From contig NZ_CP063353.1 of NCBI RefSeq assembly GCF_014931565.1, positions 930,001-994,000 on the forward strand: a stretch of DNA of 64,000 nucleotides, in the 5' to 3' direction. How positions within the stretch are numbered: the stretch's first letter is position 1; each line of letters opens with the position of its first letter. Below are positions 1-64,000 of this stretch, piece by piece. The position numbers and the translations under genes are program-made. The stretch is from Clostridium sp. 'deep sea'. GTDB taxonomy: Bacteria > Bacillota > UBA994 > PWPR01. The notes beneath the pieces were generated by a model. The model saw only the letters and a list, made by a program, of their open reading frames with translations, searched no databases and was not told where the DNA came from.

Positions 1-160
1 ATGCCATAGCCATTACAAAGGTTACAGCGGCACCCATTCCTAATGAGGTTTCAACTTTATCAGAAATACCTAAGAAAGGACAAATACCAAGCACCTGTTT
101 AAAGACAAAGTTATTAACGATTGCAGCACTTGCAACTATAATTAAAATTGATTTTATCAT
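1..160 (-). CDS. rnfA: RnfA, electron transport complex membrane subunit (3' end outside window)
   Basis: Only the first 53 or so codons are present; the gene runs off the left edge. The visible N-terminus is hydrophobic and holds the family motif FKQVLGICPFLG with the cysteine that, with its partner in RnfE, is known to hold a membrane-embedded iron-sulfur cluster. The ATG at 158-160 overlaps the rnfE TGA by four bases and has an AAGGAGG ribosome site, so the two are translationally coupled. RnfA is a six-helix subunit of the ferredoxin:NAD oxidoreductase. rnfB, the usual last gene, would lie outside the window. Confidence 0.93.
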   Translation of the reverse strand, partial: MIKSILIIVASAAIVNNFVFKQVLGICPFLGISDKVETSLGMGAAVTFVMAMA

Positions 161-765
161 GCTTTTTTCCCTCCTTGCTTACGCATACTCAAATATCTGA
201 ATAAAGCTAGTAATAAACCCAGTGTAATAAAACCGCCAGTTGATTCTTTCATTATGCTAAACGGAATATAGTTTTTAATTATTACCATATTAAATAGTGT
301 TCCACTACCTAAAAACTCTCTTATACAAGCTAATAGAGTTAAAGCAATTGTAAATCCAATACCCATACCAAAGGCATCTGTAAGCGCCTTGCCAGGAGAG
401 TTTTTAGAAGCCAAAGCCTCAGCTCTTTGTAAAATTAAACAGTTAACTACAATTAGGGGAATAAAGATACCTAAAACAGCATGTAAATCTGGTAAATAAG
501 ATAACATTAGTAAATCTACCAAGGTTACGAATGTAGCAATAATTACTATAAATGCCGGTATTCTAATTTCACCAGGAATAACTTTACGCAGTAACGAAAC
601 TACTAAGTTAGAACCAAGTAACACAAATGTGGTAGCTAACCCCATACCTATAGCATTAACAGCCTTTGTTGTTACACCTAAAGTAGGGCACATACCTAAA
701 AGCATCACGAAAACAGGGTTACCTGCAAAAATACCGAAACGAAGATCTTCAATAAACGACTTCAT
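157..765 (-). CDS. rnfE: RnfE, electron transport complex membrane subunit
   Basis: A 202-residue hydrophobic protein with about six membrane segments, homologous to RnfA and NqrD. The motif VMLLGMCPTLGVT near residue 20 matches the RnfE/NqrD signature and carries the cluster-ligand cysteine. In the Rnf complex RnfA and RnfE form the membrane core that passes electrons across the bilayer from the RnfB ferredoxin domain to flavin on RnfG, coupled to Na+ or H+ export. Its ATG sits in a TAATG overlap with the rnfG stop and its ribosome site is inside the end of rnfG, indicating coupled translation in the order C-D-G-E-A. Confidence 0.95.
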   Translation of the reverse strand: MKSFIEDLRFGIFAGNPVFVMLLGMCPTLGVTTKAVNAIGMGLATTFVLLGSNLVVSLLRKVIPGEIRIPAFIVIIATFVTLVDLLMLSYLPDLHAVLGIFIPLIVVNCLILQRAEALASKNSPGKALTDAFGMGIGFTIALTLLACIREFLGSGTLFNMVIIKNYIPFSIMKESTGGFITLGLLLALFRYLSMRKQGGKKA

Positions 766-1319
766 TATTTATTCCCTCCATTCGCTATATTGTCTTTATA
801 GAATATAGATGCTTTTTCTACACCTTTAACTGCTCCTTTAGAGGTATATGTTGCACCAGCAATTTTATCAATAGTTTTGTTTATAACAAATTCATCTTTA
901 GCTAAACTCATGTTCACAAATTGCTGTAAAAACTCCGGTTGAGTATCTATTTTATCACCGTAACCAGGGGTTTCAACATGACCTAAAACTATCACTTTAG
1001 AGATAACTCCAGCACCATCTGTAACTACCATAAGCTTAATGGCATCTGCAAATCCTGCGCCACTTGTAGGAATAGCATAACCGAAGGCTTTGCCATTTTT
1101 AACAGCAGCATAGTATTTTGTTTTTCCAGTGCTTTCATCTTTAATAAACTTGTAGTCATCTGCACCAGCTAAATTTTCATTTAGTATTTTAAGGGCAGCT
1201 TCTTTCGCTCTTTCATCAATTATTGGTCCTGCAATATTATTATAAACATAAGATAATGATGCAGCTGAAATAACACAAATAGTTGTTAGAACTACTATTA
1301 ACTTTAGTGACTTAGGCAT
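765..1319 (-). CDS. rnfG: RnfG, FMN-binding subunit of the Rnf complex
   Basis: A 184-residue protein with one N-terminal membrane anchor (about residues 5-25) and an extracytoplasmic FMN-binding domain. The flavinylation motif appears as AGATYTS at 154-160; Thr157 is the expected attachment site for covalent FMN. I chose the ATG at 1317-1319 over an upstream TTG (1334) because it is preceded at good spacing by GGGGGTGG and gives the usual N-terminus; it overlaps the end of rnfD by eight bases. Covalent FMN normally requires an ApbE flavin transferase, which is not in this window. Confidence 0.93.
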   Translation of the reverse strand: MPKSLKLIVVLTTICVISAASLSYVYNNIAGPIIDERAKEAALKILNENLAGADDYKFIKDESTGKTKYYAAVKNGKAFGYAIPTSGAGFADAIKLMVVTDGAGVISKVIVLGHVETPGYGDKIDTQPEFLQQFVNMSLAKDEFVINKTIDKIAGATYTSKGAVKGVEKASIFYKDNIANGGNK

Positions 1320-2235
1320 TAACGCCACCCCCAAACAAACGAGGTTTTACAATTTTATCAATTAATGGTGTAAAAGCATTCATAATTAAAATTGAATACA
1401 TTACACCTTCTGGCAGACCACCAAATATTCTTATTACAACTGTAACTAAGCCACAGCCTAACCCAAATATAAATTGCCCCCTGCGAGTCATTGGTGTAGT
1501 AACCATGTCTGTAGCCATAAAAATAGCTCCATAAGCTACGCCACCCGCTAAAACAGCGAATAACGGATCAACACCAAATATATATGAGAGTATAGCTGTA
1601 CTTCCTAAAAAAGCCACTGGAGTATGCCATGTTATATGACCACGGTATAATAGATATAGTCCACCAAGTAATATAGCTATTACTGATGTCTCTCCAATAC
1701 AGCCCCCAACTCTACCTAAAAACAACATTAAATAATCGCCTTCACCTGTTACTAGTGGGGTAGCCCCTACAACTTTATCTACAGGTAAAATCCATTCTTT
1801 TGACATAAAAGCTGGAAACGCCATTAACAAGGCAGCTCTTCCTACTAGTGCTGGATTAAAGCAATTTTGACCCAAACCACCAAACACATATTTACCAATA
1901 AAAATAGCTAAAAATGTTCCTATGGCAGCCATCCATAAAGGTAACAATGGGGTTAAGATATGCGCAAAAATTAATCCAGTCACAGCAGCACTACCATCAC
2001 TATATAAGTTAATAGGGTTTAAGGCATATCCTATACCCTTTTTGTAGTTTCGCAATAAACTCTCTGTTACCATTGCTGTTAAAACCGAAACAAGCATTAG
2101 CAAAATTGCCCTTACACCAAAGTTAAAAACAGCAGAGACAGTAACAGGAATTAAGGCTATTAATACATCTGTCATAATCCGTTTAGTAGTTTCAGATGTT
2201 TTAATATGTGGACTATGTGTTACTACTAATTTCAT
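1312..2235 (-). CDS. rnfD: RnfD, membrane flavoprotein subunit of the Rnf complex
   Basis: A 307-residue polytopic membrane protein of the NqrB/RnfD family. GQNCFNPALVGRAALL near 122-137 and VGATPLVTGE near 156-165 are family signatures; Thr159 in the GAT motif is the predicted site of covalent FMN. Small loops separate roughly nine hydrophobic segments. The ATG has GGGAGG at good spacing. It lies between rnfC and rnfG with only short gaps or overlap, so it belongs to the same transcript. Length is typical of clostridial RnfD. Confidence 0.95.
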   Translation of the reverse strand: MKLVVTHSPHIKTSETTKRIMTDVLIALIPVTVSAVFNFGVRAILLMLVSVLTAMVTESLLRNYKKGIGYALNPINLYSDGSAAVTGLIFAHILTPLLPLWMAAIGTFLAIFIGKYVFGGLGQNCFNPALVGRAALLMAFPAFMSKEWILPVDKVVGATPLVTGEGDYLMLFLGRVGGCIGETSVIAILLGGLYLLYRGHITWHTPVAFLGSTAILSYIFGVDPLFAVLAGGVAYGAIFMATDMVTTPMTRRGQFIFGLGCGLVTVVIRIFGGLPEGVMYSILIMNAFTPLIDKIVKPRLFGGGVNA

Positions 2236-2249
2236 TCTAAACTGCCTCC

Positions 2250-3569
2250 CTACTTACGCATGTTTGCTCTAACTTCATTTTTTGCTAAGTTAATCGATTG
2301 AACTAAGTGCCTTCTTGATGGGCATATATAGGTACATGCACTGCATGAAATACAGTCTAGTACATTGTTTTTCGCTGCCTCATCATATTTCTTCAGTCTA
2401 GATAATCTATCTAGCCTAGTTGGCTCTAAATTAATAGGACAAACATCAACACAGCGACCACAACGAATACAAGGGCTCTCGGGTAATAAATCTACCTCTG
2501 ACTCTAAAAAAGCAACCAAACCACTAACGCGTTTTTCTGTTGGAAAATCTAAATGATATTGAGCAAAACCAGTCATTGGAGCACTGGCTACAATTTTACC
2601 TGTGTCTTCAGATAAGCCACCGGTAAACTCAATAACCTCAGTCATTAAAGTGCCAATTCTTACCCTTAAATTCGCAGGTTTATTTGCACCTTTACCACTA
2701 ACTGTCATTACCCTATCTATTATAGGTTTTCCTGTTTTTACTGCTTCATCAACTGCAACAGCTGTATGAATATTATTTACAATAACGCCAATATGCATAG
2801 GCAGTTTTCCAGATGGAACTTTTCTACCTAATACAGCAGTAATAATTTGTTTTTCGCCACCTTGTGGGTACTTGGTTACTAAAGTAACCACTTTAATATT
2901 AGTGTATTTTTCACAAACTTTTGTCATTTCTTTTATGGCATCAGGCTTATTCTCTTCAATAGCAATATAGCCATTTTCAACATTAACAGCTTTCATTAAT
3001 GCTCTTAAACCATCTACAACTTTTTGACTCTCTTCAACCATTAAACGATGATCGCAGGTTAAAAAAGGTTCACATTCTGCTCCATTTAAAATAACAGAAT
3101 CAATCTTAACATCATCTGGAGGAAGTAATTTTACATAACTAGGAAATCCAGCACCACCTAAACCTACAATACCAGCTTCTTTAATTACATCAATAATTTC
3201 TGCTGATGTTAGGTCCTCCAAATTTCTGTTAAGTTTACTACTGTCAATCCACTGGTCTTCTCCATCACTTTCAATTTCGATACAGACAGCAGTGTTGCCA
3301 TTTACTACATCTCTCTCAGATATCTTTTTAACCTTACCTGATAGAGAAGCGTGAACTGAAGATGATACAAAACCACCCAACTCACCTATTTTTTGCCCAG
3401 TTAAAACATGATCCCCAACTTTTACTAAAGGTTTAGCAGGAGCACCAATATGTTGAGATAAAGGAATAAACACTGTGTTTGGCAATGGCATGTCCTTTAT
3501 TTCAAGATGTTCTGTAAACTCCTTGAATTCTGGAGGATGTATACCCCCCTTAAAAGTTACTGATGACAC
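2250..3569 (-). CDS. rnfC: RnfC, peripheral NADH-binding iron-sulfur subunit of the Rnf complex
   Basis: A 439-residue soluble subunit that binds NADH and FMN and carries electrons by iron-sulfur clusters. The N-terminal region (to about 110) is the RnfC barrel-sandwich domain; LGGAGFPSYVKL near 136-147 is the NuoF-like Rossmann/flavin segment. Two ferredoxin-type four-cysteine clusters follow: CIRCGRCVDVCP from about 367 and CISCSACTYICP from about 406. The start is a GTG with AGGAGG eight bases upstream. It is the first gene of the rnf operon here. Its ribosome site lies in the short gap after the YraN-like gene, so read-through from upstream is possible. Confidence 0.95.
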   Translation of the reverse strand: MSSVTFKGGIHPPEFKEFTEHLEIKDMPLPNTVFIPLSQHIGAPAKPLVKVGDHVLTGQKIGELGGFVSSSVHASLSGKVKKISERDVVNGNTAVCIEIESDGEDQWIDSSKLNRNLEDLTSAEIIDVIKEAGIVGLGGAGFPSYVKLLPPDDVKIDSVILNGAECEPFLTCDHRLMVEESQKVVDGLRALMKAVNVENGYIAIEENKPDAIKEMTKVCEKYTNIKVVTLVTKYPQGGEKQIITAVLGRKVPSGKLPMHIGVIVNNIHTAVAVDEAVKTGKPIIDRVMTVSGKGANKPANLRVRIGTLMTEVIEFTGGLSEDTGKIVASAPMTGFAQYHLDFPTEKRVSGLVAFLESEVDLLPESPCIRCGRCVDVCPINLEPTRLDRLSRLKKYDEAAKNNVLDCISCSACTYICPSRRHLVQSINLAKNEVRANMRK

Positions 3570-3580
3570 CGTTTTACCTC

Positions 3581-3952
3581 CTATAAATATATATTTTTTA
3601 TATGGCGGAAATACTCAGGTCGATTACTGCCTTTTTTTAAGACTAAGGCAATGCAATCAAACCTAAATAAAAAAAGTTGCATATCTATATGTTTAGAAGC
3701 CATATAGAATTGTGCGGTTCTTTTTATTTTTAGCTTTTTGTGATTTGTAATTGCTTCTTGAGGCAATCCATACTTGTCCCCAGTACGAGTTTTTACCTCT
3801 ACAAAAACTAAAGTATCTCTATGCTCTGCAATAATATCTATTTCACCTAATTTACATCGAAAATTAGTTTCAATAATTTTATAGCCTTTATGTTTTAAAT
3901 ATTTACAGGCTAGCTTTTCTCCTCTGGCACCCAAAACTATGTTATAACTCAT
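3581..3952 (-). CDS. YraN/UPF0102 family predicted endonuclease-like protein
   Basis: A 123-residue protein with the restriction-endonuclease-like fold of UPF0102. Visible motifs are GARGEKLACKYLKHKGY, then NFRCKLGEIDIIAEH and LVFVEVKTRTG, which together supply the E...D...ExK metal-binding set. The biological role of the family is not settled; it is linked to DNA processing by fold only. I chose the ATG at 3950-3952 because of the GGAG six bases upstream and the family N-terminus; an upstream in-frame start at 4003 would add 17 residues with no homology. It overlaps the end of rnhB by 11 bases, the usual rnhB-yraN pairing in Firmicutes. Confidence 0.85.
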   Translation of the reverse strand: MSYNIVLGARGEKLACKYLKHKGYKIIETNFRCKLGEIDIIAEHRDTLVFVEVKTRTGDKYGLPQEAITNHKKLKIKRTAQFYMASKHIDMQLFLFRFDCIALVLKKGSNRPEYFRHIKNIYL

Positions 3953-4730
3953 CTTTACTCCACTTAAAAGTCTTTCTGTGTATTGGAGAATGTCCAAATT
4001 CACTTATTTTTTGCCTATGCAACTCTGTTGGATAACCTTTATGAGTTTTAAAGTTGTAATGTGGATAAAATAAAGCCATTCTATCCATTAACTTGTCTCT
4101 ATAAACTTTAGCTATAATTGATGCAGCTGCAATTGCTCTTACCTTTGCATCGCCCTTGATTATAACACGTTGTGGTGTTTTAAGCGATGGTATTTTTTTA
4201 TGACCATCAACAAGTACTAATTGAGCTTTAGGTTTTAGCTTTATAACTGAATTAGCCATAGCTAATAGCGATGCATTTAAGATATTTATTTCATCTATTT
4301 CTGTTGGTGTTACAAAAGCAACCTGCACATCTACAGCGTTGTATATTATAGAATTATATAAAAAATTACGAGTACTCTCGTTTATTTTTTTTGAATCATT
4401 AAGTAAATAATTGTGCTCGTACTCAAGTGGCAGAATTACTGCAGCTGCCACAACTGGACCTGCTAATGGTCCTCTACCTGCCTCATCTACTCCAGCAATA
4501 TACTGTAATCCTTGATTTAGATAGTATCTCTCTATCTCTAACATTTTTTCTGCTCTTATATATAACTTAGTTTGTTTCTCTAGGTATTTATTTTCTCTAG
4601 CTACAAACTGCATAACACCTTTTCTCTCATCTTTACTATAGATTTTTATTAGCTCTTGGTGTTTTTGCTTATTATTACGAGATTCTTTAAGCTTGATAGA
4701 TATTAATTTAACAGACTCTCTATTGTTCAT
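3942..4730 (-). CDS. rnhB: Ribonuclease HII
   Basis: Cleaves RNA in RNA-DNA hybrids, including single ribonucleotides. The signature YIAGVDEAGRGPLAGPV near 78-94 supplies the first two acidic residues, VLVDGHKKIPSL a further acid, and AASIIAKVYRD the conserved helix. The extra 70-residue N-terminal segment matches the long Bacillus RnhB type, so 262 residues is normal. The ATG overlaps the ylqF stop by 11 bases and has no good Shine-Dalgarno site, so translation is probably coupled to ylqF. The ylqF-rnhB order is conserved in Bacillus. Confidence 0.93.
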   Translation of the reverse strand: MNNRESVKLISIKLKESRNNKQKHQELIKIYSKDERKGVMQFVARENKYLEKQTKLYIRAEKMLEIERYYLNQGLQYIAGVDEAGRGPLAGPVVAAAVILPLEYEHNYLLNDSKKINESTRNFLYNSIIYNAVDVQVAFVTPTEIDEINILNASLLAMANSVIKLKPKAQLVLVDGHKKIPSLKTPQRVIIKGDAKVRAIAAASIIAKVYRDKLMDRMALFYPHYNFKTHKGYPTELHRQKISEFGHSPIHRKTFKWSKDEL

Positions 4731-5553
4731 TTTGATTTATAGTAGGGGGAGTTTCTAGTGAATACCTGCCATATTTTCCGCTTTTAAACTCCACTGTTAT
4801 ATTTTTTTTGGCTCTCTCAATATCTAATTTATTACCACTCATTAAATAACCTCTTTTTGTAGCATACTCATGTAGATAATCCTGTAACTCTAAGTTTACT
4901 TTTCCTTGAGAATGTAAAAAGTTATATACATATAACACTAAATCGTCTAGTGCAAAACCCACATCACTGATAGCACCTGTTGCAGCTAGTTTTATGCCAG
5001 CAACTTGATCATTTATTTTGGGCCACAATACGCCAGGGGTATCTAAAATTTGAAATTTGCCGCTGATATTAATTAGTTGCTGTCCTCTAGTTAAACCCGG
5101 TTTTGCTCCAATTCTTACTGCCTTTCTACCTGCTAAAGCATTAATAAGAGAAGACTTACCAACGTTAGGTATACCTACTACCAGTAATCTTGGTACACGC
5201 ATTGGTTTTCCGGTAATTTTGCTTTTTCGTACAAACTTACTAGCATATTGCTGAATACGATTTTTTGTTTTATTAGAAACTTGCCCTTTACCACAATTTA
5301 TTAGTAGAGATAATATACCTTGTTTTTCAAAATACTCTAACCACTCTTTATTAATCTCATTGTCAGCTAAATCTATTTTATTTAATACAATAATTCTAGG
5401 CTTTCCACCAAGAATATCTGCTATATCAGGGTTTGAGCTAGATATTGGTATACGAGCATCTCTTAGTTCAAGTACTGCATCAACGTTGTTTATTAGTTTT
5501 TGTATTTGTCTTTTAGCTTTGGTCATATGACCCGGATACCATTGTACGCTCAT
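4720..5553 (-). CDS. rbgA: Ribosome biogenesis GTPase YlqF/RbgA
   Basis: A circularly permuted GTPase that acts late in 50S subunit assembly. The order of motifs shows the permutation: G4 (VLNKIDLAD near 56) comes before G1 (GIPNVGKSSLIN near 126) and G3 (DTPGVLWP near 171). MSVQWYPGHMTKAKR at the N-terminus is the family signature with the PGHM motif. The C-terminal ANTAR-like helical part is present, total 277 residues, slightly short of Bacillus RbgA. The ribosome site AGGGGG is embedded in the last codons of lepB. Confidence 0.94.
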   Translation of the reverse strand: MSVQWYPGHMTKAKRQIQKLINNVDAVLELRDARIPISSSNPDIADILGGKPRIIVLNKIDLADNEINKEWLEYFEKQGILSLLINCGKGQVSNKTKNRIQQYASKFVRKSKITGKPMRVPRLLVVGIPNVGKSSLINALAGRKAVRIGAKPGLTRGQQLINISGKFQILDTPGVLWPKINDQVAGIKLAATGAISDVGFALDDLVLYVYNFLHSQGKVNLELQDYLHEYATKRGYLMSGNKLDIERAKKNITVEFKSGKYGRYSLETPPTINQNEQ

Positions 5554-5556
5554 ATT

Positions 5557-6084
5557 TTACCCCCTAAATTTTAAGGATCTCCAATTAGTTACAGGCCAAA
5601 TTATATATCTTGCCTTACCTTTTATTCTTGCTAAATCAACAAAACCTATACGTGAATCTCTACTATCTAGGCTATGATTTCTATTATCTCCTAAAACAAA
5701 AACATTGCCTTTAGGAACAGTAACTTCATCATATCTACCCTGTGTATTTTCACTTATATAGCCTTCTTGTATTATTTTACCATTAACTCTTACTTGTGAA
5801 TCCCTAACTTCAACAGTATCTCCTTCTATGGCAATTATGCGTTTTACTATATCTTTACCGTAATCTTGTTTAAAGTCTAAAACAACAATATCTCCACGAC
5901 TATAATCAGTTATATCCTTATTAAACTTAGTAACTAAAATTCTTTCTTTGCTTAATAAGGTTGGCTCCATCGATTTTCCTTCAACAATAAATATTTCAAA
6001 AATATAATTTCTTACTAAAAATGACAATACAATTGCAACTGCAATTATAAAAATCCATTCTTTTATCTTTGCCTTCGCTTTCAT
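5557..6084 (-). CDS. lepB: Signal peptidase I
   Basis: Membrane-anchored serine protease that removes signal peptides from secreted proteins. A single N-terminal membrane helix (about residues 9-25) is followed by the catalytic Ser38 in GKSMEPTL and Lys81 in VKRIIAIEGD; GDNRNHSLDSRDSR is the conserved box E. The length of 175 residues is typical of the short Gram-positive type. It sits in the rplS-lepB-ylqF-rnhB order seen in other Firmicutes. Confidence 0.95.
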   Translation of the reverse strand: MKAKAKIKEWIFIIAVAIVLSFLVRNYIFEIFIVEGKSMEPTLLSKERILVTKFNKDITDYSRGDIVVLDFKQDYGKDIVKRIIAIEGDTVEVRDSQVRVNGKIIQEGYISENTQGRYDEVTVPKGNVFVLGDNRNHSLDSRDSRIGFVDLARIKGKARYIIWPVTNWRSLKFRG

Positions 6085-6380
6085 ATGTTTAACCTATCCT
6101 TTATTTAATACTACCCTCAAGATTATAAACTATCCAGTCTAAAAAGCATATAAAATTAGTAAAATGCAGTAATGAAGCTAGCTATAATTTTTTATCGCAA
6201 GCTTCTTAATCCTATTCTTTTTCCTCAGCAAAGTTAAAATATAGATTTTTACTAATTTGTTATACTTTACAGACTTATTAAATTATTAAAGGAGCCGCTC
6301 AATATTTCCTATAATGCTGAGCGAACTCCTTATATACTATCTTTAGTGTTTGCTTAAGATTAAATAACAAAGCTAATTAA
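6085..6380. other. Intergenic region between lepB and rplS
   Basis: About 300 bases of AT-rich sequence without a plausible reading frame. It holds the hairpin listed at 6291-6329, the probable end of the rplS message, and must contain any promoter for lepB. I see no convincing sigma-A promoter here. Confidence 0.5.
6291..6329 (-). terminator. Probable terminator or attenuating hairpin after rplS
   Basis: On the minus strand GGAG and TGAGC pair with GCTCA and CTCC around a loop of about 15 bases with an internal mismatch, followed by TTTAATAATTT. The U-tract is interrupted, so termination may be partial, allowing lepB to be expressed by read-through. Confidence 0.45.
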
Positions 6381-6722
6381 TTACTTAAGCTCTCTAATTC
6401 TAGCTGCTTTACCAGTACGCTCACGTAAATAGAATAATTTTGATCTTCTAACACGACCGCGTCTAATAACTTCAATTCTGTCAATACGAGGAGAATGTAA
6501 TGGGAATACACGCTCAGTACCAATGCCGTATGAAACACGACGTACTGTAAATGTTTCGCGAACTCCACCGCCTACGCGCTGAATAACTATGCCTTCAAAA
6601 GCCTGTAGCCTTTCACGATTTCCCTCTACTACTTTTACAAAAACTCTTACTGTATCGCCAGGTTTAAATGAAGGAATATCCTTCTTTAATTGTGCCTGTT
6701 CAATAGAGCGAATTAAATCCAT
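6381..6722 (-). CDS. rplS: 50S ribosomal protein L19
   Basis: A 113-residue protein with clear L19 features: [49 protein letters not shown] and the basic end [21 protein letters not shown]19 lies at the subunit interface of the ribosome. GGGTGA precedes the ATG. It follows trmD by a short gap, the standard trmD-rplS arrangement. Confidence 0.98.
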
Positions 6723-6749
6723 TTTTTTTCACCCTTTCTGTTATAGTTT

Positions 6750-7436
6750 TTAAAGGTTACTAAATCCTAATAAATCAGGACGTCTTGATTTTGTTCTAAT
6801 TTTAGCTTGTTCTGTTCGCCACTTTGCAATATTTTGATGATGACCAGAAAGAAGCACCTCCGGAACTTTCATTCCACGATACTCACTAGGTCTTGTATAC
6901 TGAGGGTAATCTAAGCTATTTTGTGAGAAAGACTCCTCAACTAAGCTATCTGCGTTACCCAGTACCCCTGGTAAGTACCTTGCTACTGCGTCTATTAACA
7001 CCAATGCAGGTAATTCTCCACCGGTTAAAACATAATCACCTATTGATATTTCTTCATCAACAAGTGTTTGTCTAACTCTTTCATCTACTCCCTCATAATG
7101 ACCGCACAAAATTACAATGTTTTCTTGGGTGGCCAGTGTTTTAACTTTTTTTTGGGTTAAAACATTTCCTTGAGGTGTCATAAAAATAGTTTTAAAAGAC
7201 TCATTTCTTTCTTTAACATAATCAAAAGCTTTAAATATAGGGTCTGGCTTCATAACCATTCCAGCACCACCCCCATAAGGATAATCATCTGCAGTACGAT
7301 GTTTATCTGTTGCAAAGTCACGGATATTGATAATTTCTATCTTAAAAATATCTTTATCTAAAGCCTTGGCAATAATACTGTGTTTAAGTGGCTCATTAAT
7401 AATCTCTGGAAAAAGAGTTAATACCGTAATTTTCAT
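6750..7436 (-). CDS. trmD: tRNA (guanine-N1)-methyltransferase
   Basis: SPOUT methyltransferase making m1G37 in tRNAs that read CNN-type codons, preventing frameshifts. The knot-region motifs ILCGHYEGVDERV and ISIGDYVLTGGELPALVLIDAV are present, as is the N-terminal MKITVLTLFPE. I use the ATG at 7434-7436; an in-frame TTG at 7451 lies nearer to a GAGGG but would add five residues not found in the family. The ATG lies two bases after the rimM TAG, implying coupled translation. Confidence 0.96.
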   Translation of the reverse strand: MKITVLTLFPEIINEPLKHSIIAKALDKDIFKIEIINIRDFATDKHRTADDYPYGGGAGMVMKPDPIFKAFDYVKERNESFKTIFMTPQGNVLTQKKVKTLATQENIVILCGHYEGVDERVRQTLVDEEISIGDYVLTGGELPALVLIDAVARYLPGVLGNADSLVEESFSQNSLDYPQYTRPSEYRGMKVPEVLLSGHHQNIAKWRTEQAKIRTKSRRPDLLGFSNL

Positions 7437-7438
7437 AC

Positions 7439-7957
7439 CTACAAGTCCCAAAGACCCTCAGGGATGTTTACAGTGATGATTTTATCATCGATATTAACAC
7501 TTAGCACAAACTCTTTAACAACTGGTAAAAGTAGCTCTTTACTGTCTGTTTTTATAACATATAAATCACTGCTACCACGTTCAAGAACATCTATTAATTC
7601 ACCAACTGGCTCTCCATTTTCACTAATTACTTGGCTACCTAAAAGGTCACCAATATAATAGCTATTTTGGGGAAGTTTTGGCAACTCTTCTTTTGGTAAA
7701 AAGAGACTATGACCTTTAAACAATTCTACTTGTTCAATTGTTTGCCATTCTTTTATTTTAAGTAGCCATATTGACTTTTTATAAGGTCTCACTTTTTCTA
7801 TACTAATCTTAACCATTTCACCATTGTTATCTTTTATATACATATGGTCTAATTGATTTAAGAGCTGTGGCGGACTGATTACCGGAAAAATACGCATGTC
7901 TCCATTTAACCCATGAGTCGATGTAATTTTTGCGATATTAACATACTTACTACTCAA
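7439..7957 (-). CDS. rimM: 16S rRNA processing protein RimM
   Basis: Binds S19 and helps mature the 30S head. The N-terminal RimM barrel (VNIAKITSTHGLNGDMRI) and the C-terminal PRC-like barrel (YYIGDLLGSQVISENGEPVG, then DLYVIKT, LLLPVVKEFV) are both present in 172 residues. The start is a TTG: GGAGG lies eight bases upstream inside the end of ylqD, whose TGA overlaps the beginning of rimM. No in-frame ATG offers the conserved N-terminus. Confidence 0.94.
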   Translation of the reverse strand: MSSKYVNIAKITSTHGLNGDMRIFPVISPPQLLNQLDHMYIKDNNGEMVKISIEKVRPYKKSIWLLKIKEWQTIEQVELFKGHSLFLPKEELPKLPQNSYYIGDLLGSQVISENGEPVGELIDVLERGSSDLYVIKTDSKELLLPVVKEFVLSVNIDDKIITVNIPEGLWDL

Positions 7958-8381
7958 TATTTAATCCTCCAGAACTACGAATTTCAACTACTACTCCGTC
8001 TTTAATAATTATCTCTTTAGAAACAGCTTTATTAAAAACTTCACCTTCTTGTATATTTACTAAAGTTTGAACTTGTGATTGTAAAATCTCTTGCCCATTA
8101 ACCCATTTAAATATTTGCTGTATGCGTTCATTATATTGAGAAATTTTTGCATTAAGCTCTGCTTCAACTTTATTTATCTTTACTAAATAAGTATTTAACT
8201 GATTTTGATCAGCTTCTAACTTTTTAGTAAACATTTGTTTTTGAAACATTACTTGCTCTTTTTGATGCTCAAGCTCTTTCAGCTTTTTAACAAATGTTTT
8301 ATGGGTAACTTCTTTAAGTTTATCTGTAACAACAGCTTTAACAGCAGTATTGGTAATTACAGTGATCGAATTAAGTTGCAT
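7950..8381 (-). CDS. ylqD: YlqD family protein
   Basis: A 143-residue protein with a long charged helix (about residues 30-105, rich in K, E and Q), likely a coiled coil, and a short C-terminal segment reading IIIKDGVVVEIRSSG. It matches the YlqD family found between khpA and rimM in Firmicutes. Function is unknown; position suggests a link to ribosome assembly or RNA binding, but that is only context. Confidence 0.8.
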   Translation of the reverse strand: MQLNSITVITNTAVKAVVTDKLKEVTHKTFVKKLKELEHQKEQVMFQKQMFTKKLEADQNQLNTYLVKINKVEAELNAKISQYNERIQQIFKWVNGQEILQSQVQTLVNIQEGEVFNKAVSKEIIIKDGVVVEIRSSGGLNIE

Positions 8382-8389
8382 GTTTAATC

Positions 8390-8626
8390 CTAGTTTTTCA
8401 TGTCTATGTCAACCCAGACATGTTTACCTTGTTTTAAGCCAGCAGCTTTAACTATTGTTCTAATAGCCTTAGCTGTACGACCCTGTTTGCCAATTACTCT
8501 CCCCATGTCTTCTTCTAAAACACGAAGTTCAACTAACAGACCACGGTCGTCTTTTTTTTCTTCAATTTTAACTTCATCAGGATTATCAACTAAAGCTTTA
8601 GCAATTAATTCTACTATACCTTTCAT
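8390..8626 (-). CDS. khpA: KH-domain RNA-binding protein KhpA (YlqC)
   Basis: A 78-residue single KH domain with the GxxG loop inside DMGRVIGKQGRTAKAIRTIV. KhpA forms complexes with KhpB/Jag in several Gram-positives and binds small RNAs and mRNAs. I chose the ATG at 8624-8626, which has GAGGAGG at correct spacing; a longer frame to 8710 runs into rpsP and lacks homology. It is packed between rpsP and ylqD. Confidence 0.92.
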   Translation of the reverse strand: MKGIVELIAKALVDNPDEVKIEEKKDDRGLLVELRVLEEDMGRVIGKQGRTAKAIRTIVKAAGLKQGKHVWVDIDMKN

Positions 8627-8628
8627 TA

Positions 8629-8883
8629 CTAAGCCTCCTCGCCATATACACCAGCGTTTTTCAATAAAGTTCTTACTGTTTGAGAAGGCTGTGCACCTGT
8701 ACTCAACCAATGTTGTGCTCTCTCAACTTTAACATTTAACTCTACAGGCTCACGTGTTGGGTTATAGAAACCAATCTCTTCAATAAAACGACCATCGCGA
8801 GGTGCTCTTGAATCAGCTACTACGATTCTATAAAAAGGAGCTTTCTTTGCACCCATTCTCTTTAGTCTAATTCTTGTTGCCAT
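8629..8883 (-). CDS. rpsP: 30S ribosomal protein S16
   Basis: An 84-residue S16 with the typical start [26 protein letters not shown] and the segment [13 protein letters not shown]. The ATG at 8881-8883 is preceded by AGGAGG; a GTG immediately before it is in frame but unnecessary. The short coding gap to khpA (two bases) indicates one transcript. Confidence 0.98.
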
Positions 8884-8898
8884 CACGACACCTCCTTC

Positions 8899-10242
8899 CT
8901 ACATAAATGGAAATTTAAATTTATTGTTTTTCCCACCGCGCCCAAGTTGATTAACTTGCTTAAGCATGCGGCGAGTTTGGGAAAACTGTTTTAGTAAGCG
9001 ATTAACTTCGGGAACAGATGTTCCGCTTCCTTTGGCTATACGCTTACGTCTACTGCCATTAATAATTTCAGGTTTGACTCTCTCTTCAGAAGTCATTGAT
9101 GTTACAATTGCCTCAATGTGTTTTAAATCTTTTTCGTCAACCTGTAAATTCTTTAGTTGTTTAACCTTGCTCATTCCTGGTATCATACCAATCATTTGAT
9201 CAAGTGGACCCATATTTTTCATTTGTTTGAGCTGAATTAAAAAATCATCGAAAGTAAACTGTTCTTTTCTAATGCGCTCTTCCATTTTCTGCATTTCTTC
9301 AATATCAAATGAATTTTGAGCCTTTTCTATAAGGGTTAAGACATCACCCATTCCTAAAATTCTTGAGGCCATACGTTCTGGGTAAAAAACCTCTAGGGTG
9401 TTCATCTTTTCCCCCATACCAGCAAACTTAATTGGACAACCTGTTACCTCACGTATAGATAACGCCGCACCACCACGGGTATCTCCATCGAGCTTAGTCA
9501 TCATTACACCTGTAATACCTATCTCTTTATTAAAGGTGTCTGCTACAGTAACAGCATCCTGACCAGTCATTGAATCTACTACCAATAATACTTCATCGGG
9601 GTTTAATAGCTTTTTTAAGTCTTGCAGCTCCGTCATCATGTTTTCATCAACATGCAGACGCCCTGCGGTATCTACAATTATAATATCGTGAGCCTGCTCA
9701 ATGGCATATTCACGAGCCTCTTTAGCTATTTTAACTACTGATTTTTCATTATCCTTACCAAAAACAGGTATATCAATTTGTTTGCCTACAACCCTTAGCT
9801 GCTCAATGGCAGCAGGACGATAAACGTCACAAGCTACTAACATGGGATTTCTACCATTTTTGCGTAAATGAGCAGCCAGTTTTCCACTGTGTGTTGTTTT
9901 ACCAGCACCCTGTAAACCAGCCATCATAATGACATGAGGTTTTGGTCCATTAAGTTCTAATTTACTAACTTTAGAACCAAGTAGTTTTACTAATTCATCG
10001 TGTACAATTTTAATAACTTGCTGACCTGGGGTTATACTCTTTAAGACCCCTTCACCTACAGCAACTTCCTGAATGTTTTTAATAAAATTCTTAACTATTT
10101 TGTAGTTAACATCGGCTTGTAATAAAGCCATTCTAACTTCTCGTAAAGCTTCTTTAACATCTTTTTCAGTAAGTTTGCCTTTTCCGCGTAATTTTTTAAA
10201 TGTATCTTGTAACTTTGCAGCCAGACCTTCAAATGCCATCAT
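8899..10242 (-). CDS. ffh: Signal recognition particle protein Ffh
   Basis: SRP54 GTPase that binds signal sequences and SRP RNA. The N domain (1-90), the GTPase with GLQGAGKTTHSGKLA near 108, DTAGRLH near 190 and TKLDGDTRGGAAL near 248, and the methionine-rich M domain (from about 300, with GSGTSVPEVNRLLKQF) are complete in 447 residues. Two adjacent ATG codons follow the AGGAGG site; either could be used. ylxM lies nine bases upstream, the usual pair. Confidence 0.98.
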   Translation of the reverse strand: MMAFEGLAAKLQDTFKKLRGKGKLTEKDVKEALREVRMALLQADVNYKIVKNFIKNIQEVAVGEGVLKSITPGQQVIKIVHDELVKLLGSKVSKLELNGPKPHVIMMAGLQGAGKTTHSGKLAAHLRKNGRNPMLVACDVYRPAAIEQLRVVGKQIDIPVFGKDNEKSVVKIAKEAREYAIEQAHDIIIVDTAGRLHVDENMMTELQDLKKLLNPDEVLLVVDSMTGQDAVTVADTFNKEIGITGVMMTKLDGDTRGGAALSIREVTGCPIKFAGMGEKMNTLEVFYPERMASRILGMGDVLTLIEKAQNSFDIEEMQKMEERIRKEQFTFDDFLIQLKQMKNMGPLDQMIGMIPGMSKVKQLKNLQVDEKDLKHIEAIVTSMTSEERVKPEIINGSRRKRIAKGSGTSVPEVNRLLKQFSQTRRMLKQVNQLGRGGKNNKFKFPFM

Positions 10243-10250
10243 TTCACCTC

Positions 10251-10571
10251 CTAATCTACAATTTGATTAAGTAGAGTACATATATGTTCGTTATTTTTAT
10301 TGCTGATTAATTGCTTTATCTCTTTAACTATTTTTTGGCGTTTTAAATATTTTTGCACTAAGCCTAATTTATTCTCATATTCTTTAAGTAATTTTTCTCC
10401 ACGCCGTATAAGGTCGTGAACGGCTTGCCTGCTAATATTAAGATTCTCAGCGATTTCTCCTAAAGATAAATCCTCAGAATAATGCATTTCAAGAGCAAAC
10501 TTTTGCTTTGAAGTAAGCAACGAATTATAGAAATCAAGTAATAAGTTCAATTCTGTAAGACGTTCAAGCAT
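10251..10571 (-). CDS. ylxM: YlxM family helix-turn-helix protein
   Basis: A 106-residue protein of the UPF0122/YlxM family. The first 70 residues resemble a sigma-70 region 4 helix-turn-helix: EMHYSEDLSLGEIAENLNISRQAVHDLIRRGE. In Streptococcus and Bacillus it is co-transcribed with ffh and is reported to modulate SRP. It begins the ylxM-ffh-rpsP transcript, behind the promoter at 10600-10627 and an AAGGAGG site. Confidence 0.92.
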   Translation of the reverse strand: MLERLTELNLLLDFYNSLLTSKQKFALEMHYSEDLSLGEIAENLNISRQAVHDLIRRGEKLLKEYENKLGLVQKYLKRQKIVKEIKQLISNKNNEHICTLLNQIVD

Positions 10572-10599
10572 TTTTATTTGCCTCCTTGCACAACTATAT

Positions 10600-10627
10600 A
10601 TTTTAACAGTAAAAAATCAAATGTCAA
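10600..10627 (-). promoter_or_regulatory. Sigma-A promoter for ylxM-ffh
   Basis: On the minus strand a perfect TTGACA (10622-10627) is followed after 16 bases by TAAAAT (10600-10605). The -35 box is part of a palindrome, ATGTCAAGT...ACTTGACAT, that also presents a TTGACA on the plus strand. The leader to the ylxM ATG would be about 20-25 bases. Confidence 0.7.
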
Positions 10628-10826
10628 GTATTTTCACTTGACATTTTAAATTGTTGATTTATCAGCAATTTGAAAGCTTTTGAGAATAGTTGCTGTCAAG
10701 GCGCTAGGATATTTATTTATGGAAATAGTACAGGCGTACGTTGGAGTAAATAAATATCCGTACAACGTAGAGAGCAACTACTTCTCAAAAACATTATCAA
10801 ATGTCAATGTATATTTACTTGACATA
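10619..10826. repeat. Large nested imperfect palindrome with matching ends
   Basis: The ends are two similar short palindromes, AAATGTCAAG...CTTGACATTT at 10619-10647 and AAATGTCAA...TTGACAT at about 10799-10825. Inside, GAGAATAGTTGCT pairs with AGCAACTACTTCTC, GGATATTTATTT pairs with AAATAAATATCC, and GTACGTTG pairs with CAACGTA. The whole could fold as one long branched hairpin or a cruciform. A weak reading frame crosses it but codes for nothing recognisable. It may be a relic of a small non-autonomous element or a structured RNA. Confidence 0.6.
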
Positions 10827-10840
10827 GGAAAATTGTTTAC

Positions 10841-10960
10841 AAATAGCTCTTCATGGAGCTATTTATTCAATTTTGGGGTGGATATTCTGTGGAACAGAAT
10901 ATGGGGTGGACTCGCCTAAAGGCTCGTGGGGTGGGTAACTGCCTAAGCAGTTACGGGGTT
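10841..10960 (+). repeat. GGGGTGG-separated palindrome array, locus A
   Basis: First copy of a modular repeat. A 9-bp hairpin (AAATAGCTC / GAGCTATTT, 10841-10864) precedes GGGGTGG (10875-10881), palindrome ATATTCTGT / ACAGAATAT (loop GGA), GGGGTGG (10903-10909), ACTC-GCCT-aa-AGGC-TCG, GGGGTGG (10928-10934), palindrome GTAACTGC / GCAGTTAC (loop CTAA) and GGGGTT. The arrangement is the same as at 24399, 38411 and 58367, but the palindrome sequences differ entirely. It is much richer in GC than the surroundings. Confidence 0.85.
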
Positions 10961-10983
10961 CGCTTAATATTATTGAGTTTAAG

Positions 10984-11056
10984 GTAACGATTTTACTCCA
11001 CTTCGTTCCGTAAAACGTATAGCTCACGGGATTCATGCTCGCTTGCGCAGCGCATT
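10984..11056 (+). repeat. Accessory modules of locus A (ACGATTTTAC hairpin and GCTCACGG module)
   Basis: ACGATTTTAC (10987-10996) pairs with GTAAAACGT (11010-11018) around TCCACTTCGTTCC. The same module, with paired substitutions, occurs in reverse orientation at 24854-24885. Directly after it, GCTCACGG...TGCTCGCTT.GC...GCAT recurs in reverse orientation at about 58475-58512. These therefore belong to the same repeat family as the GGGGTGG arrays. Confidence 0.7.
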
Positions 11057-11283
11057 AAAAAAAGGAGGAATGAAATAACTTTCAAAACCACGAAGACACC
11101 AAGAATATAAAGGTTAGTTATCGTTATTACGATAATTGCAGGTTTATAAATCGAGCTTAACAACAGCAGCAGTCGGGATAACCCCGACCCTACAATTCTG
11201 TTACTAACTAGACAGGTTTATTAAGGTAACGATTTTGAGTATCATTTTTACAACCTGTAAACATAGCGCAACGTATACCAACC
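11057..11283. other. Hairpin-rich spacer between arrays A and A'
   Basis: No gene. It contains TTATCGT / ACGATAA (11118-11135), GTCGGG / CCCGAC (11172-11188) and a second GGTAACGATTTT at about 11224. A good ribosome-site-like AAAGGAGG at about 11062 is not followed by a usable reading frame. The segment CCACGAAGACACCAAGAA is low-complexity and of a type common in bacterial intergenic repeats. Confidence 0.5.
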
Positions 11284-11332
11284 ATATGCAAAGCACATAC
11301 CCACTCCACGATGTGCGAAGCACACCGAGTCC
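11284..11332 (-). repeat. GGGGTGG-type array in opposite orientation, locus A'
   Basis: Read on the minus strand: GGAC-TCGG-TGTGC-ttc-GCACA-TCG, then TGGAGTGGGT, then ATGTGC-ttt-GCATAT-GG. The separator CCACTCC is at 11301-11307 on the plus strand. This is a shorter mirror copy of array A, about 320 bases away. Confidence 0.75.
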
Positions 11333-11362
11333 TAGAGTCTAGCTAAATGAACACCTCATTAA

Positions 11363-11495
11363 GCCGTGGCTTACAGAATTGCTTCTACATCAAGGCGTAA
11401 AAAAAAATCTTTGCCAAGATAATATGACTAATATATCTTGGTGAAGATTTTTTTGTGCAACGAAGAGATAGATGTGATTATGGAAGCCTCCGTGG
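11363..11495. repeat. Structured 135-bp element, copy 1
   Basis: Begins GCCGTGGCTTACAGAATTG and ends ATTATGGAAGC...CCGTGG, the two ends being imperfect inverted repeats (GGCTTACAGAAT against GGCTTCCATAAT read in reverse). The centre is the strong hairpin listed at 11401-11454. A second copy at 39134-39268 keeps the ends but has a different central stem. Both copies start within a few dozen bases of a minus-strand stop codon (here ftsY). Confidence 0.75.
11401..11454 (-). terminator. ftsY: Rho-independent terminator of the ftsY transcript (bidirectional)
   Basis: AAAAAAATCTT-tg-CCAAGATA pairs with TATCTTGG-tg-AAGATTTTTTT around a 12-base loop. Both sides carry A/T runs, so it can act in both directions. 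It is the core of the structured element around it. Confidence 0.8.
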
Positions 11496-11511
11496 AAAGA
11501 AAAGTAGGCCC

Positions 11512-12429
11512 CTATTCTTCTTTGCTGAAGAGAGCTCTAATAAATTCTTCACGATCAAACGGAATCATATCTTCTATTTTTTCACCTATACATACATATT
11601 TAACTGGTATATTGTACTCTTTAGAGATATTAAAGATAATACCACCTTTTGCGGTGCCATCCATTTTTGTTAGTACTAATCCACTTATATTTGCTGCCTC
11701 ATTAAATGCCTCAGCCTGCATTAGTCCATTTTGACCGGTCGTAGCATCAATAACTAATAAAGTTTCATGTGGAGCACCTGGTACTTCTCTATTAAGTACC
11801 TTATGAATTTTAGACAATTCATTCATGAGGTTCTTTTTATTGTGTAGACGTCCAGCTGTGTCTACTAAAAGTACATCTATGTCTTTTGCTCGGGCTGAGT
11901 GGATAGCATCATATATTACTGCAGCAGGGTCTCCCCCTTCGCCGTGTCTTACAATTAAGCTACCGCTTCGCTCTGCCCATATACTTAATTGGTCTGCCGC
12001 AGCTGCTCTAAAGGTATCCGCTGCTACTAACATAACTTTTTTACCTTCTTGGACCAGCTTGCCACTAATTTTGCCGATTGAGGTTGTTTTTCCTACTCCA
12101 TTAACCCCTACAACTAAAACTATGTTCATCTTCTTTTGATTTATTTGTAATGGCGAAGACTGAGGAATAAGCTCCGACATTTCTTCTTGTAATAACTCAT
12201 ATAGCTCTAAGGTATCAGTAATTCGTTTTTCAATTGCTTTATCTTTGAGCTTATCTAATATATCCATAGCTAATTCTGCACTTACATCGGCAGTAATTAG
12301 AGCCTCTTCGAGCTCTTCATACAGCTCCTCAGTAACAAATTTATGTTGCATAAAGGTTTTTAGTATTTTGGTTGTGAAATTACTACGCGCTTTGGTTAAA
12401 CCCTTTTTTAACGAATCAAAAAGTCCCAT
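11512..12429 (-). CDS. ftsY: Signal recognition particle receptor FtsY
   Basis: The SRP receptor GTPase, partner of Ffh. In 305 residues it has the helical N domain and the G domain with GVNGVGKTTSIGKI near 109, DTAGRLHNKKNLM near 191 and TKMDGTAKGGIIF near 250. The acidic A domain is essentially absent, as in other Firmicutes. It follows smc by 16 bases, the conserved smc-ftsY order. Confidence 0.97.
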   Translation of the reverse strand: MGLFDSLKKGLTKARSNFTTKILKTFMQHKFVTEELYEELEEALITADVSAELAMDILDKLKDKAIEKRITDTLELYELLQEEMSELIPQSSPLQINQKKMNIVLVVGVNGVGKTTSIGKISGKLVQEGKKVMLVAADTFRAAAADQLSIWAERSGSLIVRHGEGGDPAAVIYDAIHSARAKDIDVLLVDTAGRLHNKKNLMNELSKIHKVLNREVPGAPHETLLVIDATTGQNGLMQAEAFNEAANISGLVLTKMDGTAKGGIIFNISKEYNIPVKYVCIGEKIEDMIPFDREEFIRALFSKEE

Positions 12430-12445
12430 TTGTAAATCCCTTTCT

Positions 12446-15400
12446 TTAATCGAGTGTTACACTTATAATTTTTGACACACCTTTTTCTTGCATTACAACA
12501 CCATATAAGTTATCTGCATGTACCATAGTATGGCGTGAGTGAGTTACTGCTAAAACCTGTGTTGTTTTAGATATAGTTTGCCAGTAGCTTGCAAGTCTTA
12601 TATTATTGGTTTCATCAAGAGCAGCATCAACCTCATCAAATATGCAGAACGAGGAGGTTTTCATTTTTGTAAATGACATAAGTAATGCTATTGCTGTTAA
12701 TGACTTCTCTCCACCAGACAGTTGATCCATATTTTGAACTTTTTTACCTGGTGGTGATACCTTTAAGATTATACCACTACTAAATATATCCTCTTCATTA
12801 TCCCAATAAATATCGGCATATCCCCCTTGGAATAGCTCAATATAAATCTCTTTAAAATTAGCTCTTACTACCTCAATGGTTTCGGCTAGCTTATCATAAC
12901 AAATTTTATCAACTTCGTTAATAACCTCAGCTAACTTTTGTTTAGAGTCTTCTAAATCACTTTTTTGCTGATTTAAGAATGAAATCCGCTCTTCTCTTCT
13001 TTTTAAATCAGCTATTGCGCCATAGTCAACGTCACCTAAATTATTAATCATATTTTTTAATTTGTTCACTTTGAGTTTAAGCTGCTCAACAATTTTTGTG
13101 GTAATATTGTTATCTACTAAACACTCATCTTTATTAATGTTAGCTTGATATAGTTCTGCCTCAATAAATTTGTGAATTGTTTCTTGCTCTACTAACCTAC
13201 GATCATACCTTTGCAAACTTCTATTAATTTGCTCTTTATTTATTTGTAAAGTTTTGAGCTTGTCTCCATTGGTTACTTGTTGTTCTGATGCCTTAATAAA
13301 ATTACTAGTAACTTCTTTTAGGTTCTCGGTTTTGGTAAAGAGCTTTTGCTGCCACTCATCAAACTCAAATAGGTTATGATTATAGGTTTCTTGAATTTCA
13401 TTTATTTTTTGTTGCTGTGCATTAAGCTCTACAGTTAGTTTACTAAGTTGTTTATCGATAGTTTCTTTGTTTTGCTCTAAGGTTTTAATGTTTTCCTTAG
13501 AGTTATATATTTTATTCTCAAGCAATCTTATTTCTGCCCTAAGCTCAGCTTCTTTACTTTGTTTTTGGTTATATTCAAGCATTAACGCTCTAGCTTTGCT
13601 TAGTTCATCATTGCTTGCTTGTAGGTTGCCACTACTACTTTTAATTAAATCATTCGTACTAATAAGTTCTAAATTTAGCAATCTTATGCTCTCACCAAGC
13701 TTGGCTTCTTTGTTTTTTAATGACACCATTTCTTCATTCATTTTATTGATTAAAGTCTGAGTAAAAAACTCTTGTTTCTCGAGGTGGGTTATACTTTTAC
13801 TAAGCTCTATGAGTTGCTTTTTTAAGTTCTCTAGCTCTGTAACTTGCTTTTTAAGCTGATTTTTTAAAGCCATACCACTATTTTCACAGTTAGCTAACTG
13901 CTGTTGGTTTTGCTGTAAACCTGCTTGCAGTTTAGCTATTTTTTTATTTCTAGCAATTAGTTCTGCATTATGATCTTTTTTATTACGGCCTCCAGAAATT
14001 AAACCCTTTCCTGAAAAAACTTCTCCCGATGTTGTTACTATTAAAAACTGGGTTAGTTTAAGCTTAGAAGCCTGCAATGCTGACTCTACAGAATTAAACA
14101 CTAGTACATTATTTAAGAGATATTTAATGGCTATTTCTGCCTTATTTTCATAATCAATTAAGTCAATTGCTCGTCCCATAAAGTTGGGATTATTTTGAAC
14201 TGGATTAGGTATAGTGTTAATACGAGGAACAACTCGGTCTAGGGGTAAAAACGTTGCTTTACCGGCCCGTTTTTCTTTAAGCATGTTGATAGCTTTAGTT
14301 GCATCACGGGCAGTCTCACTTACCAAGTATTGAGATTGTCCACCTAACACAGCACTAATTGCTACTTGTAAATTTTCGGGCACATTAATTAACTCCGCTA
14401 CTACCCCAACTAAACCTTGGTAGTTACTAGGGTTATTCTTTTTTGCCAGTAAAACTGATTTTACACCAGCATAATAGCCAGTATATTCACTCTTAAGTTT
14501 TTGATTTAGAGTTAACTCCGAAAACAAGTTTCTTTTTTGCTCTCTTAAATTAACTAACCTTTGTGAAAGTTCATTAAGCTGCTGTTGGTTTTGCTTAATT
14601 ATTTTTGTTAATTCTAAATCCTGCTTACTACTTTTAGCATAAGTATCTTTACTGTGATTAAGTTTTTCTTTTAACTCATTTAATAAATTTGAATCAATTT
14701 TGTATTTATTTACAAGTTCATCGTAGCGTACCAAGTTAGTGTTAAGTTGCTCATTTTCTAAGTTTATTCTTTCACTAATATTATCTGCTTTTTGCAACAA
14801 AGAGCCTATTTTTTGCTCAGAACTACTTTTTTCTTGCTCAAGACTAATTATATCTAATTCAGTTATTTGCTCTTTTAAAAGCTTAATTTGCTCTGTTAAA
14901 TCTACTACCTGCTGATTATTATTATTTAAACTATAACTAAGCACCTTAATATCGCGCTTAGTGTTTTCTATTTGAGCAGCAGTACTGCTTTGTGTTTGAG
15001 TTAGTTCGGTTTTCTCATTGCTTTTATTATCGAATGAGTTGTTAATTTCGGAAAGGTTTTCAGATAACTCTGCAAGTTTATTTTTGTAGTTTTCAACGGT
15101 ATTATCTAATCTAATAATATCTTTTTCGTATTCGTTTTTCACTTCGCTTAATTCAGTTAATTTAGTTTCACCTAATAACAGTATATTATTTAAACTTTCT
15201 TGTTCAATTTCATTAGTAGATAAATCATATTTTAGAGTTTTTAGTTTTTGCTTTATATTATTAAGCTTATTAAAAGAAATATTAAATTCGCTAATTATTA
15301 ACTCTTTACTAACCTCACTTAATTCACTTGTTAAGTCTTGATGTTTTATTGCTTTTTCAGCTCTTACCCTTAGGTTTTCAACATCAATCTGCAATTCATC

Positions 15401-15982
15401 AATTAAATCATCTATTCTCTGAATACTATCTTGTGTTTTATTAAGCTGAGCTTGAGTTGAAAACTTTTGCTCTTTATAGTGGGCTATACCTGCGGCTTCT
15501 TCAAATAATAACCTTAACTCATGGGGACGAGATTTGAGGATTTCCTCAATTTTACCTTGACCTATAAAAGAATATGAGTTCTTACCAATACCAGTATTAG
15601 CAAGAATTTTTGCGATATCTTTTAAACGACAAGGCTTGCCATTTATGTAATATTCACTCTGACCATTTCTAAATAATCTACGAGTAATTCTTACCTCTGC
15701 AATACCCATTAATTCACACTCTGGATCAGCAATAACTAGCTCTACTTCAGCCATACCAACTTCAGATCGTGCTGATGAACCTGCAAATATTACATCTTCC
15801 ATTTTATTACTACGTAAACTCTTAGCTCTCTGCTCGCCTAGTACCCACATTATTGACTCGTAAATATTACTTTTACCACTTCCATTGGGCCCAACAATAG
15901 CTGAAAGACCTTTACTAAAATCTATTTCCGTTTTGTCTGCGAATGACTTAAATCCATTTATAATGCATTTTGATAAATACAT
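12446..15982 (-). CDS. smc: Chromosome partition protein SMC
   Basis: Full-length 1178-residue SMC ATPase that organises and segregates the chromosome with ScpA/ScpB. Walker A is GPNGSGKS at 32-39; long coiled coils flank a hinge at about 500-650 (GLVGVVAELINVPE, GRAIDLIDYE, SGEVFSGKGLISGG); the C-terminal head carries the signature QLSGGEKSLTAIALLM and Walker B FCIFDEVDAALDETN. The segment after Walker A reads NIYESIMWVLGEQ where ..DAI.WVLGEQ is usual, a conservative change. GGGGAG precedes the ATG. Confidence 0.98.
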   Translation of the reverse strand: MYLSKCIINGFKSFADKTEIDFSKGLSAIVGPNGSGKSNIYESIMWVLGEQRAKSLRSNKMEDVIFAGSSARSEVGMAEVELVIADPECELMGIAEVRITRRLFRNGQSEYYINGKPCRLKDIAKILANTGIGKNSYSFIGQGKIEEILKSRPHELRLLFEEAAGIAHYKEQKFSTQAQLNKTQDSIQRIDDLIDELQIDVENLRVRAEKAIKHQDLTSELSEVSKELIISEFNISFNKLNNIKQKLKTLKYDLSTNEIEQESLNNILLLGETKLTELSEVKNEYEKDIIRLDNTVENYKNKLAELSENLSEINNSFDNKSNEKTELTQTQSSTAAQIENTKRDIKVLSYSLNNNNQQVVDLTEQIKLLKEQITELDIISLEQEKSSSEQKIGSLLQKADNISERINLENEQLNTNLVRYDELVNKYKIDSNLLNELKEKLNHSKDTYAKSSKQDLELTKIIKQNQQQLNELSQRLVNLREQKRNLFSELTLNQKLKSEYTGYYAGVKSVLLAKKNNPSNYQGLVGVVAELINVPENLQVAISAVLGGQSQYLVSETARDATKAINMLKEKRAGKATFLPLDRVVPRINTIPNPVQNNPNFMGRAIDLIDYENKAEIAIKYLLNNVLVFNSVESALQASKLKLTQFLIVTTSGEVFSGKGLISGGRNKKDHNAELIARNKKIAKLQAGLQQNQQQLANCENSGMALKNQLKKQVTELENLKKQLIELSKSITHLEKQEFFTQTLINKMNEEMVSLKNKEAKLGESIRLLNLELISTNDLIKSSSGNLQASNDELSKARALMLEYNQKQSKEAELRAEIRLLENKIYNSKENIKTLEQNKETIDKQLSKLTVELNAQQQKINEIQETYNHNLFEFDEWQQKLFTKTENLKEVTSNFIKASEQQVTNGDKLKTLQINKEQINRSLQRYDRRLVEQETIHKFIEAELYQANINKDECLVDNNITTKIVEQLKLKVNKLKNMINNLGDVDYGAIADLKRREERISFLNQQKSDLEDSKQKLAEVINEVDKICYDKLAETIEVVRANFKEIYIELFQGGYADIYWDNEEDIFSSGIILKVSPPGKKVQNMDQLSGGEKSLTAIALLMSFTKMKTSSFCIFDEVDAALDETNNIRLASYWQTISKTTQVLAVTHSRHTMVHADNLYGVVMQEKGVSKIISVTLD

Positions 15983-16039
15983 CTAATCTCCCCACCCATG
16001 CAATTCTCTAGCCACAATCTGATAAACAGTAAGGTTTAA

Positions 16040-16102
16040 AGCTATCGGCAAAATTCACTTTAGCATTATAAATTCTTTTGCTTGTAAATCTTCTCGATAG
16101 CT
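16040..16102. other. Inverted repeat between rnc and smc
   Basis: AGCTATCG at 16040-16047 matches CGATAGCT at 16095-16102, 47 bases apart. It could form a distal stem in the rnc-smc message or be a processing site for RNase III, the product of the gene just before it. There is no T-run, so it is unlikely to terminate transcription. Confidence 0.35.
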
Positions 16103-16121
16103 CCCATTACCTAATTGTTAA

Positions 16122-16835
16122 TTATAAACCAATTTCTTCACCAGACTTAATTCTATTTAACATTACCCCAGCTGCCTGCTGCTCAGCTGCCTTTTTACTT
16201 TTGCCTTCACCACTAGTTTTAAAAATGCCATTAATATATAAACCAACAGTAAATTTTTTGTTATGATCTGGCCCCTCACTACTTAGCAATTTATAGGCAA
16301 TCTTCACACTAGTAGATTTACTTTGCAGTAGCTCTTGTAGCCGTGTTTTATAATCATCTAACATCCCTTTATTGGTTACCTCAATAGCATCAACAAAGTT
16401 TTTTAATATAAAAGATTTAGCAGTTATAAAGCCTTGGTCTAAATATAGAGCTCCTATAATAGCCTCTAAAATATCTGCTAGTAAAGATTTACGTTCTTCT
16501 CCACCAGCTAACTTTTCACCCTTACCCAATAAAACAAGAGTGCTAAGGTTTAATTGACGTGCAATTTTCACAAGGCTTTTTTGACGAACGATATTTGCTC
16601 TTAACCGAGTTAATTGTCCCTCTGTAAAACTGTGATATCTTTTATATAGTTCTTCACTTATAACTAGTTCTAATACTGCATCTCCCAAAAACTCTAATCT
16701 TTCATAACTAAAGTCTAAATCATGTTCAAATGCATACGATTTGTGGGTTAAGGCCTCTTGTAACAGCTGGGTGTTGTTAAACTTAATACCTAAGTTATTT
16801 TCAACAAGTTTTGTTAGCTGTTTACTTCTATTCAT
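16122..16835 (-). CDS. rnc: Ribonuclease III
   Basis: Double-strand RNA endonuclease for rRNA and mRNA processing. The signature ERLEFLGDAVLELVISE is near 44-60, the second metal-binding region is LADILEAIIGALYLDQG, and a double-stranded RNA-binding domain occupies about 160-230 (DYKTRLQELLQ, GEGKSKKAAEQQAA). 237 residues is normal. The ATG sits in a TAATG overlap with acpP. Confidence 0.97.
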   Translation of the reverse strand: MNRSKQLTKLVENNLGIKFNNTQLLQEALTHKSYAFEHDLDFSYERLEFLGDAVLELVISEELYKRYHSFTEGQLTRLRANIVRQKSLVKIARQLNLSTLVLLGKGEKLAGGEERKSLLADILEAIIGALYLDQGFITAKSFILKNFVDAIEVTNKGMLDDYKTRLQELLQSKSTSVKIAYKLLSSEGPDHNKKFTVGLYINGIFKTSGEGKSKKAAEQQAAGVMLNRIKSGEEIGL

Positions 16836-17074
16836 TATTTTATCTTAGAACTTAAAATATCTACAGCATTTCTTACTGTTTCAATTTTCATAATCTCTTC
16901 ATCATTAATCTCTACATCAAATTCTGTTTCTACTGCCATAATGATTTCTACTAAATCTAGTGAATCTGCACCTAAGTCATTTCTAAAGTTAGCATCTATA
17001 TTTACTTCTTCGGTTGACACTGATAAATTTTCAACTAAAATACTCTGTAGTTTACTAAATATTTTTTCTGTCAT
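16835..17074 (-). CDS. acpP: Acyl carrier protein
   Basis: A 79-residue acidic protein; Ser38 in GADSLDLVEIIMAVE is the phosphopantetheine attachment site. It carries acyl chains in fatty-acid and phospholipid synthesis and donates acyl groups to PlsX next door. The fapR, fabD and fabG genes that usually stand around plsX and acpP in Bacillus are absent here; acpP directly follows plsX. Confidence 0.96.
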   Translation of the reverse strand: MTEKIFSKLQSILVENLSVSTEEVNIDANFRNDLGADSLDLVEIIMAVETEFDVEINDEEIMKIETVRNAVDILSSKIK

Positions 17075-17083
17075 AATTGTCTC

Positions 17084-18094
17084 CTAAATATTACTTTTTA
17101 GTTCTGCTGTAATTTTATTTATTATGTCGTTATTTATAGAATGGTAAACCTGTTCTACTGCAACTTGAATAGCATCTGGAGTAGAGCTACCATGACATTT
17201 AATACATAAGCCTTTTAAGCCTAGTAGAAATCCTCCACCCTGCTTATTGTAATCTAACTTCTCCTTCAATCGCAATAAAGAAGGCTTTAAAACTGCTCCA
17301 CATAATTTATTTACTAAACCAGTAGTTAAAATACCTTTTAATTCTTTTAATAATGATTTAGCAGCACCCTCAAAAGTCTTTAATGCGACATTTCCTGCAA
17401 ACCCGTCACAAACAACTATGTCTGCAGGGCAGTTAATCATATCACGTGCTTCAATATTACCAATAAAGTTTAATTTTGTGTCTTTAAGTTCTAAAAAGGC
17501 TTTTTTAATTACTTCATTACCCTTTTTATCTTCTGTTCCAACATTTAATAAAGCTACTGTTGGATTAGGTTTTTTTAACATACGTTTTACATACACATCA
17601 CCCATAGTTGCATAATTTACCAAATCGTTTGCAGTAGCATCCATATTAGCACCACAGTCTAAAAATAGTGAGCCTTTACCACCACCCTCTAGATTTGGTA
17701 AAACAGCAGCTAAAGCTGGTCTTCTTATGCCTTTTATTCTACCAACAATTAATAACCCAGCCGACAAATAGGCCCCAGTACTGCCAGTAGTAATAAAAGC
17801 GTCAGCTTCTTTAGTTTTAACTAAATTTGCAGCTTTTACTAAAGATGAATCTTTTTTTCTACGTACAGCTAAACCTGGCGAGTCTTCATTGGTAATAACA
17901 TCTTGAGCATCAACTACTTCGTATGTAAGTTGATTCTGTTTTTCTGTATTACTTATAATAGAGTTCAGTTGATCTTTGGGCCCTACAAAAATTAAATGGG
18001 TATCTTTAAGGTGAATATTTCCTTGCAGAGCTCCCTTTATCATTGTTTGGGGACCACCGTCACCACCCATGCAATCTATAGCAATACGGACCAT
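17084..18094 (-). CDS. plsX: Phosphate acyltransferase PlsX
   Basis: Makes acyl-phosphate from acyl-ACP for PlsY in phospholipid synthesis. MVRIAIDCMGGDGGPQTMIKGA is the family start; GSTGAYLSAGLLIVGRIKGI and DGFAGNVALKTFEG are further signatures. The length of 336 residues is typical. Upstream of it lies a terminator after rpmF, so plsX probably uses its own promoter or read-through. Confidence 0.96.
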   Translation of the reverse strand: MVRIAIDCMGGDGGPQTMIKGALQGNIHLKDTHLIFVGPKDQLNSIISNTEKQNQLTYEVVDAQDVITNEDSPGLAVRRKKDSSLVKAANLVKTKEADAFITTGSTGAYLSAGLLIVGRIKGIRRPALAAVLPNLEGGGKGSLFLDCGANMDATANDLVNYATMGDVYVKRMLKKPNPTVALLNVGTEDKKGNEVIKKAFLELKDTKLNFIGNIEARDMINCPADIVVCDGFAGNVALKTFEGAAKSLLKELKGILTTGLVNKLCGAVLKPSLLRLKEKLDYNKQGGGFLLGLKGLCIKCHGSSTPDAIQVAVEQVYHSINNDIINKITAELKSNI

Positions 18095-18152
18095 AATATC
18101 TCCCCTTTGCTAAGCTTAAAGCTAGCTTTCAATTTTACTTACTTATTTTATC

Positions 18153-18182
18153 AAAAAACCGACTGCTTTGCAGTCGGTTTTT
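18153..18182 (-). terminator. Terminator between rpmF and plsX
   Basis: CCGACTGC pairs with GCAGTCGG around TTT, flanked by AAAAAA and TTTTT on both sides; on the minus strand the stem is followed by TTTTTTGAT. It would end the yceD-rpmF message before plsX and can act in both directions. Confidence 0.85.
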
Positions 18183-18231
18183 GATATATTTTTTTTGGGT
18201 ACAAATAAGTAGTATAAAATACTATATCTGT

Positions 18232-18411
18232 TTATTCTTTAACCTCTTTAACTTGTTTGCCTTTGTAGTAACCACATGATGGGCAAATTCTATGAGGTAA
18301 TTTTGCCTCGTGGCACTCTGGGCACTCAGCTAATTGTTTTGCATTTAATTTCCAATGAGAACGTCCCATGCGACTGTTAGCACGTGATTTCCTCTGCTTA
18401 GGTACAGCCAT
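18232..18411 (-). CDS. rpmF: 50S ribosomal protein L32 (zinc-binding form)
   Basis: A 59-residue protein I translated directly: MAVPKQRKSRANSRMGRSHW at the start, then CPECHEAKLPHRICPSCGYY with the CxxC pairs at Cys30/33 and Cys43/46 that bind zinc. The zinc-type (C+) L32 indicates no zinc-free replacement at this locus. It lies directly after yceD, the conserved yceD-rpmF pair. Confidence 0.97.
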   Translation of the reverse strand: MAVPKQRKSRANSRMGRSHWKLNAKQLAECPECHEAKLPHRICPSCGYYKGKQVKEVKE

Positions 18412-18413
18412 TT

Positions 18414-18923
18414 CTACACCTCCCCTTTACTTGTAAAGCTTATATTTCTTAATTTCGACCAGCGTGGATCTTGAAATTTATCATCACAATTGCAACTTCC
18501 ATTGTTAAGATTAATACCACACACTGGGCACAAACCTTTACATTCTTCTGAGCATAGGGGACGCATATCTTGGCTTTCAACTAATAGCTGTCTTACAAGT
18601 TCTTTTATGTCAATGTTATTCTCTGCTAAATTGACAACGCCCATCGCTAAAGTATCATCATCCATCTCCCAACCTTTTTCAGATTGAGATAGAATAATAC
18701 TATGCTCAAGTTTTAAGTTTTTAGTATAAGTTTCAACACATCTTGAGCAAACCAACTCTATATCTGCATCAATAGATACGCTAATCATAATACCAAACTC
18801 TTCTAATGCTACATGTACAATTGTATCAGCTTTAGCTTTTACTCCATCCTCAGCTAACACAATATGCATATTATGTGTTTCGGACTGACCTGATTCAAGT
18901 CGTAAACTTACAATTGTTGTCAC
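18414..18923 (-). CDS. yceD: YceD/DUF177 family protein
   Basis: A 169-residue DUF177 protein. ELVCSRCVETYTKNL and the C-terminal CSEECKGLCPVCGINLNNGSCNC supply the characteristic cysteine pairs. YceD homologues are linked to 23S rRNA accumulation in E. coli and plants, which fits the fixed position before rpmF. The start is a GTG with GGAG nine bases upstream; the longer spacing makes the start less certain. Confidence 0.88.
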   Translation of the reverse strand: MTTIVSLRLESGQSETHNMHIVLAEDGVKAKADTIVHVALEEFGIMISVSIDADIELVCSRCVETYTKNLKLEHSIILSQSEKGWEMDDDTLAMGVVNLAENNIDIKELVRQLLVESQDMRPLCSEECKGLCPVCGINLNNGSCNCDDKFQDPRWSKLRNISFTSKGEV

Positions 18924-18977
18924 AATATCACACTCCGGCTATTATACTTACTAATTCTTATATCGTCAAGGAAAAGT

Positions 18978-20177
18978 CTATAAGTTTTCAATTATTTCTT
19001 TAGTATCACGAGCAATCATTAGCTCTTCATTAGTAGGAATAACTAAAACTTTTACTTTAGCAGTTGCTGTACTAATGTCTAACTCTTCGCCTCTTTTACC
19101 ATTAAGTTGAGGGTCAATGTCCACACCTAAATATGTTAAACCATCACAAACCATTTTACGAATAGTTGCACTATTTTCACCGATACCTGCTGTAAATACA
19201 ATAGCTTCTGCTCCATTAATTGCTGCAGCATAAGATCCTACATACTTACGTACACGATATGCAAACATATCTAGCGCAACTTTTGCTTTTTCATTACCTT
19301 CATTTGCAGCCTCTTCTAGAACCCTAAAGTCATTACTTACACCAGATACGCCTAAAACCCCTGATTTTTTGTTAATCACTTTATTGATTTCATCTGTATT
19401 TAATCCTTCTTTGTCCATTAAAAACGGAACAATAGCTGGATCCATGTCACCACAGCGAGTACCCATGATTAAACCCTCTAATGGAGTAAAGCCCATGCTT
19501 GTGTCATAAGATTGACCATTTTTAACTGCTGTAACACTTGCACCATTGCCTAAATGACAAGTAATAATGTTAACATCTTTAATATCTTTACCTAACATCG
19601 CAGCGGCACGTTGAGTAACATATTTATGAGATGTTCCGTGGAAACCATAACGACGAACACCATACTTTTCGTAATACTCATATGGAACACCGTATAAATA
19701 AGTCATTTCTGGCATAGTTTGATGGAATGCTGTATCGAATACACCAATATGTTTAGCGTTTGGCATTAACTTTTCACAGGCTTCAATACCAGTGATATTT
19801 GGTGGATTGTGAAGTGGTGCTAACTCAATACACTCACGTAATGCTTTTTTAACTTCGTCAGTAATTAATACTGAACTTGCATATTTCTCACCTGCATGAA
19901 CTACTCTGTGTCCTACAGCATCTATTTCTGATACATCTGCAATAACACCATTTTCTTTATCTGTTAATACCTCAAATACTAATTTAATAGCATCACTATG
20001 GTCTTTAATTTCATGCTCAGTTTGAGATTTATATCCTGTATGAGACTTATATTTAATAAAAGAACCTTCACTACCTATTTTCTCTACATTACCAGCAGCC
20101 AAAGCTTGCTCTTGATCCATATTGAATACTTGGTATTTGAGCGATGAGCTACCGCAATTTATAACTAATATCTTCAC
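18978..20177 (-). CDS. ackA: Acetate kinase
   Basis: Converts acetyl phosphate and ADP to acetate and ATP, the last step of fermentative energy gain. [51 protein letters not shown] and [13 protein letters not shown] are family signatures, and 399 residues is full length. The start is GTG with GGGGG upstream, behind the promoter at 20259-20287. pta is not adjacent. In peptide fermenters this is a main ATP source. Confidence 0.97.
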
Positions 20178-20258
20178 AACTTTTCCCCCTTAGTGTATGT
20201 AATTACCTAACTTATGTTTGTAATTAATAAAGTTTTATGCCATGATTACAACAGAATA

Positions 20259-20287
20259 AGTATAACGAATCTATGAAGGTGAGTCAA
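20259..20287 (-). promoter_or_regulatory. ackA: Sigma-A promoter for ackA
   Basis: On the minus strand TTGACT (20282-20287), a 17-base spacer and TATACT (20259-20264). The -35 box ends one base before the divergent tmcAL ATG, so the ackA promoter occupies the tmcAL ribosome-binding region and the two genes may interfere. The ackA leader would be about 75 bases. Confidence 0.75.
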
Positions 20288-20288
20288 C

Positions 20289-21500
20289 ATGTATATAGCA
20301 GGTATAATAGCTGAATATAACCCATTTCATAATGGGCACTTATATCATTTGCAAAAAACCCAAGAATTAACCTCTGCGGACCTAATTATTGTTGTAATGA
20401 GCGGTTCATTTGTTCAACGAGGTGAACCAGCAGTTATAAACAAATGGGCAAGAACAAAAATGGCCTTAGAGGCTGGTGCAGACCTTGTTATTGAGCTACC
20501 TACCGTATATTCATGCAGCAGTGCCTATGGGTTTGCCTATGGATCTGTTTTAACCCTTAAAACTGCTAAAGCAAACTGCTTTGTTTGTGGAGCTGAAAAC
20601 ACTGATTTAACTACCTTACATAACATTGCCCAAATGTCTATTAATGAACCTAGCGAATATAAACAATTACTTCATAAAAATTTAGCACAAGGGCTGGCTT
20701 TTGCTAAAGCACATACTAGTGCTATTATATCGCTAATACCAAAAGCAACAGATATCCTATTGGGCTCTAACAACATTTTAGCTGTAAATTATTTAAAAGC
20801 ACTGTTAAAACTGAATAGCGACATTAAACCTTACTTGGTACAAAGAATAGGTGAAAACTACAATAGCACAAATGTTAATAGCAGCTTAGCAAGTGCTACT
20901 GCTATAAGAAAAGTATTGCCTAATTTAGAGCTAGTAAAACCACTAATGCCCAGTTTTTCTTTTGACATACTAACCCGTAGCTTTAGTACAGAACAGCCTG
21001 CCATTAGTTTGCATAATTACAGTGATGTACTGCTAGCTTTACTAAGACGTGCTGAGATAAATGATTTCTGTAGTTATCCAGAGATTGAAACTGGTATGCC
21101 AGAGTTACTAATAAATAATGCCCGTAAACACTCTAACATAAATGATTTTATAGAAGCCTGCACCTCAAAAAGATATCAAAGCTCACGCATAAAAAGAGTT
21201 TTGATTAGGCTACTTTTAAATATAACAAAGGATATTTATAATGAAGCATTAGCCGTAGAGAAACTGCCTTATTTACGTATATTAGGAATGAAAAAAGCAA
21301 AAAGCACCATTATAAAAAAATGGCGCTCTCGTCTCTCTTGTGATGTAATTCAACGACCCGCTCATTACTTGCCAAACACTAGGTTTAGCAAACAGCTTTG
21401 GAGCCTTGATTTAAGGGCTACTGATTTATATAATTTAATGCTAAAAAGTAATTTAAGCCACAATAGGCAGGATATGAGCTACCCGTTCGTTGTTCATTAA
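20289..21500 (+). CDS. tmcAL: tRNA(Met) cytidine acetate ligase (YlbM)
   Basis: Acetylates C34 of elongator tRNA-Met using acetate and ATP. The N-terminal nucleotidyltransferase motif reads GIIAEYNPFHNGHLYHL with His14 and His17, followed by MSGSFVQRGEPAVINKWAR. 403 residues is close to Bacillus YlbM (about 415). It is divergent from ackA, whose product is acetate, the TmcAL substrate; the ylbL-ylbM-yceD-rpmF neighbourhood is conserved in Bacillus, though there ylbL and ylbM run in the same direction. The 3' end overlaps the convergent ylbL by 48 bases. Confidence 0.93.
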   Translation: MYIAGIIAEYNPFHNGHLYHLQKTQELTSADLIIVVMSGSFVQRGEPAVINKWARTKMALEAGADLVIELPTVYSCSSAYGFAYGSVLTLKTAKANCFVCGAENTDLTTLHNIAQMSINEPSEYKQLLHKNLAQGLAFAKAHTSAIISLIPKATDILLGSNNILAVNYLKALLKLNSDIKPYLVQRIGENYNSTNVNSSLASATAIRKVLPNLELVKPLMPSFSFDILTRSFSTEQPAISLHNYSDVLLALLRRAEINDFCSYPEIETGMPELLINNARKHSNINDFIEACTSKRYQSSRIKRVLIRLLLNITKDIYNEALAVEKLPYLRILGMKKAKSTIIKKWRSRLSCDVIQRPAHYLPNTRFSKQLWSLDLRATDLYNLMLKSNLSHNRQDMSYPFVVH

Positions 21501-22478
21501 ATAATCTAAGGCGTCTTGTAAGGTTTCTACGGTAACTAAAGCCATGCCCTCATATTTACTCTCAGGTAAAGTGATTTCCTCTACATTATCCTTTGGAACA
21601 AAGAAAATCTCTATACCTTTTTTATGTGCAGCAATAAGCTTTTGATTAATGCCACCAATTTTACCAACCTTACCAGATCCATCTATGGTACCAGTACCTG
21701 CAATCTGTTTACCACTTGTTATATCCGTCTCAATCATTTTGTTAATAATCTCCATAGTCATCATTAATCCTGCTGACGGACCAGAGATATTACCTGTTTC
21801 AATTGTAATTTTATTGTCACCAGTAAAATCTATTTTACGGTCTTCATTAATAAGGGTAACCCCTAAAAATGCTCGAGATTCATCATCGGGATGTTTCCCT
21901 AAAACTATTTCAAGCTCCTTTTGCTCACTGTTTCTTTCAATTATCATAGAAACCTTATCATTAGGTTTATGTGTTGTAAGTGTTTCAATGGCTTTACTAA
22001 CACTATTAAAACTCACCCCATTTATTGAGAGTATAATGTCCTGTGACTGCAAAACATTGTTTGCAGGAGAGTTTTCGATAACCCTTATTGCCTTAACATG
22101 CCCCTCTTGTATAGAATAAGGAACATTAAGCCAATTAGCTGATGCCTGTTTAGCGTTATTATGGCTATTTTGCATTTGGTATCTATTATACTGATTATAC
22201 TCCTCAACATCCCAACCTTGTGGTATCACACTTTTTTCGGGCAATACCCTAGCACTAGAATTTAATTTGCCATAAATCAATATTGGCAAATTGGCTCTAA
22301 CCATTGTCACAGTAGTCATATGAAACGATGTTTCAGGCTCATATTTTCCACCAGTAATAACCTCATTTAAATTAAGCGCTTCACCTGGAAACATACAGTA
22401 GTAGCCAGTTGGGTACCATGCAATTACCAAAACAACCGCTATAATAATTAAATATTTAATCCAACTTCTTTTTTTCAT
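21453..22478 (-). CDS. ylbL: YlbL-type PDZ and Lon-like membrane protease
   Basis: One N-terminal membrane helix (residues 8-26), a PDZ domain (about 120-195, VIENSPANNVLQSQDIILSI) and an S16 Lon-type protease domain. The catalytic dyad is Ser235 (SGPSAG) and Lys280 (GGINQK). The 341-residue length equals Bacillus YlbL, which degrades the cell-division inhibitor YneA in recovery from DNA damage; the role here is inferred. GGAGGG precedes the ATG. The last 16 codons lie antisense to the end of tmcAL. Confidence 0.9.
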   Translation of the reverse strand: MKKRSWIKYLIIIAVVLVIAWYPTGYYCMFPGEALNLNEVITGGKYEPETSFHMTTVTMVRANLPILIYGKLNSSARVLPEKSVIPQGWDVEEYNQYNRYQMQNSHNNAKQASANWLNVPYSIQEGHVKAIRVIENSPANNVLQSQDIILSINGVSFNSVSKAIETLTTHKPNDKVSMIIERNSEQKELEIVLGKHPDDESRAFLGVTLINEDRKIDFTGDNKITIETGNISGPSAGLMMTMEIINKMIETDITSGKQIAGTGTIDGSGKVGKIGGINQKLIAAHKKGIEIFFVPKDNVEEITLPESKYEGMALVTVETLQDALDYLMNNERVAHILPIVA

Positions 22479-22670
22479 GAATGTCCCTCCTGATAAACTT
22501 ATTCTAAAAGTTTATGTCTTTAAATTTATGGAGTTAGTATGTCATATTATACATCAATTTCAAAAACTAACAAGCCAAATACCAATAAAAGCCCTCACCC
22601 TTTTAATTTAGTTAGGGTTAAGCAGGATTAAGTATTAATATCTAGAATTAGCATTTTAGGAGGGATAGAA

Positions 22671-24356
22671 ATGTTGAATTTTGAAAAATACTTACTTTAT
22701 GATGAGATAACTAATCTGTTGCAAACATGGGCTAAAACATATCCCCAGTACGCCTCTTTAAATAGTATAGGCAAAAGCTATGAAGGTAGAAATGTATGGG
22801 CTATGACTATTACCAATATTGAAACTGGTGCCCCAGAAACTAAACCTGCTATGTATATAGATGGTAATATTCATGCTGGTGAAGTTACAGGCTCTATGGC
22901 TGCTTTACATTTAATAAATACATTATTAACCTCAAGTGAAGAAAAGATAAAAACTCTACTTGATACAAAAACATTTTATATATTACCCAGAATAAATCCT
23001 GATGGAGCTGAGCTGTACTTAACTACTGCTACTAAATTGCGTAGTAGTGTAAGACCATATCCCACTTATAGAAAAGATGAAGACCCTGCTGGTTTACATG
23101 CAGAGGATATTAATGGAGATGGCAGAATACTATTAATGCGAATAAGAGATGACAAACATGGAGCATGGAAAATAAGCCATCAAGATAATCGCATGATGAT
23201 AAAAAGATCACCTTTTGATTTTAATGGTCCATTTTATCATGTGTATACAGAAGGGGTATTAAAGAATGATAAAGGTGAGTTAGCTAATGAAGTTAAATAT
23301 CCTTTTGAGAGTATAGACACTAAGTATGGGCTTGATTTAAACCGTAACTTCCCAGCTGGTTATAGCCCTCATACACCTGGGTCAGGACCATTTCCATTAT
23401 CTGAGCCCGAAACACGTAATCAAGTTGAGTTTATTGATAGACATAATAATATTGCAGGAGTTTTGCTTTATCACACAACAGGGGGCGTTTTATTTAGACC
23501 CCATAGTACCATAGCAGATAAAAATTTTGCCAAGTCTGACCTAGCAATGTATGAGGTATTAGGTGATATAGGTACCCAAGTAACTGGCTACCCTGTAATC
23601 TGTTGTTATGGAGATATTTGGTCAGGAGTACTTGATGATTGGTGCTTTGAGGCTAAAGGGCTATACGCCTTTACTCCAGAATTATGGGATGCTGTTGGCC
23701 GAGCAGCTCCAGAACTCAAAAAGAAGTTCATGAAAAAAATGAGCAAAGAAGAAGAGCAACAACTCGAGTTAAAGCTATTACAGTGGAATGATAAAGAACT
23801 TATGGGCAAAGGCTTTATTAACTGGCACACTGTAGATCACCCCCAACTTGGTAAAGTTGAAGTTGGTGGCTGGAAAATTAAAGACTGTCGTCAAAATCCA
23901 CCACTAAAGTTCCTAGAGCAAGAGTGTTATAAAATGACCCAGTTTTCATTGTCTTATGCTTTATCACTACCGCAGGTTCATATTGATGAAACTGAAGTTA
24001 CCAAAATAGAAAACAATGTATATGAAATAGAAGCTTTAGTTTCTAATCACGGTTATATGGGTACTAGTATTAGTGAGCAAGCTCAAAAGCAAAAGGCTGT
24101 TCGAGAAGATTTAGTTAGAATTTCTCTGACTGATACAGCGAAACTACTAAGTGGGACCTTACAAACAAACATTGGTTATCTACAAGGTTTTTCTGCTGGT
24201 CAGCAAAAAAGGTCTTATTACTTTGGCAAACCTGCCCATTGTGCTAAACGCCTAAAATGGCTGGTTAAGTTCACTGACGAATGTGAAAAGAAAGTTAGAA
24301 TTACTGTGGTTTCAGAGCGTGGTGGAATTAAGGAAAAAGAAGTTGTAATTGAATAG
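22671..24356 (+). CDS. M14 family zinc carboxypeptidase
   Basis: A 561-residue peptidase with the M14 zinc site: His68 and Glu71 in GNIHAGEVTG and His268 in LLYHTTGG; Arg225 in LNRNFP is the substrate-carboxylate arginine and Glu337 in FTPELWD the catalytic base. No signal peptide is visible, so it probably acts in the cytoplasm on imported peptides. The extra C-terminal 200 residues, typical of long bacterial M14 proteins, have no assigned role. Exact specificity cannot be told. AGGAGGG precedes the ATG; it is a single-gene unit with a terminator behind it. Confidence 0.87.
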   Translation: MLNFEKYLLYDEITNLLQTWAKTYPQYASLNSIGKSYEGRNVWAMTITNIETGAPETKPAMYIDGNIHAGEVTGSMAALHLINTLLTSSEEKIKTLLDTKTFYILPRINPDGAELYLTTATKLRSSVRPYPTYRKDEDPAGLHAEDINGDGRILLMRIRDDKHGAWKISHQDNRMMIKRSPFDFNGPFYHVYTEGVLKNDKGELANEVKYPFESIDTKYGLDLNRNFPAGYSPHTPGSGPFPLSEPETRNQVEFIDRHNNIAGVLLYHTTGGVLFRPHSTIADKNFAKSDLAMYEVLGDIGTQVTGYPVICCYGDIWSGVLDDWCFEAKGLYAFTPELWDAVGRAAPELKKKFMKKMSKEEEQQLELKLLQWNDKELMGKGFINWHTVDHPQLGKVEVGGWKIKDCRQNPPLKFLEQECYKMTQFSLSYALSLPQVHIDETEVTKIENNVYEIEALVSNHGYMGTSISEQAQKQKAVREDLVRISLTDTAKLLSGTLQTNIGYLQGFSAGQQKRSYYFGKPAHCAKRLKWLVKFTDECEKKVRITVVSERGGIKEKEVVIE

Positions 24357-24368
24357 TAATTATAATGG

Positions 24369-24398
24369 GGGTTAGCTTATAAGCTAGCCCTCTGTTTT
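24369..24398 (+). terminator. Terminator of the M14 carboxypeptidase gene
   Basis: GGGTTAGCTT pairs with AAGCTAGCCC (one wobble) around two bases, then TCTGTTTT. The repeat array B begins immediately after the T-run. Confidence 0.8.
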
Positions 24399-24490
24399 GG
24401 TGTGGATAACCCGCGGGTTATGGGGTGGACTCGCCTATCGGCTTCGTGGGGTGGGTATCCCTAGGGGATACGGGGTGGACTTCGCGGATA
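24399..24490 (+). repeat. GGGGTGG-separated palindrome array, locus B
   Basis: GGTGTGG, perfect palindrome ATAACCCGCGGGTTAT (24406-24421), GGGGTGG (24422-24428), ACTC-GCC-tat-cGGC-TTCG, GGGGTGG (24448-24454), palindrome GTATCCC / GGGATAC (loop TAG), GGGGTGG (24472-24478), then ACTTCGCGGAT. Module order is the same as at locus A; only the variable palindromes differ. It starts directly after a terminator T-run. Confidence 0.87.
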
Positions 24491-24768
24491 CTTCCGTAGC
24501 TGAAAGCCCAAAAAGAGTCAGAAAATAATTCCTCAGCATAACTGGGTCACTTCGTCAGATATAATGGACTCATCATTTGAACTTAACAGACCATTTACCT
24601 ATAGCTAAAAATTAGTGATTGATAAATAAAAAGTTACTTTATTATAATAATTACTTAAAATTTCTTTTATTATGTTTTTTGCTCAATTTTAAACTACAAT
24701 ATTCACACGGAAAGATACTTGCTATCGTACTGCTAAATCACATGAGCAGAGCGATATGTATAATCACC
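24491..24768. other. AT-rich spacer between arrays B and B'
   Basis: No supportable gene: short reading frames here lack ribosome sites and homology. The first 60 bases are less AT-rich and may be a decayed extension of the array. Nothing else recognised. Confidence 0.5.
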
Positions 24769-24912
24769 GTTTGCATAGCAAACCCACTCCGTTTTGACTA
24801 GTCAAAACCCACTCCACAATGCCTTTAGGCGAGTCCTCCACGTAGTTGACAGTACGTTTTATGGAACATCGTGGAATAAAATCGTTACATCTAAATTATA
24901 ATAATGTCAACT
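24769..24912 (-). repeat. Array in opposite orientation with accessory module, locus B'
   Basis: Plus-strand order: GTTTGC-ata-GCAAAC, CCCACTCC, palindrome GTTTTGAC / GTCAAAAC (24791-24808), CCACTCC, GCCT-tt-AGGC, GAGTCC. Then ACGTTTTAT...ATAAAATCGT (24854-24885), the reverse-oriented partner of the locus A module, framed by GTAGTTGACA at 24843 and TGTCAACTAC at about 24904-24913. B and B' face each other across about 280 bases. Confidence 0.8.
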
Positions 24913-24970
24913 ACCCACACCCGATCTGGTCATATGTTCACCAATTTAAAATTTAGTTAAAATCTCTTTT

Positions 24971-24988
24971 ACAAACACGTACGTTTGT
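24971..24988. promoter_or_regulatory. Operator-like palindrome ACAAAC-N6-GTTTGT
   Basis: ACAAACACGTACGTTTGT is nearly self-complementary and ends two bases before the -35 box of the promoter at 24990. A matching perfect palindrome, ACAAACATATGTTTGT, covers the -35 region of another acetyltransferase-type gene at 50562-50577, suggesting a shared repressor. Confidence 0.5.
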
Positions 24989-24989
24989 T

Positions 24990-25019
24990 TTGACAAATAG
25001 TGTTTTTTTGTAATAAGAT
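24990..25019 (+). promoter_or_regulatory. Promoter for the DUF2156-GNAT gene pair
   Basis: TTGACA (24990-24995), 18-base spacer, TAAGAT (25014-25019). It lies about 30 bases before the ATT start of the following gene and its AGGGAGG site. Confidence 0.6.
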
Positions 25020-25051
25020 AAAAGAGTTAGTTACTTCAGGGAGGTTTTATT

Positions 25052-25960
25052 ATTTTTAAAAAACTCAACTTAGATAATAGAAATATTATAGAAAAATACT
25101 TAAATAAAGCCAATTATGAGCTTTGTGAATATAATTTTAATACACTCATGTTATGGGATCCTGTAGAAAAATATTCATATATAACAGATGATCAAACACT
25201 GTACTTGTTTAGTGAGCAATATAAACATATGTTTATGCCAGTTACCCAACAAGAAAACTGGTTTGAGAGCTCTAAGAAACTTATTGAGTGTTTTAAAAGC
25301 AAAAATATACCTTTAATAATTGCCTATTCGTCTGAAGAATATGCCAATTACTTACTTAAAACATTTCCTAATCAGTTTATCAAGGAGCCTGTTCGCAATC
25401 TTTTTGATTACGTATATGATGCTGAAGAGTTAAGAACATTAAAAGGTAGAAAATACGTAAAAAAACGTAATCATGTAAATAAATTTTATAGAACATTTGA
25501 GAAACGTTTCGAGTATAGAGCCTTAACAGAAGCAGATTTTGAAAATTGTCGTAAACTAATACAGCTATGGCAATTTGATAAAACTACAACTGAAGCAGGT
25601 AAACACTCTTATTTTAAAAGTCATTCTTTAGAAGATGGCATTGAAAACCTCTTAGAGAACTATCAAAAACTTAATTATAAAATTGGGGGTATTTATATAG
25701 ATAATGTTCTTGAGGCATTTTCTATTGGAAGTATTCTCAACGAAGATACGGCCCAAATACATGTCGAAAAAGCTAACCCTCATATAAGAGGTTTGTATCA
25801 GGTACTAAATAAAGTCTTTTTAAACGAAAACTTTCCTAATGTAAAATATGTTAATCGAGAAGACGATGTTGGGGTAGAAGGGTTGAGAAAAGCCAAACTC
25901 TCTTATCACCCAATACATTTAGTATCTAAGTATATTATAAGCGAAATTACAGGTGATTAA
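25052..25960 (+). CDS. DUF2156-type acyltransferase-fold protein with probable ATT start
   Basis: The frame from the first ATG (25148) would give 270 residues, but the 32 codons before it are in frame and read FKKLNLDNRNIIEKYLNK then YELCEYNFNTLMLWD, which is the typical N-terminus of DUF2156 proteins. No ATG, GTG or TTG occurs there and a TAG stands at 25028. AGGGAGG at 25038-25044 is followed by two in-frame ATT codons at 25049 and 25052; the second has the better spacing. The family has a double GNAT fold related to the catalytic part of lysyl-phosphatidylglycerol synthase; substrate unknown. It overlaps the next gene by one base. Confidence 0.8.
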   Translation: MFKKLNLDNRNIIEKYLNKANYELCEYNFNTLMLWDPVEKYSYITDDQTLYLFSEQYKHMFMPVTQQENWFESSKKLIECFKSKNIPLIIAYSSEEYANYLLKTFPNQFIKEPVRNLFDYVYDAEELRTLKGRKYVKKRNHVNKFYRTFEKRFEYRALTEADFENCRKLIQLWQFDKTTTEAGKHSYFKSHSLEDGIENLLENYQKLNYKIGGIYIDNVLEAFSIGSILNEDTAQIHVEKANPHIRGLYQVLNKVFLNENFPNVKYVNREDDVGVEGLRKAKLSYHPIHLVSKYIISEITGD

Positions 25961-27129
25961 TGATGAATTTAAGACTAGCTAACAATAGTGACCTTTTAGA
26001 AATAAAAGAGTTATGGCAGTATTGTTTTGATGATAGTGAACAGTTCGTTAACTACTACTTTAAAAATAGGTATATTCCTGAAAACACTTTAGTAATTGAA
26101 GAGAACAGTAGAATTATTACCTCATTACAGATGAATCAATACCAATTACATGTTGCAAATAAAACTATAAATACAAGCTATATTGTAGGTATTTCGACCC
26201 TTCCAGATAAACGGGGCATAGGATTAATGAAAAGAATATTACCTGCTGCTCTGCAAGCTATTAAGAGTAAAGGTCAGAGCTTTGCTTTAATGATGGCAAT
26301 TGACTCTCGTTTGTATTTGAAATATCAGTTTGCTTATATCTGTGAACAACTTTGCTTTAACTACCAAACTGCTAACTGTAAAAAACAACATATTAATGTT
26401 AGTTATAAAAAAGCTAGCCATGAAGACAGCAGAATTTTAATGGAAATCTATAATAGGAAATATAGAAATACTTTTATAAAGCTACTGAGAGATGAAGAAT
26501 TTTTTAAGGAGCTCATTAAGGAGTTAGCTAGTGAAAATATTAATCTTTTTTTAATAAAAGATAATGACCTAACCGAATATACAGGTTATTTTACTTATTT
26601 AATTGAAGAAAATACATTTTATATAAGAGAGTTATGTTACTTAAATTTAAATACTTTGCATGGCATTTTAAATTTTGTTTATCAACATAGTATGCAGGCT
26701 GACACAGCAGAAATTATTACATGTAGTAATGATTTTTTAAAGCAGATAACACCTATTAACAAACATACCGAGATTAATATTTTTCCATTTATTATGGGCA
26801 GAATTATTAATGTAGCAAAATTTTTAAATTTTAATTTACCTAATGCAAAAAAATGTGAAATAACAATAAAGGTAATTGATAATTACCTTGCAGAAAACAA
26901 TAACTGTTATTTACTAAAACTTAAGAATAATCAGCTTACTACATTACAAACAACTAATAAACCTCAACTAGAAATGGGTATTGAAACTCTAACTCAAGTT
27001 AGCTGTGGATATTTATCAGCAATTATTTCTCGGGAAATGGGTTTAATTACAGTTTTTGATGAGGTTGCTTTTATGAATTTTACTGGATTATTTAATAAAA
27101 GTAATAATTATTTAAATGAATATGTATAA
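25960..27129 (+). CDS. GNAT N-acetyltransferase, Eis-like
   Basis: A 389-residue protein. The N-terminal GNAT domain has the acetyl-CoA loop region ISTLPDKRGIGLMKRILPAAL near 80-100; a second degenerate GNAT half and a C-terminal region of SCP2-like character follow, the Eis-family layout. Substrate unknown. Its ATG shares a base with the stop of the DUF2156 gene (TAATG), so the two are one operon ending in the terminator at 27192. Confidence 0.82.
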   Translation: MMNLRLANNSDLLEIKELWQYCFDDSEQFVNYYFKNRYIPENTLVIEENSRIITSLQMNQYQLHVANKTINTSYIVGISTLPDKRGIGLMKRILPAALQAIKSKGQSFALMMAIDSRLYLKYQFAYICEQLCFNYQTANCKKQHINVSYKKASHEDSRILMEIYNRKYRNTFIKLLRDEEFFKELIKELASENINLFLIKDNDLTEYTGYFTYLIEENTFYIRELCYLNLNTLHGILNFVYQHSMQADTAEIITCSNDFLKQITPINKHTEINIFPFIMGRIINVAKFLNFNLPNAKKCEITIKVIDNYLAENNNCYLLKLKNNQLTTLQTTNKPQLEMGIETLTQVSCGYLSAIISREMGLITVFDEVAFMNFTGLFNKSNNYLNEYV

Positions 27130-27191
27130 ATACAATAGCCAAATTAGAAAACATTACAATTAAACATCATTTTAACTACTGTTTTTTTTAT

Positions 27192-27234
27192 AAACACTTT
27201 AAGTGCAAGGTATTTTCTTGCACTTAAAGTGTTT
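27192..27234. terminator. Bidirectional terminator between convergent genes
   Basis: A perfect 18-bp stem, AAACACTTTAAGTGCAAG against CTTGCACTTAAAGTGTTT, loop of seven bases, then TTATTTTGATTTTT on the plus strand and TTATAAAAAAAACAG on the minus. It serves the Eis-like gene and TldE. Confidence 0.85.
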
Positions 27235-27300
27235 TTATTTTGATTTTTTGAGATTTAACAGCTCTACAAATTGTTAATTATTTTTAATTAATAGCTAGAG

Positions 27301-28626
27301 TTATAGACCACCAATCATTAAGTTTTGAATAAGCAATGAAGGAGATTCAAAATAACTTCCGTTAATAATTGAGGATTTAACATCACAGGAGATATCTAAA
27401 ATATTATATAGCAAATCATAGAAATTTCCGCTAGTTGTTACTTGATTAATAGCCTGAACTAATTTTCCATTCTTTATATAGTAACCATTTGAAATCAACG
27501 AAAAATCTCCTGTAACAGTATTTATGCCTGCATGCAGTCCATCAATGTTAGTAATCATTACTCCATTATCAATACTTAAAATAATCTCTTCAGTAGTTTT
27601 ACTGCCTTTTTCAATATAGCAATTAAGTGCTGAGATAGCTATATTACTTTTATATGAGTTTCTAAAAGCATTTCCTGTTAGTCTTTTAGGTTTATGTGAT
27701 GCATTGGTTAAAATATTTTTTAACTCACCATTGTGTATTAAATATTTCTTAAATGTTTCTGTTCCCTCATCATCAAATGTTCTTTTAAATATCCCACTAT
27801 CTGGATCTTCAAATAAATTCAATTCTGTCACAGCTATTTTTTTATTTTCTTGACCTTTTAAATTACTACTGCCCTTTTCTATTGAATCAATTTTAAAGAC
27901 ATCTAAAAAACATGAAAAGATATCAGCCACAACACTATTCTTTAATATTACTTTATATTTACCTGTTTTTATTGGTGAAGCACTTAACATACTTGTTGCC
28001 TCATATATAGCATCTTCTAATAATGCATCATAATCAATATCAGTAAAATCTTCTTTTATTGACTTAGCACATCCACTCTTTTTATTATCTAACTCACTAG
28101 CTACCACAGTTATAGATCCAACTGTATACTTGTATTCATTCTTTAACTCTATACCTTTTTCATTAAAGATTACAATTGAAACTTTGTTCTCATAGTATGA
28201 GCATACAGGTACAGAGCTTATCTTTGCATTTAGAGTGTAGGCTTTGTCTTGAGTTTCTTTTAATTTTTGAATAACTAAATCAATATTTGTATCACTAATC
28301 TTAATATTTCTATCATTAATATTTTGCTGTTGCAAATAGCTTTTTTTAGCCTTTTTATTATTAAACACTGCAGTACTTTTAATGTTTTTTATAGCCTCTG
28401 TAATAGCTTTGTCATGAAATTGCTCGATATAGGTCTCACTATATCTATCCTGATAATTACCTCTAATATTTATGCCTTCATTATTAGCTAACTCATATTT
28501 TTGGACTTCACCATCTAAAACATTTATAGAAGCAGACTGCGAACTGTGATAATAGACCTCCACATCAGTGATATTCTCTGTATTACATCGTTTTATTATT
28601 TTTCTAATAAAATACTCACTTACCAT
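27301..28626 (-). CDS. TldE/PmbA family protein
   Basis: A 441-residue member of the modulator-of-gyrase family (TldE/PmbA), the non-metal-binding partner of TldD. In E. coli the TldD/TldE heterodimer is a cytoplasmic peptidase acting on unfolded peptides, including microcin and antitoxin maturation. The C-terminal half (KYKVILKNSVVADIFSCFL, SGIFKRTFDDEGTETFKKYLI, LTGNAFRNSYKSNIAISALN) shows the family pattern. Its ATG overlaps the TldD TAA by one base. Confidence 0.88.
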   Translation of the reverse strand: MVSEYFIRKIIKRCNTENITDVEVYYHSSQSASINVLDGEVQKYELANNEGINIRGNYQDRYSETYIEQFHDKAITEAIKNIKSTAVFNNKKAKKSYLQQQNINDRNIKISDTNIDLVIQKLKETQDKAYTLNAKISSVPVCSYYENKVSIVIFNEKGIELKNEYKYTVGSITVVASELDNKKSGCAKSIKEDFTDIDYDALLEDAIYEATSMLSASPIKTGKYKVILKNSVVADIFSCFLDVFKIDSIEKGSSNLKGQENKKIAVTELNLFEDPDSGIFKRTFDDEGTETFKKYLIHNGELKNILTNASHKPKRLTGNAFRNSYKSNIAISALNCYIEKGSKTTEEIILSIDNGVMITNIDGLHAGINTVTGDFSLISNGYYIKNGKLVQAINQVTTSGNFYDLLYNILDISCDVKSSIINGSYFESPSLLIQNLMIGGL

Positions 28627-30005
28627 TATCTCATTCCCCCTACTGTCATATTTGAGATTCTAACTGTAGGTTGACCTGCACCAATAAATAATGCTCCACT
28701 GGACGCAAAACAATATCCTTGACCAATACATAAATTATCTCCTACCATATCAACAAGCTTCAGTATTTCCCCACCCTTACCAATTAATGTAGCTCCCTTT
28801 ACAGGAGTTGTAATTTTTCCATTTTCAATTAAATATGACTCTAATACAGAAAAATTAAACTCCCCAGTAACTGGGTTAACTGAACCAGCATCTATTGATT
28901 TAACAAATAATCCTTTATCAGTATTAGAAATAATCTGATCTTTTGAGTGTTTACCTGCCTCTATATAAGTATTTGTCATTCGTGAAGTAGGGGCAAATTT
29001 GTATGATTCTCTTCTTGCAGAACCAGTAGGCTGCATGTTCATTATTCTACTATTGAGTTTATCAATCATGTATCCTTGTAAAATACCATTTTTTATTAAT
29101 ACATTTTTTTTCGTTTTCATTCCCTCGTCATCAATATTTAATGAACCCCAAGCTTTATCTATACTGCCATCATCAATAAGTGTTACAACATCTGAGGCTA
29201 CCTTTTGGGATAGTCTGCCTGAAAATTCAGAATTACCTCTTGCTACACTACTTGCTTCTAAACTATGGCCACAGGCCTCATGAAACATCAGACCACAAAA
29301 ACCATTATCTACTACCACACTCATCTGTCCAGCTTTGCAATAATTAGCACCAGCTATGGTTAAAGCTGAACGTGCTGCTTCTCTTGCAAACCACTCAATA
29401 TCTAATGTATCATAAAACTCAAAACCCATTGAGGCTCCTGGCCCCATATAGCTTTTATTAATTATGTTATTTTTTTCAGCATAAGCATTAATAAAAAGCC
29501 TTGTTTTTAGTCTGTTATCTTCTTTATAAACACCCTCTGTATTAGCAATCAATACATGCTGCTCTTGATCCAGATATCTTACAATCATTCTCTTTACTGC
29601 ATTATTTGATGACAATCCAGCAGATATAGCTTGATTTATAACATTTAGCTTTTGTTTATATGAAATTTTGCTAAAGTATTTCTCTGCATCTATTTTACAA
29701 GCTTTAAGATTTGATAGTGGCGACATTGGGTTTATGCTAGTTTTATTAAATACTTTACAAATATTTTTGGTTATTTCTATAAGGTTATTTTCCGAATCGT
29801 CACTTGTATAGGTATATACAAACTTATCGTTAAAAAAAACTCTAATTCCAATTCCATAATCTTTGGCTACTAGACCATTCTCAACAATATTATTGTTAAC
29901 TGTTATAACTGTGTTAAATTTATCTTCTACAAAGACTTCTGCAAAATCTCCTCCATAAGATAGTGCAGTTTGTAAAATCTTATTTATTATGTTTTGATTT
30001 ATCAT
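28626..30005 (-). CDS. tldD: TldD metalloprotease
   Basis: A 459-residue TldD with the zinc motif HExxxH visible as HEACGHSLEA around residue 242. Further signatures are GSARRESYKFAPTSRMTNTYIE and GEFNFSVLESYLIENGKITTPVKGATLIG. It pairs with TldE downstream. Together they would digest small peptides, fitting the other peptidases of this window. GGAG precedes the ATG. Confidence 0.92.
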   Translation of the reverse strand: MINQNIINKILQTALSYGGDFAEVFVEDKFNTVITVNNNIVENGLVAKDYGIGIRVFFNDKFVYTYTSDDSENNLIEITKNICKVFNKTSINPMSPLSNLKACKIDAEKYFSKISYKQKLNVINQAISAGLSSNNAVKRMIVRYLDQEQHVLIANTEGVYKEDNRLKTRLFINAYAEKNNIINKSYMGPGASMGFEFYDTLDIEWFAREAARSALTIAGANYCKAGQMSVVVDNGFCGLMFHEACGHSLEASSVARGNSEFSGRLSQKVASDVVTLIDDGSIDKAWGSLNIDDEGMKTKKNVLIKNGILQGYMIDKLNSRIMNMQPTGSARRESYKFAPTSRMTNTYIEAGKHSKDQIISNTDKGLFVKSIDAGSVNPVTGEFNFSVLESYLIENGKITTPVKGATLIGKGGEILKLVDMVGDNLCIGQGYCFASSGALFIGAGQPTVRISNMTVGGMR

Positions 30006-30035
30006 TTGTATTCTCCAAAATTACTAACTGATTTG

Positions 30036-31145
30036 CTATTTGCCATATTCAGACATAAGCATTTCCATTAAAGAAGTACCTAAGTCAATAACTCCATCAG
30101 CACTATTACATAGAACCACAACACCAAATCCATTCTCTATGTCTAGGGCATAGTAACTGGTATAACCACTAGCCAAACCATCGTGTTCATGAATTGTTTT
30201 GTTTTTTACTTTAGCTAAACGCCATCCAAGACCAATGGTTTGTTTACCACTAAAATGAACTTCTTTTGCTAAATCAAAAGCCTTCTGTAATTCTTCATCA
30301 CACTCAATTTGTCCAAGATTTGCTGCAATAAAGCGCGCTAAGTCACGTGTACTACTTTTTATACCTGCGCATGCTTTCAGCGCATCAAAATCCCACTCGT
30401 ATCCCTTTGTACTACCAGTTAAATATGGCAAAGCTTTTCGAGCTTGTAATTGCTCGCTTAAATAGATTGCTGTACTTTTCATATTTAGTGGATCAAAAAT
30501 ATTCTTTTTCAGCAAATCTTCATATGTGCAACCTTCAACATCCTCCAAAATGCACCCCAATAATCCAAAACCAAGGTTAGAATACTCGTATAAAGTTCCA
30601 GGTTTGCGATGCAATGTATTTTTTGATAGAAATGTTATTAATTTTTCTTTAGTATAGTTCTTATATGGATTTGGCCCTGAACTCCAATTTCTAGGCATTC
30701 TAGGTAACCCAGATGAATGGGTTGCTAAATGTTTTAGCGTCATAACTGAGTCCTTATACTCATATGATTTTAGATAATCTGCATACTTGTTTACTGAATC
30801 ATCTAATGAAACTTTTCCTTGTAAAGACTCAAAAGCTAATAATGAACCTGCAAAAGGTTTAGATAAGGAGGCTATTTCATAGATAGTATTTTTTGTTACC
30901 TTTTCTACATCTACGCTAGTCTTGCCATAATTCAAGTAAGCAACATTACCATCCTTAATTATTGCGACTGACATTCCTACAAACTCTTTTTCATTAAAGT
31001 ATTTATCACAAGTACTATTAATAGCTTTAAGAATCTCTTTATCTTTTAGTTTACCTAATTCACTTTCGTCACTACATCCAACACATAATCCTAATACACA
31101 TATAACTATTAAAGTTAATAATATGGTTTTGTTTAAAACTCTCAT
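30036..31145 (-). CDS. Serine beta-lactamase-fold lipoprotein (class C / D-aminopeptidase type)
   Basis: A lipoprotein signal ends in LCVGC with Cys24 as the lipid anchor, so the protein is on the outer face of the membrane. The SxxK motif is Ser93-Leu-Ser-Lys96 and the YxN motif is the YSN of YEYSNLGFG near 188; KTIHEHDGLASGYTS near 320 gives the third motif as HDG rather than KTG, usual for esterase/peptidase-type members. At 369 residues it could be a D-peptidase or esterase; a resistance role is not indicated. It lies 36 bases after oppF and may be co-transcribed. Confidence 0.85.
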   Translation of the reverse strand: MRVLNKTILLTLIVICVLGLCVGCSDESELGKLKDKEILKAINSTCDKYFNEKEFVGMSVAIIKDGNVAYLNYGKTSVDVEKVTKNTIYEIASLSKPFAGSLLAFESLQGKVSLDDSVNKYADYLKSYEYKDSVMTLKHLATHSSGLPRMPRNWSSGPNPYKNYTKEKLITFLSKNTLHRKPGTLYEYSNLGFGLLGCILEDVEGCTYEDLLKKNIFDPLNMKSTAIYLSEQLQARKALPYLTGSTKGYEWDFDALKACAGIKSSTRDLARFIAANLGQIECDEELQKAFDLAKEVHFSGKQTIGLGWRLAKVKNKTIHEHDGLASGYTSYYALDIENGFGVVVLCNSADGVIDLGTSLMEMLMSEYGK

Positions 31146-31181
31146 AAATATTCTCCATTTTTAATTACTTGTTTATACCAT

Positions 31182-32147
31182 TTATAAAAACTGTTTATAA
31201 TGATGACATGCAACAAAATGATTTTTTTCAACCTCTTTAAGAGCCGGACGTTCTTTTCTACATATATCAGTTGCAAAACTACACCTAGTTGAAAACTTAC
31301 ATGCTTTAGGTGGATTTATAGGACTTGGCACTTCTCCTTCAATTATTAAACGTTTTCTTTGTTTTGCAGGATCAGGCTCTGCATCAGGTATAGCTGACAA
31401 AAGTATTTGAGTATAAGGATGTAAAGTGTGTTCAAATAATTTTTCGCTATCACAAAGTTCAACCAAACTGCCTAGATACATTACTCCAATCCTGTGTGAT
31501 ATATGTCTAACCATTGATAGATCATGAGAAATAAATAAATAGGTTAAATCTCGTTCTTTTTGCAACTTAATCAGTAGGTTAACAATCTGTGCTTGTATAG
31601 ACACATCTAAAGCTGAAATTGGCTCATCACAAACAATTAATTTTGGTTCTACTATTAATGCACGAGCTATTCCTATGCGTTGACATTGCCCCCCAGAAAG
31701 TTCATGGGCAAAGCGATTGCCAAAGCTTTTAGTGAGTCCTACAGAGTATAGTATCTCATCTACTTTTTTACTTTTTTCTTTTTTTGATAATTTAAAATGT
31801 ACATTAAGCCCCTCTGCAATAATCTCAAAAATTGTCATTCTAGGATTAAGAGATGAATAAGGGTCTTGAAAAATCATCTGTGCATTTTTTTTAAAAGATA
31901 GCGTTTCGTTTTTATTAAATTTACTTATATCTTCTCCATTAAAGGTTACCTGACCAGCAGTTTGCTCGTATAGTTTTAATACAGTTCTACCACATGTTGT
32001 TTTACCACATCCAGACTCACCAACTAACCCTAGAGTCTCTCCTTTTTTTATTACAAAACTAACATCATCAACGGCTTTTAAGGTAGTATTTTTACCTACA
32101 TTAAAATACTTACAAAGGTTTTGAACCTCTAAAATATTATCACTCAT
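31182..32147 (-). CDS. oppF: Oligopeptide ABC transporter ATP-binding protein (OppF type)
   Basis: A 321-residue ABC ATPase: Walker [10 protein letters not shown] near 41, Q-loop MIFQDPYSSLNPRMT, signature LSGGQCQRIGIARAL, Walker B LIVCDEPISALD, H-loop LFISHDLSM. The C-terminal extension with a cysteine cluster (PPKACKFSTRCSF...C...C) is the oligo/dipeptide transporter type that can hold an iron-sulfur cluster. It is the last importer gene of the operon, two bases from oppD. Confidence 0.93.
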   Translation of the reverse strand: MSDNILEVQNLCKYFNVGKNTTLKAVDDVSFVIKKGETLGLVGESGCGKTTCGRTVLKLYEQTAGQVTFNGEDISKFNKNETLSFKKNAQMIFQDPYSSLNPRMTIFEIIAEGLNVHFKLSKKEKSKKVDEILYSVGLTKSFGNRFAHELSGGQCQRIGIARALIVEPKLIVCDEPISALDVSIQAQIVNLLIKLQKERDLTYLFISHDLSMVRHISHRIGVMYLGSLVELCDSEKLFEHTLHPYTQILLSAIPDAEPDPAKQRKRLIIEGEVPSPINPPKACKFSTRCSFATDICRKERPALKEVEKNHFVACHHYKQFL

Positions 32148-32148
32148 G

Positions 32149-33162
32149 TTAAATATTCTCCTTTTTATATAAAGGTTCTACATTAGGAGCAGAGGGATGC
32201 ATTAACCAACATGATAATCTATGGTTATCTGTTAATACGGTTTCTATTGGCATTTGCTCACGACAAATTTTCATACAGTATTGACATCTATCTGCAAAAG
32301 GACAATGATTTAAAGGTAATATTAAATCAGGCGGTGTTCCTTTTAAAGCATATAGCTCTTGTCTACTTTTAGCCAATTTAGGAATTGAACTTAATAATGC
32401 CCAAGTATATGGATGTTTTGGATTGTAAAATATTTCTTTGGCATTGCCTCGCTCAACAACTTGTCCTGCATACATAACTTGAATTTTGTCAGCAAAATTA
32501 GCTACTACTCCTAAGTCATGAGATACTAGAATAATTGACATATTAAGCTCTTCTTTTAACTCACTTAATAAATCCATAATTTGAGCTTGAATTGTAACAT
32601 CAAGTGCAGTAGTTGGTTCATCAGCTATTAAAACACTTGGATTACAGGCTAACGCTATAGCTATCATAACTCTTTGGCGCATACCTCCTGATAGCTGATG
32701 AGGATAAGAATCCAGTCTTTTTTCAGCATCGGGAATACGTACTAAATGAAACATCTTGAGAGCTTCTTTTCTGGCCTCATCCTTATTTAAATTCCTGTGA
32801 AGTATTAAACTCTCCATAACTTGCTTTCCACAAGTCATTGTAGGATTAAGCGAACTCATTGGGTCTTGAAAAATCATACTAACTTCATTACCTCTATACT
32901 CTTGCAGTCTTTTTTTATTCATCTCCAACACATTTTCACCATTATAGAGTATTTTGGAACCATCTTTTATTTCAGCTACAGATTCTTTTAGTAACCTCAT
33001 AATTGACTTTGCTGTCACTGTTTTTCCGCATCCCGATTCACCCACAAAAGCAAGTGTCTCACGTTTTTTTAAATCAAAGCCAACTCCTCTTACTGCTCTT
33101 ATTTCACCTGCATAAGTGTTAAAAGAAATTCTAAGGTCTTTAACTTCTAAGATTTTATTCAT
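32149..33162 (-). CDS. oppD: Oligopeptide ABC transporter ATP-binding protein (OppD type)
   Basis: 337 residues with Walker [15 protein letters not shown] near 40, signature [15 protein letters not shown], Walker [13 protein letters not shown] and H-loop ILVSHDLGV. The C-terminal [13 protein letters not shown] cysteine cluster again marks the Opp/Dpp class. It forms a heterodimer with OppF to power uptake. Confidence 0.94.
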
Positions 33163-33170
33163 AAAAATAC

Positions 33171-34100
33171 CTACTTTCGTAAACGTGGATCAAGTGCATC
33201 ACGTAAACCATCACCCATAAGAGTGAAGGATAACATTGTTAAAGCAATCATAAACGCTGGAAAAAAGAGTTGATACGGATAGTGCGTAAATACTCCTTGA
33301 GCAGATGAGGCTAATGCACCCCAACTAGTTCCAGGGGGTTGTATTCCAAGCCCTATATAGCTTAAAAATGCCTCAGAAAAAATATACCCCGGTATTCTAA
33401 AAGTAATAGATACTATTACAACACTAATAGTGTTGGGTATCATATGTTTCATAACGATTTTTAAAGGGCTAACTCCCATTGCTTGCGCAGCAAGAATATA
33501 GTCTTCACTTTTAATTTGTAACATTTGAGCCCGTACCATTCTTGCCATACCACACCAGCCTGTTATTGTCATGGCTAAAATCAAAGTACCTAAACTTTTA
33601 CTATTAAATAAAATAGACATTAAAATAACCACTATTAAGTATGGTATACTAATGATTACTTCCACTATTCTCATCATTATGGTATCAACTTTACCACCAA
33701 AATAAGCTGCGATTCCACCATATATACAACCAATTACCGAAGATATAAAAGCACCTGCAAGTCCAATAATTATTGATACACGTCCACCTACACAAACTCT
33801 TGCAAATAAATCACGACCTAGTTTATCTGTTCCAAACCAATGTTTTGCACTTGGTGATTGCTTTCTTTCAAGTTTGTTTACTTCTTCATAATTATAACCA
33901 CTTAAATAAGGTCCAATTATTACCATTGTTATAATAATAAGCAATATAACCATAGAGACTAATGCTACCTTATTTTCTTTAAATCGCCTCCATGCATCTT
34001 TAAAATAACCTACTCGTGGACGAGAGATTGTATCTCCATGATTATCTGATATTCCAATAATTTCAAAAGAAGATGGGTCTATATTTTTTTTAGTTTGCAT
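33171..34100 (-). CDS. oppC: Oligopeptide ABC transporter permease (OppC type)
   Basis: 309 residues with an N-terminal cytoplasmic segment, one helix at about 42-65, then the permease core. The EAA loop reads EDYILAAQAMGVSPLKIVMKHMIPN, and the end GDGLRDALDPRLRK is typical of OppC/DppC. GGAG precedes the ATG. Partner of OppB. Confidence 0.94.
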   Translation of the reverse strand: MQTKKNIDPSSFEIIGISDNHGDTISRPRVGYFKDAWRRFKENKVALVSMVILLIIITMVIIGPYLSGYNYEEVNKLERKQSPSAKHWFGTDKLGRDLFARVCVGGRVSIIIGLAGAFISSVIGCIYGGIAAYFGGKVDTIMMRIVEVIISIPYLIVVILMSILFNSKSLGTLILAMTITGWCGMARMVRAQMLQIKSEDYILAAQAMGVSPLKIVMKHMIPNTISVVIVSITFRIPGYIFSEAFLSYIGLGIQPPGTSWGALASSAQGVFTHYPYQLFFPAFMIALTMLSFTLMGDGLRDALDPRLRK

Positions 34101-34106
34101 AATTTT

Positions 34107-35045
34107 TTACTCCGTAACACTATCATTTGATATCCTAATTCTTGGATCTATCAATACATATACTAAATCAACTATTAATTGCATTAATACAAATAAAGCA
34201 GCATAAAAAATAGTAGTACCAAGAATCATAGTATAATCATTATTATTAATTGAACTTATATAGTAAAAACCTATTCCAGGAATAGAAAACATTTTTTCTG
34301 TTACAAATGAACCGGTAAAGATTCCGACAACACTACCAGCAAACATAGTAACAGCTGGTAACATGGAGTTTCTTAAAACATGTCTAATAATTACCTTACT
34401 TTCAGACAAACCTTTTGCTCTTGCTGTAAGTACATAATCTTGCTCAAGTGTATCAAGCATACTAGATTTTATATATCTAGCATAGGTTGCAATAGGGCCA
34501 AAACAGAGTACTAAGATAGGTAATACTAAATACTTAGGTTTACCCCAGCCCGAAGGAGGAAGCCAGCCTAACTTTACCGCAAACACATATTGCATCAATG
34601 AAGCCAATACAAAAACTGGAATTGTAACGCCCAAAATAGCTATAAACATAACAATATAATCAGGCCATTTATTTTTGTATAAAGCAGCTATTATCCCAAG
34701 AGCAACCCCAATTGTTACACCAATAATTAATGCTATGCCCCCCACTAGTCCCGATACAGGTGAAGTACTGGCAATAGTTTCACTAATAGATCTGCCTGCA
34801 TAAACAACACTTTCGCCTAAATCAAGACGCAATAAGCCTTTCATGTATGAAAAATACTGACTAATTAATGGCTGATCCAAACCATATTTAGCATAAAAAT
34901 TTGCTCTAGTTTGCTCTGGCAAGGCTTGCGCCATAGAAGCAAGTGGATCTCCAGGTATACTTCTCATTAAGAAAAATGTTATAGTTACAATTATAAACAG
35001 TGTAAACACCATATATATACATCTTTTTAAGATATACTTTTTCAC
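34107..35045 (-). CDS. oppB: Oligopeptide ABC transporter permease (OppB type)
   Basis: A permease with six predicted helices. RCIYMVFTLFIIVTITFFLMR is the first helix and RSIPGDPLAS the conserved periplasmic turn; the EAA loop is QDYVLTARAKGLSESKVIIRHVLRN. I chose the GTG at 35043-35045 (312 residues), which has AAAGGA upstream and begins KKYILKR as usual; an upstream ATG would add 17 residues with no family match. Confidence 0.92.
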   Translation of the reverse strand: MKKYILKRCIYMVFTLFIIVTITFFLMRSIPGDPLASMAQALPEQTRANFYAKYGLDQPLISQYFSYMKGLLRLDLGESVVYAGRSISETIASTSPVSGLVGGIALIIGVTIGVALGIIAALYKNKWPDYIVMFIAILGVTIPVFVLASLMQYVFAVKLGWLPPSGWGKPKYLVLPILVLCFGPIATYARYIKSSMLDTLEQDYVLTARAKGLSESKVIIRHVLRNSMLPAVTMFAGSVVGIFTGSFVTEKMFSIPGIGFYYISSINNNDYTMILGTTIFYAALFVLMQLIVDLVYVLIDPRIRISNDSVTE

Positions 35046-35125
35046 TTTTATTCTTCCTTTCAACAAACAGTAACAGATACTATAAATGGGTAACAAAAGT
35101 TACCCATTTATTGGTTTTTATTTTT

Positions 35126-36781
35126 CTATCTTCCTTCTGTATACATATATTTATATCCCTGGCTAGCAAATCCTAATGTTGAATATCCATACACATAATT
35201 CCTATAAAAAATGTGTGTTGTATTGGTAGCCAATGGGCATACAACGTTATCATTCATTAAAATTTTCTCAGCATCCATATAATACTGAAGTCTTGTCTCT
35301 TCATTCATTTCTATTGCACCCTTATTGATTAAAGCATCATATTCACTATTACTCCAACCAGTTCCAACTTGATCCCACTCTGAATAAAAAATACTTAATA
35401 CATCATAAGGGTCATTGTAGTAAGCACCCCAACTCATAAAAGCTAATTGATAATTTCCCTTTTTAACATTTTCACTGAATATGCCCCAATCAGCAAAATC
35501 AATTTTAAGCTCTACTCCTAATTCTGTACTGTATACTTGCTGTAGGTATTCTCCATATGTTCTATACCAATCATTTGTTCCTGCTAATGATAATGTTAAA
35601 TCTAATTTTGAGGCATCATCACCAAGACCAAGCTCTTTCATACCCTCAATTAATAAGTCTTTAGGTGTTTTTCCTAAAGCAGTTAATTCTGCTTTCATCT
35701 CTTTTAATGAATCACCTGCAGCCTCTCGGAAATTTCTCTCTCCCACAGAAATTGTAGGAACAACCCAGCCATAGGTTGGTACTCTTAAACCTCCAAAACA
35801 CATTTCATTGATATCTTCATGATCAATACATAAATTAAAAGCTCTTCTTATCTTTTCATTTTTAAACAAATCATTTTTAGTGTTATAAAAATTAAAAACA
35901 AGTCTTTGAGTTGTATTATGCTCATATTTAGAGTTCTCATCTTTTTTAAACTCATCTAGCCATTCTTTGGTATTAACATTAACATAATCTAAAGTACCAC
36001 TTTTATAACTATTAATAACTGTTGTTATATCAGATACAATGCTAATATTCACAGTATCTAGTTTTACAGAGTCAACATCCCAGTAATTAGGATTCTTTTT
36101 TAACACTAGTGAACTGTTATGTACCCAACTATCTAAAACAAAGGGTCCATTATATATAGTATACTTAGCTTCTGTACCATACTTTTCACCCCACTCTTTT
36201 ACTTTATCTTCTCTCTGAGGATAATAAATAGTGGCATTACACATTTCTAAAAAGGCAGGTGTAGTATTAGCAAGAGTTATTTCTAAAGTTTTTGCATCAA
36301 TAGCTTTAACTCCCAATTCAGATATATCCATTTCACCTTTACTAATTTGATTGTAGTTTAAAATTGGTGTCAAAAACCAACTGTTTGGACAACCAGTTTT
36401 GGGATTAGCACTTCGTTTTAATGAATATACATACTGTTCTGCTGTTACAGGCTGACCATCGGACCATTTATTATCTCCTAAATGGAATGTCCAAACTGTA
36501 CCATCTTTACTGGATTCCCAGGATTGAGCATCACCAGGAGCCATAAAATACTCGCCTTCTCTATCAACAAGACGCACAAGACCTTCCATTACATTTGTCA
36601 CAATACTTGATGAATACGTATCGGAGCGTAAAGAAACATCTAATGAATTTGGATCTGCTGATAAATAATTATTTAAATATTGTTCAGTGTTTATGTTACC
36701 TGCTTCTTCTTTTTTACATGCTGTAAAACTAAAACATACAACTACTACCAGTAACATTGCTATTGCTTGTTTTATCTTCAT
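35126..36781 (-). CDS. oppA: Oligopeptide-binding lipoprotein (OppA type)
   Basis: Solute-binding protein of the SBP_bac_5 family. The ATG at 36779-36781, with GGAGG at five bases, gives a lipoprotein signal MKIKQAIAMLLVVVVCFSFT ending in AC. The family signature region DPNSLDVSLRSDTYSSSIVTN is near 45, and the C-terminal lobe contains NYQLAFMSWGAYYNDPYDVLSIF. 551 residues fits peptide binders such as OppA. It is first in the oppA-B-C-D-F operon. The ligand size cannot be judged from sequence. Confidence 0.93.
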   Translation of the reverse strand: MKIKQAIAMLLVVVVCFSFTACKKEEAGNINTEQYLNNYLSADPNSLDVSLRSDTYSSSIVTNVMEGLVRLVDREGEYFMAPGDAQSWESSKDGTVWTFHLGDNKWSDGQPVTAEQYVYSLKRSANPKTGCPNSWFLTPILNYNQISKGEMDISELGVKAIDAKTLEITLANTTPAFLEMCNATIYYPQREDKVKEWGEKYGTEAKYTIYNGPFVLDSWVHNSSLVLKKNPNYWDVDSVKLDTVNISIVSDITTVINSYKSGTLDYVNVNTKEWLDEFKKDENSKYEHNTTQRLVFNFYNTKNDLFKNEKIRRAFNLCIDHEDINEMCFGGLRVPTYGWVVPTISVGERNFREAAGDSLKEMKAELTALGKTPKDLLIEGMKELGLGDDASKLDLTLSLAGTNDWYRTYGEYLQQVYSTELGVELKIDFADWGIFSENVKKGNYQLAFMSWGAYYNDPYDVLSIFYSEWDQVGTGWSNSEYDALINKGAIEMNEETRLQYYMDAEKILMNDNVVCPLATNTTHIFYRNYVYGYSTLGFASQGYKYMYTEGR

Positions 36782-37340
36782 TTTAACCTCCATAATTATA
36801 TAGATTCCTAATTTTAAAAACACATTACTCAGCTATATTTCTTTTAACCTCCATTTCTTAAGTTTTTTTATTAAATTAATGTAGAAATATAGTAGTAAAA
36901 ATTTTTTAATTATTTATTAATTCATTATTAAAGAGATAATAAAAACGCGTACTGCAATAGTATAATTAGTATATTATGTTATTATTTATTGCTAATTTAC
37001 TGTAATAAAGAAAAACTACTAACTTTAAGCAAGGTAGCCTTAATGTACTGTGCAAAAAATTAATATTTAATTATTTTATTGAAATTATTGTCTACATAGT
37101 TTTATTCAATTTTAATTAATAAAGAAAACAGTATGTAAGTAAGTCACTACTCTAACGGTGCAAAATTTATTAATAATAGAATTATTGCACCATCATCTCT
37201 AGTGTCTTAATTGAGTGCAAATTAAATATTTACACTAGTCAATCTAGCCTAATAGAGATTAATCACTTAATAAACTAGTAACCCTTCTATTAGGTTTGAT
37301 TAAATCAATTTTTAAAACTAAGTACTCTTATAAACTATGG
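36782..37340. other. AT-rich control region upstream of oppA
   Basis: About 560 bases without a gene between oppA and the GntR-type regulator. It contains two copies of ATGGAGGTTAAAA on the minus strand (36781-36793 and 36842-36854); the upstream copy starts a 9-codon frame MEVKRNIAE. An inverted repeat GGTGCAA / TTGCACC lies at about 37158-37193. I could not identify a convincing promoter, though one for oppA must lie here. Confidence 0.45.
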
Positions 37341-38006
37341 CTAAAGTTTAATATCAAAATTTATTTCGACATTTTCGGTTTTATATAAGTTTTCTGAAAC
37401 AATGAGATAATGCTCTTGAATACATTTGCAAATTTCTTCACAATTACTTTCTTTTATAGCGTTAACTAGAATATTATGATTACCAGATAATTTATCACTT
37501 GGAGAATATCTTGTATGATATAAAGCATAAAATATAATTGCATTAGCACTATTTAAGGTACTCCACATTTCATATAGTTTTTTCATTTGTGATTCATGAA
37601 TAATTAACTCATGAAACTGCTGATCACATTCTATAATGTTTACCAAGTCTTCTACTTTTGTATATTTTTCCATTTCCTTTACAATAGCATCCATCTTGTT
37701 AATAGTTGTTTCTTTAAACTTTCCATTACACAACTTTACAGATAAGTTCTCAAGTGTAGCTCTTAAAATATATAGTTCCACTGAATCTTTAGCAGATATA
37801 ATCTTAACTGTACAACCTTTACGTGATGAATATGAAATAAGCCCTTCTTGCTCTAATTGTCTAAATGCTTCTCTTATGGGGCCTCTACTTACTCCTAATT
37901 CTTTAGATAAATCTGCTTCCTTTATTCGTTCTCCTTGTTTGATTTCTCCTTTTAGGATTTTATCTCTAATAACTAGTACTACTTCTTCTCTTATTGTTTT
38001 AAACAT
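37341..38006 (-). CDS. GntR family transcriptional regulator, FadR/FCD type
   Basis: A 221-residue repressor or activator. The winged helix occupies 1-75 (GERIKEADLSKELGVSRGPIREAFRQLEQEGLI, then CTVKII); the C-terminal FCD effector domain is helical, with the histidines of CDQQFHELIIHES and GNHNILVNAIKE probably binding a metal and a carboxylate ligand. It is upstream of and co-oriented with the opp operon, so it may control peptide uptake, but this is inference. GGGGG precedes the ATG. Confidence 0.88.
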   Translation of the reverse strand: MFKTIREEVVLVIRDKILKGEIKQGERIKEADLSKELGVSRGPIREAFRQLEQEGLISYSSRKGCTVKIISAKDSVELYILRATLENLSVKLCNGKFKETTINKMDAIVKEMEKYTKVEDLVNIIECDQQFHELIIHESQMKKLYEMWSTLNSANAIIFYALYHTRYSPSDKLSGNHNILVNAIKESNCEEICKCIQEHYLIVSENLYKTENVEINFDIKL

Positions 38007-38112
38007 ATGTTATCCCCCAATATTACTAATCTACTAAAAATAATATCATTAATTAAGAATCAAACAAAAAAAATAATTCAATATTGAGATAGTTTATTTC
38101 ATTTCTAAGTCA

Positions 38113-38141
38113 ATAATAAAACTACTTTTGTATATTGTCAA
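38113..38141 (-). promoter_or_regulatory. Sigma-A promoter for the GntR-type regulator gene
   Basis: On the minus strand TTGACA (38136-38141), a 17-base spacer and TATTAT (38113-38118). The leader would be about 100 bases. The surrounding ACAATAAATTGTTGACAA contains a partial palindrome over the -35 box that could be an autoregulatory operator. Confidence 0.7.
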
Positions 38142-38381
38142 CAATTTATTGTTTTTTGTATTTAATTTATTCAGTAAAGTAGCTGCTTAAAGTAGTACAT
38201 CATATAAAGATTTTTTTAAAACTAGTTATAAATAACCTAGGTTATTATTAAACTATTAACCCTCACCTAGAGCTATTTTAAATTTTTTGTAGCTATGCAT
38301 AATCTAATGTTTTTATGAAATGATTTTAATATTTTTGTGGTTTGTTTTATAAGAGCAATGATTATATTAATGAAAATGTAT
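38142..38381. other. AT-rich intergenic stretch upstream of the regulator gene
   Basis: No gene, RNA or clear motif seen between the regulator promoter and the terminator at 38382. Confidence 0.4.
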
Positions 38382-38408
38382 AAAAAAAAGGACCAATGGT
38401 CCTTTTTT
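38382..38408. terminator. Terminator after the NUDIX gene (bidirectional)
   Basis: GGACC-aat-GGTCC flanked by eight A and six T. On the minus strand it would end the NUDIX transcript. Array C begins immediately after its T-run on the plus strand. Confidence 0.8.
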
Positions 38409-38537
38409 GGCATGGGTGAATCTTGTTGTATAAGATTTATGGGGTAGGTATTTTATGCTTTAATTCGCTTCGCTGCTTAAAACAAAAATACGGTTTGGAC
38501 TTCACTTCGTTTCGTGGGCTTCGCGCGGATTTAAAAC
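38409..38537 (+). repeat. GGGGTGG-type palindrome array, locus C (diverged)
   Basis: GGCATGGGTG, AATCTT / AAGATT, GGGGTAGG (38441-38448), GTATTTT / AAAATAC (38448-38491) enclosing TTCGCTTCGC, GGTTTGG (38492-38498), ACTTCACTTCG, then GGGCTTCGCGCGGATTTAAAAC. The separators are less regular than at A and B, but the right end GCGCGGATTTAAAA is shared with locus D. It stops about 12 bases before the NUDIX stop codon. Confidence 0.75.
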
Positions 38538-38549
38538 AAACTACATATA

Positions 38550-38945
38550 TTACCCCATGATTTTAAGCAAGGTTTCTCTATCTTCTGGAAATGATAGTTT
38601 TAGGGTTTTAAGTTGCTTTTTTGTAATCCACTTAATATCGTAAATTAAGTGATCGGGGTCTTGAATAGTGGCTTCTCCTCCTACTATTCTCACCTTATAA
38701 TATTTTACTGGAGCAGGTTTATTAAAGGCTATTATGTCTTTTTGGAATAGTTGTTTTTCGACCTTTACTAAGTAGCCAGTTTCTTCGTAGGTTTCTCTTA
38801 TACAACATTCCTTAAAGCTTTCATTAGGCTTTTTTCGGCCTGATGGAACTGACCACTTTTTATCTTTATTTTCATAACCCTGCTGCAAAACCATTAGTAT
38901 TTCGTTTTGATCATTTATACAGACTGCTGCTGAAAATTGCCACAT
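38550..38945 (-). CDS. NUDIX hydrolase
   Basis: A 131-residue pyrophosphohydrolase with a complete Nudix box, GRKKPNESFKECC then IRETYEETGY (Gx5Ex7RExxEExG), at about 37-59. The substrate cannot be told; the small size fits a MutT-like or ADP-sugar/nucleotide cleaner. It stands alone, between array C and the structured element copy 2. Ribosome site GAGGAG upstream. Confidence 0.9.
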   Translation of the reverse strand: MWQFSAAVCINDQNEILMVLQQGYENKDKKWSVPSGRKKPNESFKECCIRETYEETGYLVKVEKQLFQKDIIAFNKPAPVKYYKVRIVGGEATIQDPDHLIYDIKWITKKQLKTLKLSFPEDRETLLKIMG

Positions 38946-39133
38946 TGTTTTCTCCTCAACATTTTATTAGAGTCAAACAGGGGTACACATGGAATGCGTA
39001 CCCTAAGCTATCATGTTTAATTGTTTGATTGTTTGTGTTTTAACTTACTTTAATCCGCAGAACCTTAAATGCTAGCTTTTTTTTATTAAACAACCGTAAA
39101 AAGCAATAGATAACCAACTCAATGCCCCATTAT
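38946..39133. other. Intergenic stretch between the NUDIX gene and the structured element
   Basis: AT-rich, no gene; must contain the NUDIX promoter. Nothing further recognised. Confidence 0.4.
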
Positions 39134-39268
39134 GCCGTGGCTTACAGAATTGAGCCTAGATTAAGGAATAGTAAAAATCGTTAAAAACATAATACGAGCC
39201 CAGTATATGTTTTTGACTATTTTTACGTATGACGCAGAGCTAGGTTTAATTATGGAAGCGTCAATGGA
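39134..39268. repeat. Structured 135-bp element, copy 2
   Basis: Begins GCCGTGGCTTACAGAATTG and ends TTAATTATGGAAGCGTCAATGGA. The outer arms pair imperfectly: GCTTACAGAATTGAGCCTAG against the reverse of CTAGGTTTAATTATGGAAGC. The inner stem differs in sequence from copy 1 (11363-11495) but has the same layout of two helices with a four-base internal loop. It ends just before the stop codon of the S9 peptidase gene, as copy 1 does with ftsY. Confidence 0.75.
39171..39226 (-). terminator. Terminator-like core of the structured element, behind the S9 peptidase gene
   Basis: GTAAAAAT-cgtt-AAAAACATA pairs with TATGTTTTT-gact-ATTTTTAC. On the minus strand the stem is followed by TTTTTAC. The stem is AT-rich, so it is weaker than the ftsY terminator. 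Confidence 0.55.
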
Positions 39269-39286
39269 TTGAAAGCAATCACAAAC

Positions 39287-41239
39287 CTAACAATACTTAC
39301 CAAACCAATCCACTATAGCATCCAGTCTCACAATCCTATTGGCAGGTTTACCTACTCTCGATAAACCATGGTGTTCATCATGAAAAATTAGCATCTCTGT
39401 TATATTGCCTAATCGCTTTAGTGCTACATACCACTGTTCAGCTTGCTCTAGTGGGCAACGATAGTCTTTATCACTGTGTATTATTAATAAAGGGGTATTT
39501 ACATTAGGTGCATATCTAATAGGTGAACGCTCTAATACAAAGTCTTCTTTATCCCATAAATCTGCTCCACCCATACCATAACGATCACCATTCCAGCCGT
39601 TATCAGCTATACCATATTTGGTATATAAATTACTCATTGAGCGTTGGGTAACCGCTGCAGAGAATAAATCACAGTGGCTTATTAACCAGTTAGTAAAGTA
39701 TCCACCTTGGCTACCACCAGTAACTGCCATATGTTTTTCATCCACCCAATTTAATTTACTAACCTCTCTGGCCATAAACTCAAGATCTCTAGTATCACAA
39801 CCACACCAATCACCAATTATAGCTCTACTAAAGTCTTCACTATATCCTAAGCTACCTCTGGGGTTAGCGTAAAATACAGCATAACCATTACCAGCTAGTA
39901 TCTGAAACTCATGGAAAAAAATATTTCCGTATGAACTATGTGGACCTCCATGAATTTGCATAACTAATGGGTGTTTTTCACCCTCTTTAAAATCTATTGG
40001 CTTTAATATCCATCCTTCTAAGGTTACACCCTCAGGGCTTTCAAAAAGTATTTGCTCTGGTAATGCTATATATTTATCTTTAAATAATTCTTCGTTTAAA
40101 TAGGTAATTCGCTCTAACTCAGTTGAATCGCCATACCAAATATCACATGGTGATTCAGGATCAGCTAAGTTGGCAATAATTTTGTCACCTGAGACATCAT
40201 AAGAGCTAACTACTACAGACCCATCACCAATTACACGCTCAGATTCTTCTGTTTGCAGGTTTATTCGCTCTAAAAAGCAGTTTCCTTTTTCAGTTATTAC
40301 AAAATACACATACTGGCCATCTTTAGAAACAGTTAAACCAGAATTTCCACGCTCAGAAGCAATGTCACTGCCTACGCTCTTACCAATGTATTGATTGTAG
40401 TTTTTACCTATTTGTTTAATGCTTTTAGTAGCAATATTAATCTGCCATATTTTATTATAACCACCTGGATAAGGGTATTTTTCTATTCCTGTGCATAAAA
40501 TATCTCCGTTTGGCATAAATATTGGAGCACTATATCTGCCATTATGAGGTGTTACTCTTTCAATAGTTCCTTCAGCTATATTTAGCACATAAATATCTGT
40601 TTTTAAATCTAACTCATCCTCATTGCGGTTTAAGCTAAAGGCTAAATACTTATTATCTGGTGACACAACTGGAGCAGCTGCTCCTAGTTTATCAAAGCTA
40701 AGTTGTTTTACTTGTAAAGTTGCAATATCTACGTAGTATAATTGCTCTGGAATATTATCTAATAATCCCTTGCCATTAAACTTATAACGAAGCTTTGTTA
40801 TATGAGTAACTGTAGCATTTTCATTAAACTTGCTTTCTTTTTTACGTTCTTTGGCCAAATAGTAAATACCACTGCTATCTGGTGTCCAACAATAGTCACT
40901 TACACCAACGGGGGTATTAGTTACCTTAAATGATTCACCATTATTAGCGTTATTAATCCAAATTTGATTATTATCACTTCTGTTTGATACAAAGGCTATT
41001 GATTCACCATTAGGTGACCATTTTGCATTCAGGTTCTTTGTTTTATGATCTCCACTGCCTGTTGTAAAAGGTATGTTTCTTTCACCATTCCAAAGCCAAA
41101 TATTAGTTAAGTAAGTATTACTTTTTTCTGATACCTCAGTAACTTCGTATAATGCTTTGCTTCCATCAGGAGATAATTTTGGGTTACCTGTGAAACTCAT
41201 AGCAAAGAGATCGTTACTGGTAAAAGGCTTGTTTATCAT
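39287..41239 (-). CDS. S9 family peptidase (acylaminoacyl-peptidase / prolyl oligopeptidase type)
   Basis: 650 residues: an N-terminal beta-propeller (about 1-390, with repeats such as SPDGSKALY, WSPNGESIAFVSNR, WTPDSSGIYYL) and a C-terminal alpha/beta hydrolase. The nucleophile is in GGSQGGY near 520, the acid in HSDKDYRCP near 600 and the His in HDEHHGLSR near 635. No signal peptide, so cytoplasmic. It would remove dipeptides or acylated residues from short peptides. AGGAGG precedes the ATG. Confidence 0.93.
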   Translation of the reverse strand: MINKPFTSNDLFAMSFTGNPKLSPDGSKALYEVTEVSEKSNTYLTNIWLWNGERNIPFTTGSGDHKTKNLNAKWSPNGESIAFVSNRSDNNQIWINNANNGESFKVTNTPVGVSDYCWTPDSSGIYYLAKERKKESKFNENATVTHITKLRYKFNGKGLLDNIPEQLYYVDIATLQVKQLSFDKLGAAAPVVSPDNKYLAFSLNRNEDELDLKTDIYVLNIAEGTIERVTPHNGRYSAPIFMPNGDILCTGIEKYPYPGGYNKIWQINIATKSIKQIGKNYNQYIGKSVGSDIASERGNSGLTVSKDGQYVYFVITEKGNCFLERINLQTEESERVIGDGSVVVSSYDVSGDKIIANLADPESPCDIWYGDSTELERITYLNEELFKDKYIALPEQILFESPEGVTLEGWILKPIDFKEGEKHPLVMQIHGGPHSSYGNIFFHEFQILAGNGYAVFYANPRGSLGYSEDFSRAIIGDWCGCDTRDLEFMAREVSKLNWVDEKHMAVTGGSQGGYFTNWLISHCDLFSAAVTQRSMSNLYTKYGIADNGWNGDRYGMGGADLWDKEDFVLERSPIRYAPNVNTPLLIIHSDKDYRCPLEQAEQWYVALKRLGNITEMLIFHDEHHGLSRVGKPANRIVRLDAIVDWFGKYC

Positions 41240-41359
41240 TGTTGCACCTCCTGTTATAATGAATGTATATAAATATTCGTTAATAAATTATTTTAACCTG
41301 CCTAAGAATAAAATATATTTGTTTTGTTATAGCATTATTAAAGAGAGTGAGGATTTAAT

Positions 41360-42070
41360 ATGAAATATAAAGGTATTATATTCGACTTAGATGATACTGT
41401 ATGGGATTTTCAGGCAAATTCTCAAGTAGCACTAAAAGGTGTGTGGAGTCAAATTAGTAAAATTGGCAATCTTAAATCAAAATCTTATAATGATTTTTTA
41501 AAGATATATCATATTATAAATGTGAATTTATGGAGTGAATACCGTAAAGGTCTGCGTGACTCCAAAAATATTAATAAAGACCGTTTTACTCTCACAGCAA
41601 AAGAAATGGGAGTAAAACTTAGTAACAAACAACAAATAGAAATAGCTAATTTATTTTTGAAACTGCTGTACAGAGGTCAAATTTTAATGCCTCATGCCCT
41701 AAGCGTTTTAGAGTATTTAAAGCAAAAGTATAAAATAGGATTAATAACAAATGGTTTTGCTAATGGCTTATCTCGTCTTGAATCATGTAAAATAGAGCAT
41801 TTTTTTGACTCAGTTATTTGCTCTGAAATATATGGCAAACCTAAACCAGACACAGGTATTTTTTTACATGCAGTAGAAAAGCTAAAAGGCAAACCTCATG
41901 AATTCATTTATGTTGGTGATAATTATGAAGGTGATGTGTTAGGTGCTAAAAATGCCGGATTAGATGCTATTTATCTTGATTTACATAATTTTGATTATTC
42001 TGGTTTTCAAATTCAACCAAATTACGTAATTAAGTCACTAGTTGAGCTTAAATCAATCTTTAGGTATTAA
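41360..42070 (+). CDS. HAD family hydrolase (YjjG/YfnB-like)
   Basis: A 236-residue HAD phosphatase. Motif I is FDLDDTVWDF with Asp9 and Asp11, motif II LITNG, the lysine lies in YGKPKPD, and motif III is VGDNYEGDVLGAKNAG. The helical cap insert between motifs I and II is that of subfamily IA, best matched by nucleotide phosphatases of the YjjG/YfnB type. Monocistronic, with a terminator-like hairpin after it. Confidence 0.85.
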   Translation: MKYKGIIFDLDDTVWDFQANSQVALKGVWSQISKIGNLKSKSYNDFLKIYHIINVNLWSEYRKGLRDSKNINKDRFTLTAKEMGVKLSNKQQIEIANLFLKLLYRGQILMPHALSVLEYLKQKYKIGLITNGFANGLSRLESCKIEHFFDSVICSEIYGKPKPDTGIFLHAVEKLKGKPHEFIYVGDNYEGDVLGAKNAGLDAIYLDLHNFDYSGFQIQPNYVIKSLVELKSIFRY

Positions 42071-42071
42071 T

Positions 42072-42111
42072 AAACTGCTACTTGAGTTTAAAACACTCTC
42101 TGTAGCAGTTT
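42072..42111 (+). terminator. Terminator of the HAD hydrolase gene
   Basis: AAACTGCTAC pairs with GTAGCAGTTT around a 20-base loop, followed by AATTAAAAT. The loop is long and the T-run poor, so strength is uncertain; the amidase gene converges on it. Confidence 0.5.
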
Positions 42112-42211
42112 AATTAAAATATTACAAATAACTCTTAAAGGATTTTGAATAAGCTTATTAGCTATTTATTAAAATACTATTAATTATTACCTTTGAATTA
42201 ATATAAAAATA
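42112..42211. other. Short AT-rich gap before the amidase stop
   Basis: No motif seen besides AT-rich runs. Confidence 0.3.
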
Positions 42212-43795
42212 TTATACTTGTAACTTATTAACACATGGTTTAGTTCTATGTTTTGTGCCTTGCTCATAGGAATAAGCAGCCTTTAACAAAAGATCCTCAT
42301 TAAATAGTTTAGCTACTAAAGTTATACCCACTGGTTCGCCATTATCTCTAAAGCCTGCTGGTACAGTTATCGCAGGATAACCTGCAGTAGCATAATAGCT
42401 ACTTAAAGCTACAGATAAACTAAGTAACATATCTACGTTATTTTCAGCCAAACATTTATCTAATATAGCCCTGCTATTATTTTGCACTTGCTTAGCTAGT
42501 GTTTCCATATTAGAGTTACTAAACTCTGCTTTATTGGCACTCTCTAAAACATCTTGTCCATATACAGCTCGATTAGCTAAATCAATGTTATTATAATCAA
42601 TAATTTTACTAAGTGTTAAATCACTGTTTTCTCTGGTGTTTTCCTTTAGATACTTATTAACACCGTGTTTAAAATCATGCATTAAAAAGTTAAAATACTC
42701 TGGTACTTTAATATCTGATGGCAATGTAACTAGTTTAACTATAGCGCCTAACATAGTTAACTCACTAACCACTCTATTTAGTATTTCCTTATCACCATAT
42801 CGTAAATTATAAAGATTTTCATTAATTACTAAACCTATTTTTATGCCTTTTAAACCATCTTTAACTAAATACTGGGTAAAATCTTTTGAAGAATGTTTAA
42901 CTAATAAGGTGTCACTATCATTAACATCTACTCCTACTAACTCTCCTATTACTATAGCTGCATCGTATACGGTTCGAGTCATAGGACCAGCTGTATCCAT
43001 TCTACTTGAAATTGGGATTATTCGGTTTTTGCTCCAAAGACCAGTGCTTAGTTTAAAGCCTACTATTGCATTTTGATTTGCAGGATAAAGAATAGAGCCC
43101 TCTGTTTCAGTACCAATTGAAAAGGCAGCTAAGCATAACGATGTGGCAACAGCTGAGCCTGCACTTGAACCACCTACATCATATTTGCCATAGGCATTTT
43201 TAGTTTGACCACCCAAGGCTGAATAGCCATTAGCTGGATTACTACTCATACAGTTTGCCCATTCTGTTAAATTAGTCTTACCTAAAATAATTGCTCCAGA
43301 TTCTCTTAACCTTTTAACAATATAGGCATCATCATCACATTGAGAATACTCTAAGGCCTTTGCCCCTGCGGTATTATGGAGCTTATCTCCTGTACCAATA
43401 TTGTCTTTTAATAATACAGGTATGCCAAACAACTTGCCTTTGAAGTCCCCTTTAGCTAATTTTAAATCCATAGTTTCTGCAATTTCTATAACATCTGGAT
43501 TAAGCTCTAAAACAGAGTTTATTGCTGCATTGAATTGTAATATTCTTTTTAAGTAAAATATCACCAGTTCTTTTATAGAAAACGCATGCTCAAAAATATG
43601 TTTATGTAAGCTCTTAATATCCGCTTCTATTATTAAACTATGGAGCTCTAAATATCTTTCATTACTCATCGTCTGTAATTGCTGTGTTAAATGACCAGTA
43701 TTTAATTTCCTTCTACAGGTTGTTTTTTGCATGTTATCATATTGTTTTTTTATTTGTAATTGTATGTAACTCTTATATCTGTCTTGTATGCTCAT
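42212..43795 (-). CDS. Amidase of the amidase-signature family
   Basis: About 527 residues. The Ser-cisSer-Lys triad is visible: Lys in VLLKDNIGTGDKL and the two serines in GGSSAGSAVAT, followed by IGTETEGSILYPA. It hydrolyses amides. It resembles GatA but has a longer N-terminus and no gatB/gatC nearby, so a peptide or amino-acid amidase is more likely. I use the ATG at 43793-43795 with AGGAGG eight bases away; a GTG three codons upstream is also in frame but too close to the ribosome site. Confidence 0.87.
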   Translation of the reverse strand: MSIQDRYKSYIQLQIKKQYDNMQKTTCRRKLNTGHLTQQLQTMSNERYLELHSLIIEADIKSLHKHIFEHAFSIKELVIFYLKRILQFNAAINSVLELNPDVIEIAETMDLKLAKGDFKGKLFGIPVLLKDNIGTGDKLHNTAGAKALEYSQCDDDAYIVKRLRESGAIILGKTNLTEWANCMSSNPANGYSALGGQTKNAYGKYDVGGSSAGSAVATSLCLAAFSIGTETEGSILYPANQNAIVGFKLSTGLWSKNRIIPISSRMDTAGPMTRTVYDAAIVIGELVGVDVNDSDTLLVKHSSKDFTQYLVKDGLKGIKIGLVINENLYNLRYGDKEILNRVVSELTMLGAIVKLVTLPSDIKVPEYFNFLMHDFKHGVNKYLKENTRENSDLTLSKIIDYNNIDLANRAVYGQDVLESANKAEFSNSNMETLAKQVQNNSRAILDKCLAENNVDMLLSLSVALSSYYATAGYPAITVPAGFRDNGEPVGITLVAKLFNEDLLLKAAYSYEQGTKHRTKPCVNKLQV

Positions 43796-43995
43796 GCAAG
43801 ACACCTCCTCACTTAATAAAACATTATCATAACCACATTAATCCCACAAGCAATAACTTGCATTTATTGAAATTTTCAGATATACATAAAATCTTAAGAA
43901 TTTATTCTAAAAAGCTTAACAATTATTTAGCTAATTTTTAATCTTTATAGAGTAACCTTTTAGTAGTCAAGTCAGTAGAGTTAGGAGGATTAAAC

Positions 43996-45078
43996 ATGAA
44001 TGTACTTATTTTATCTGGTAGCTTTGGCATGGGCCATAACTCTGTTTCAAAGGCTATAAAACAGAAAATTTTTAAAACATATCCCCATAGTAAAGTTTAC
44101 ATACAAGATATAATTAAATTAATAGCCCCAAAATCATATAAAACTATTTACAATAGCTTTAATTTTTTAGTTAAACATTGCAAAGGTTATTATAATATTT
44201 ATCATAAGTTAACAAAAAACTTTAATTTTAATGGAAATGTTTTTTTAGAGAATTATATACTACTTAAAATAAGTGAATTAATAAATGAAAAACAGCCAGA
44301 TATTATCATTTCTACCCTTCCACTTTGTACTATATGTGCCTCTGTATACAAAAGAAGAGTAAATAAAAATATACCACTTATTACTTGTATTACAGATATA
44401 AGCAAACACAATGAGTGGTACAATACTTACACAGATTATTACTTTGCTCCAACATTCCAAATTAAAAATGCTTTAGTATCAAAGGGTTTTAACTGTGAAA
44501 ATATATTCGTTACAGGCATACCTGTTACCCAAAATTTTATTAACAATACTAAAGTAACAGAGAAAGCTGTTAATAATAACTTGCTTATTATGGGTGGAGG
44601 TTTAGGCCTAATTCCAAAAGCTAATGATTTTTATAGAAAACTTAATAATAACTTAGATGTAAAAACTACAATTATTTTAGGCAATAATGAAGAGTTATAT
44701 AGTGAAATGAAGGGTAGATATCCCAATCTAAATATAATAGGCTATACTAATAAGGTTGCTGAATACATGAAATACGCTGATTTAATTGTTACAAAGCCAG
44801 GTGGCGTATCTATGTTTGAGGCTATCCATTCAGAGCTACCTATAATATGTTTAAAACCTTATTTAAATCAAGAAAAACATAATGCTTTTTTCATTGAAAA
44901 CGAAGGAATTGGAAAAGTAGTTTGGAGTTCTAAAGATGATTTAATTAATATTGTTATAAAAACACTTAAGTCTAACCTTAAGCTTAAGTACTATAAAAAT
45001 AACTTAAAAAGAGTTAAAAATCAATTTAGTATTGAACAGATACCATGTTTACTCAATAATTTAAAAGAATCAATTTAA
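43996..45078 (+). CDS. MGDG/UgtP-type diacylglycerol glycosyltransferase
   Basis: A 360-residue GT28-fold glycosyltransferase. LILSGSFGMGHNSVSKAI at the N-terminus is the MGDG synthase signature; GGGLGLIPKANDF and VTKPGGVSMFEAIHSELPIICLKP form the nucleotide-sugar site near 200 and 255. It would add hexose to diacylglycerol at the inner membrane face, making glycolipid or an anchor for lipoteichoic acid. AGGAGG upstream. The next gene, 15 bases on, encodes a flippase-like membrane protein. Confidence 0.87.
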   Translation: MNVLILSGSFGMGHNSVSKAIKQKIFKTYPHSKVYIQDIIKLIAPKSYKTIYNSFNFLVKHCKGYYNIYHKLTKNFNFNGNVFLENYILLKISELINEKQPDIIISTLPLCTICASVYKRRVNKNIPLITCITDISKHNEWYNTYTDYYFAPTFQIKNALVSKGFNCENIFVTGIPVTQNFINNTKVTEKAVNNNLLIMGGGLGLIPKANDFYRKLNNNLDVKTTIILGNNEELYSEMKGRYPNLNIIGYTNKVAEYMKYADLIVTKPGGVSMFEAIHSELPIICLKPYLNQEKHNAFFIENEGIGKVVWSSKDDLINIVIKTLKSNLKLKYYKNNLKRVKNQFSIEQIPCLLNNLKESI

Positions 45079-45093
45079 GTAAGGAATAAAAAC

Positions 45094-46200
45094 ATGAATA
45101 AAACAACAGTTAACAGCTATAGTAAAAAAAAGCTTGTATTAAGTTCTTTATTTTTTATAATACTACTAGGCTGCACCTTTTATATATTATTAAAAAATGA
45201 AAACTTATTTAACTTACTGAACACCATAAAAGAAATGAATCCTTTTTTTATATCACTAGGCTTATTGGCAGTTTTTATTTATATCTGTAGTGAGGCTATC
45301 AATTTACTTATTATTTTAGCCTCTTTAAATACAAAAATTGGCTTTATTCAAGCCTTAAAATATGCTTTTATTGGATTTTATTTTTGTGCTATTACCCCAT
45401 CTTCATCTGGAGGACAGCCTATGCAGGTTTATTACATGAAAAAAGATGGCATAAAAATCACAAAATCCTCTTTAGCTATGGTAACAAATCTAGTAATCTA
45501 TAAAATTGTGCTTTTATTATTGTGTGCATTTATACTAATATTTAATTATTTTAATGTTATGCAACACATAAATAAAATTTGGATTTTGTTTATCATAGGC
45601 ATAACAGTGCATATTCTTACAGTAGTAATTCTGTTAATGTCTATCTTTTACAAGGATAAAGTTACAAAGCTATTTTTTAGCATTACAAATCTTCTCTATA
45701 AGCTAAATTTTATTAAAGACAAAAAAAAATGGCAGTTAAAAATTAAAACACAAGTAAATGAGTTTGCTATTAATGCTAAATATATATTTAAAAAACCTAA
45801 ACTTTTAATACAGGTAGCAGCAGTTACTTTTATTCAAGTAGTTTCTCTATACAGTGTGCCTTATTTTGTTTATAAAGCTTTTAGCTTAAACAGCTATTCA
45901 ATATTTAGCATTATTTCTCTGCAAGCAATCTTGAGAACATCTATTTCAACAATACCACTACCGGGTGCAGTGGGTATTGCTGAAGGTAGTTTTTTGCTAT
46001 TATATAAAGCTTTTTTCCCAGAACAACAGCTTACCTCAGCTATGTTAGTTAGCAGAGGAATCAGCTTTTATTCATTTTTAATAATTAGCTGTTTTGTCAC
46101 TCTAATTACCCATGTATGTATAAGTCGTAAGCAGTTAAAAAGAAGTAAAGCAATAAATCTTAAACCAGTACAAAAAAAAACTAATAGAGATGCCTCTTAA
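45094..46200 (+). CDS. Flippase-like integral membrane protein (YbhN/UPF0104, MprF N-domain fold)
   Basis: 368 residues with about eight hydrophobic segments, of the family that includes the flippase half of MprF and AglD-type proteins. Visible landmarks are ITPSSSGGQPMQVYYMKKDGI near 107 and PLPGAVGIAEGSFLLLYKAFFP near 292, both typical. Co-transcribed with the glycosyltransferase, so it may flip or translocate the glycolipid; the substrate is inferred. The C-terminus is basic. Confidence 0.8.
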   Translation: MNKTTVNSYSKKKLVLSSLFFIILLGCTFYILLKNENLFNLLNTIKEMNPFFISLGLLAVFIYICSEAINLLIILASLNTKIGFIQALKYAFIGFYFCAITPSSSGGQPMQVYYMKKDGIKITKSSLAMVTNLVIYKIVLLLLCAFILIFNYFNVMQHINKIWILFIIGITVHILTVVILLMSIFYKDKVTKLFFSITNLLYKLNFIKDKKKWQLKIKTQVNEFAINAKYIFKKPKLLIQVAAVTFIQVVSLYSVPYFVYKAFSLNSYSIFSIISLQAILRTSISTIPLPGAVGIAEGSFLLLYKAFFPEQQLTSAMLVSRGISFYSFLIISCFVTLITHVCISRKQLKRSKAINLKPVQKKTNRDAS

Positions 46201-46349
46201 ACTAATTGACCCCGCATGTTAGATAAATTAATAGAAGCTATAATGCATAACTTGTATATAGCTTCTTTATAGATTAAGACAATTAATATTACCTAAATAT
46301 ATATAATTATAATATTTGAGCTCTTAAATATGAGATCAGTTAAACGAAA

Positions 46350-46370
46350 GATGGCAGTTAAACTGCCATC
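46350..46370. terminator. Hairpin between convergent flippase and VOC genes
   Basis: GATGGCAGTT and AACTGCCATC form a 10-bp stem with almost no loop, followed on the plus strand by ACCTAATTCTTTTC. It may stop transcription from either side; the near-loopless palindrome could also be a protein site. Confidence 0.5.
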
Positions 46371-46433
46371 ACCTAATTCTTTTCTTATGTAACATAAAAT
46401 TTTTTACTTATGACATTATAAAAATGACTAAAA

Positions 46434-46823
46434 TTACTCTTTAGATGCAACTATTTCAACTAAATTACCTTCAGGATCAGCAACATAAGCCTCTCGCAAA
46501 CCATATGGCATACTAATAGGTTTACTAACAGGTGTTGCACCTGCTTTTACTAACCGTTCATATTCTTTGTCTACATCTTCATATTTTTGAACATTAAAAG
46601 ATATCTGCATACTACCATTTAATCCTTTTGGATATGAAATTGGTATTGACGAAATGTTTACTCGTTCACTTCTTGTGCATAAGTTAAAGAAAAAACCATC
46701 TTCTGTTACAAATCCAGCAAAACCTTCCATATCAATGTTTAGCTTCATATTCATAATATCTCTATAGAATTTAACCATAACGTCCAAATTTTTTACAAAA
46801 AAACCCATTGCTCCTAATTTCAT
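46434..46823 (-). CDS. VOC (glyoxalase/bleomycin-resistance fold) protein
   Basis: A 129-residue protein of two beta-alpha-beta-beta-beta repeats: GAMGFFVKNLDVMVKFYRD at the start and DPEGNLVEIVA at the end. The C-terminal ENLVEI-type glutamate is a usual metal ligand in the fold. The family covers isomerases, lyases and dioxygenases; substrate unknown. GGAGG precedes the ATG. Confidence 0.85.
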   Translation of the reverse strand: MKLGAMGFFVKNLDVMVKFYRDIMNMKLNIDMEGFAGFVTEDGFFFNLCTRSERVNISSIPISYPKGLNGSMQISFNVQKYEDVDKEYERLVKAGATPVSKPISMPYGLREAYVADPEGNLVEIVASKE

Positions 46824-46978
46824 ATAAATTTCACCTCCAATATATTTTTTTTGACATAACTTGTAATTTTATGTATCACTTATTTACTATTTTTCATATT
46901 GAATATACAATAACTCAATAAATTTTCAACTAGCTGGCTTCTTTCCGTAATAACTCTTAAGCTAACCATAGTAAACTC

Positions 46979-47500
46979 CTACCTTGTAAATAAATATATA
47001 ATAATGAAAACGCAAATTGTTAAGCTTAAAGCCATATCTACGTACCATGATTTACTTCTAACTACCCTACTCTGCCTAATAGCATTAAAAAGATTATCTC
47101 TATTAACTCTATTGTCAGCGGAGTACTCAAAAAAATCTACTATTATTCCTTCAAAGTTACGTCTTATTCTAAACTGATTACCATTATTAAAACTACAAAT
47201 AGCACCTTTACACTTTATTCCAAAGCCTTCAATTATCTTTACTAGCTCCTCATAAGAAGTATTTACTATAAGATACCTGCTTCTAAAGATACTACGTATT
47301 GCCCTTGCAATAAATAAGAACAAAACTCCCCCACCTAAAACTACCAATAAATCTGTATCAAAATAAAAAATAGCTGCTATGTAAATCAAAAATGATAAAA
47401 ACATATACTGGAATATTATAGTGGTAACAAAAACTCTATTAATTAGTTTTTTTATAATAATATAACCAAAGTAAACTAAACTCAGTAAACTTAAACTCAT
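46979..47500 (-). CDS. Hypothetical membrane protein with three or four helices
   Basis: A 173-residue protein of no recognised family. Two adjacent hydrophobic segments at the N-terminus, a third at about 45-75, then a soluble mixed region (YEELVKIIEGFGIKCKGAIC, FEGIIVDFFEYS) and a C-terminal helix. I prefer the ATG at 47498-47500, preceded by GGTGA, to an upstream TTG without a ribosome site. The orientation and spacing suggest an independent unit. Confidence 0.6.
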   Translation of the reverse strand: MSLSLLSLVYFGYIIIKKLINRVFVTTIIFQYMFLSFLIYIAAIFYFDTDLLVVLGGGVLFLFIARAIRSIFRSRYLIVNTSYEELVKIIEGFGIKCKGAICSFNNGNQFRIRRNFEGIIVDFFEYSADNRVNRDNLFNAIRQSRVVRSKSWYVDMALSLTICVFIIIYLFTR

Positions 47501-47617
47501 AAACGTCACCACTCTACTTAAAATATATTTACCCAATTAAAAATTAGTAATTAAATATTCAAACCAATTTATATCAACAAATTACTTATTTGTTGCAGGT
47601 ATGTATTAACTATATAG

Positions 47618-48085
47618 TTAAATTACACGGCCTTTCTTTTTAGCTACTTGATCTAATAATGTGCCTATAGATAAACCGAAGCCCGTACCAACTGCTAATG
47701 CTAAGGTATATCCCACTCTGTCTGGATAAAGTACATTAACAATTACACCTAAACACATGCCCAAAGGGAAAAACATTACCATATAATATCCTTCTTCGAT
47801 TAAGCCATGTACTTTTTTTAAATGAATTACAATGTTTTTTATTATGGTATTATAATGCTTAAATTCTTTACGATCACCTTTATACTTACTTATTATTTCT
47901 ATACAGTCATAAATACCGGCTCTACAGGCAGTACATTTTTTACAAGATTGCTCCGAAAATTGGGCAACTCTTTTTATAACTTTACGGAATGACTTTGTTT
48001 TAAATTTTAAAAGTGTTTTATCATTTTGTTTGCTACATGCTTTGTCTAGTTTATTAAGGGTAATATCTAGCCATTTATCTTGCAT
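47618..48085 (-). CDS. Hypothetical protein with cysteine cluster and two membrane helices
   Basis: 155 residues, not recognised. The N-terminal half is basic and helical and carries SCKKCTACRAGIYDC near 47-61, a CxxCxxC...C pattern that could hold a metal or iron-sulfur centre. Two hydrophobic segments follow (about 100-120 and 125-142), the second glycine-rich (LAVGTGFGLSIGTLL). It lies 16 bases downstream of an acetyltransferase gene, so the two may share a transcript. Confidence 0.65.
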   Translation of the reverse strand: MQDKWLDITLNKLDKACSKQNDKTLLKFKTKSFRKVIKRVAQFSEQSCKKCTACRAGIYDCIEIISKYKGDRKEFKHYNTIIKNIVIHLKKVHGLIEEGYYMVMFFPLGMCLGVIVNVLYPDRVGYTLALAVGTGFGLSIGTLLDQVAKKKGRVI

Positions 48086-48101
48086 TTAAATATCTCCTAA
48101 C

Positions 48102-49073
48102 TTATTGAACTCTATCATCCACTTTTCTCATAAAAGTTTTACATACAGGTTTAAAGTGTTTTAGCCAAAATTTTGTTGCTGGTCTATTTTGGGACTCAAA
48201 ATCTACTACACATCTAATCATATCATGTTTACTGCCCCATTTTAAGACCTCCCTTAATAAACATGGGGTAACACCACAGCCCCTATATTTATTTTTTGTA
48301 TAAGCAAAATTAATTCCTAATGTTCCTTTGTCAATAACTGTTTTACATCCAGGCCCATTATTGAGCATTACCCTTATTGCAGATATGATTTCTTTATTTT
48401 TTAATGCTACAAATGTTTTAATGTTTTTACTCATAAACTTGTTTTTAAGCTCATCACTTGAGAGTTTAGGATTATTAAGATACAAATAAATAGGTGAACT
48501 TAATAAATGATTGATTAGTTCATTATGTAATAGCCCAACTTCGTAAATATCTTGTTCGCACATTTCTCTAATCATCAAATTATCTACACTAATAATATCA
48601 TTATTTTTATTTACCTGCTTAATTCCATCTATGGTTAACATTCCAAAGCCAAATTCTACAAATAAATTATGTAATTTATGCTCATTTCCATAGAAACTAA
48701 TTATATGAGTGAAATTTCCTAACCTTACCCATTCTTTTGCAATAGTTTTGTATAGTGCATTATAAACTTTTTCTCTATCTACATTTACTTTTACGCTGTG
48801 TGCCCATTCTGGCACATATACACCTGTTAAGCTAGCCTTTAGCTCTTTAATATTAGATATACCACTAATATATCCTATAACCTTATCTTTTTCTATTGCT
48901 ACGTAGCAGGGATTTTTACTAACTAAATCACTTAACATCTTTTTAATTATTTGCTTATTACAATACTTTTGAGGCAATACTTGATAAACACTATTGCTTA
49001 TTTTATAGTTTTCAATAAAAATTTCTGCTGCTTCAATTAAATGTTTTGGTTTAAACTCTTTTATTTTTATAAT
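48102..49073 (-). CDS. Tandem GNAT acetyltransferase with probable ATT/ATA start
   Basis: The first usual start in frame is a TTG at 48977 without a ribosome site, but 31 more in-frame codons upstream read IKIKEFKPKHLIEAAEIFIE, a typical GNAT beginning. AAAGGAG at 49080-49086 is followed by in-frame ATT (49071-49073) and ATA (49068-49070), then AAAATAAAAGAG; a TAA lies at 49089. So the gene probably starts at ATT or ATA, giving about 323 residues. The C-terminal GNAT half is recognisable (TLGINFAYTKNKYRGCGVTP then CLLREVLKWG, near 265-285). Substrate unknown. Confidence 0.75.
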   Translation of the reverse strand: MIKIKEFKPKHLIEAAEIFIENYKISNSVYQVLPQKYCNKQIIKKMLSDLVSKNPCYVAIEKDKVIGYISGISNIKELKASLTGVYVPEWAHSVKVNVDREKVYNALYKTIAKEWVRLGNFTHIISFYGNEHKLHNLFVEFGFGMLTIDGIKQVNKNNDIISVDNLMIREMCEQDIYEVGLLHNELINHLLSSPIYLYLNNPKLSSDELKNKFMSKNIKTFVALKNKEIISAIRVMLNNGPGCKTVIDKGTLGINFAYTKNKYRGCGVTPCLLREVLKWGSKHDMIRCVVDFESQNRPATKFWLKHFKPVCKTFMRKVDDRVQ

Positions 49074-49088
49074 ATAATACTCCTTTTT

Positions 49089-49637
49089 TTAATTATTCCA
49101 TTCTTCTTTTAATACTCTGTACTCAACCCTGTCGTAAAACTTATTATTTATAACTGAGTGCTGTTTAAGTTCAGCTTCTTTAATTAAACCTATTTTATTC
49201 ATAACTCTCTCGGATTTATTATTAAGCTTAGCACAACCAGTCTCTATTTTTACTGTACCCAAAAAATCAAAAGCATAGCTTATAACGGCCTTAGAAGCCT
49301 CGGGAATTATACCTCGGCCCCAATAATCTTTTATAATAAAGTAACCTAAATTCATTATATTACCTTCACTACATTCAGCAGTTTTAGTTACCCCGATTTC
49401 ACCAATATAAGAGTTATTTTTTTTGTTTATTATGGCAAAAAAGAACTTAGTTCTATTTGCTTTATTGATTTCTTCAATTGCAGTTGTTAAGTTTTTTTTA
49501 GACTCAGCTAGGCTTGTTGTTTTAGTCTCTGGCAAAAAATACATTACTTCATTGTCCGAAATAAGTTTATGTAGATCCTTTAAGTCATCTACTATGTGAT
49601 CTCTTATTATGAGTCTATCTGTTGTAATATTAATCAT
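49089..49637 (-). CDS. RimJ/RimL-type GNAT acetyltransferase
   Basis: 182 residues beginning MINITTDRLIIRDHIVDDLK, the RimJ/RimL family start, with the acetyl-CoA region LGYFIIKDYWGRGIIPEASKAVISY and KLNNKSERVMNKIGLIKE. It probably acetylates a protein N-terminus or a small amine. The ATG at 49635-49637 has GGGGAG upstream; an in-frame start 15 codons earlier lacks family match. It lies 15 bases before the ATT-start gene. Confidence 0.87.
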   Translation of the reverse strand: MINITTDRLIIRDHIVDDLKDLHKLISDNEVMYFLPETKTTSLAESKKNLTTAIEEINKANRTKFFFAIINKKNNSYIGEIGVTKTAECSEGNIMNLGYFIIKDYWGRGIIPEASKAVISYAFDFLGTVKIETGCAKLNNKSERVMNKIGLIKEAELKQHSVINNKFYDRVEYRVLKEEWNN

Positions 49638-49710
49638 AATTTCTCCCCATAAAATAATAAGGTTACCAATATCAATCAGCAACCTCTCTTATTTTATCAT
49701 AGATTAAAAC

Positions 49711-50520
49711 CTAAATACTATAGAGTGCCTTATTAAACCATTGCATATAAAATATTTGCTCCCATTTATTTTTTAGTAATACTCTATCTAGCTTTTTATT
49801 TACAACAAAACCATTATCTAATAAGATTTGGACTGGACCATTTGGATAAGGCGTATCTTTGCCGCATATAACAGATATACCAGCTAATTTATCTTTTATT
49901 ACAACGTTTTTTAACTCCGTTAATAAAGAATCTCTAAAATCTTTGTTGGTGTAGTAATCATTATATAAACAGGTTATAAATAAAAATTGCTTTCTATGAT
50001 TAGGTATAGAGTAAGGAACTCTATCTTCTCTTACAAACTCAACAGCCGCTACTGGTTTATTGTTGTAAAAAGCTACAAGACCAGCTTTTTCGTTAGTATA
50101 TTTTGCCTGCTTGTTAATCCAGTTATATTTTTCAGATACATCATTTGCTTGTTTTTTTAAACATATTTTTGAGCAAGCTTTTAAACACCCTAATAGAGGT
50201 TTAAAGTAATGTGCTGACTCACGTTTCAGTTGATTGTATTCTAACTGTCCTGCAATAACACCTTTATGTCTTATTGCTTGTACTATTTCTTTAGCACTAC
50301 CTGGATAAGTAATTACCAAATCATCAACAACAATATTTCCAGGAAAATAAAGTGGCGTATTAATTGAAGCATTTTCTATACTAATGTCAATTTTTTCATA
50401 TTGATAGTTAAGTACTTTAGCAGCCTTTTCTGCTTCACATGCCATATATTTATATCCGTAACACTGGGCTCCATAATAGTAGTAAATTAATTTTTTGCTT
50501 TTATGTAAATCTTGAACCAT
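49711..50520 (-). CDS. GNAT-related protein with extra N-terminal domain (YoaP-like)
   Basis: A 269-residue protein. The N-terminal 90 residues (YYYYGAQCYGYKYMACEAEKAAK, then FPGNIVVDDLVITYPGS) resemble a thioredoxin-like fold with a CYGYKYMAC cysteine pair; a CLKACSKICLK cluster stands near 112-122. A GNAT-like part follows (VAAVEFVREDRVPY...ITCLYNDYY) and the end (DTPYPNGPVQILLDNGFV) matches YoaP-type proteins. Function unknown. AAGGAGG precedes the ATG; an operator-like palindrome covers its promoter. Confidence 0.65.
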   Translation of the reverse strand: MVQDLHKSKKLIYYYYGAQCYGYKYMACEAEKAAKVLNYQYEKIDISIENASINTPLYFPGNIVVDDLVITYPGSAKEIVQAIRHKGVIAGQLEYNQLKRESAHYFKPLLGCLKACSKICLKKQANDVSEKYNWINKQAKYTNEKAGLVAFYNNKPVAAVEFVREDRVPYSIPNHRKQFLFITCLYNDYYTNKDFRDSLLTELKNVVIKDKLAGISVICGKDTPYPNGPVQILLDNGFVVNKKLDRVLLKNKWEQIFYMQWFNKALYSI

Positions 50521-50545
50521 AAAAAAACCTCCTTACTATAACTTA

Positions 50546-50577
50546 ATTATATCACAATATAACAAACATATGTTTGT
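50546..50577 (-). promoter_or_regulatory. Promoter -10 box with overlapping operator palindrome
   Basis: On the minus strand TATAAT (50546-50551) lies about 25 bases before the ribosome site of the YoaP-like gene. The perfect 16-bp palindrome ACAAACATATGTTTGT (50562-50577) occupies the place of the -35 box. A near match lies at 24971-24988 beside another acyltransferase-type gene. A TetR- or MarR-like repressor is likely; no such gene is in the window. Confidence 0.6.
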
Positions 50578-50595
50578 ATAAAGCAATAAATAAAA

Positions 50596-50627
50596 AGCTA
50601 AAGCTCTGTTAACTTTGAGCTTCAGCT
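50596..50627 (-). terminator. Terminator of the Eis-like gene
   Basis: On the minus strand AGCTGAAGCTC pairs with GAGCTTTAGCT (one wobble) around ten bases, followed by TTTTATTTATT. It insulates the Eis-like gene from the palindrome-controlled gene downstream. Confidence 0.75.
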
Positions 50628-50650
50628 TGTATTTTTTAACTAAGCATTAC

Positions 50651-51901
50651 TTAAAACGAAGTTAAACACTGAGGGGCACTAGGTATGTTAAAGAAATCAC
50701 TTAAGATTTCAACATTTTGCTCTTTACATCTTGCTTTACCAACTCTATAGAGATTCTCAAAACGGACACTTCCCATCATTAAAGAAGATAGTTCTGCAAT
50801 ATTAACTGTTAAAGCGATTTGATTATCTGCCTTATCTACTAGTTTTAATTTTTTATTGGTGATGTTGAGGTAATAGGTGCCATTATTAGTAGGCATAAAT
50901 GAGTCTTCTACTGTGATGGCTAAACTCATATCTGCACAATTAAATATATACTTAGCTGCAAGTAGCTCAAACCACATTTTTACATCTACTATTCTATACA
51001 TCATTCCTAAACCACCAATATATGCTTTATGAGCAATACGCGGTGATATATCTTGATCTGTATAACGGACATCACTTAAAGCATAATGAAAATCGTGTTG
51101 CTGAGTTTCATACTCTATACGGTCATACTGGTCGGATTGAATATATAAAAAATTGCACAGAGCCTGCATTGCTTTAGGAGTAGTATACACAAACTCATGA
51201 ATTTTAATATAGTTTGTTAAGAAGTTGGTGTCAGAGCTTTTTTTGCTAGTAAAATACAAATAACCTGCTACTCTACCGTTTTCTTTGTAGCCAATAGTAA
51301 CTCCATTACCCTCAAAACGCTTTTTATATCTCTCTAACTCAAATGAGCTTCTTAAACAAAAACCGTGTTGTTTTTGAGCGACCCGTTTATAACAATCAGC
51401 AATTAAAGGCATATCTTCTTTAGCTAAATAACACCAACCAGTTCTATCTTTAGTATTTGTTAAGCTATGGGGTTTAAATGAATATGTTAAATAAGGTGTT
51501 CCATAACCAAAACCCATATTGTAATAAAAATCAGGTCTAAAAGGATATAAAATTGCTATAGGTTGTTTGTCGTTACGACACTTGTTTAAATAGAATTTTA
51601 TTAAATCCTTGGCAATTCCCATTTTTTTATGGGCTAAATCTACTGCAACAACACCAACACCACAAACATTAATGAACTCGTTTCGGTAGTTCATTTTATA
51701 ATCAATTAATCGCATTCCACCAACAGCTTTTTGCTCATCTTTTACAACATAAAACATGGAATTTTTGTCTTTACTATTTATTTCTTGAAGTCTCTCAAGT
51801 AGTTTATCATAGCTTGAACTCATACCAGGATACGCATAAAATGAAATCCTGGCAAATTCTTTCATGTCCACAGCGCAAATTATTGGTTTTATCTCTCTCA
51901 T
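50651..51901 (-). CDS. Eis-type GNAT acetyltransferase with SCP2-like C-terminus
   Basis: 416 residues in the three-part Eis layout: an N-terminal GNAT domain with the acetyl-CoA loop VVAVDLAHKKMGIAKDLIKF near 84-103, the conserved PFRPDFYYNMGFGYGTPYLTY, a second GNAT half (ERYKKRFEGNGVTIGYKENGRVAGYLYF), and a sterol-carrier-like C-terminal domain from about 300. Eis enzymes acetylate amines, including aminoglycosides and peptides; the natural substrate here is unknown. It lies 14 bases after the M24 gene and is probably co-transcribed. Confidence 0.87.
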   Translation of the reverse strand: MREIKPIICAVDMKEFARISFYAYPGMSSSYDKLLERLQEINSKDKNSMFYVVKDEQKAVGGMRLIDYKMNYRNEFINVCGVGVVAVDLAHKKMGIAKDLIKFYLNKCRNDKQPIAILYPFRPDFYYNMGFGYGTPYLTYSFKPHSLTNTKDRTGWCYLAKEDMPLIADCYKRVAQKQHGFCLRSSFELERYKKRFEGNGVTIGYKENGRVAGYLYFTSKKSSDTNFLTNYIKIHEFVYTTPKAMQALCNFLYIQSDQYDRIEYETQQHDFHYALSDVRYTDQDISPRIAHKAYIGGLGMMYRIVDVKMWFELLAAKYIFNCADMSLAITVEDSFMPTNNGTYYLNITNKKLKLVDKADNQIALTVNIAELSSLMMGSVRFENLYRVGKARCKEQNVEILSDFFNIPSAPQCLTSF

Positions 51902-51914
51902 ATTTTACTCCCCC

Positions 51915-53195
51915 CTAAATTAAATAATACTCAGTTTGCTTATTACTAAAATACACAGCTTCACTTTTACCACAGCCTAAACTTATAAACCCAATAGTCT
52001 CCTCTAAGTTAAAAGACACCTGTTGGTTATTCCACTCTGGGACCTCATAAAAAATACATAATTCCATGGCATAACAAGTATTTGCTTTTAAGCTAATATC
52101 ACCTCTATAGGCAACATTTTGCTGATTAATATATGTACCTATTAGTGGCCCTGCACCGTGACCATGATAACCAATAGGATGAGTCCATACTTTACCGTTG
52201 ATGTTGTTTTTCATCATTTGATTATGAATATCTGCTAATATTTCATTGCCAGTCTTGCCTTCTTTAAAGCAACTCATATGAATATTTTGAAGTTGATTTG
52301 CAAGCTGCATACCTTTTAATAAACCTAAAGGAGGTTTACTTTCGCTATCTTTTAAAATATAGCCTAGCTGCTGAGTATCAGCTAATAATCCATAATAACG
52401 AATACCCATATCACAATGTAAAATATCACCTTTATTAACAACACCTTTATAACTTTTGAACTCATAACCTTCTCTTATAAAGCTAACCATAGGCATAAAC
52501 CAAGCACTTAGTCCTAAATCATTAATGCTTTGACGCATGTGCCAAGAGATATCTTCTGCACTTGTGAATCCTGGCTTAACAACCTTAGCTGAAAAGCAGT
52601 CGGCAATAATATTATGAGATATTTTAACTAGCTCCGGATAAATCTCTATTTCATTTTTGTTTCTATACTCTAACCAGCGCAAACACAACTGTTCTGAGCT
52701 CACTATTTTATTAAAAGTACTTTTGGGTAGATGTTTTTTTAAGAGATTATATTCTGTTAACTTAAGCGAATCGGTATGGGAGAAATGTTGTGAATAATTT
52801 AGTGCTAATCTATGGATATTTTTTTTACTTAAATATTTAACTAAGCTCTGCCATTCGTTACAGCCTTTGTAATCTCCATTTTTGTATGGCTCTATCGTTG
52901 TAAAGCTTGGTCCACCAATCATTACAGCAGATAACTTGTTTTCCTTGTTTAAATGAAATACTAAAAACATAAAACCTTTTGTAGTTGGCATTATTAATCC
53001 TTCATCACCATTTACCATAGGCAAGGGCAACAAACTTTTTAATGCTGGATCATCGTTATATTCTCTAGATATAATTAACCATGTATCTACATTCTGTTCT
53101 TTCATTAACTGAGGCAAAACATTTTTAATTTTTTGCTTTAGCCATTCATTATGTTTATTGGCTTGTTCTCGTAAACTCTTTATTTCACTTGTCAA
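51915..53195 (-). CDS. M24 family peptidase-like protein (Xaa-Pro aminopeptidase type)
   Basis: 426 residues with a creatinase-like N-terminal domain and a pita-bread catalytic domain. Metal ligands visible are the Asp of ILHCDMGIRYYG and ADTQQLGY, the His of THPIGYHGHGAGPL and the acids of CYAMELCIFYEVPE and SFNLEETIGF. The order is right, but some segments are loosely conserved, so activity should not be taken for granted. The start is a TTG with AGGAGGG eight bases upstream; the only nearby ATG opens a short frame. Confidence 0.8.
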   Translation of the reverse strand: MTSEIKSLREQANKHNEWLKQKIKNVLPQLMKEQNVDTWLIISREYNDDPALKSLLPLPMVNGDEGLIMPTTKGFMFLVFHLNKENKLSAVMIGGPSFTTIEPYKNGDYKGCNEWQSLVKYLSKKNIHRLALNYSQHFSHTDSLKLTEYNLLKKHLPKSTFNKIVSSEQLCLRWLEYRNKNEIEIYPELVKISHNIIADCFSAKVVKPGFTSAEDISWHMRQSINDLGLSAWFMPMVSFIREGYEFKSYKGVVNKGDILHCDMGIRYYGLLADTQQLGYILKDSESKPPLGLLKGMQLANQLQNIHMSCFKEGKTGNEILADIHNQMMKNNINGKVWTHPIGYHGHGAGPLIGTYINQQNVAYRGDISLKANTCYAMELCIFYEVPEWNNQQVSFNLEETIGFISLGCGKSEAVYFSNKQTEYYLI

Positions 53196-53513
53196 AATAT
53201 CATCCCTCCTTCTACAACTTATTCAACAAAAACTCATATTTATCCTGTTAATGTGGTGTTTAATTTTGAATATATATTTGTTTTTTTTGCTACAGGAATA
53301 TAATAATATATACTGACAGTTATATAGTTATTGTTAATAATAACATGTTTATACTCTTCTTGTGCCAATTACTTATTTTTAACCTAATAAAGAGTGGAAT
53401 ATTTTAAATTTTACCTGAATTATTATTACAAATAAACAGCTATACTTTAATAATATTTAAAAATAAAATGAGGAAATTACTAAATTAGCATTTCCCCAAT
53501 TATTACCACATTC
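53196..53513. other. AT-rich intergenic region between two minus-strand genes
   Basis: No gene seen in 318 bases. It holds the hairpin listed at 53472 and should contain the promoter of the M24 gene. No convincing promoter found. Confidence 0.4.
53472..53495 (-). terminator. Terminator after the TM1266-like gene
   Basis: On the minus strand GGAAAT pairs with ATTTCC around 12 bases and is followed by TCATTTTATTTTTAAA. The stem is short and AT-rich, so only moderately convincing. Confidence 0.5.
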
Positions 53514-53762
53514 TTAGTAATCTAACAACATTGTTCGGGCTCTAATCTCTGATAAAGAATTTATAGATTTTTCTAAATCATCAATTGCTTCTTTTTTACC
53601 ACTTAGATGTAACATTATTAAGCCATCTTCAGCACAGTTAGCTACCTCATGCATTCCTACTCTAGTTTTAATAATACAACCATGGTTTGTAAGAATTGAT
53701 TGTAATTGAGGGGCATCTTTTGTTCTATTTTTAACTAAAATACACATTACAGCACCAAACAT
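53514..53762 (-). CDS. TM1266-like ACT-fold small protein (putative iron-only hydrogenase regulator family)
   Basis: An 82-residue protein with an ACT/ferredoxin-like pattern: a first strand MCILVKNRTKDAPQLQSILTN, GCIIKTRVGMHEVANC, then GLIMLHLSGKKEAIDDLEKSI and a last strand. This order matches the TM1266 family, found near FeFe-hydrogenase genes; no hydrogenase lies in this window, so the role is inferred. AAGGAG precedes the ATG. Confidence 0.6.
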   Translation of the reverse strand: MFGAVMCILVKNRTKDAPQLQSILTNHGCIIKTRVGMHEVANCAEDGLIMLHLSGKKEAIDDLEKSINSLSEIRARTMLLDY

Positions 53763-53788
53763 ATAATCACTCCTTTTTTCAGCAAATG

Positions 53789-54643
53789 TTATTTCAATTT
53801 ATACATCATTACCTTGTGTTTCATGTCTTTAACATATTTGTAAGGCAAACAAACACTGCCAATTTCCGAACCCTCTTTCTTAGTTTTACCGTGGTAATCG
53901 GAACCTCCTGTAATCAGTAGCGAATTTTTAAGTGCAAGGCTTTTATAGTACTCTTGCTGTTCTTTATTATGTGCACTATGGAAAACCTCAATACCATCTA
54001 ATCCTAACTTTATAAGATCATGAATATTCTCTGCAACTAAACCTTTGCTTTGGTAACATAGTCCAGGGTGAGCTACTATTGCAAGACCGCCAGCATTATG
54101 AATAAGTTTAATTGCTGACTCTGGAGCTAATTTGTAACGATCAACATAGGCTCTTCCACCTTTATCAATATACATTTTAGAAAAGGCTTGCTGAATAGTA
54201 TCAATATATTTTTTTTCTATCATAGCTTGGGCAATATGTGGCCTACCAATTACCTCACCCGATGCAATAGATTTTACTCTATCAAAACAAATATTGATTC
54301 CTAAACTATTTAGTTTTTTTACTATTTTTTCAGCCCTTACTCTACGTGCCTCTGCAATGTAGTTTGCCTCTTGCCTAAGATTTTTATTAGCTACATCAAT
54401 ATAATAACCTAATATATGTAACTCTTGCTCATTATATAAAGTTGAAAATTCAATACCTGAGATTAACTCTATATTATGTTCTTTTGCAGCAATTAAAGCC
54501 TCTGTAACACCATTTACACAATCATGATCTGTTATTGCTATAGCCTTTAACCCTGCTTTTTTTGACTCTATAACAACCTCTGTAGGAGTTGCAGTGCCAT
54601 CCGACTCAGTTGTATGAATATGAAGATCAGTACATAATTCCAT
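53789..54643 (-). CDS. PHP domain phosphoesterase (YciV/RNase AM-like)
   Basis: 284 residues of the PHP family: DLHIHTTESDGTATP at the start, ITDHDCVNG near 40, SGIEFST near 63, the segment IVAHPGLC near 190 and GGSDYHG near 250 supply the histidine and aspartate metal ligands. Homologues hydrolyse 3',5'-nucleoside bisphosphates and trim 5' ends of RNA. I use the ATG at 54641-54643, which has GAGGAG upstream; one four codons earlier has none. Confidence 0.87.
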   Translation of the reverse strand: MELCTDLHIHTTESDGTATPTEVVIESKKAGLKAIAITDHDCVNGVTEALIAAKEHNIELISGIEFSTLYNEQELHILGYYIDVANKNLRQEANYIAEARRVRAEKIVKKLNSLGINICFDRVKSIASGEVIGRPHIAQAMIEKKYIDTIQQAFSKMYIDKGGRAYVDRYKLAPESAIKLIHNAGGLAIVAHPGLCYQSKGLVAENIHDLIKLGLDGIEVFHSAHNKEQQEYYKSLALKNSLLITGGSDYHGKTKKEGSEIGSVCLPYKYVKDMKHKVMMYKLK

Positions 54644-54791
54644 AACACTCCTCATTTCTAGGTATAAAAATTGTGTCTTTTATTTATAATAGCATAAACC
54701 TTTAATAAAAACATTTCGACTACCTAAGCAGGAAAACGCTTTTTAGCGTTGAAGTTAAATTCTATACTAAATAGATAAAGGAGGTCTATTA

Positions 54792-55955
54792 ATGTTACTA
54801 ATTAAAAATGCACGTATCTATACAGTTGCAGGTCCTGTTATAGAAAACGGCTCAATAGTAATTGAAAATGGAAAGATTAAAGAAATTGGTGAAAATATCA
54901 CTATTAATGAAACAGCTTGTACTGAGGTAATTAATGCTGAAGGTAAAATAATCACCCCTGGTTTTATTGATGCCCACTCTCATTTATCTTTATGGGAAAG
55001 CTCAATTGGTTTTGAGGGTTCGGATGGAAACGAAGCAACTCATCCTATAACACCACATATGCGTGGTTTAGATGCAATTAATCCTTTTGATATAACATTT
55101 GAAGAGGCTCGAAATGCGGGTGTTACTGCTGTGGCTGCAGGCCCAGGTAGTGCTAACGTTATTGGCGGCACATTTGTGGCAATAAAAACATTCCCAGCAA
55201 AAAGAGCTGATGAATTAGTTATTAAAGACCCAGTTGCTATGAAATGTGCTTTTGGTGAAAACCCAAAAAGATTTTATGGCACACAAGGCAAAACTCCCTC
55301 TACACGCATGGCTACAGCTGGCTTGTTTAGAGAAACTCTTTTTAAAGCTAAACAATATTTGTATAAGTTAGAGAATGCTAAAGAGGCTTCTAAAAAGCCT
55401 AAGTATGATGCAAAATTAGAGGCATTAATTCCTGTACTAAAGCGAGAGATTCCTCTTAAAGCCCATGCCCACCGTGCTGATGATATGTTTACAGCCCTAC
55501 GTATTGCTAAAGAGTTTAATTTAAAAATTACTTTAGAGCATGCTACTGAAGGTCATTTAATAGCAGATGAGTTGGCTAAAGAAAATGTATATTGCATTGT
55601 TGGACCAAGCTTTGGCCATAAATCAAAATTTGAGTTGCAAAATTTAACCTTTGATACCCCAGCAATTTTACATAAAGCTGGTATAAAAATCGCTATTACT
55701 ACAGACGCTCCAGTAATTCCACTGGCTCGCTTGCCACTTATGGCCGGTATTGCAGTAGAGCATGGTTTAAATGAAGATCAAGCTTTAAAAGCTATTACAA
55801 TAAATGCTGCAGAGGCTGTTGGCATTGAAGACCGAGTTGGTAGTTTAGAAGTTGGTAAAGATGCGGATTTAGTTATCTTTAATAACAAACCTTTTAATAC
55901 CAACAGTAAAGTTTATATGACCATTATTAATGGTAAAGTTGTATATAAAAAATAA
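54792..55955 (+). CDS. Metal-dependent amidohydrolase, paralogue 1 of 3
   Basis: 387 residues of the amidohydrolase superfamily. A small beta-sandwich (1-50 and 350-387) surrounds a TIM barrel. Metal ligands: His62 and His64 in DAHSH, His in LKAHAHRADD near 222, His in EHATEGH near 247 and the Asp of ITTDAPVIP near 304. GPGSANVIGG and AMKCAFGENPKR are shared by all three copies. Resembles imidazolonepropionase- and prolidase-like members; substrate unknown. First of a tandem trio with 14-20 base gaps, surely one operon. Confidence 0.85.
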   Translation: MLLIKNARIYTVAGPVIENGSIVIENGKIKEIGENITINETACTEVINAEGKIITPGFIDAHSHLSLWESSIGFEGSDGNEATHPITPHMRGLDAINPFDITFEEARNAGVTAVAAGPGSANVIGGTFVAIKTFPAKRADELVIKDPVAMKCAFGENPKRFYGTQGKTPSTRMATAGLFRETLFKAKQYLYKLENAKEASKKPKYDAKLEALIPVLKREIPLKAHAHRADDMFTALRIAKEFNLKITLEHATEGHLIADELAKENVYCIVGPSFGHKSKFELQNLTFDTPAILHKAGIKIAITTDAPVIPLARLPLMAGIAVEHGLNEDQALKAITINAAEAVGIEDRVGSLEVGKDADLVIFNNKPFNTNSKVYMTIINGKVVYKK

Positions 55956-55969
55956 GGAGATATTAAACC

Positions 55970-57136
55970 ATGATTCTAATTAAAAATGCCAAAATCTATA
56001 CAAGTTCAGAAAAACAAAATGTTATAGACAATGGATATATTTTACTTGAAAATAACAAAATAAAGGAAGTAGCTACTGGTAATTATCAAGGCTCTGTTGA
56101 AAGAACTATTGATGCTGAAGGTCGCAATGTATTTCCTGGATTTGTTGAATCCCACTGTCATTTAGGCATGACTGAAAGTGCTATTGGTTTTGAAGGCAGA
56201 GACACTAACGAGGCAACTGACCCTTGCACTCCTCATTTAAGAGCTATTGATGCTATTAACCCTATGGACATCACCTTTGAAGAAGCTCGTATGGCAGGAG
56301 TAACTACAGCGGCTTCTGGACCTGGTAGTGCCAATGTTATTGGTGGTCAGTTTTGCGCTATTAAAACATTTGGTAACAGAATAGATAATATGATTGTTAA
56401 GGCTCCTTTAGCTATGAAATGTGCCTTTGGCGAAAATCCAAAGCGTGTTTATGATGCTAAAAAGAAAATGCCTTCTACTCGTATGGGTACAGCAGCTGTA
56501 CTACGTAATGCCTTAAATAAAGCTAAACAGTATATGGCTAAAAAAGAGGCTGCTGGTGATGACTGTAGTAAATTACCAGCTTTTGATATGAAATCTGAAG
56601 CATTAATTCCTGTTTTAAAAAAAGAAATTCCTTTAAAAGCTCATGCCCATAGAGCTGATGATATATATACTATTATTAGAATTGCCAAAGAGTTTGATGT
56701 TTTGGCTACCATAGATCATACAACAGATGGTAGTTTAATAGTTGATGACCTAGTAAAGGCCGGCTTGCCATGTATAGTTGGCCCTAGCTTTGGACATCGT
56801 GGTAAATTTGAGCTTAAAAATAAAGGCTTTGCTACTCCTGGAATTTTAAACAAAGCTGGAATTAAAATAGCTATTACAACAGACTCAAGTGTTACCCCAC
56901 TTCATTATTTACCACTAATGGCTGGCCTAGCTGTTAAAGCTGGTTTAGATGAAATGGAGGCTTTAAAAGCAATCACTATTTACCCTGCTGAAATAATTGG
57001 TTTAGCTGACCGTATTGGCAGTATTGAGGCAGGAAAAGATGCAGATATTGTAATTTATAATGGACATCCATTTGAGACATCAGGCAGCTCTTGGAAAGTA
57101 TTTATTAATGGTAACGAAGTATACTCTGCTGAATAA
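55970..57136 (+). CDS. Metal-dependent amidohydrolase, paralogue 2 of 3
   Basis: 388 residues, same domain order and ligands as its neighbours: HCH in FVESHCHLGM, LKAHAHRADDIYT, DHTTDG (where the other two have EHATEGH or DHATEGH, so the last His is lost) and ITTDSSVTP in place of TTDAPV/TTDSPV. The changes around the fourth and fifth ligand regions suggest altered substrate choice. AAGGAG upstream. Confidence 0.85.
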   Translation: MILIKNAKIYTSSEKQNVIDNGYILLENNKIKEVATGNYQGSVERTIDAEGRNVFPGFVESHCHLGMTESAIGFEGRDTNEATDPCTPHLRAIDAINPMDITFEEARMAGVTTAASGPGSANVIGGQFCAIKTFGNRIDNMIVKAPLAMKCAFGENPKRVYDAKKKMPSTRMGTAAVLRNALNKAKQYMAKKEAAGDDCSKLPAFDMKSEALIPVLKKEIPLKAHAHRADDIYTIIRIAKEFDVLATIDHTTDGSLIVDDLVKAGLPCIVGPSFGHRGKFELKNKGFATPGILNKAGIKIAITTDSSVTPLHYLPLMAGLAVKAGLDEMEALKAITIYPAEIIGLADRIGSIEAGKDADIVIYNGHPFETSGSSWKVFINGNEVYSAE

Positions 57137-57156
57137 TAAAACAAAGGAGAACAATT

Positions 57157-58326
57157 ATGATTTGTATTTATAATGCAAAAGTTTATACCATGGCTGGTCC
57201 TGTAATAGAGAACGGTTATGTAACTATAGAAGACGGTAAAATTTTAGATGTAGGTGAAATGAGTACCTTTAATTGTGAAAACACCTGTACTTGTGTAAAA
57301 ATTGATGCTAAAGGTCAATTATTATTACCTGGCTTTGTTGAAGCTCACTGCCACTTAGGAATGATGGAGAGTGGCATTGGTTTTGAGGGAAATGATGTAA
57401 ACGAAATGACAAACCCAGTAACAGCCCAAGTAAGAGCAGTAGATGGTATGAATCCAATGGATGTTACTGTTAAAGAGGCTTTAGAGGCCGGTGTAACCTC
57501 TGCAGCAACTGGACCAGGTAGCGGTAATGTAATTGGTGGTACATTTATGGTTATTAAAACCCATGGAAAACGTGTTGATGACATGGTTTATCGTGACCCA
57601 GTTGCTATGAAATGCGCCTTTGGTGAAAATCCAAAACGCGTTTATAATGCCAAAAAAAGAATGCCTACTACCCGCATGGGGACAGCAGCTATTATGCGTG
57701 AGGCTTTAGCAAAAACAAAACAATACCTCGAAAAAATTGAGGCTGCGGGTGATGATTATAGTAAGTACCCTGCTTATGATGCTAATTGTGAGGCTTTATT
57801 GCCTGTAATTAAACGTGAAATTCCTTTAAAAGTTCATGCACACCGTGCAGATGATATGTTTACAGCAATTAGAATTGCTAATGAATTCAACGTACGTTAT
57901 ACCCTAGATCATGCTACCGAGGGTCATTTAATTGCTGAAGAGTTAGCAGAAGAAAATGTAGTTTGTATAGTAGGACCAAGTTTTGGCCATAGATCAAAAT
58001 TTGAATTACAAGAAAAAACATTTAATACCCCTGGCATTTTAGCTAAAGCAGGTATTAAAGTTGCTATAACAACAGATTCACCTGTTGTTCCACTAGACTC
58101 TCTACCCATGATGGCAAGCTTAGCTAATGAAGCTGGTATGGATGAAATGGAAGCCTTAAAAGCTATAACCATTAATGCTGCTGAAATATTAGGCGTTGAT
58201 GATGTTGTAGGAAGCATAGAAAAAGGTAAGGATGCTGACTTAGTGATTTATAGTGGTCACCCATTCGATATTACATCTAAAGCCCAAAAAGTCTTTGTTA
58301 ATGGTGAAGAAGTGTTTACAAGATAA
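57157..58326 (+). CDS. Metal-dependent amidohydrolase, paralogue 3 of 3
   Basis: 389 residues: HCH in FVEAHCHLGM near 65, VHAHRADDMFTAIRIA near 227, DHATEGH near 250 and ITTDSPVVP near 308. It is the copy closest to the family consensus. AAGGAG precedes the ATG. The operon closes with a strong terminator directly after the stop. The trio could cover a range of dipeptides or cyclic amides in peptide breakdown, which is inference from context. Confidence 0.86.
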   Translation: MICIYNAKVYTMAGPVIENGYVTIEDGKILDVGEMSTFNCENTCTCVKIDAKGQLLLPGFVEAHCHLGMMESGIGFEGNDVNEMTNPVTAQVRAVDGMNPMDVTVKEALEAGVTSAATGPGSGNVIGGTFMVIKTHGKRVDDMVYRDPVAMKCAFGENPKRVYNAKKRMPTTRMGTAAIMREALAKTKQYLEKIEAAGDDYSKYPAYDANCEALLPVIKREIPLKVHAHRADDMFTAIRIANEFNVRYTLDHATEGHLIAEELAEENVVCIVGPSFGHRSKFELQEKTFNTPGILAKAGIKVAITTDSPVVPLDSLPMMASLANEAGMDEMEALKAITINAAEILGVDDVVGSIEKGKDADLVIYSGHPFDITSKAQKVFVNGEEVFTR

Positions 58327-58335
58327 TTTTAAAAA

Positions 58336-58366
58336 ACAGCTCGCGACAATGCGAGCTGTTTTTTTT
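58336..58366 (+). terminator. Terminator of the amidohydrolase operon
   Basis: ACAGCTCGC pairs with GCGAGCTGT around GACAAT, with five A before and eight T after. Array D begins immediately after the T-run. Confidence 0.92.
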
Positions 58367-58460
58367 GGTTTGGGCTCGTCTTTGACATCGCGGGGTGGGT
58401 AATTCAATGTATGAATTACGGGTTGGACTCGCTTTGCTCATGGAGTGGGCTAGCGCGGAT
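58367..58460 (+). repeat. GGGGTGG-separated palindrome array, locus D
   Basis: GGTTTGG, GCTCGTCTTTGACATCG, GGGGTGG (58392-58398), palindrome GTAATTCA / TGAATTAC (58399-58419), GGGTTGG (58420-58426), ACTCGCTTTGCTCA, GGAGTGG (58442-58448), GCTAGCGCGGATTTAAAA. Same layout as loci A and B; right end shared with C. Starts at the T-run of a terminator, as at B and C. Confidence 0.85.
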
Positions 58461-58474
58461 TTAAAAACACATAT

Positions 58475-58580
58475 TCTATGCTTTGCGAAGCGAGCAGATA
58501 AAACCGTGAGCAACGCGAACCCAACCCAAATTTGCTAAAGCAAATTTCCACCCCACGAAGCCAAAGGCGAGTCCACTCCT
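58475..58580 (-). repeat. Array in opposite orientation, locus D'
   Basis: Minus-strand order: GGAGTGG, ACTC-GCC-ttt-GGC-TTCG, TGGGGTGG, palindrome AAATTTGC / GCAAATTT (58528-58547), GGGTTGGG, TTCGCGTTGCTCACGG, then TGCTCGCTTCGCAAAGCAT. The last part matches the module after locus A. D and D' are nearly back to back, only about 15-25 bases apart. Confidence 0.8.
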
Positions 58581-58604
58581 ATGTATTTAAATAAGTGTTT
58601 ATTC

Positions 58605-58685
58605 TTGTATTTTGGAGGGTATAAACTATTTATAAACAACATGTTTATTATTGGTCTTATTATCTATATAATTATTGTAGTATAG
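58605..58685 (+). other. Possible tiny hydrophobic peptide upstream of a membrane protein gene
   Basis: ATG at 58641 begins MFIIGLIIYIIIVV and stops at 58685. A GGAGGG lies 21 bases upstream, too far for that ATG. It may be chance in AT-rich DNA, or a leader. TATAAT at 58667-58672 could alternatively be a -10 box for the next gene. Confidence 0.2.
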
Positions 58686-58696
58686 GAGAATTTTAT

Positions 58697-59026
58697 ATGA
58701 CAAATAAACAAAATAACACTGGTGTAAGTGCAGTAAGAAACTATATTTATACCACATTTAAAAACCACCAAGCTTTAAGTGAGGAAAATGCTGTTTCACT
58801 CAAAACACTGGGTTTTGAGTTTAAAACTTATCATTATTTAGAGCCTCAATTTAATAGCTATTTAAAGGCAAAGGTAATAAATAAAAGTGGTGATAAATAC
58901 TGGCTCAATGCAAAAAACTATAAAAGCTACGAAACTAAACAAATTATTATTATGCTTGGTTTTAGTGGCATTGTGATAGCACTATTATTTTTTTTAGGCA
59001 AGCTAATATTAAGAATAGTAAATTAA
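58697..59026 (+). CDS. Small hypothetical protein with C-terminal membrane helix
   Basis: 109 residues, not recognised. The first 80 residues are soluble and mixed in charge (FKNHQALSEENAVSLKTLGF, YWLNAKNYKSYE) and a single hydrophobic helix at about 84-106 anchors the C-terminus. AGGAG precedes the ATG. It lies directly behind arrays D/D' and before a 260-base gap, so it is probably a single gene. Confidence 0.65.
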   Translation: MTNKQNNTGVSAVRNYIYTTFKNHQALSEENAVSLKTLGFEFKTYHYLEPQFNSYLKAKVINKSGDKYWLNAKNYKSYETKQIIIMLGFSGIVIALLFFLGKLILRIVN

Positions 59027-59285
59027 ACTTTATCTATATAAATGTCAATCAATAGGTGTTAAACTATAGGTGGTAGCAATGTTGCAATGTTCATTTTAAG
59101 TAGGTTTGGTTACTTTTGCTCACCAGCTTAAGGAGATTAACACAATATTTATTGTAATAACAACTAAGTTAGACACTATATAAAGTATGGGCATAAGTAT
59201 TTAGTGTTACAAATAACGTGTACACTATTCATAAAGGTAAAAATCTGATATTATATATTTATATTTCGTAAATTAGGTGATAAAA

Positions 59286-59975
59286 ATGTGTGCAAGAAAA
59301 AATGATAAAAGAACTATAAAACAATTTGCTATATTTGGTTTAGGTCGCTTTGGTTTAACTTTGGCTAATAGATTAAGTGAGTTAGGTCACGAGGTTGTGG
59401 CAGTAGACTTAGATGAAGCAGTTGTAAATCAAGCTGCTGCTGGTGTTACCCACGCATTTGTAGCTGATGCAACTGACGAGTTAGTGTTAAGGGGTTTAGA
59501 CCTCAAAAACTTTGATGCTGCCATAGTAGCGATAGGCTCCTTAGAGCCTAATATTTTAACAACCTTTAAGTTGAAAAAACTTGGGGCTGAAAGAATAATT
59601 GGCAGAGCTCTACATGGTTTACATGCTGAAATTTTAACTATGATGGGTGCTTCTAATATTGTTTTTCCAGAGCGTGACATGGCTATTCGCTTAGCCCATA
59701 ACTTAAATGCCTCTACTATTATGGATTTTTTAGAGTTAGCTCCTGATTTCTCAATGGTAGAAATAGTTATACCACCAGATTTAGTTGGTATTGAAATTAA
59801 AAATTCTCAGTTTCGTAATAACTATAAAGCAACAATTGTTGCTGTAGGTAGAAATGGGGAACGAATAATTGCTCCAGGCGGCAGTTTTAAATTTAAAGAA
59901 CACGACCATCTGTATGTAATTGGTGATACCCCTTCTCTCGAAAATTTAACGAAGTATATAAGAGAGAAAAATTAA
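59286..59975 (+). CDS. K+ channel RCK subunit (KtrA/TrkA)
   Basis: About 229 residues: an RCK N-terminal domain with the nucleotide motif FAIFGLGRFG near 14-23 and the acidic strand end EVVAVDLDE near 36, and a TrkA-C domain (LVGIEIKNSQFRNNYKATIVAVGRNGE) from about 160. It would gate a KtrB/TrkH-type channel in response to nucleotides; no channel gene is in the window. The ATG at 59286 has AGGTGA upstream; a GTG three codons earlier is possible. Confidence 0.9.
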   Translation: MCARKNDKRTIKQFAIFGLGRFGLTLANRLSELGHEVVAVDLDEAVVNQAAAGVTHAFVADATDELVLRGLDLKNFDAAIVAIGSLEPNILTTFKLKKLGAERIIGRALHGLHAEILTMMGASNIVFPERDMAIRLAHNLNASTIMDFLELAPDFSMVEIVIPPDLVGIEIKNSQFRNNYKATIVAVGRNGERIIAPGGSFKFKEHDHLYVIGDTPSLENLTKYIREKN

Positions 59976-59989
59976 TAATAATTAAAAAT

Positions 59990-60021
59990 AAAGGACTATT
60001 ATCTTTTTATAATGGTCCTTT
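59990..60021 (+). terminator. Terminator of the RCK gene
   Basis: AAAGGAC-t-ATTAT pairs with ATAAT-g-GTCCTTT around a T-rich loop. The T-run after it is only three bases plus ACTGT, so it is likely but not strong. Confidence 0.6.
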
Positions 60022-60338
60022 ACTGTACTAATAACTACTAAATTGCATCTTAAAATCTTATCTTATCTTCAAAAATTCATTTCAAACGCTTATATTTAAC
60101 TTCGATTAAAACCTCCTAACAAAACATTTAAAGTTGTGCTTTACTAAACGTCTATAAGCAAATATATAATTAACTATATCTTACTTTTTATAAATTAAAT
60201 TGTAGCAAATTTGCTATTAAAATTAAGAAGCTCTCTCAAAAAAATTGAATCTCACATATTTTTAGATTAATTGCAGGTAATACTATATAAGCAAAGAATA
60301 TAACTTTGTGCATAACTATTTATTACGGAGGAAAAGAA
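60022..60338. other. AT-rich gap before the aminotransferase gene
   Basis: No gene or clear motif seen apart from the ribosome site of the next gene. Confidence 0.4.
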
Positions 60339-61541
60339 ATGAGATACGATTTTAATGAGCATATTAGCCGTTATGGAACAAGCTGTGCAAAGTGGGATAT
60401 GGCAGAAACCTACTTCGGTGAAAAAGACCTATTACCTATGTGGGTTGCTGACACTGATTTACGAGTACCCCATGAAGTTATTGATGCACTAAAAAAGAGA
60501 ATTGAACACCCTATATTTGGCTACTCTCGTCCAGATGCAGAAGTGTATGAAGTTGTCATTAAACGTATGAAAGACTTATACGATTGGGATGTAAAAAAAG
60601 AGTGGATTCTCTTTACTCCTGGAATAGTTACAGGCTGTCATATTGCAGTAAGAACTATTACTAATATTGGAGACCAAGTATTAATTCAAACACCTGTATA
60701 CTACCCATTTAAAAAGGTTGCTTTAGCCAACGGTTGTACTGTTGCTGAAAATCAATTAAAACGTAAAGATAATAAATATTACATGGATTTTGACCATTTA
60801 GAAAATTTGTTTAAAACAACAGCAGGTTTTGGAGGTAATATCCCTAGAATTCGTACAGCAATTTTATGTAACCCTCATAATCCTGTAGGAAGAGTATGGA
60901 CCAGAGAAGAATTACTCAAATTTGGTAATATTTGTTTAAAGAATAATGCCATAGTAATTTCCGATGATATTCATAGTGATTTATTATTAAATGGCAATAA
61001 ACATACTATGTTCCCTGCCCTCTCTAAAGATTTTGAGCAAAATAGCATTACCTTTATTGCTCCAAGCAAAACCTTTAATGTAGCAGGTCTGAAATCCTCT
61101 GTTTGTATCATAGCTAATGATGAGTTAAGACAGCGTTTTATGCTTACACAAGAGGCTGGTTACGGAACACCAAACTTATTAGGCATGGAGGCTCTTAAAG
61201 CCGCTTATAAATATGGTGATAATTACATTAATGAGTTAAATAATCATTTAGAAAGTAATCTTGAATACTTTACAAACTATATCAACAAGAACATTCCAGA
61301 ATTAACTGTCATAGAGCCAGAAGGAACTTATCTAGTATGGGTAGATATGGTTAAATTAGGTATGGATGAAAAACAGCTAGCTGAATTTATGGTTAAAGAG
61401 GTTAAAGTTGCAACAGACTTTGGATTTGTATTTGGTCCTGGTGGAGAAACTTTTCAGCGCTTTAACTTAGGTTGCACTTTAGATACAGTTAAAGAGTGTT
61501 TAAAACGTTTAGATAACGCTATAACAAAGTGGCGTAAATAA
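60339..61541 (+). CDS. MalY/PatB family aminotransferase (cystathionine beta-lyase)
   Basis: A PLP enzyme of fold type I, 400 residues from the ATG at 60339 with GGAGG seven bases upstream. The PLP lysine is in APSKTFNVAGLKSS near 237; NPHNPVGRVWTREEL and DDIHSDLL are further class signatures. PatB/MalY enzymes split C-S bonds of cystathionine or cysteine conjugates. An upstream ATG at 60306 has no ribosome site. Precedes the M3-like peptidase by about 65 bases. Confidence 0.9.
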   Translation: MRYDFNEHISRYGTSCAKWDMAETYFGEKDLLPMWVADTDLRVPHEVIDALKKRIEHPIFGYSRPDAEVYEVVIKRMKDLYDWDVKKEWILFTPGIVTGCHIAVRTITNIGDQVLIQTPVYYPFKKVALANGCTVAENQLKRKDNKYYMDFDHLENLFKTTAGFGGNIPRIRTAILCNPHNPVGRVWTREELLKFGNICLKNNAIVISDDIHSDLLLNGNKHTMFPALSKDFEQNSITFIAPSKTFNVAGLKSSVCIIANDELRQRFMLTQEAGYGTPNLLGMEALKAAYKYGDNYINELNNHLESNLEYFTNYINKNIPELTVIEPEGTYLVWVDMVKLGMDEKQLAEFMVKEVKVATDFGFVFGPGGETFQRFNLGCTLDTVKECLKRLDNAITKWRK

Positions 61542-61605
61542 AAACTACCTGAAGGCTTTAGTACCTTATAATCCTACAATAGTAAAAATTAAGGAGGTTA
61601 TTAAC

Positions 61606-63126
61606 GTGGCATCTAGTTTTATAAAAACAGAACATGATTTACAAATCTATTTAAATGAAACAGAAAAAAAACTGGAGAAGCTAGGCAATCGTTTAGGTGA
61701 ACTTAATTTTAAAAGATTCATTGATAAAAAAAATAATCCTGAAATAATTGAATTATCTAAGGAGCGATCTGAGCTAATGTTAGACCCCGATTTACACAGC
61801 CATATTGCCAAATGGCAAGGGCATGTAAAAGATCCTACTTTAGCACGCAGAGTAGATGTATGGTCGGATACATTATTATTAGCACGAGTTGAGGCTAAGC
61901 CAGAGATTGTAGAATTACAACAACAAATTGCTTACACAGTAATGAGCCATGGTTATAAAGTTGGAGATAAAAGGCTTTCTTTGGGTGAGATTAGATCAAT
62001 AATTAGAGCTAATCCTAACAAAAAAGAACGTGAAGAGGCTTGGAGATCACATACAGAACTAAATAATTTAGTAGCAGATGATATGCTAAGGCTATTTAGC
62101 TTACGTAATGAGGCCGCTAAGCAATTAGGGTATAATACTTATGTAGATTTAAGACTAGAAAAGAACGGGATGCTCACTCGCCAACGTGTTGAAGACTTAT
62201 TAAAAGAGTTAACTGAAGCTACCCAAAGCTATTATGAGGATTTAATTGAAGAAGGGGCACAAAAATTAGGTATAAACACTATTGATCCTTGGGATATTCA
62301 ATATATATTAGAGCAACAAGGTGGTGTACCAAAGCAGTATTTTCCTAAAGACAAGTTAAACACCTCTTTAGAAGAATGGTGCAATCACATGGGTTTTAGT
62401 ATGAGTGACTATGGAATTGAACCGGTATTTATTGATATACCTTATAATGGTCTTACTATGGGCTTAAGTAGAAATAATATTAAAATTTTAGCTAACCCAG
62501 ATGATGGCTTCACTTATTATGGCACCCATTTTCATGAGCTAGGACATGCCTTACATGGTGCTTTAAAAACTGTTGATGCCTATATTCTAAACAGAGAATC
62601 ATCAATTTATAACGAAGGTATGGCCGAAGTATTTGGTTATATAACCCATGACCTTGAGTGGCTAAAAAAGTTTCATAACCTAAGTGATGATATAGCTAAA
62701 CAAGCGCTAAGAAGTAGTATTGGTCCTAAATACCATTATATTCGCCAAAGAACAGCTTATTGTTTATTTGAATACGAAGCATATAAGGATTTAGATCAAG
62801 ATATGAATGAGTTAATGGCAAAAACTGAGGCTAATATATTACATTGTACTTATGACCCTACCCCACGCTGGGCTTCAAATGGTTGGTATGTAAGCTACCC
62901 TGTATACTGGCAAAACTACGTTATTGCAGACTTTATAGCTAGCCAAATACATCACCATTTAAACGAACATATTGGTTCATTAACAACAGCTAAAGAGGCT
63001 TTTGATTATGTAGTTAAAAACTATATTGAACAAGGTGCATTAGTGCCATGGTTAGAAAAAGTTAAAAAAGGAACCAACAAAAATTTAAATGCAGATGCTA
63101 TTATTGCTGATTTAACAAATATTTAA
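61606..63126 (+). CDS. M3-like gluzincin oligopeptidase
   Basis: 506 residues with the zinc motif HELGH in THFHELGHALHGAL near 310 and a downstream glutamate in NEGMAEVFG. Length and layout match M3/PepF-type oligopeptidases, though the helical prodomain is short and M2-like relatives cannot be excluded. Cytoplasmic, no signal peptide, so it would cut imported oligopeptides. The start is a GTG with AAGGAGG at 8-10 bases. Ends in a terminator. Confidence 0.87.
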   Translation: MASSFIKTEHDLQIYLNETEKKLEKLGNRLGELNFKRFIDKKNNPEIIELSKERSELMLDPDLHSHIAKWQGHVKDPTLARRVDVWSDTLLLARVEAKPEIVELQQQIAYTVMSHGYKVGDKRLSLGEIRSIIRANPNKKEREEAWRSHTELNNLVADDMLRLFSLRNEAAKQLGYNTYVDLRLEKNGMLTRQRVEDLLKELTEATQSYYEDLIEEGAQKLGINTIDPWDIQYILEQQGGVPKQYFPKDKLNTSLEEWCNHMGFSMSDYGIEPVFIDIPYNGLTMGLSRNNIKILANPDDGFTYYGTHFHELGHALHGALKTVDAYILNRESSIYNEGMAEVFGYITHDLEWLKKFHNLSDDIAKQALRSSIGPKYHYIRQRTAYCLFEYEAYKDLDQDMNELMAKTEANILHCTYDPTPRWASNGWYVSYPVYWQNYVIADFIASQIHHHLNEHIGSLTTAKEAFDYVVKNYIEQGALVPWLEKVKKGTNKNLNADAIIADLTNI

Positions 63127-63137
63127 TTATAATAACC

Positions 63138-63170
63138 AAAAAAACTATCTTTTTTAGAGATAGTTTTTTT
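63138..63170. terminator. Terminator of the M3-like peptidase gene
   Basis: AAAAAAACTATCT pairs with AGATAGTTTTTTT around seven bases, A- and T-rich on both sides, so usable in both directions. Confidence 0.88.
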
Positions 63171-63264
63171 ATATTATATTAGCTATTGAACATTGACTAC
63201 TTATGTAATATAATGTATAAGATTACGCTTGTAAATAATGAGCAGAGGGAAAGAGGTACTGGCC

Positions 63265-64000
63265 ATGAAAAAAAAGTTGATTATTTTATTAAGTTTAGTT
63301 CTTATACTGGTTACTGGATGTAATAATGCCAAAAATACTGCTAATAATACTACAGCAGATGTTAAAGATGAGTCTTTAGTTTACACATACTTAAAGCAAA
63401 ATTTTTCAGATTTAACTGAAAAAACGTTTAAAGAATACATTCCTTTTTATGTAGACCTAAACAAAGACGGAACTATGGATGTTATTTATAATACTAAAGA
63501 GTGGTATGGAGAGCTAATATATGTTTTGGCAACAGAAAACGGTTACATACAACTTACAGCAAAAAAAAATGAAATACATAAAATCAATGATATTACCGTA
63601 CTTAACAACTTTATAGTTATAAATGGAGAAAACATCTCTAATGGATATAATGAAGTTAGCTGTGAAATCAACTATTTAAATGACAATAACATTACCTTTT
63701 TACACTCTTTTATCACCAAAGATCAAGCCTCTACCTTACCCCTAACTTGGAATGGTGTTGGTCAACTAAAGTTAGCAGATGGCTACAAACAGCTTGAATA
63801 CTCTTATGAGCAGTATGAAGAAGATATTAGTAACAACAATAAAACACTAATAAAAAGAATTAACATGAGTTATAGCTTTGACCAAGAAAATCTTAAATAC
63901 ATAGAGTCTGAGAATGGAGAAAACTTTGATATTGATGATAATAATCCTAATGACTCATCTGTACTGCTAACAGATTTTAAAAATGGAGATAAAGTTGAGG
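63265..64000 (+). CDS. Secreted lipoprotein of unknown function (3' end outside window)
   Basis: The frame is open from the ATG at 63265 to the window edge, 245 codons. It begins MKKKLIILLSLVLILVTGCN, a lipoprotein signal with the lipid-anchor cysteine after VTG. The exported part is acidic, with YVDLNKDGTMDVIYNT, an EF-hand-like or dockerin-like calcium loop near 74-82, and many aspartates and asparagines. No family recognised. GAGG lies about eight bases before the ATG. Confidence 0.8.
   Translation, partial: MKKKLIILLSLVLILVTGCNNAKNTANNTTADVKDESLVYTYLKQNFSDLTEKTFKEYIPFYVDLNKDGTMDVIYNTKEWYGELIYVLATENGYIQLTAKKNEIHKINDITVLNNFIVINGENISNGYNEVSCEINYLNDNNITFLHSFITKDQASTLPLTWNGVGQLKLADGYKQLEYSYEQYEEDISNNNKTLIKRINMSYSFDQENLKYIESENGENFDIDDNNPNDSSVLLTDFKNGDKVE

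Follow-up and report, generated by a model that had tools for sequence, protein, structure and literature searches.

The intergenic regions of the window contain members of a non-coding family of mosaic palindromic elements, in which hairpins are strung together by the link GGNNTGG. The window is the whole stretch of DNA analysed (64,000 nucleotides) and corresponds to positions 930001-994000 of a genome composed of a single contig of 3.83 Mb (genome G000); the sole other genome of the same genus that was examined is referred to as G001. The anatomy of the family, the covariation within its hairpins, its copy number, its restriction to one genus, its insertion relative to related genomes, its bias towards the 3' side of genes and towards terminators, and the near absence of G-T pairs are all direct observations. 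The best explanation, to which we attach an even chance, is that this genus-restricted family is mobile and that its elements are moved in trans, as folded single-stranded DNA, by a Y1 transposase.

Organization of the arrays

The original prediction placed hairpin arrays at four loci of the window. Three of them are clear (10875-10958, 24399-24478 and 58367-58458, with E-values of 3e-9, 2e-14 and 1e-13 against a covariance model that was built partly from units at 24399 and 58367), whereas the locus at 38409 is represented by a decayed copy (E = 0.13). The order of the modules, which had been described as the same at all loci, is A-B-A at 10875, A-B-A-end at 24399 and B-A-B-end at 58367 (A and B being the two types of hairpin defined below). 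Inverted partner arrays, all on the minus strand, had been overlooked at 11278-11332, 24769-24921 and 58521-58579.

The first array is directly preceded by a terminator-like hairpin (AAATAGCTCTTCATGGAGCTATTT) with a T-rich tail, read from the sequence at 10841-10874 of the plus strand. Its left half (10875-10958, plus strand; model match at 10903-10958, E = 2.6e-9; DNA folding z = -5.5) is composed of a link (10875-10881), an A hairpin (10882-10902), a second link (10903-10909), a B hairpin (10910-10927), a third link (10928-10934) and another A hairpin (10935-10954) followed by GGGG. The right half, its inverted partner on the minus strand (11278-11332; E = 0.012), contains B and A hairpins and the link GGAGTGG, and runs into the conserved centre GGTATACGTTGCGC. 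A classical REP (minus strand, GTAGGGTCGGGGTTATCCCGAC) is nested in the centre of this element, at 11160-11190. Two other dispersed repeats are present on either side of it. The promoter region of ylxM (10680-10790) carries a hairpin repeat (TTGCTGTCAAGGCGCTAGG...GTACAACGTAGAGAGCAAC) that is also present in G001 and that is flanked on both sides by copies resembling TGTCAAGT...ACTTGACAT, and the interval 11360-11500 carries a third dispersed repeat, inverted (CCACGGAGGCTTCC...GTAAGCCACGGCTTAATG), which several loci of G001 also carry.

The second array follows the rho-independent terminator (24367-24398, plus strand) of the gene ending at 24356; the related genome G002 has a terminator of different sequence at the same place, without the element. 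The left half (24399-24489, plus strand; model match at 24422-24478, E = 1.9e-14) reads GGTGTGG-A-GGGGTGG-B-GGGGTGG-A-GGGGTGG and is closed by the end module ACTTCGCGGAT. The right half (24769-24921, minus strand; model match at 24784-24841, E = 4.7e-10) starts with GGTGTGG at 24921 and continues with a large A hairpin containing a nested hairpin, a B hairpin, two A hairpins and the inner end. The degenerate array occupies 38428-38533 (plus strand), behind a terminator and with GGGCTTCGCGCGGATTTAAA as its end, and its folding is no better than that of shuffled sequences. Concerning the last array, it begins after the rho-independent terminator AAAAAACAGCTCGCGACAATGCGAGCTGTTTTTTTT (58331-58366, plus strand) of the gene ending at 58326. 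Its left half (58367-58458, plus strand; model match at 58367-58426, E = 9.5e-14) reads GGTTTGG-B-GGGGTGG-A-GGGTTGG-B-GGAGTGG with the end module GCTAGCGCGG, and its inverted right half (58505-58579, minus strand; model match at 58521-58579, E = 2.0e-13) reads GGAGTGG-B-GGGGTGG-A-GGGTTGG-B-GG.

The heptamer GGGGTGG, proposed as a constant separator, is real and overrepresented (10 occurrences in the window for 1.4 expected, a number reached by no shuffle), but the constant link is the broader GGNNTGG, of which GGGGTGG, GGTTTGG, GGAGTGG and GGTGTGG are the most frequent forms. The expectation of copies elsewhere in the genome was borne out. The pattern GGGGTGG-N12-32-GGGGTGG was detected 38 times in G000 versus once for the reversed pattern, three consecutive GGNNTGG links 78 times versus 3 (about 40 loci), and the pattern of the B module between two links 45 times versus 0. 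This last pattern was also detected twice in G001 (reversed pattern, 0) and essentially never in 99 genomes besides G000 and G001. A reversed-sequence control of the chain parser (61 versus 26) was discarded because reversal preserves palindromes and G-rich links, and the reversed-pattern and arm-swap controls were used instead.

The repeated unit, a GGNNTGG link with a hairpin, is present approximately two to five times per array, and each stem adjoins its links directly, leaving both feet free of unpaired bases. Type A hairpins are plain perfect palindromes, often of the form GTA...TAC or ATA...TAT. Type B hairpins correspond to RYTCR-stem-loop-stem-(N)TCRY and comprise an inner stem and two outer pairs, separated by a TC/NTC internal loop that is conserved. 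In an alignment of 28 B-A units, every unit keeps GG...GG unchanged in the links of both sides, and the T of the consensus GGNNTGG is conserved too. The palindromes, which had been considered as unshared between loci, do differ among the loci of the window, but they belong to a repertoire that recurs throughout the genome (the 57 distinct A palindromes form 20 groups, the two largest containing 17 and 13 members).

The last link of a left half leads into GCTGGCGCGG, GCTAGCGCGG or a variant, after which the sequence is AT-rich; TTCGCGGAT, initially taken for a fixed end, closes only some arrays, and GCTGGCGCGG or GCTAGCGCGG is commoner. Full elements measure 200-600 bp; in these, a conserved centre separates the left half from a right half in inverted orientation. 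Left halves of about 108 bp, closed by GCTGGCGCGG and AT-rich sequence, also occur alone, as do right halves. A minimal form is observed at position 570129 of G000, where a terminator T-run is followed only by GGTGTG-CTGGCGCGG, without hairpin modules, and at 643.4-644.6 kb a 265-bp unit composed of a left half and a GTAGGGG REP is repeated four times in tandem. Two other readings of the architecture were set aside: that of a CRISPR-like array or of an integron attC, since the constant parts are limited to 7 bp and each of the "spacers" is a palindrome in its own right, and that of a full cruciform in which links would pair with inverted links, since the two halves are apparently unmatched module by module and solo halves exist.

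Conservation of pairing, probably at the level of DNA

Pairing was analysed in segments picked by their flanking links only. At the two foot positions, the own arms of these segments pair at frequencies of 0.86 and 0.88, versus 0.49 and 0.43 for arms exchanged among segments (at most 0.60 and 0.55 in 500 swaps). In the alignment of the 28 B-A units, with a structure of 12 pairs, 96.1% of the cells are paired versus 70.9% after shuffling, and all 12 pairs show two-sided changes. The predicted conservation of pairing is upheld by 87 cells changed on both sides (23 in shuffles) against one-sided changes in 4 of 336 cells, and by the matches of the model in the related genome G001. The covariation score of the alignment reaches 0.756 versus 0.251 for shuffled alignments, with no shuffle as high; this test is partly selected because the units were picked by a four-pair foot criterion on the A hairpin and by the motif for the B hairpin, a selection that affects neither the swap test nor the sister genome. 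When the partners are slid by 1-3 columns, pairing falls to 29-44%, and RNAalifold recovers the same helices unprompted. Single-sequence DNA folding is significant for some arrays only, and the B hairpins are thermodynamically weak.

The claim that structure and not sequence is under selection holds in its first part, as pairing is conserved while the sequence varies. Selection is one reading of this pattern. Quasi-palindrome correction, an intrastrand template switching during replication that copies changes between arms, would give the same pattern in A hairpins without selection. The type A stems (61 segments) comprise 467 positions, of which 448 are Watson-Crick pairs, 19 are mismatched and none is a G-T pair. 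G-U intermediates are common in RNA helices. In the GTAG REPs, GT pairing was frequently observed and was taken as a hint of an RNA function (PMC3733652). In the arrays, the near absence of G-T pairs, together with the fact that many arrays lie downstream of complete terminators, points to a constraint or a copying process at the level of DNA rather than RNA.

Distribution, genomic placement and insertion

The covariance model built from G000 alone recovers five places in G001 (E-values from 6e-8 to 8e-5) and none in the 397 genomes other than these two. The palindromes used in G001 differ from those of G000. No match was detected in the viral contigs, plasmids and phages searched, and Rfam contains nothing at gathering score in the window, only sub-threshold matches of chance level being present in 24340-24960. 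A pattern scan of GTDB-220, which lacked the species of the window, gave eight single matches in unrelated organisms that were judged to be due to chance. Within the genomes searched, the family is restricted to one genus. The G001 loci L110-L121 carry arrays whose short units (for example TTGGGCAATNGTTTGGCAGTTG) are apparently tiny palindromes alternating with G-rich links; they may represent a further relative of the family.

On the chromosome of G000, 34 of 40 array loci are located within 0.33-1.69 Mb, an interval that represents 35% of the genome (p = 1e-10, an optimistic value because the interval was chosen after the data were seen). The terminus, marked by the switch of GC skew near 0.555 Mb (dnaA is at 2.457 Mb), is included in this cluster, which is neither centred on it nor symmetric about it. 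The arrays sit 3' of genes, mostly 20-80 bp past the stop codon, and their G-rich strand is usually in the sense of the upstream gene. Convergent genes border 14 of 37 array loci versus 47 of 393 background intergenic regions (p = 1.5e-4). Among 60 array starts, 23 have the motif TTTT in the preceding 14 nt, versus a proportion of 12.5% for control GG sites that follow stop codons (p = 3e-7); this measure alone was used, the caller of terminator hairpins being too loose (28% in the control). Several of the other array starts directly follow another palindrome, and no target signature could be defined for the array sites beyond T-rich sequence or a hairpin.

Filled and unfilled sites, anticipated for a mobile family, were observed between relatives at two places. 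The region orthologous to 24356-25148 of the window measures 183 bp in G002, where the terminator is followed by a promoter region, versus about 790 bp in G000, where the element sits right behind the terminator. The gap between ftsY and ylxM measures approximately 70-160 bp in four relatives (G002-G005) versus 941 bp in G000, whose insert also holds other repeats. In addition, a 108-bp left half is present twice at 641 kb of G000, with one difference and with unrelated flanks on both sides, which is the pattern that transposition of a unit gives. The elements at these sites are inserted. Their ends are uncertain except at 641 kb, owing to nested and decayed copies. Concerning target duplications, the 641-kb copies share only ACT before their 5' end and none is seen at 24399-24921. 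Tandem duplications of units are found at 643.7-644.5 kb.

Mode of spread and relation to known systems

Nine genes of Y1 (HUH) transposases were detected in G000. They are flanked by GTAGGGG or GTAGTGG REPs (two RAYT-like genes), by GGGGTCAGGC or GGGGAC-type ends, or by nothing, and none is bounded at both ends by GGNNTGG arrays. No RAYT gene, of the kind that the original prediction suggested looking for in the genome, is located in these arrays or next to them. Two short RAYT-like genes (L038 and L039) adjoin GTAGGGGAGAGG and GTAGTGGAGGGC REPs, the GTAGTGGAGGGC REPs forming a tandem array. Two RAYT genes, located at 2024 and 3560 kb of G000, have orthologues in the other array carrier, G001 (53-56% identical); their flanks are GGGGTCAGGC and not arrays, and they are possible movers by co-occurrence only.

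An IS200-like transposon of G000 (1499.2-1500.0 kb; L143 and L157) is inserted in a link, GGTTT^TGG, behind a terminator. Three close relatives in G145 (L158, L170 and L173) are all located directly behind terminators, which suggests that, in this phylum, elements that depend on hairpins land on the tails of terminators. The distance of 0.2 kb between the G000 copy and an array, as well as the placement of the G145 relatives, would suit arrays that are passive relics of such a transposon, as PATE-type derivatives with its ends. This origin is very improbable: the IS splits a link that existed before it, which led us to reject its TnpA as parent of the arrays, its ends are not those of the arrays, and the array-bearing G001 contains no match to this TnpA.

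In the preferred explanation, that of movement in trans by a Y1 transposase, solo left halves and full elements insert 3' of genes, and frequently the site is the T-run of a rho-independent terminator or adjoins another hairpin. A Y1 (HUH) transposase, of the RAYT or IS200 kind, would move them in a folded, single-stranded state. This enzyme would read the GGNNTGG link and the loop of the B hairpin as its signal and tolerate any perfect A stem. The A stems would stay perfect since the DNA hairpin itself matters, since quasi-palindrome correction rewrites one arm from the other, or both, and insertion beside an existing hairpin would build arrays module by module. A Y1 enzyme in trans is the most economical mover because of the hairpin substrate, the sites beside hairpins and T-runs, and the lack of a visible target duplication; a different recombinase, or recombination with arm correction, is possible. 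Against the Y1 transposase stand the lack of a transposase gene flanked by arrays, the lack of an IS200-like TnpA match in G001 and the ability of correction to explain the A stems without any protein. The internal loop of the B hairpin persists in both species although correction would erase it, which leads us to infer that recognition concerns the B loop and the links. We propose more tentatively, and with some doubt, that the mover recognises a shape, namely perfect DNA hairpins phased by GGNNTGG together with one internal-loop hairpin, so that stems drift in a compensated manner and arrays grow beside hairpins, including the terminators of the host.

A purely mutational process, in which quasi-palindrome correction maintains the palindromes and recombination or template switching between GGNNTGG links spreads them with no dedicated transposase, is rather unlikely, even though the dominance of two-sided changes and the near absence of G-T intermediates are what arm copying predicts, tandem duplications of units are present at 643.7-644.5 kb and no dedicated transposase gene was found among the Y1 genes of G000 and their flanks. 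Such a process does not account for the TC/NTC mismatch of the B hairpin, kept in G001 as well as in approximately 40 G000 modules, for the unrelated flanks on both sides of the 641-kb unit or for the placement of arrays on the T-runs of terminators. REPs can stabilise mRNA, and the position of the arrays 3' of genes, in the sense of the gene and enriched between convergent genes, would fit hairpins of 3' untranslated regions that halt exonucleases or end transcription. This RNA role is improbable, as many arrays start after a complete terminator and would be mostly untranscribed, G-U pairs are absent (0 of 467), one-sided changes are limited to 4 of 336 cells and no Rfam family reaches its gathering score in the window. 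A similarly low probability is given jointly to sites for proteins or for chromosome structure (gyrase or nucleoid, BIME-like, or a marker of the terminus domain) and to quadruplex-duplex hybrids, in which neighbouring GG-NNT-GG links would form a two-layer G-quadruplex around each hairpin. The invariance of GG-GG in 28 units, the exact abutment of stems and links and the presence of 34 of 40 loci in a stretch that represents 35% of the genome and includes the switch of GC skew favour these readings, but the clustering is asymmetric about the terminus, the conserved T of GGNNTGG is not needed by a quadruplex loop, and the family is genus-restricted and irregularly spaced.

No description of a GGNNTGG hairpin-array family was found in the open literature, and the family, apparently undescribed, behaves in the manner of a REP/BIME mosaic or of a MITE. 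Mitochondrial GC clusters, double-hairpin elements and repetitive hairpin-forming elements are mobile GC-rich hairpins in AT-rich genomes; by description, the arrays are set apart from them by their location on a bacterial chromosome, their modular GGNNTGG links and the internal loop of the B hairpin. A link to mitochondrial GC clusters, which the original prediction named as a resemblance, is not supported by any evidence, and the two are not known to be related in sequence. Like MITEs and PATEs, the elements are small and non-coding, have terminal inverted repeats (GGTGTGG...CCACACC at 24399-24921) and are present or absent between relatives, with an unfilled site in one of them; unlike these, their ends are hairpin arrays and no parent transposon has the same ends. 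No clear target duplication is seen. With the IS200/IS605 family they share insertion right behind terminator T-runs (as for the IS200-like copies described here), hairpin ends and, apparently, the lack of a target duplication, whereas the arrays contain no gene and many hairpins, and their ends are unrelated in sequence. Terminator T-runs are thereby suggested as landing sites shared by unrelated hairpin elements, the IS200-like copies and the arrays.

The arrays resemble REPs, BIMEs and REPINs as short extragenic palindromes located 3' of genes, with inverted and tandem composites and a G-rich unpaired motif at the foot of the hairpin, and like BIMEs they display inverted left and right halves with shared motifs. 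Compensatory changes are reported in REPINs (PMC3116915), and the two REP superfamilies carry an unpaired tetranucleotide, GTAG or CGTC, at one end of the stem-loop (PMC3733652). The arrays have neither tag and place a GGNNTGG link on both sides of each hairpin, are almost devoid of G-T pairs and flank no RAYT gene. Because they differ from REPs in the tag, in RAYT flanking and in the conservation of the palindrome, we consider them as a REP-like variant and not as REPs proper. They represent an additional lineage in which mosaic palindromic elements lack both known REP tags, and constitute a natural experiment for separating recognition of hairpins by shape, selection at the level of DNA and quasi-palindrome correction. 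REPs normally conserve the sequence of the palindrome and vary the link, whereas the arrays conserve the link and vary the palindromes, keeping only the pairing, with G-T intermediates near absent.
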